Origin: Nonomuraea sp.
GTDB lineage: Bacteria > Actinomycetota > Actinomycetes > Streptosporangiales > Streptosporangiaceae
Direction: 5' to 3'
Assembly: GCA_013362835.1 (NCBI GenBank)
Contig: JABFVJ010000211.1
Location: 1-8,540, forward strand
DNA length: 8,540 bases
Shown here: positions 1-8,540 of the stretch, piece after piece
How the letters are laid out: each line of letters opens with the position of its first letter
Numbering within the stretch: the first letter of the stretch is position 1
Program-made: the position numbers and the translations under genes
The notes under the pieces: model-generated
What the model was told of the DNA's origin: nothing
What the model saw: only the letters and a program-made list of their open reading frames with translations
Database searches by the model: none

Positions 1-149
1 TGCGCTCACCCCCGCCCCTCAAGATCTTTTGGCGCGCGTGATCGCCGTACCGGGTGACCGGCCCGAGCGCGCCAAAACATCTTGCTGACCGGGGGCCGCC
101 CGGTTGCGCTCCGTCCCTTCCGCCTGCGTGTCCGCCTTCACCGGAACAC
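1..149 (+). repeat. Direct repeat copy 1 (149 bp), control region of the small Cys-rich gene
   Basis: These bases match 7701-7849 with only two differences, at 88 and 89, so the two copies sit exactly 7,700 bp apart. The left end is cut by the window edge, and the repeat may extend beyond it. Weaker similarity continues through the ribosome binding site into the gene at 189, including a C5/G5 hairpin at 154-168 whose loop differs between the copies. The block holds an 18-bp inverted repeat (20-37 and 67-84). It lies upstream of a four-cysteine gene in both places, so I infer it is a shared promoter or operator region. I cannot pick a convincing -35/-10 pair in it. Confidence 0.9.
20..84. promoter_or_regulatory. 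18-bp inverted repeat, spacer 29 bp
   Basis: The left arm CAAGATCTTTTGGCGCGC (20-37) is matched by the right arm GCGCGCCAAAACATCTTG (67-84), with 17 of 18 positions complementary. A smaller nested stem, GCCG (44-47) with CGGC (59-62), lies in the spacer. The arrangement suits a dimeric protein binding two half-sites, or a cruciform/RNA hairpin. No T-run follows, so it does not look like a classical terminator. The same structure, including its single mismatch, recurs at 7720-7784. Confidence 0.7.
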
Positions 150-188
150 GGACCCCCCGAGCAGGGGGCGCACGGAAGGAAGCCCACC

Positions 189-392
189 ATGACCCTCGCC
201 CTGCCGATCACCGCCGAACTCGACCTGGCCACCTGCACCCGGCCCACCTGCAACGCGACGGTCCCCTTCACCGAGACCGTCGAGCTCATCGGCGACGACG
301 GCAGCCGCGGGCGCGAGTGCCTGGCCTGCCTCTCCCAGCGCGTCGACGGCTACCGCCAGGCGCACGCCGACAGCATCCCGCTCCCCTACTAG
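189..392 (+). CDS. Small four-cysteine (zinc-ribbon-like) protein, 67 aa
   Basis: This is a small protein of unknown function. Cysteines at residues 16 and 21 (C-x4-C) and 44 and 47 (C-x2-C) are spaced like a four-Cys zinc-binding knuckle pair; a structural zinc is inferred, not shown. The ATG at 189 is chosen because GGAAGGAAG (174-182) lies 6 bases upstream. Earlier in-frame starts would place coding sequence inside the conserved 149-bp leader. The protein is related to the one at 7890-8132: both begin MTL, share a Leu/Asp-rich N-terminus and a CTR motif at the first cysteine, and have a second CxxC. It is the first gene of the rightward set, and a hairpin at 401-420 separates it from ssb. 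A DNA- or protein-binding role is possible but not supported by more than the cysteines. Confidence 0.75.
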
Positions 393-400
393 CCGCCCAG

Positions 401-420
401 GCGGGGCCCTCGGGCCCCGC
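401..420 (+). terminator. GC-rich hairpin between the Cys-rich gene and ssb
   Basis: GCGGGGCC (401-408) pairs with GGCCCCGC (413-420) around a 4-base loop, nine bases after the stop codon of the upstream gene. No T-tract follows, as is usual for actinobacterial hairpin terminators. It may stop or weaken read-through into ssb. Confidence 0.5.
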
Positions 421-499
421 TCCCGGCGGCCTTCCGACTCCCGCTCCGGCGATCTGGCTCCGTTCCGTACCCGCAATCCACCCGTCCTGGAGGGACACC

Positions 500-991
500 A
501 TGGCCAACGACACCGTCATCACCCTCGTCGGCAACCTGGTCGACGACCCCGAGCTCCGCTTCACCCCCACCGGCACGGCCGTCGCCCGCATCCGCGTCGC
601 GTCCAATCCCCGCTTCTTCGACCGCGCCACCAACGACTGGAAGGACGGCGACAGCCTCTTCCTGACCTGCAACATTTGGCGCGACCTGGGCGAAAACGCT
701 GCTGAGAGCCTCCGGCGCGGAATGCGGGTCATCGTCCAGGGGCGCCTCAAGCAGCGCTCCTACGAGACCGCCGAAGGCGAGAAGCGCACCGTCTACGAGG
801 TCGACGTCGACGAGATCGGCCCGTCCCTGCGCGGCGCGATCGCCAGGGTCACCAAGGCCAACCGCAACCAGGCCGCGCCCGAGGACCCCTGGGCCACCGC
901 CACCCCGGCTCCCGCCGAAGACAGCGAGGGTCAGGACAACCTCGCGATGGCGGGCGCCGGCGCCAACGACGGCGAAACCCCGCCGTTTTAA
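500..991 (+). CDS. ssb: Single-stranded DNA-binding protein (SSB), 163 aa
   Basis: SSB binds single-stranded DNA as an OB-fold tetramer during replication, repair and plasmid transfer, and recruits partners through its C-terminal tip. The N-terminal part (about residues 1-115) has the family pattern: VTLVGNL-like start, [14 protein letters not shown], the [25 protein letters not shown] segment (read in pieces) and [13 protein letters not shown], all close to actinobacterial SSBs. A low-complexity Ala/Pro/Asp linker follows, and the protein ends in DGETPPF, a recognisable but weakly acidic version of the usual DDDIPF-like tip. The ATG at 500 has GGAGGG (489-494) 5 bases upstream; frames starting further left would add an unrelated Arg-rich N-terminus. 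Actinomycetes usually carry chromosomal ssb with ribosomal genes (rpsF, rpsR, rplI). That context is absent, so this is probably an accessory or plasmid-type copy. Confidence 0.95.
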
Positions 992-999
992 CCCCACCC

Positions 1000-1029
1000 C
1001 CCGGTGACCCGCCTCAGCGGGTCACCGGG
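1000..1029 (+). terminator. Terminator-like hairpin after ssb
   Basis: CCCGGTGACCCGC (1000-1012) is perfectly complementary to GCGGGTCACCGGG (1017-1029), giving a 13-bp stem with a CTCA loop, nine bases after the ssb stop. There is no T-tract. It likely ends the ssb transcript or stabilises its 3' end. Confidence 0.75.
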
Positions 1030-1072
1030 ATCCCTATCCATGCCGCCGACCGACCGACAAGGGAGCAACCCC

Positions 1073-1672
1073 ATGACCACTCCTTCGCCGCAGCACGCCG
1101 GCGTCGAAGCCGCCCGCGCCTGGGCCGCCCTCGACGCGATCGAAACCTCCTCCGTGCTGTGGGACCAGACCGTCTACCGCACGTTCTACCTGGGCGAGGA
1201 CGCCCAGCTCCTCCACCAGTCGGGCTCGCCCACCCACATCATCGACCTGGCCACCGTGCCGAGCTCGTTCAGCCTCTACGCCCGCGATGACATCGCTCCG
1301 GAGATCTTGAGCCGCTGCAAGGCAGCGATGTGCCTGGCCGGGATCGTGTGCGAACTCGACGGCGGCACCTGGCTGGTCGCCATCGCCCCGACAGGGCAGC
1401 TGCTGTTCAAGGGCAAGCCAGCCACCCTCGACGAGCTGGGATACCGATCGCCGGACCTGCTGGTGGCCACCGAGCAGGAGATCGCCGAGGGAACCGCGAT
1501 CACGACCGAAGGGGAACAGGCGATGCTCCCGCATGAGCGGGCGCGGCGCCTGCTCGGCCTCGACCCCAGCCAGGCCGAAGCGCTCTTCTCCAGCGGCAAC
1601 CGCTTCGACGACCTGCTCCGGCAACTGGAGCAGCTGTACGGCCCGCGCCCCGACCGGCCGGCGGCAGCATGA
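1073..1672 (+). CDS. Hypothetical protein, 199 aa
   Basis: I do not recognise a family. The start at 1073 is preferred because AGGGAG (1060-1065) lies 7 bases upstream; in-frame starts at 1004 and 1040 overlap or directly follow the hairpin and lack a good ribosome binding site. The protein has no clear signal peptide or membrane segment. A mixed central part includes a stretch around residues 95-115 (CLAGIVCELDGGTWLVAIAP) that reads as two beta strands. The C-terminus (about 150-190) is helical and acidic, with HERARRLLGLD and a DDLLRQLEQLYG helix, which could mediate protein contacts. Its stop overlaps the start of the next gene by four bases (ATGA), so the two are translationally coupled and probably work together. 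Codon use matches the neighbours. Confidence 0.8.
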   Translation: MTTPSPQHAGVEAARAWAALDAIETSSVLWDQTVYRTFYLGEDAQLLHQSGSPTHIIDLATVPSSFSLYARDDIAPEILSRCKAAMCLAGIVCELDGGTWLVAIAPTGQLLFKGKPATLDELGYRSPDLLVATEQEIAEGTAITTEGEQAMLPHERARRLLGLDPSQAEALFSSGNRFDDLLRQLEQLYGPRPDRPAAA

Positions 1673-2265
1673 GCGACGTGACCGCTTCACAGGTGGTCGG
1701 CGCGCTCGTGGCCGACCCCGACCAGGTCACCGTCCAACGGGACGCCGAGCGGCTCCTCGTCGGGGACGCTCGCGTCCTGTGGGATCTGGCCGCCCTACCC
1801 GCTCAGGCCACCGTTCCCGCGACCAGCCACGAGCCGACCGGCCGGCTGCCGCACCTCGACACCATGGTCGACGACGGCACCTGGGCCTGGCACCCGCAGC
1901 GCCGCCCCAGGCTCCTGCGGCCAACCCCTCGCTACGACCTGGCCGCCGCCTGGCGGCAGCTACACGGCGACTACCTCCACGAAGCCGACTCCTACGCCCG
2001 CATCGACTGGTCGCCCTGGTCCTACCAGCAGGCCCGCATCGGGCTCCTGCACCACACCCCGCTCGCCGTGAACGACGCCTGGCTACGGCGAGTGCACCAC
2101 ACCTACCCAAACCTGGCCATGTCCGGCATCGATCCGCGCATGCCGCTGGTCATCCTCACAGGCGCCGAGGCCCGCGTGGTCGGGTTCGCCGACGCCGCGA
2201 TCCTGCCGGACTCAAGCCGCGACGTGCTGACCGCCATCTCCAGCGCCCAGCCCATCCACGTCTGA
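1669..2265 (+). CDS. Hypothetical protein, 198 aa, coupled to upstream gene
   Basis: No family is recognised. The ATG at 1669 overlaps the upstream TGA, the usual signature of a coupled pair. The protein is rich in Trp, His, Arg and Tyr in its middle part (about residues 70-145: WAWHPQRRPR, RIDWSPWSYQQARIG, AWLRRVHHTYPNL), which suggests a compact soluble fold with a basic aromatic surface. The last 45 residues look alpha/beta (MPLVILTGAEARVVGFADAA). No catalytic motif, cysteine cluster or membrane segment is visible. The gene ends in a strong hairpin at 2296-2327, so 1073-2265 probably forms one transcription unit. A role alongside SSB is possible from position only. Confidence 0.8.
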   Translation: MSDVTASQVVGALVADPDQVTVQRDAERLLVGDARVLWDLAALPAQATVPATSHEPTGRLPHLDTMVDDGTWAWHPQRRPRLLRPTPRYDLAAAWRQLHGDYLHEADSYARIDWSPWSYQQARIGLLHHTPLAVNDAWLRRVHHTYPNLAMSGIDPRMPLVILTGAEARVVGFADAAILPDSSRDVLTAISSAQPIHV

Positions 2266-2295
2266 CCGCGCCTGACCGCGCTCCTGGCCGCGCCC

Positions 2296-2327
2296 GGTTG
2301 GCCCTCACCTCCGGGCGAGGGCCAACC
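2296..2327 (+). terminator. Terminator-like hairpin after the coupled hypothetical pair
   Basis: GGTTGGCCCTC (2296-2306) is perfectly complementary to GAGGGCCAACC (2317-2327), an 11-bp stem with a 10-base loop, 30 bases past the stop at 2265. It separates the coupled pair from the phosphatase gene. Confidence 0.7.
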
Positions 2328-2453
2328 ACCGGCTCACCCGGCAGGCAGAACCCCCGCTCGATCACCCTGGAGTCTCCGTCGCCGGGGCCCAGCCGAGGGC
2401 AGCCCAAGCCCGCCCAGCCACCGACCGCACTGTCCCCCAAGGGAGCCCAGCTC

Positions 2454-3168
2454 ATGCCCGTCTTCACCAACGACGCGCTCAACGTCCGCATCTGCCACGA
2501 CAGCCTGCGCGGCAACCGCGACGTCAACGCCGACGCCCTCACCGTCGCCGAATGCGGCAGCCGCCTCGCCATTGCCGTCGCCGACGGCGCCGGAGACAAC
2601 GACGGCGCCGCCGAATGCGCGCGCATCGCCGCTCTGCTCGCCTCCGCGATCACGGCAGCCACCGGAAACCCCCTCCGCGGCCTGGACGAGACCGCGCCCT
2701 TTCTCACCGAGCGGGCCGACGCCGCCGCCATCCCGCTCACCGCCCGCACGACCGCCACCATCCTGGCCATCACCCCCGACCACTTGACCCTGGCCTGGGC
2801 AGGCGACTCCCCCGCCTGGGCCATCACCCGCGATGGCCAGGTACGCGGCCTGACTGACCCGTCCTGCCACCCCTGCCTGACGCCCTGCAACGTCACCGAA
2901 CCCCACGAAGGAGCCACCTACTCCCCGCACTGGGCTTCCCTGGACCGCGGCGAGGTCGCCCGGCTGATCCTGGCCAGCGACGGCCTGACCGCTCACCTGG
3001 CCAGACCCGCCCGCGCCGACCACGTCCAGGCCATGACCGACACCCTGGCCCCGAATCGCATCCCCAGCCCACCACCTCGAAGACGTCCTGGCCGACCTGC
3101 TCGACCTGACCCGTGACCACGGCTCGCTCGACAACACCTCCGTCGCCGTCGTCGACCTCCCCCTCTGA
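2454..3168 (+). pseudogene. PP2C-family Ser/Thr phosphatase with a frameshift near its C-terminus
   Basis: PP2C phosphatases remove phosphate from Ser/Thr using two metal ions held by conserved aspartates. Visible motifs from the ATG at 2454 (AAGGGAG 8 bases upstream) are: the R-x-x-N-x-D-like segment near residues 19-28, VADGAGDNDG (42-51; usual VADGMGGH) with the D44-G45 metal site, ARTTATI in place of the usual GTT motif, WAGDSPAW (115-122), and LILASDGLT (171-179). The starting frame then turns into an implausible Pro/Arg run and stops at 3116. The next frame, from about 3066, continues correctly with HHLEDVLADLLDL and DNTSVAVVDL, the last PP2C metal motif, stopping at 3166-3168. Removing one C from the run at 3062-3065 (or 3068-3070) restores a 237-residue protein. 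The short product (220 aa) would lack the final metal-binding Asp and probably be inactive. The cause may be a sequencing error, a true mutation or recoding. Terminated by the hairpin at 3205-3246. Confidence 0.85.
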
Positions 3169-3204
3169 CCCGATTCCGTCACCCGCGAGCACCACCATCC
3201 CGCA

Positions 3205-3246
3205 ACGGCCTCCGCCCTCCGACACACGTCGGAGGGCGGAGGCCGT
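3205..3246 (+). terminator. Strong terminator, perfect 19-bp stem
   Basis: Bases 3205-3223 and 3228-3246 are perfectly complementary over 19 bp, with a 4-base ACAC loop. The hairpin lies 36 bases after the restored phosphatase stop and 29 bases before the DUF4192 start. It is the strongest hairpin in the window and marks a clear end of transcription. Its position right after the restored stop, not the early one, supports the frameshift reading. Confidence 0.85.
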
Positions 3247-3275
3247 CCCTGTTATCCGATGAGGAGCTGCCGCCC

Positions 3276-4319
3276 ATGACCGCCGAGCTCGTCCACCTGC
3301 GAACCCGCGTTGACCTCCTGGCCGCCATCCCCTACATGCTGGGCTTCCACCCGGCCGACAACTCCCTGGTCGCGCTGGGCTTCCTCCGCCAAGCCCGCCC
3401 CAGCCCGGAATGCGTAGCGCGCTACGACCTACCGCACGACAGCGCCGACCTGCCCGACCTGGCCGCCGACCTCTGCGCCCTGCTCCACCAGCGCAACCTC
3501 GATGTGGTCGCCCTCGTCGGCTACGGCCGCGGCGAAATCGTCACCCCCGCCATCGACGCCGTCACCACCAGCCTGGACGCTGCCGGGATCGAGATCCTCG
3601 ACGCCCTGCGAGCCGAGGACGGCCGCTACCACAGCTACCTGTGCCACGACCCGTCCTGCTGCCCACCCGAGGGGTGGCCCTACGACACCACCACCACGGC
3701 GGTCGCCGCCGCCCTCGTGGCCCGCGGGCGCAGCCCACTGCCCGACCGCGCCACCTACATCGCCCAGCTCAACCCCGTCGCCGGCACCGACAGGCAAAAG
3801 ATCACCGCAGCGACCCGCGCCGTCTGCACCAAGATCCGGCAAGCCGCCGTCACCCCGCCCCGGAGCTGGTACCGGCAGGGCAAGCAGCGCGTCCGCGAAG
3901 CCCTCGAACACGACGCAGAGCTGTCGGCCGACCAGGTGGCGTGGCTGGGCGCCCTCCTGACCGCGATTTACATCCGCGACGCCGCGACGGCCCTCATCGG
4001 CCCCTTCCCCGAACAGACGCACCTGCGGCTGTGGACCCAGATGACCAGGCGCGTCGACCCCGCCTTCGCCGCAGCCCCGGCCACCATGCTGGCCATCACC
4101 GCGTGGCGCGCCGGCGAAAACGTGCTGGCCGAAGCCGCCATCAACCGGGCACTGAACACCAATCCCGACTACAGCCTGGCCCTCGCCATCCGCACAGCCC
4201 TTCGGCTCGACGCCCGCGAAACCCGCATGTCCGACCTCGCGAGCATGGCCGACACGATCGACATCTGCGTCGAGCGCAAGCCCGAAGGCGCCAGACCGGT
4301 GCTTCCAGAAGGCTGGTAA
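3276..4319 (+). CDS. DUF4192 domain-containing protein, 347 aa
   Basis: DUF4192 proteins are actinobacterial and have no established function. The hallmark is near the N-terminus: after a short basic/hydrophobic lead, the LLAAIPYMLGFHPADNSLV segment (about residues 14-32) matches the family's P-x-LLGF-x-P-x-x-SLV signature. An alternating alpha/beta region follows (VVALVGYGRG, IEILDAL, then YLCHDPSCCPPEGWPY with its conserved C-x-D-P-x-C-C-P-P-x-G pattern). The C-terminal third is helical and TPR-like (AITAWRAGENVLAEAAINRAL), again typical. The length is normal for the family. The start at 3276 has GAGGAG (3261-3266) nine bases upstream, just after the strong terminator, so the gene probably has its own promoter. 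No membrane segment is visible, so it is probably cytoplasmic. Confidence 0.93.
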   Translation: MTAELVHLRTRVDLLAAIPYMLGFHPADNSLVALGFLRQARPSPECVARYDLPHDSADLPDLAADLCALLHQRNLDVVALVGYGRGEIVTPAIDAVTTSLDAAGIEILDALRAEDGRYHSYLCHDPSCCPPEGWPYDTTTTAVAAALVARGRSPLPDRATYIAQLNPVAGTDRQKITAATRAVCTKIRQAAVTPPRSWYRQGKQRVREALEHDAELSADQVAWLGALLTAIYIRDAATALIGPFPEQTHLRLWTQMTRRVDPAFAAAPATMLAITAWRAGENVLAEAAINRALNTNPDYSLALAIRTALRLDARETRMSDLASMADTIDICVERKPEGARPVLPEGW

Positions 4320-4391
4320 CCCCTCGCGACACCCGGCGCCAGGAGCCGCGCAGCCTCTCACCAGTATCCCAAGTCAACCAACCATGGGGAC

Positions 4392-4453
4392 CCCCCTCGG
4401 GCCGCCGCCGCACTGCATGCCTATGGCCTGCGGAGCACACCGTAGGGCCTGCA
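4392..4453 (+). repeat. Diverged non-coding repeat, copy A
   Basis: This stretch resembles 7363-7426: both run from a CCCCCTCGGG tract through a GCCGC-rich part to CATGCCTAYGGCCTGC, then GAGYACRCCGYAGG. By eye about three quarters of the positions match. The right half is an imperfect dyad with GCCTATGG on one side and CCGTAGGGC on the other. Both copies lie in gene-free DNA. Confidence 0.6.
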
Positions 4454-4576
4454 CCCCCACTCGCCGCGTAAATCTCAGCCGCCGCACGCCGCAGACCACA
4501 GCCGCCGTACCGACCACCCTGCGTGCTGCACGAGCCCGCCGCTGTGCGCGATCGGCTGGCCTCTGGTGCGGGGTGG

Positions 4577-4596
4577 CTGGGGGCTCGCGCCCCCAG
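4577..4596 (+). terminator. GC-rich hairpin, probable terminator downstream of the DUF4192 gene
   Basis: CTGGGGGC (4577-4584) pairs perfectly with GCCCCCAG (4589-4596) around a TCGC loop, followed by a run of C and G blocks that can extend the structure to about 4620. GGGGGCTC-GCCCCCA hairpins of this kind are very common transcription ends in actinomycete genomes. It is 258 bases from the DUF4192 stop, so the link to that gene is uncertain. Confidence 0.5.
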
Positions 4597-4858
4597 GCCC
4601 CCCGGGGGCGGGCGGGGGAGCCGCCCACCGGGCGCGCACCTGCCCGCCGCACACGGCGACTCCCCCGCCCGCAACGCTCGCAGCGCCCCTTTCCGGTCAG
4701 CCCATCCGGGGATCTGGGCGCGCCGGCCGCGCGGCTCTCGCCCGGCCGCGTATCCAGCGCAGCCCTTTCAGCGATCACCACGATCGCCCTCACGGCCCGC
4801 AGGGTTGTTGCCGCAGGTGGCCCCGACTGGACAGGCTCTCTACGCTTGGTCCGAGTCT

Positions 4859-4920
4859 CCTCTCTGGAGGAGCTCAACCTGCAGGGTCCGGTGAGGCCTT
4901 CCGGAACGGAACCTCGCCAA
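4859..4920 (-). repeat. Degenerate third copy of the leftward-gene leader
   Basis: Read on the plus strand it begins CCTCTCTGGAG, as do the leaders at 5421 and 5965, then shares CAACCTGC and TTCCGGA in register, with much divergence in between. The promoter core found farther upstream in the intact copies is missing. I find no start codon at the right distance to its left, so it looks like the remnant of a lost third paralog. Confidence 0.5.
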
Positions 4921-4989
4921 CCGAGCACCCCGGTGCCAGGGAACAGCAAGGCTCCACCTCGCCGGACCCCTCAACAGCCAGCACCCGCC

Positions 4990-5019
4990 CTACGGGCCAC
5001 CCCGCGAGGCGGCCCGTAG
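4990..5019 (-). terminator. Terminator of the leftward gene at 5028-5414
   Basis: On the minus strand the arms CTACGGGCC and GGCCCGTAG extend inward to a 13-bp stem with two G-T wobbles and a 4-base loop, starting nine bases after the stop codon. It resembles the hairpin following the paralog (5566-5593) in its ACGGG...CCCGT base and C-rich/G-rich interior, so the terminator appears to have been duplicated with the gene. Confidence 0.75.
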
Positions 5020-5027
5020 TCCAGGCG

Positions 5028-5414
5028 TCAGCTCATCGTGCGAGCCAGATCCGTAGCCTTCCGGATGCCATCCCCCGCCCGGATGATCGCATAAACGATC
5101 ATTGCCCGGTCATGGGGCCGCTCCTTATCCCGGTCGACCAGAACAACGACCAGCTCATGCAGCGTCAGCCACTCGATCACCGCCTCCTCCATGAGGTCAG
5201 CCATCTCCTCCGGCATCGGCATCCCCGCGAGCAGCGTCCGCGCGTTGTCGATCGCGGCGACCTGTACCGCTCCGGAGTGCCCGCCATCAGCCCAGCTCGG
5301 GACCGCGATCGGGATCGGCAGCATCAGCAGCAGCTTGGCCAGCTGGTCATACGCCCCGATCATGGCCATCGTCGCGAGGTGCAGAATCTCGAAACGATCG
5401 GAGTTCTCGTCCAT
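5028..5414 (-). CDS. Small helical protein, paralog 1 (128 aa)
   Basis: No known family is recognised. It is clearly related to the gene at 5600-5956. Both have a helical N-terminus, a central LP-x-PIA-x-P motif (LPIPIAVP here, residues 32-39), a variable GxxG-containing part, then an acidic helix ending in EWLT-x-H (residues 81-86) and a DRD-x-x-R-type motif with a final helix. Leu, Met, Ile and Val are frequent, but no segment is a clear membrane span. The start at 5414 is chosen over an in-frame ATG at 5438 because AGAGAGG lies 6 bases upstream of 5414, inside the conserved leader, and the ATGGACGA start lines up with TTGGACAA of the paralog. The promoter is at 5489-5494 with a leader of roughly 65-75 bases. 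Confidence 0.8.
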   Translation of the reverse strand: MDENSDRFEILHLATMAMIGAYDQLAKLLLMLPIPIAVPSWADGGHSGAVQVAAIDNARTLLAGMPMPEEMADLMEEAVIEWLTLHELVVVLVDRDKERPHDRAMIVYAIIRAGDGIRKATDLARTMS

Positions 5415-5420
5415 CGACGT

Positions 5421-5499
5421 CCTCTCTGGAGTTTTCAACCTGCGAACGCCGGGCGGAGAGCTTCCGGACTCTCCCTCCCAACAAGAAAACTATACCACA
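5421..5499 (-). repeat. Leader/promoter repeat, copy 1
   Basis: This matches 5965-6043 with three differences in 79 bases. Read on the minus strand it contains the promoter core, a G-rich segment, a hairpin (GGAGAG with CTCTCC around an 8-base loop containing TCCGGA) and the ribosome binding site. Conservation is as high as or higher than in the proteins downstream, so the RNA leader or its DNA is probably functional. Confidence 0.85.
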
Positions 5500-5509
5500 G
5501 ATTTACCCC
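5477..5509 (-). promoter_or_regulatory. Promoter of paralog 1
   Basis: Read leftward, there is GGGGT (5509-5505), ten bases, then an extended -10 TGGTATAGT with TATAGT at 5494-5489, followed by TTTTCTTGTTGGG. The same elements with the same 10-base spacing occur at the paralog (6053-6021) and before the HTH gene (6092-6124). No good -35 hexamer is visible, so the GGGGT block may be a regulator site or a non-standard sigma contact. Confidence 0.65.
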
Positions 5510-5565
5510 GAAGGATCATTGGATAGCGAGAAATCCCAGGCAGGAAGCGCGATGGACGACACGAG

Positions 5566-5593
5566 ACGGGCCGCCCCTCGCGGGACGACCCGT
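5566..5593 (-). terminator. Terminator of the leftward gene at 5600-5956
   Basis: On the minus strand ACGGGTCGTCCC pairs with GGGGCGGCCCGT as a 12-bp stem with two G-T wobbles and a GCGA tetraloop, starting six bases after the stop codon. It is similar to the hairpin after paralog 1. Confidence 0.75.
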
Positions 5594-5599
5594 TTTCGA

Positions 5600-5956
5600 C
5601 TAGTCCAGGTGCTCGTGATCCACCAGGATCTTGGCGACGTTCACAGCCTCCGCAACCCGATGCAGAGCCAGCGCCACCACGCGCCGATCGCGACCGAGCA
5701 GGCTCACATCGTGCGCCGTGAGCCACTCCAGGACTGCTATCTCGATCGCAGTCCGAGTCTCCTCGCGAAGCGGGAGGAGACCGAGAAGGTCAAGGCCTCC
5801 TTCGAGTCCCTTCACCGTTGGCCCCGTGTAGCCGGACTCCTCGGGATCCGGAATCGCGATGGGAACCGGCAGGCTCCGCAGGACCTTGTTGAGCAGCGCG
5901 TACTGCGCCAGCAGGATCTCGATCGGGGACTCTGGAAGATCGTGGGTGTTGTCCAA
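5600..5956 (-). CDS. Small helical protein, paralog 2 (118 aa), TTG start
   Basis: This is a paralog of the protein at 5028-5414, of unknown function. Shared features are LPVPIAIP (residues 29-36), a helical acidic stretch, EWLTAHD (77-83) and a GRDRR motif (88-92), with a helical C-terminus. The central part, PDPEESGYTGPTVKGLEGG, differs in detail but also carries the G-x-x-G turn. The start at 5956 is TTG: it aligns with the ATG of the paralog, and AGAGAGG sits eight bases upstream in the same leader, with no ATG or GTG nearby. The gene sits 86 bases upstream of the paralog's promoter repeat and has its own promoter and terminator, so this is a repeated monocistronic cassette, not an operon. 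The two proteins may have diverged to partner with different targets, or may be dosage variants. Confidence 0.8.
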   Translation of the reverse strand: MDNTHDLPESPIEILLAQYALLNKVLRSLPVPIAIPDPEESGYTGPTVKGLEGGLDLLGLLPLREETRTAIEIAVLEWLTAHDVSLLGRDRRVVALALHRVAEAVNVAKILVDHEHLD

Positions 5957-5964
5957 TGGACGTT

Positions 5965-6043
5965 CCTCTCTGGAGTTTTCAACCTGCGAGCGTCAGGCGG
6001 AGAGCTTCCGGACTCTCCCTCCCAACAAGAAAACTATACCACA
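5965..6043 (-). repeat. Leader/promoter repeat, copy 2
   Basis: This is the second copy of the 79-base block at 5421-5499 (three differences). It has the same hairpin GGAGAG/CTCTCC and ribosome binding site, and the same promoter core. Similarity continues into the upstream DNA to about 6062. Confidence 0.85.
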
Positions 6044-6053
6044 TATATACCCC
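6021..6053 (-). promoter_or_regulatory. Promoter of paralog 2
   Basis: Read leftward, there is GGGGT (6053-6049), ten bases, then extended -10 TGGTATAGT (TATAGT at 6038-6033) and TTTTCTTGTTGGG. The surrounding DNA is A+T-rich against a very G+C-rich background, as expected for a promoter. It faces away from the promoter at 6092-6124. Confidence 0.65.
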
Positions 6054-6067
6054 AAATGGATCATTTG
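6053..6067. promoter_or_regulatory. 15-bp palindrome between divergent promoters
   Basis: CAAATGGATCATTTG is a perfect 6-3-6 inverted repeat lying between the two divergent -10 elements (6033-6038 and 6107-6112). Its position suits an operator that controls both directions. A weaker version (CGAAGGATCATTGG) is at the same place in the other promoter repeat. Confidence 0.5.
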
Positions 6068-6091
6068 CTGGGTGTTATTGCTGATAGAACC

Positions 6092-6124
6092 GGGGTCGAA
6101 GGGTGGTATAGTTTTATTGTTGGG
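6092..6124 (+). promoter_or_regulatory. Promoter of the HTH gene, inverted copy of the same core
   Basis: GGGGT (6092-6096), ten bases, then TGGTATAGT with TATAGT at 6107-6112, followed by TTTTATTGTTGGG. Bases 6103-6124 are the reverse complement of 6021-6042 with one mismatch in 22. Transcription would start near 6119, giving about 60 bases of leader before the gene at 6182. Confidence 0.65.
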
Positions 6125-6181
6125 CTGCGCAAGCCGCCCAGAGGGTTTCAACATCGATCTTCGTGGCGCAGGGAGGCACAC

Positions 6182-6628
6182 ATGATTCCGCACGGATGCC
6201 AGGCCGTCGACGCCAAAGCCGCATGCGAGATCCTCGGCATCAGCTACAAGACGTGGCACAACACCGGCGGCGAAAGCCGCTACGGACTCACCCCGCTCAA
6301 CCCCGGCCGTCGCAAGCCGCTTTACGAGCGCACCCACGTCGAAGCTGCGCGCGATGCTCAGCCGATCCCCTCCGCCGAGCCGCAACCGCCTCACCCCGAC
6401 GACCTGCTAGACGACCTCGACATCGCCGAGACCCTCGGGGTCGCGTACGCGACCATCCGCAAAGACCGCGCAGACGGACGGCTGACCGGCTGGACGCAGG
6501 TCTACGGCGTGCACCACCTCACCCGAGCCGCCCTGGGTGACCAGATCGCTGCCCGCCCTGGCAAAGGCGTCGGTGGTGGCCGCCCCCGCAAAACCACCCC
6601 CGCCGACGAGGCACCGAGCACGAGTTGA
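6182..6628 (+). CDS. Tandem helix-turn-helix DNA-binding protein, 148 aa
   Basis: This is probably a DNA-binding regulator or excisionase-like factor. The N-terminal part (residues 8-50) has an HTH-like sequence, AKAACEILGISYKTWHN, followed by GLTPLNPGRRKPLYER, the order seen in MerR/Xis-like winged helices (helix-turn-helix then a basic wing). A proline-rich linker (61-72) leads to a second HTH-like part (75-105: DLDIAETLGVAYATIRKDRADGRL, again followed by a possible wing). The tail holds GGGRPRK (131-137), similar to an AT-hook. The start at 6182 has GGGAGG (6171-6176) five bases upstream. The gene is divergent from paralog 2 and shares its promoter core, so it is the natural candidate for controlling the cassette and itself. 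Its target sites are not proven. Confidence 0.8.
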   Translation: MIPHGCQAVDAKAACEILGISYKTWHNTGGESRYGLTPLNPGRRKPLYERTHVEAARDAQPIPSAEPQPPHPDDLLDDLDIAETLGVAYATIRKDRADGRLTGWTQVYGVHHLTRAALGDQIAARPGKGVGGGRPRKTTPADEAPSTS

Positions 6629-6651
6629 GCGGCAGTCCGGCGCCCACCGGC

Positions 6652-7242
6652 TCACAGGCGCGGGTCGTCGACCAAGCGAAAGCCGTCCGCGTGCGTGTCC
6701 GACAGTGCGCGCACAGAGAACCGGCGGCCCGCCAGCTCCCCCATCGGCAGTCCTGCCTGCTCCGCGATCGCAGTGGCGGGCATCCGCAACGGTGCCTGCG
6801 CTGGGTGCCGTGATGTCACCAGCAGCGCCTGCTCCCCCACCGTCAACAGCACCAGGACCTCGTCCTCCGCCACCCGCAGATCCTTTCCCTGCGCCTCAAC
6901 CCAGCGCTTGACCGTGGTGGGGGCCAGTTCCAGCTCAGCGGCGAGTCCACGCCAGGAGAACTCCCCCGGGAAACCATGCCGGGCAGCCGTGATCAACACC
7001 CGGCGACGCTCCTCCAGCGCTCCAAGCGCGGGCCCCAGCGCAGCGAACACCCTCCGGAACTCCGCCACCGACCCCGGCACATGCTCTCGCAGGCGGCCAT
7101 GCCCAAGCTCGCGCAGCACCTCGCCGAGCTCACCGTCCTCCGCCAGTTGGCTCATCAGCCCCGAGGGGTCGTCGGCCTGCGCCGAGTATTCGACCGTGAA
7201 CCTCCGGGCATCCCCTTCGGCCGCGTAGTCCGTGATGCGCAT
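6652..7242 (-). CDS. HTH-containing protein, 196 aa
   Basis: The overall family is not recognised. Residues 95-116 (FSWRGLAAELELAPTTVKRWVE) read as a helix-turn-helix, with a basic helix before it (LEERRRVLITAARHG). The N-terminal 60 residues are acidic and mixed, and the C-terminal part (about 125-190) looks like beta strands with EVLVLLTVGEQALLVTS, which may bind a ligand or partner. The ATG at 7242 has AAAGGAGA five bases upstream. The gene is convergent with the tandem-HTH gene (23 bases between stops). It is preceded by a double operator at 7261-7299, so autoregulation is likely, although another repressor could act there. Confidence 0.75.
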   Translation of the reverse strand: MRITDYAAEGDARRFTVEYSAQADDPSGLMSQLAEDGELGEVLRELGHGRLREHVPGSVAEFRRVFAALGPALGALEERRRVLITAARHGFPGEFSWRGLAAELELAPTTVKRWVEAQGKDLRVAEDEVLVLLTVGEQALLVTSRHPAQAPLRMPATAIAEQAGLPMGELAGRRFSVRALSDTHADGFRLVDDPRL

Positions 7243-7260
7243 CGCTGTCTCCTTTCACGC

Positions 7261-7300
7261 TGTACCGTTTCGGTACACCCAGTGTGCCGAAACGGTACAC
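7261..7300 (-). promoter_or_regulatory. Double palindromic operator upstream of the leftward HTH gene
   Basis: TGTACCGTTTCGGTACA (7261-7277) is a perfect 7-3-7 palindrome. A second, near-perfect copy, GTGTGCCGAAACGGTACAC, lies at 7282-7300. The two are also inverted with respect to each other, so 7261-7278 and 7282-7299 form an 18-bp dyad with one mismatch. Such twin sites suit cooperative binding by a dimeric repressor (TetR-like operators often look similar). The sites overlap the expected promoter, directly before the ribosome binding site. Confidence 0.75.
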
Positions 7301-7700
7301 CACGAGGAAGGGGGCCGCCAGCGACGCCGCACCTCCACAAGTCCGGGGACAACCCAGGGCAACCCCCTCGGGCTGACCGCCGCACACCGCATGCCTACGG
7401 CCTGCCGAGTACGCCGCAGGCCCTGACGTCCCGCCATAGACCCTGCCGCCGCCTCGCGCCCCGGGGTGCCACCTCGGCGACCGCGCTGACCGCCGTACGC
7501 CGCTGACCGCGCCCGGACCGTAGCCGGTTGCCCGCCGTACCTGGTCGCCGCAGCGCGAGCAGAGAGCGGCCGAGGCCGGACGGAACTGACCCGTCGAGAC
7601 GGACCGTCACCGCCGCGCCCCCGGGCGGGGTCCCTGGCCGGGGCCGTGTTCCGATCAGTCAGCCTCGCAGGCACGGTCCTCCGCGCAACCGGGCTTTCGC
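7301..7700. other. Gene-free region before the second 149-bp repeat
   Basis: No coding frame here is convincing. The region holds copy B of the diverged non-coding repeat (7363-7426), small stems at 7579-7595 and 7598-7608 built from GACGG/CCGTC, and a C/G-block hairpin near 7616-7632. It ends in the 149-bp repeat at 7701. With the leader of the next gene, the non-coding stretch runs to 7889. Confidence 0.6.
7363..7426 (+). repeat. Diverged non-coding repeat, copy B
   Basis: This resembles 4392-4453 from the CCCCCTCGGG tract to CATGCCTACGGCCTGC and GAGTACGCCGCAGG. It can form a stem GGCCTGC (7399-7405) with GCAGGCC (7416-7422). Confidence 0.6.
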
Positions 7701-7849
7701 TGCGCTCACCCCCGCCCCTCAAGATCTTTTGGCGCGCGTGATCGCCGTACCGGGTGACCGGCCCGAGCGCGCCAAAACATCTTGCTGGACGGGGGCCGCC
7801 CGGTTGCGCTCCGTCCCTTCCGCCTGCGTGTCCGCCTTCACCGGAACAC
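7701..7849 (+). repeat. Direct repeat copy 2 (149 bp)
   Basis: Copy of positions 1-149 with two differences (7788, 7789). It contains the same 18-bp inverted repeat (7720-7737 and 7767-7784). Downstream, a hairpin of five C (7854-7858) and five G (7864-7868) is kept at the same offset as in copy 1, with a changed loop, and leads to a second cysteine-rich gene. Confidence 0.9.
7720..7784. promoter_or_regulatory. 18-bp inverted repeat, second copy
   Basis: Identical in both arms to the site at 20-84 and with the same 29-bp spacer. Probably the binding site of the same factor. Confidence 0.65.
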
Positions 7850-7889
7850 TCCACCCCCGGCCAGGGGGACCGCACGGAAGGAACCCGCC

Positions 7890-8132
7890 ATGACGCTCCG
7901 CCTCGACCTCCGCCCCTCCAGCACCGACCTGACCGCCTGCACCCGCTGCGGCAACCCGATCACCCGCGCCGAGGCGGCGATCTCCTTCCCCAACCGCACC
8001 TGCATCTGCGGGCGCTGCGTGGCCGCCGAGGTGGCCAGGCTCGCCCAGGCCGCACAGGTCGAGGCCTTCTCCGAGGCGGTCGACGCTGATCGGCTCGCGA
8101 ACGTCGCCGACCGGCCCCTGCCCCGGATCTGA
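7890..8132 (+). CDS. Small cysteine-rich (zinc-finger-like) protein, 80 aa
   Basis: Function unknown. It is the paralog of the protein at 189-392, with MTL-start, CTR at the first cysteine and a second CxxC. Cysteines lie at residues 17, 20, 38, 40 and 43; C17-x2-C20 with C40-x2-C43 makes a plausible four-Cys zinc ribbon, more regular than in the first copy. The C-terminal part (44-70, VAAEVARLAQAAQVEAFSEAVD) is an acidic alpha helix absent from the first copy. The start at 7890 has GGAAGGAA (7876-7883) six bases upstream, as in copy 1. The stop is followed at once by a hairpin pair (8133-8167). Confidence 0.8.
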   Translation: MTLRLDLRPSSTDLTACTRCGNPITRAEAAISFPNRTCICGRCVAAEVARLAQAAQVEAFSEAVDADRLANVADRPLPRI

Positions 8133-8167
8133 CCCGCCCCCCGCGGGGGCGGGGATCCGCCCCCGCG
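8133..8167 (+). terminator. Overlapping alternative hairpins (terminator or attenuator)
   Basis: CCCGCCCCC (8133-8141) can pair with GGGGGCGGG (8145-8153). Alternatively CGCGGGGGCGG (8142-8152) can pair with CCGCCCCCGCG (8157-8167) around a GGAT loop. The two share the central G-rich arm and exclude each other. They begin at the base after the stop codon. This could be a plain strong terminator or a switch between two RNA folds. Confidence 0.6.
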
Positions 8168-8294
8168 AGAACTCCCTGCCCCCAAGGGCCCGCGCCGGCA
8201 CGTCCTGGCGCATCCCCGCCACCCCTGCTCGTCAGCTCCAGCCGAGCTGCCCATCCCACAGCTCGACCCAACCCAACACCAGAGGAGAAGTCCC

Positions 8295-8490
8295 ATGCTG
8301 CCCGAGGTCCAGGCCCTATCTCACCGCCATCGACTCTTCCGACCACTACAGCGAAAACGCGGCCGTTCACGACCGTTACCCCGTCCCCGAATGGGACTAC
8401 ACCATGACGCCGCAGGAGGTCGCGGCCTACTTCGAGGCCGAAGAGAAGCACACCGGGGTCGAGGATCCGGCGGACAGCCGTTGGCGCTGA
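8295..8490 (+). pseudogene. Small hypothetical protein with an apparent one-base frameshift
   Basis: The ATG at 8295 has a strong GAGGAGAAG ribosome binding site (8282-8290), but its frame soon turns into an Arg-rich run typical of a wrong frame. From about 8317 the +1 frame gives a convincing acidic protein: YLTAIDSSDHYSENAAVHD, then RYPVPEWDYTMTPQEVAAYF and a C-terminus ending ADSRWR, stopping at 8488-8490. Removing one C from the CCC at 8314-8316 joins them into a 64-residue protein starting MLPEVQAYLTAID. I do not recognise the family; it looks helical and acidic. The alternative is an independent start at the in-frame ATG 8404 (28 residues), which lacks as good a ribosome binding site. 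The break may be a sequencing error, a mutation or recoding. Confidence 0.65.
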
Positions 8491-8540
8491 GAAGGATCAA
8501 GACGCGCTCTGGACTGAAAGATCCTCACTTGTAACACGTC

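Follow-up and report, generated by a model that had tools for sequence, protein, structure and literature searches.

Plasmid F carries two Frpo hairpins, 92% identical and about 5 kb apart, one of them located before ssb (PMC9849209); according to the accessible parts of the corresponding reports, single-strand promoters have been shown for F and ColIb-P9, others having been traced by similarity (PMC9849209, PMC11541004, PMC12826799). Repeated GC-rich foldable sequences termed EGeRS1 are found before the establishment genes of pLS20, and the available text of that study considers it highly unlikely that they act as single-strand promoters, the transferred strand being the non-template one (PMC8708921). 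ICEBs1 carries sso1, described in the available portion of its report as structured and orientation-dependent (PMC4595007). In actinomycetes, the transfer that is known is mainly of the FtsK type, as stated in the part of the source at hand (PMC3218068), and our searches of the open-access literature returned no recognised description of such elements in actinobacteria. Here we analyze a repeated non-coding block from Nonomuraea sp. which, on balance, we take to belong to an actinobacterial family of Frpo-like foldback control elements; these would become active in single-stranded form and would lie in the leading (establishment) region of mobile elements of the relaxase type, either conjugative plasmids or integrative elements.

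The repeated block and its neighbouring genes

The window, meaning the whole stretch of 8,540 nucleotides that was analysed (contig JABFVJ010000211.1), contains two blocks, 1-149 and 7701-7849, in which the first-pass annotation had recognised near-identical control regions; indeed, mismatches were found only at the adjacent positions 88 and 89. No direct repeat in the window is longer than this pair (168 nt at 95% identity in a repeat search), and sequences diverge immediately downstream of both blocks, the next 41 bases agreeing at 18/41 positions (ungapped). Each block is largely one large imperfect inverted repeat, in which an AT-rich core of the form CAAGATcTTTT-stem-loop-stem-AAAAcATCTTG is nested within outer stems. 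Copy 2 reaches about 55 nt further upstream (7646-7700) than copy 1. The window seems to represent the whole contig, its 5' end falling inside copy 1, since a protein search placed the window's own Cys protein on a contig of 8540 bases. The stems listed for copy 2 in Table 1 derive from the minimum-energy fold of 7611-7890 (z -5.2; -9.0 for the element); when the shorter stretch 7641-7880 was folded, the two outermost stems paired differently.

Table 1. Features of the window, with positions, strand and remarks.
Feature	Positions	Strand	Remarks
Foldback element, copy 1	1..148	+	5' side cut by window start; z -4.2 (1-190 folded as ssDNA)
Core hairpin, copy 1	20..84	+	CAAGATcTTTTGGCGCGC, 29-nt loop, GCGCGCCAAAAcATCTTG; C.C mismatch
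Small C5/G5 hairpin, copy 1	153..168	+	Precedes ribosome-binding site
cys1, small Cys-rich gene	189..392	+	67 aa; first Cys pair C-x4-C, not C-x2-C
ssb, single-stranded DNA-binding protein	500..991	+	PF00436 E 1.3e-29; NF005851 E 3e-66
Two hypothetical genes behind copy 1	1073-1672, 1669-2265	+	
PP2C-like frame	2454-3116	+	Apparent disruption near 3060
DUF4192 gene	3276-4319	+	
Non-coding block, candidate oriT	4550..4640	.	Conserved at same place in four other elements; not oriented
Gene	5028-5438	-	
Gene	5600-5956	-	
HTH-like gene	6182-6628	+	
HTH-like gene	6652-7242	-	
Foldback element, copy 2	7646..7849	+	Nested stems
Nested stems, copy 2	7646-7653/7842-7849, 7666-7672/7822-7828, 7683-7693/7799-7809, 7709-7714/7790-7795, 7720-7725/7779-7784, 7727-7737/7767-7777		
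Core hairpin, copy 2	7720..7784	+	
Small C5/G5 hairpin, copy 2	7854..7868	+	
cys2, small Cys-rich gene	7890..8132	+	80 aa; five Cys

The proteins encoded by cys1 and cys2 are 34% identical and belong, as distant relatives, to a single small Cys-rich family; their earlier designation as four-Cys genes holds approximately, given the spacing of the first pair in cys1 and the number of cysteines in cys2. A Pfam search with cys1 at E 0.1 gave no match, and cys2 showed a weak match to zf-C4_ClpX (E 0.0063, below the Pfam cut-off) and 99% identity to a Nonomuraea sp. NPDC050663 protein. The small C5/G5 hairpin that had been noted behind each block is present at both sites; however, near this site 14 relatives displayed only stems of 3-8 bp differing in sequence and position, as determined by script, making it the weaker part of the original description.

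Copies in other genomes and conservation of the fold

The core pattern used for searching left the stems free and looked for GATCTTTT/AAAACATC rather than for the fold itself. In 341 Streptosporangiaceae genomes it retrieved 23 copies, spread over 18 of them, with a GATC-to-CATC length ranging widely from 40 to 67 nt, and the reversed pattern used as a control retrieved 0 copies in the same genomes; the expectation of a unit resembling a control region, of which more copies exist elsewhere, is supported. Members of the Cys family follow 15 of these copies (including distant ones in L220 and L221), with the start codon 105-114 nt downstream of the core; three copies lie directly before ssb and five before other genes, namely three hypothetical, one FAD-monooxygenase-like and one SLOG. 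A second actinomycete family contributes two further copies, before ParB-like and SprT-like genes, and in two of the five Pseudonocardia plasmids the related hairpin has no annotated same-strand gene behind it. Since 8/23 copies precede genes outside the Cys family, the proposal of a regulon specific to zinc-ribbon genes finds no support.

No match emerged when the block was compared by blastn with plasmids and phages, nor when 1-188 was compared with 72,556 plasmid records (F included) at E 0.01; the strict core pattern had 0 copies in IMG/VR, and the core motif was absent from the ssb loci of other actinomycetes taken from an ssb contig scan. A looser core pattern gave 78 stretches in IMG/VR, the inner stem of which never exceeded 3 bp, and these were taken as chance. 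Class-wide blastn of the block returned 0/394 genomes with two candidates per genome scored, a figure unusable as a negative; likewise, absences are uninformative for the covariance model, which, with 13 candidates per genome scored, recovered the training genome G148 but not G158, which an earlier sample of the class had included, its second match being G180 (E 0.09).

Among 19 non-redundant elements the stem letters vary, and 88/95 inner stem positions are nevertheless paired, compared with a mean of 45.6% in permuted controls (0/10,000 reaching the observed value) and a maximum of 51.6% in slid controls; some rows of alignment A3 have the outermost stem out of register, and those columns were excluded from the covariation evidence. 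Because the stems covary, the fold of the element is kept by selection. That the two copies in the window are nearly identical probably has a different origin: their identity includes the loop, which is unalignable between plasmids, and thus suggests a recent copying or conversion event. The first-pass annotation had offered selection or conversion as explanations, and both apply, each to a different feature.

Folded as single strands, 20 elements gave z values from -2.5 to -15.8, the modest ones (L214 -2.5, L223 -3.2, L205 -3.5, L212 -3.5) lying within the range of some controls. Six control regions in the window had z from +0.3 to -5.2 (among them -5.2 and -4.3), and of 26 control upstream regions of NZ_CP109431, 23 had z above -2.6 and three were strong (-5.9, -10.0, -15.3). 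The Frpo2 region of F, treated by the same method, gave -7.1 and ranked sixth in a hairpin scan of a 19-kb stretch. The three strongest hairpins of NZ_CP109431 are three copies of the element; in pPaSha1 and pLS2-2 the known Pseudonocardia-type elements did not rank first, so being the strongest hairpins of the plasmid is true for NZ_CP109431 only.

A mobile repeat of the MITE type or an assembly duplication, suggested by the near-identity of the copies and by a window that starts inside one (contigs often ending in repeats), is hardly credible given the covariation and fixed position: the genes behind the two copies differ, and in other plasmids the copies share one orientation, are followed by genes, and have stems that differ yet pair.

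Orientation toward relaxase genes and plasmid context

The window itself has no relaxase gene. Wherever a relaxase (TrwC or PF03432) was found by HMM on the contig of an element, it lies downstream on the same strand (16/16, one match being below cut-off, with nine other elements having no relaxase found on the contig); as these contigs are partly related, the count does not equal 16 independent events. Two further elements showed the same arrangement by tblastn. Copies lacking a Cys gene behind them, which the first-pass annotation had named as refuting its reading if found at random places, do occur, but their places are not random: they stand before genes and toward the relaxase wherever the contig has one found. 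In L234, L240 and L242, homologues of some of the genes at 5028-7242 sit between the element and TrwC.

In NZ_CP109431 the copies lie in blocks of minus-strand genes, 68/69 at 119.8-187.5 kb and 22/22 at 239.4-254.2 kb, with a relaxase near the far end; the blocks are separated by about 52 kb of mixed-strand cargo (187.6-239.2 kb, 27/42 genes minus). The surroundings in G158 and G148 have mixed strands by simple ORF calling. Gene content near the elements resembles that of leading regions, comprising ssb, ParB-like, DUF932 and methyltransferase genes. F and R388 have their relaxase genes on the lagging side. The relaxase is typically in the lagging region, as stated in the accessible text of PMC11541004. 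Judged from the position of the relaxase only, the transferred strand would be the template of the genes behind the element.

Proposed mode of action and comparison with known systems

If the elements work like Frpo/ssi of F and ColIb-P9, the transferred strand would enter the recipient single-stranded and the element would fold into a long bulged hairpin with a paired AT-rich core; this pseudo-duplex could then serve as a promoter for RNA polymerase, acting by itself or together with a plasmid factor, and the Cys protein, SSB and further establishment products would be made while the second strand is still absent. Conversion to double-stranded DNA would abolish the hairpin and switch expression off. 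We infer such recruitment of RNA polymerase, and with it an early and transient expression; the genes behind the elements are probably those needed first by mobile DNA in a new cell. Several of the results given above weigh against this reading: the modest fold of some elements, the absence of similarity to known plasmid sequences, the mixed-strand stretches of NZ_CP109431 and around G158 and G148, and the Pseudonocardia hairpins with no annotated gene behind them on their strand.

The strongest competing explanation, although rather unlikely in our opinion, is a structured RNA leader, in which transcription starts upstream and a hairpin of about 200 nt in the mRNA of the establishment genes controls them by attenuation, antitermination or translation control. 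Covarying stems and a position before start codons fit RNA equally well, and for EGeRS1 of pLS20 the accessible text considers this possibility, foldable repeats being deemed unlikely as single-strand promoters (PMC8708921). However, in seven elements conservation does not extend beyond about 90 nt above the core, no promoter being conserved farther upstream, and a linear scan for a TTG-type -35 plus a TANNNT -10 found none within 300 nt in 15 elements, the same scan upstream of F ssb likewise giving none. Visual inspection of L065/L066 showed look-alikes of these boxes, which the window group does not retain. Moreover, RNA wobble would favour G.T over A.C, and on the coding strand both occurred equally (16 vs 16, small numbers); a Rfam search of the window gave no match up to E 1.

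An improbable alternative is that the hairpin serves as a single-strand initiation site (sso/ssi), priming second-strand synthesis after transfer, with the position before genes being secondary. Such sites are structured and orientation-dependent, sso1 of ICEBs1 being an example in the available text (PMC4595007), and the Frpo paper mentions, in its title, transcription as well as primer synthesis; yet one site would suffice for priming, whereas several copies per plasmid, each near a start codon, suggest gene control. Very improbable is a duplex operator, that is, a dimeric regulator bound to the conserved half-sites CAAGATcTTTT and AAAAcATCTTG: these are AT-rich and conserved within GC-rich DNA, but the wide variation in half-site spacing noted above speaks against it, and letters beside the half-sites change yet stay complementary, which a duplex-binding protein would not require.

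Extending the single-strand promoter reading beyond this locus, we tentatively propose, as a conjecture that may well fail, that actinobacteria with relaxase-based conjugation own a promoter class active only on the incoming single strand. It would be sequence-unrelated to Frpo and recognised via pairing in an AT-rich core that usually contains a C.C (template G.G) mismatch, not via ordinary promoter hexamers; elements of the TrwC and the PF03432 type, from at least two families of actinomycetes, would have it in common, and it would drive a program of establishment genes that includes those for the Cys protein, SSB and ParB-like proteins, with the related large hairpins of Pseudonocardia plasmids and those of NZ_CP109431 at about 125.2, 153.7 and 155.0 kb as further subfamilies. 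Were this true, elements of high-GC actinomycetes would have fold and place, though not letters, in common with the known single-strand promoters, making early expression from incoming single-stranded DNA a wider, perhaps convergent, principle, and a sequence-plus-structure handle would be at hand for locating leading regions and their establishment genes.

The locus resembles Frpo/ssi of F and ColIb-P9 in its near-identical non-coding repeats a few kb apart, one before ssb, in a long hairpin that has bulges and an inner stem rich in AT, and in the ssb, ParB-like and DUF932 genes placed on one strand and heading toward transfer genes; it differs in that neither sequence similarity nor consensus promoter boxes were found, in its GC-rich actinomycete host, and in that promoter activity is here something we infer. 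With EGeRS1 of the pLS20 family, as far as the accessible text describes it, the elements share repeated, foldable and GC-rich sequences before establishment genes; unlike EGeRS1 (about 600 bp, with a branched fold), they form a single long hairpin of nested stems whose AT-rich core is fixed. Finally, sso1 of ICEBs1 is, in the available description, likewise a structured non-coding element carried by conjugative DNA, working in single-stranded form and in one orientation (PMC4595007); sso1 serves second-strand synthesis, whereas here several copies stand directly before genes.

A foldback element in the two repeat blocks

The blocks at 1-149 (copy 1) and 7701-7849 (copy 2) are near-identical, as the first-pass annotation had described, differing solely at positions 88 and 89; past position 149 the two match at 18 of 41 positions. 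The dominant feature of both, absent from that annotation, is an inverted repeat whose AT-rich paired arms, the core, flank an inner stem-loop. Copy 2 can be traced upstream as far as 7646, with extra stems spanning the copy. A profile search of the Cys proteins places the window's own protein on an 8540-base contig, so the whole contig has probably been captured here, beginning inside the repeat. When 7611-7890 is folded as a single strand at minimum energy, the stems of copy 2 all form (z -5.2); in the shorter stretch 7641-7880 the two outermost pair differently. The element proper folds with z -9.0. The loop is not alignable between plasmids, yet it is identical in both window copies, and for this reason we attribute the near-identity of the two to recent copying or conversion. 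The earlier wording, selection or conversion, can thus be divided: conversion or recent copying would account for the near-identity, selection for the fold.

Features of the window and of related loci (L handles denote individual loci carrying elements or homologues; L168 is a stretch of NZ_CP109431)
Feature	Position	Description	Basis
Core inverted repeat	20-84 (copy 1), 7720-7784 (copy 2)	CAAGATcTTTTGGCGCGC, 29 nt, GCGCGCCAAAAcATCTTG	repeat search
Candidate oriT, unoriented	4550-4640	non-coding block conserved in L234, L240, L242, L243; inner G-rich/C-rich hairpin	
93-nt block, two copies 94% identical	5420-5512, 5964-6056	precedes each of two minus-strand genes; relatives in L243, L240, L242	
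Inverted relative of 93-nt block	6091-6124	before plus-strand gene 6182; common letters GAAAACTATACCAC; with both blocks looks like a putative single operator set for three genes	
Paired 18-nt arms	7261-7299	TGTACCGTTTCGGTACAC / GTGTGCCGAAACGGTACA, just 5' of HTH-like gene 6652-7242; likely its operator (putative)	
Second non-coding repeat pair	4411-4451, 7385-7425	83% identical; inner inverted repeat in each	
Frames that look disrupted	2454-3168, 8295-8490	PP2C-like gene and small gene; could be real or sequencing errors	
Terminator-like inverted repeat	3205-3246	perfect, 19 bp, 4-nt loop; behind PP2C-like gene	
Relaxase of NZ_CP109431	L168:9383-11557 (-)	FtsK-gamma-like C-terminal domain below Pfam cut-off; homologues in L239, L247, L248	
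Further very strong hairpins before genes, NZ_CP109431	L168:13230-13470, 41692-41930, 43027-43265 (-)	z -15.3, -5.9, -10.0; CAAGATC and CATCTTG around another loop in two of the three; perhaps a second subfamily	
RHS-repeat protein with DddA-like deaminase domain	L201:1605-6878 (+)	near the element of genome G158	

Relatives of the element and covariation of its stems

A blastn search with window 1-188 found no match among 72,556 plasmid records, nor any in 50,697 records of phages. Gene order provided the lead: the window's DUF4192 protein matches NZ_CP109431, a 358-kb plasmid from Streptosporangium sp. NBC_01495, where a hairpin of like build with other stem letters lies directly 5' of ssb (z -13.1). 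A class-wide pattern search, fixing the AT-rich core alone, matched in 2 of 394 genomes drawn, both from one family and both with paired stems. The same core-only pattern matched 78 IMG/VR stretches, none with paired stems longer than 3 bp, and these were taken as chance. We then searched GATCTTTTN{22,52}AAAACATC in 341 genomes of the Streptosporangiaceae, the family of a Nonomuraea-like genome whose SSB shares 99% identity with the N. gerenzanensis protein; 23 matches were obtained in 18 genomes, the two of genome G800 sharing coordinates with NZ_CP109431 copies, and the reversed pattern gave 0 matches in the same set.

The stem letters were left free in this pattern, which imposes the core GATCTTTT/AAAACATC and a C.C mismatch; the mismatch is not universal, the 130-kb NZ_CP109431 copy having a paired G-C there. 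That copy, the window and the two class-wide copies were taken into a set of 28 elements, reduced to 19 after removal of near-duplicates. Inner stem positions 1-5 were paired in 88 of 95 cases (92.6%), against 45.6% with reshuffled 3' arms (0 of 10,000 reaching the observed value) and at most 51.6% after sliding by 1-3 bases; in a slightly different set of 19 elements, four of the five positions displayed three kinds of pair. Pairing also exceeded the permuted value at outer positions 4-14 (56.9% vs 40.7%; 0 of 10,000) and 1-3 (86% vs 72%; 1 of 10,000), and a single match of the 23, L220, pairs at just two of five inner positions. The fold is conserved while the letters change, and we read it as the feature kept by selection.

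Genes behind the elements and position of the relaxase

The expectation that more copies exist was borne out, and that of a following Cys-rich gene holds for 15 of the 23; of the other copies, 3 stand directly before ssb and 5 before some other gene. In 12 of the 15 Cys-gene cases an ssb start lies within 450 nt. The core stands 105-114 nt before the start codon of the Cys gene and 112-130 nt before other genes, except at locus L227 (271 nt); the two other-family copies precede a ParB-like gene (PF02195) and a SprT-like one (weak, below cut-off). Conservation in seven elements runs from about -90 to +110 relative to the core and is at background level further up. The genes behind copies 1 and 2 are distant relatives (34% identical) within one small Cys-rich family, for which a profile search returned 22 proteins at E <= 0.001 (1172 candidates), those with a named source organism being from Nonomuraea or Actinomadura.

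To locate relaxase genes, PF03432 was run on 18 of the genomes that carry elements and PF08751 on 20. A relaxase was found on the same contig for 16 of 25 elements, the nearest being downstream on the same strand in 16/16 (a count including genome G643, whose match is below cut-off), at 2.9 to 128 kb. For two of the nine remaining, L247 and L248, tblastn located a relaxase homologue in the fetched stretch, likewise downstream on the same strand.

The three copies on NZ_CP109431, which are its three strongest hairpins (240-nt windows), sit in two minus-strand blocks: 68 of 69 genes have this orientation at 119.8-187.5 kb, and 22 of 22 at 239.4-254.2 kb. Between the blocks lies cargo of mixed orientation, in which the minus strand carries 27 of 42 genes. 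Toward the far end of the first block, a gene annotated "hypothetical" encodes a relaxase (PF03432, E 2.6e-8); the plasmid is typed non-mobilizable. In the Pseudonocardia alni plasmid pPaSha1, 44 of the 45 genes between 233.8 and 270.1 kb run one way, ParB-like, ssb, primase and DprA genes among them; a related hairpin precedes the last gene of this run, followed by one opposite gene and mobF. All five Pseudonocardia plasmids matched by the related hairpin are typed MOBF, but two of the five have no annotated gene on the same strand behind it. In genome G158, from the class-wide draw, the element is followed by a ParB-like gene and then a TrwC relaxase (E 7.5e-92); by simple ORF calling, strands are otherwise mixed around this element and that of G148.

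The lagging side of oriT is the typical place of relaxase genes (PMC11541004); the elements would therefore belong to leading regions, and the transferred strand would serve as template. The 8,540-nt window itself contains no relaxase. Homologues of its genes at 5028-7242 stand between element and TrwC in L234, L240 and L242, thus the window is probably a relaxase-proximal portion of such an element.

Proposed working and comparison with plasmid F

The observations cover the repeat, its fold and covarying stems, the position before genes, the orientation toward a relaxase and a gene content like that of leading regions; the mechanism that follows is inferred from them. Arriving in single-stranded form, the element would fold and offer RNA polymerase a putative promoter, allowing early production of the Cys protein, SSB and others; second-strand synthesis would then abolish the fold. 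The principal alternative is a structured leader in the mRNA, as considered for the foldable repeats EGeRS1 of pLS20 (PMC8708921). Coding-strand mismatches comprise 16 G.T and 16 A.C, giving no hint of RNA wobble, with numbers too small to decide. Besides acting as a putative promoter, the element may have an additional role in single-strand priming (PMC4595007).

A TTG-type -35 with a TANNNT -10 was absent from all 15 elements scanned, from -300 to the gene; the same scan finds nothing 5' of the F ssb gene either, so its outcome is no evidence against promoter function. Homologues of Frpo, the single-stranded DNA promoters of plasmid F, have been collected by BLAST from five known sequences, together with promoter-box candidates (PMC11541004), and by BLAST on PLSDB with known and putative Frpo (PMC12826799). 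The main texts of both contain no word beginning "actino", and our searches of an open-access library brought up nothing that we recognised as describing elements of this kind in actinobacteria.

We do not class the element as Frpo, to which it shows no sequence similarity and whose promoter activity it shares only putatively, although it resembles Frpo in architecture and place. On F, ssb, DUF905, ParB-like, psiB and DUF932 genes share one strand, followed by an opposite gene and traM; the Frpo2 region 5' of ssb (named in PMC9849209) gives z -7.1 by the same method, its fold being a bulged hairpin whose inner stem is AT-rich. Frpo1 and Frpo2, which the genes behind them need in order to be expressed early, are 92% identical and about 5 kb apart (PMC9849209), and the window pair, 98.7% identical and 7.7 kb apart, presents the same picture.
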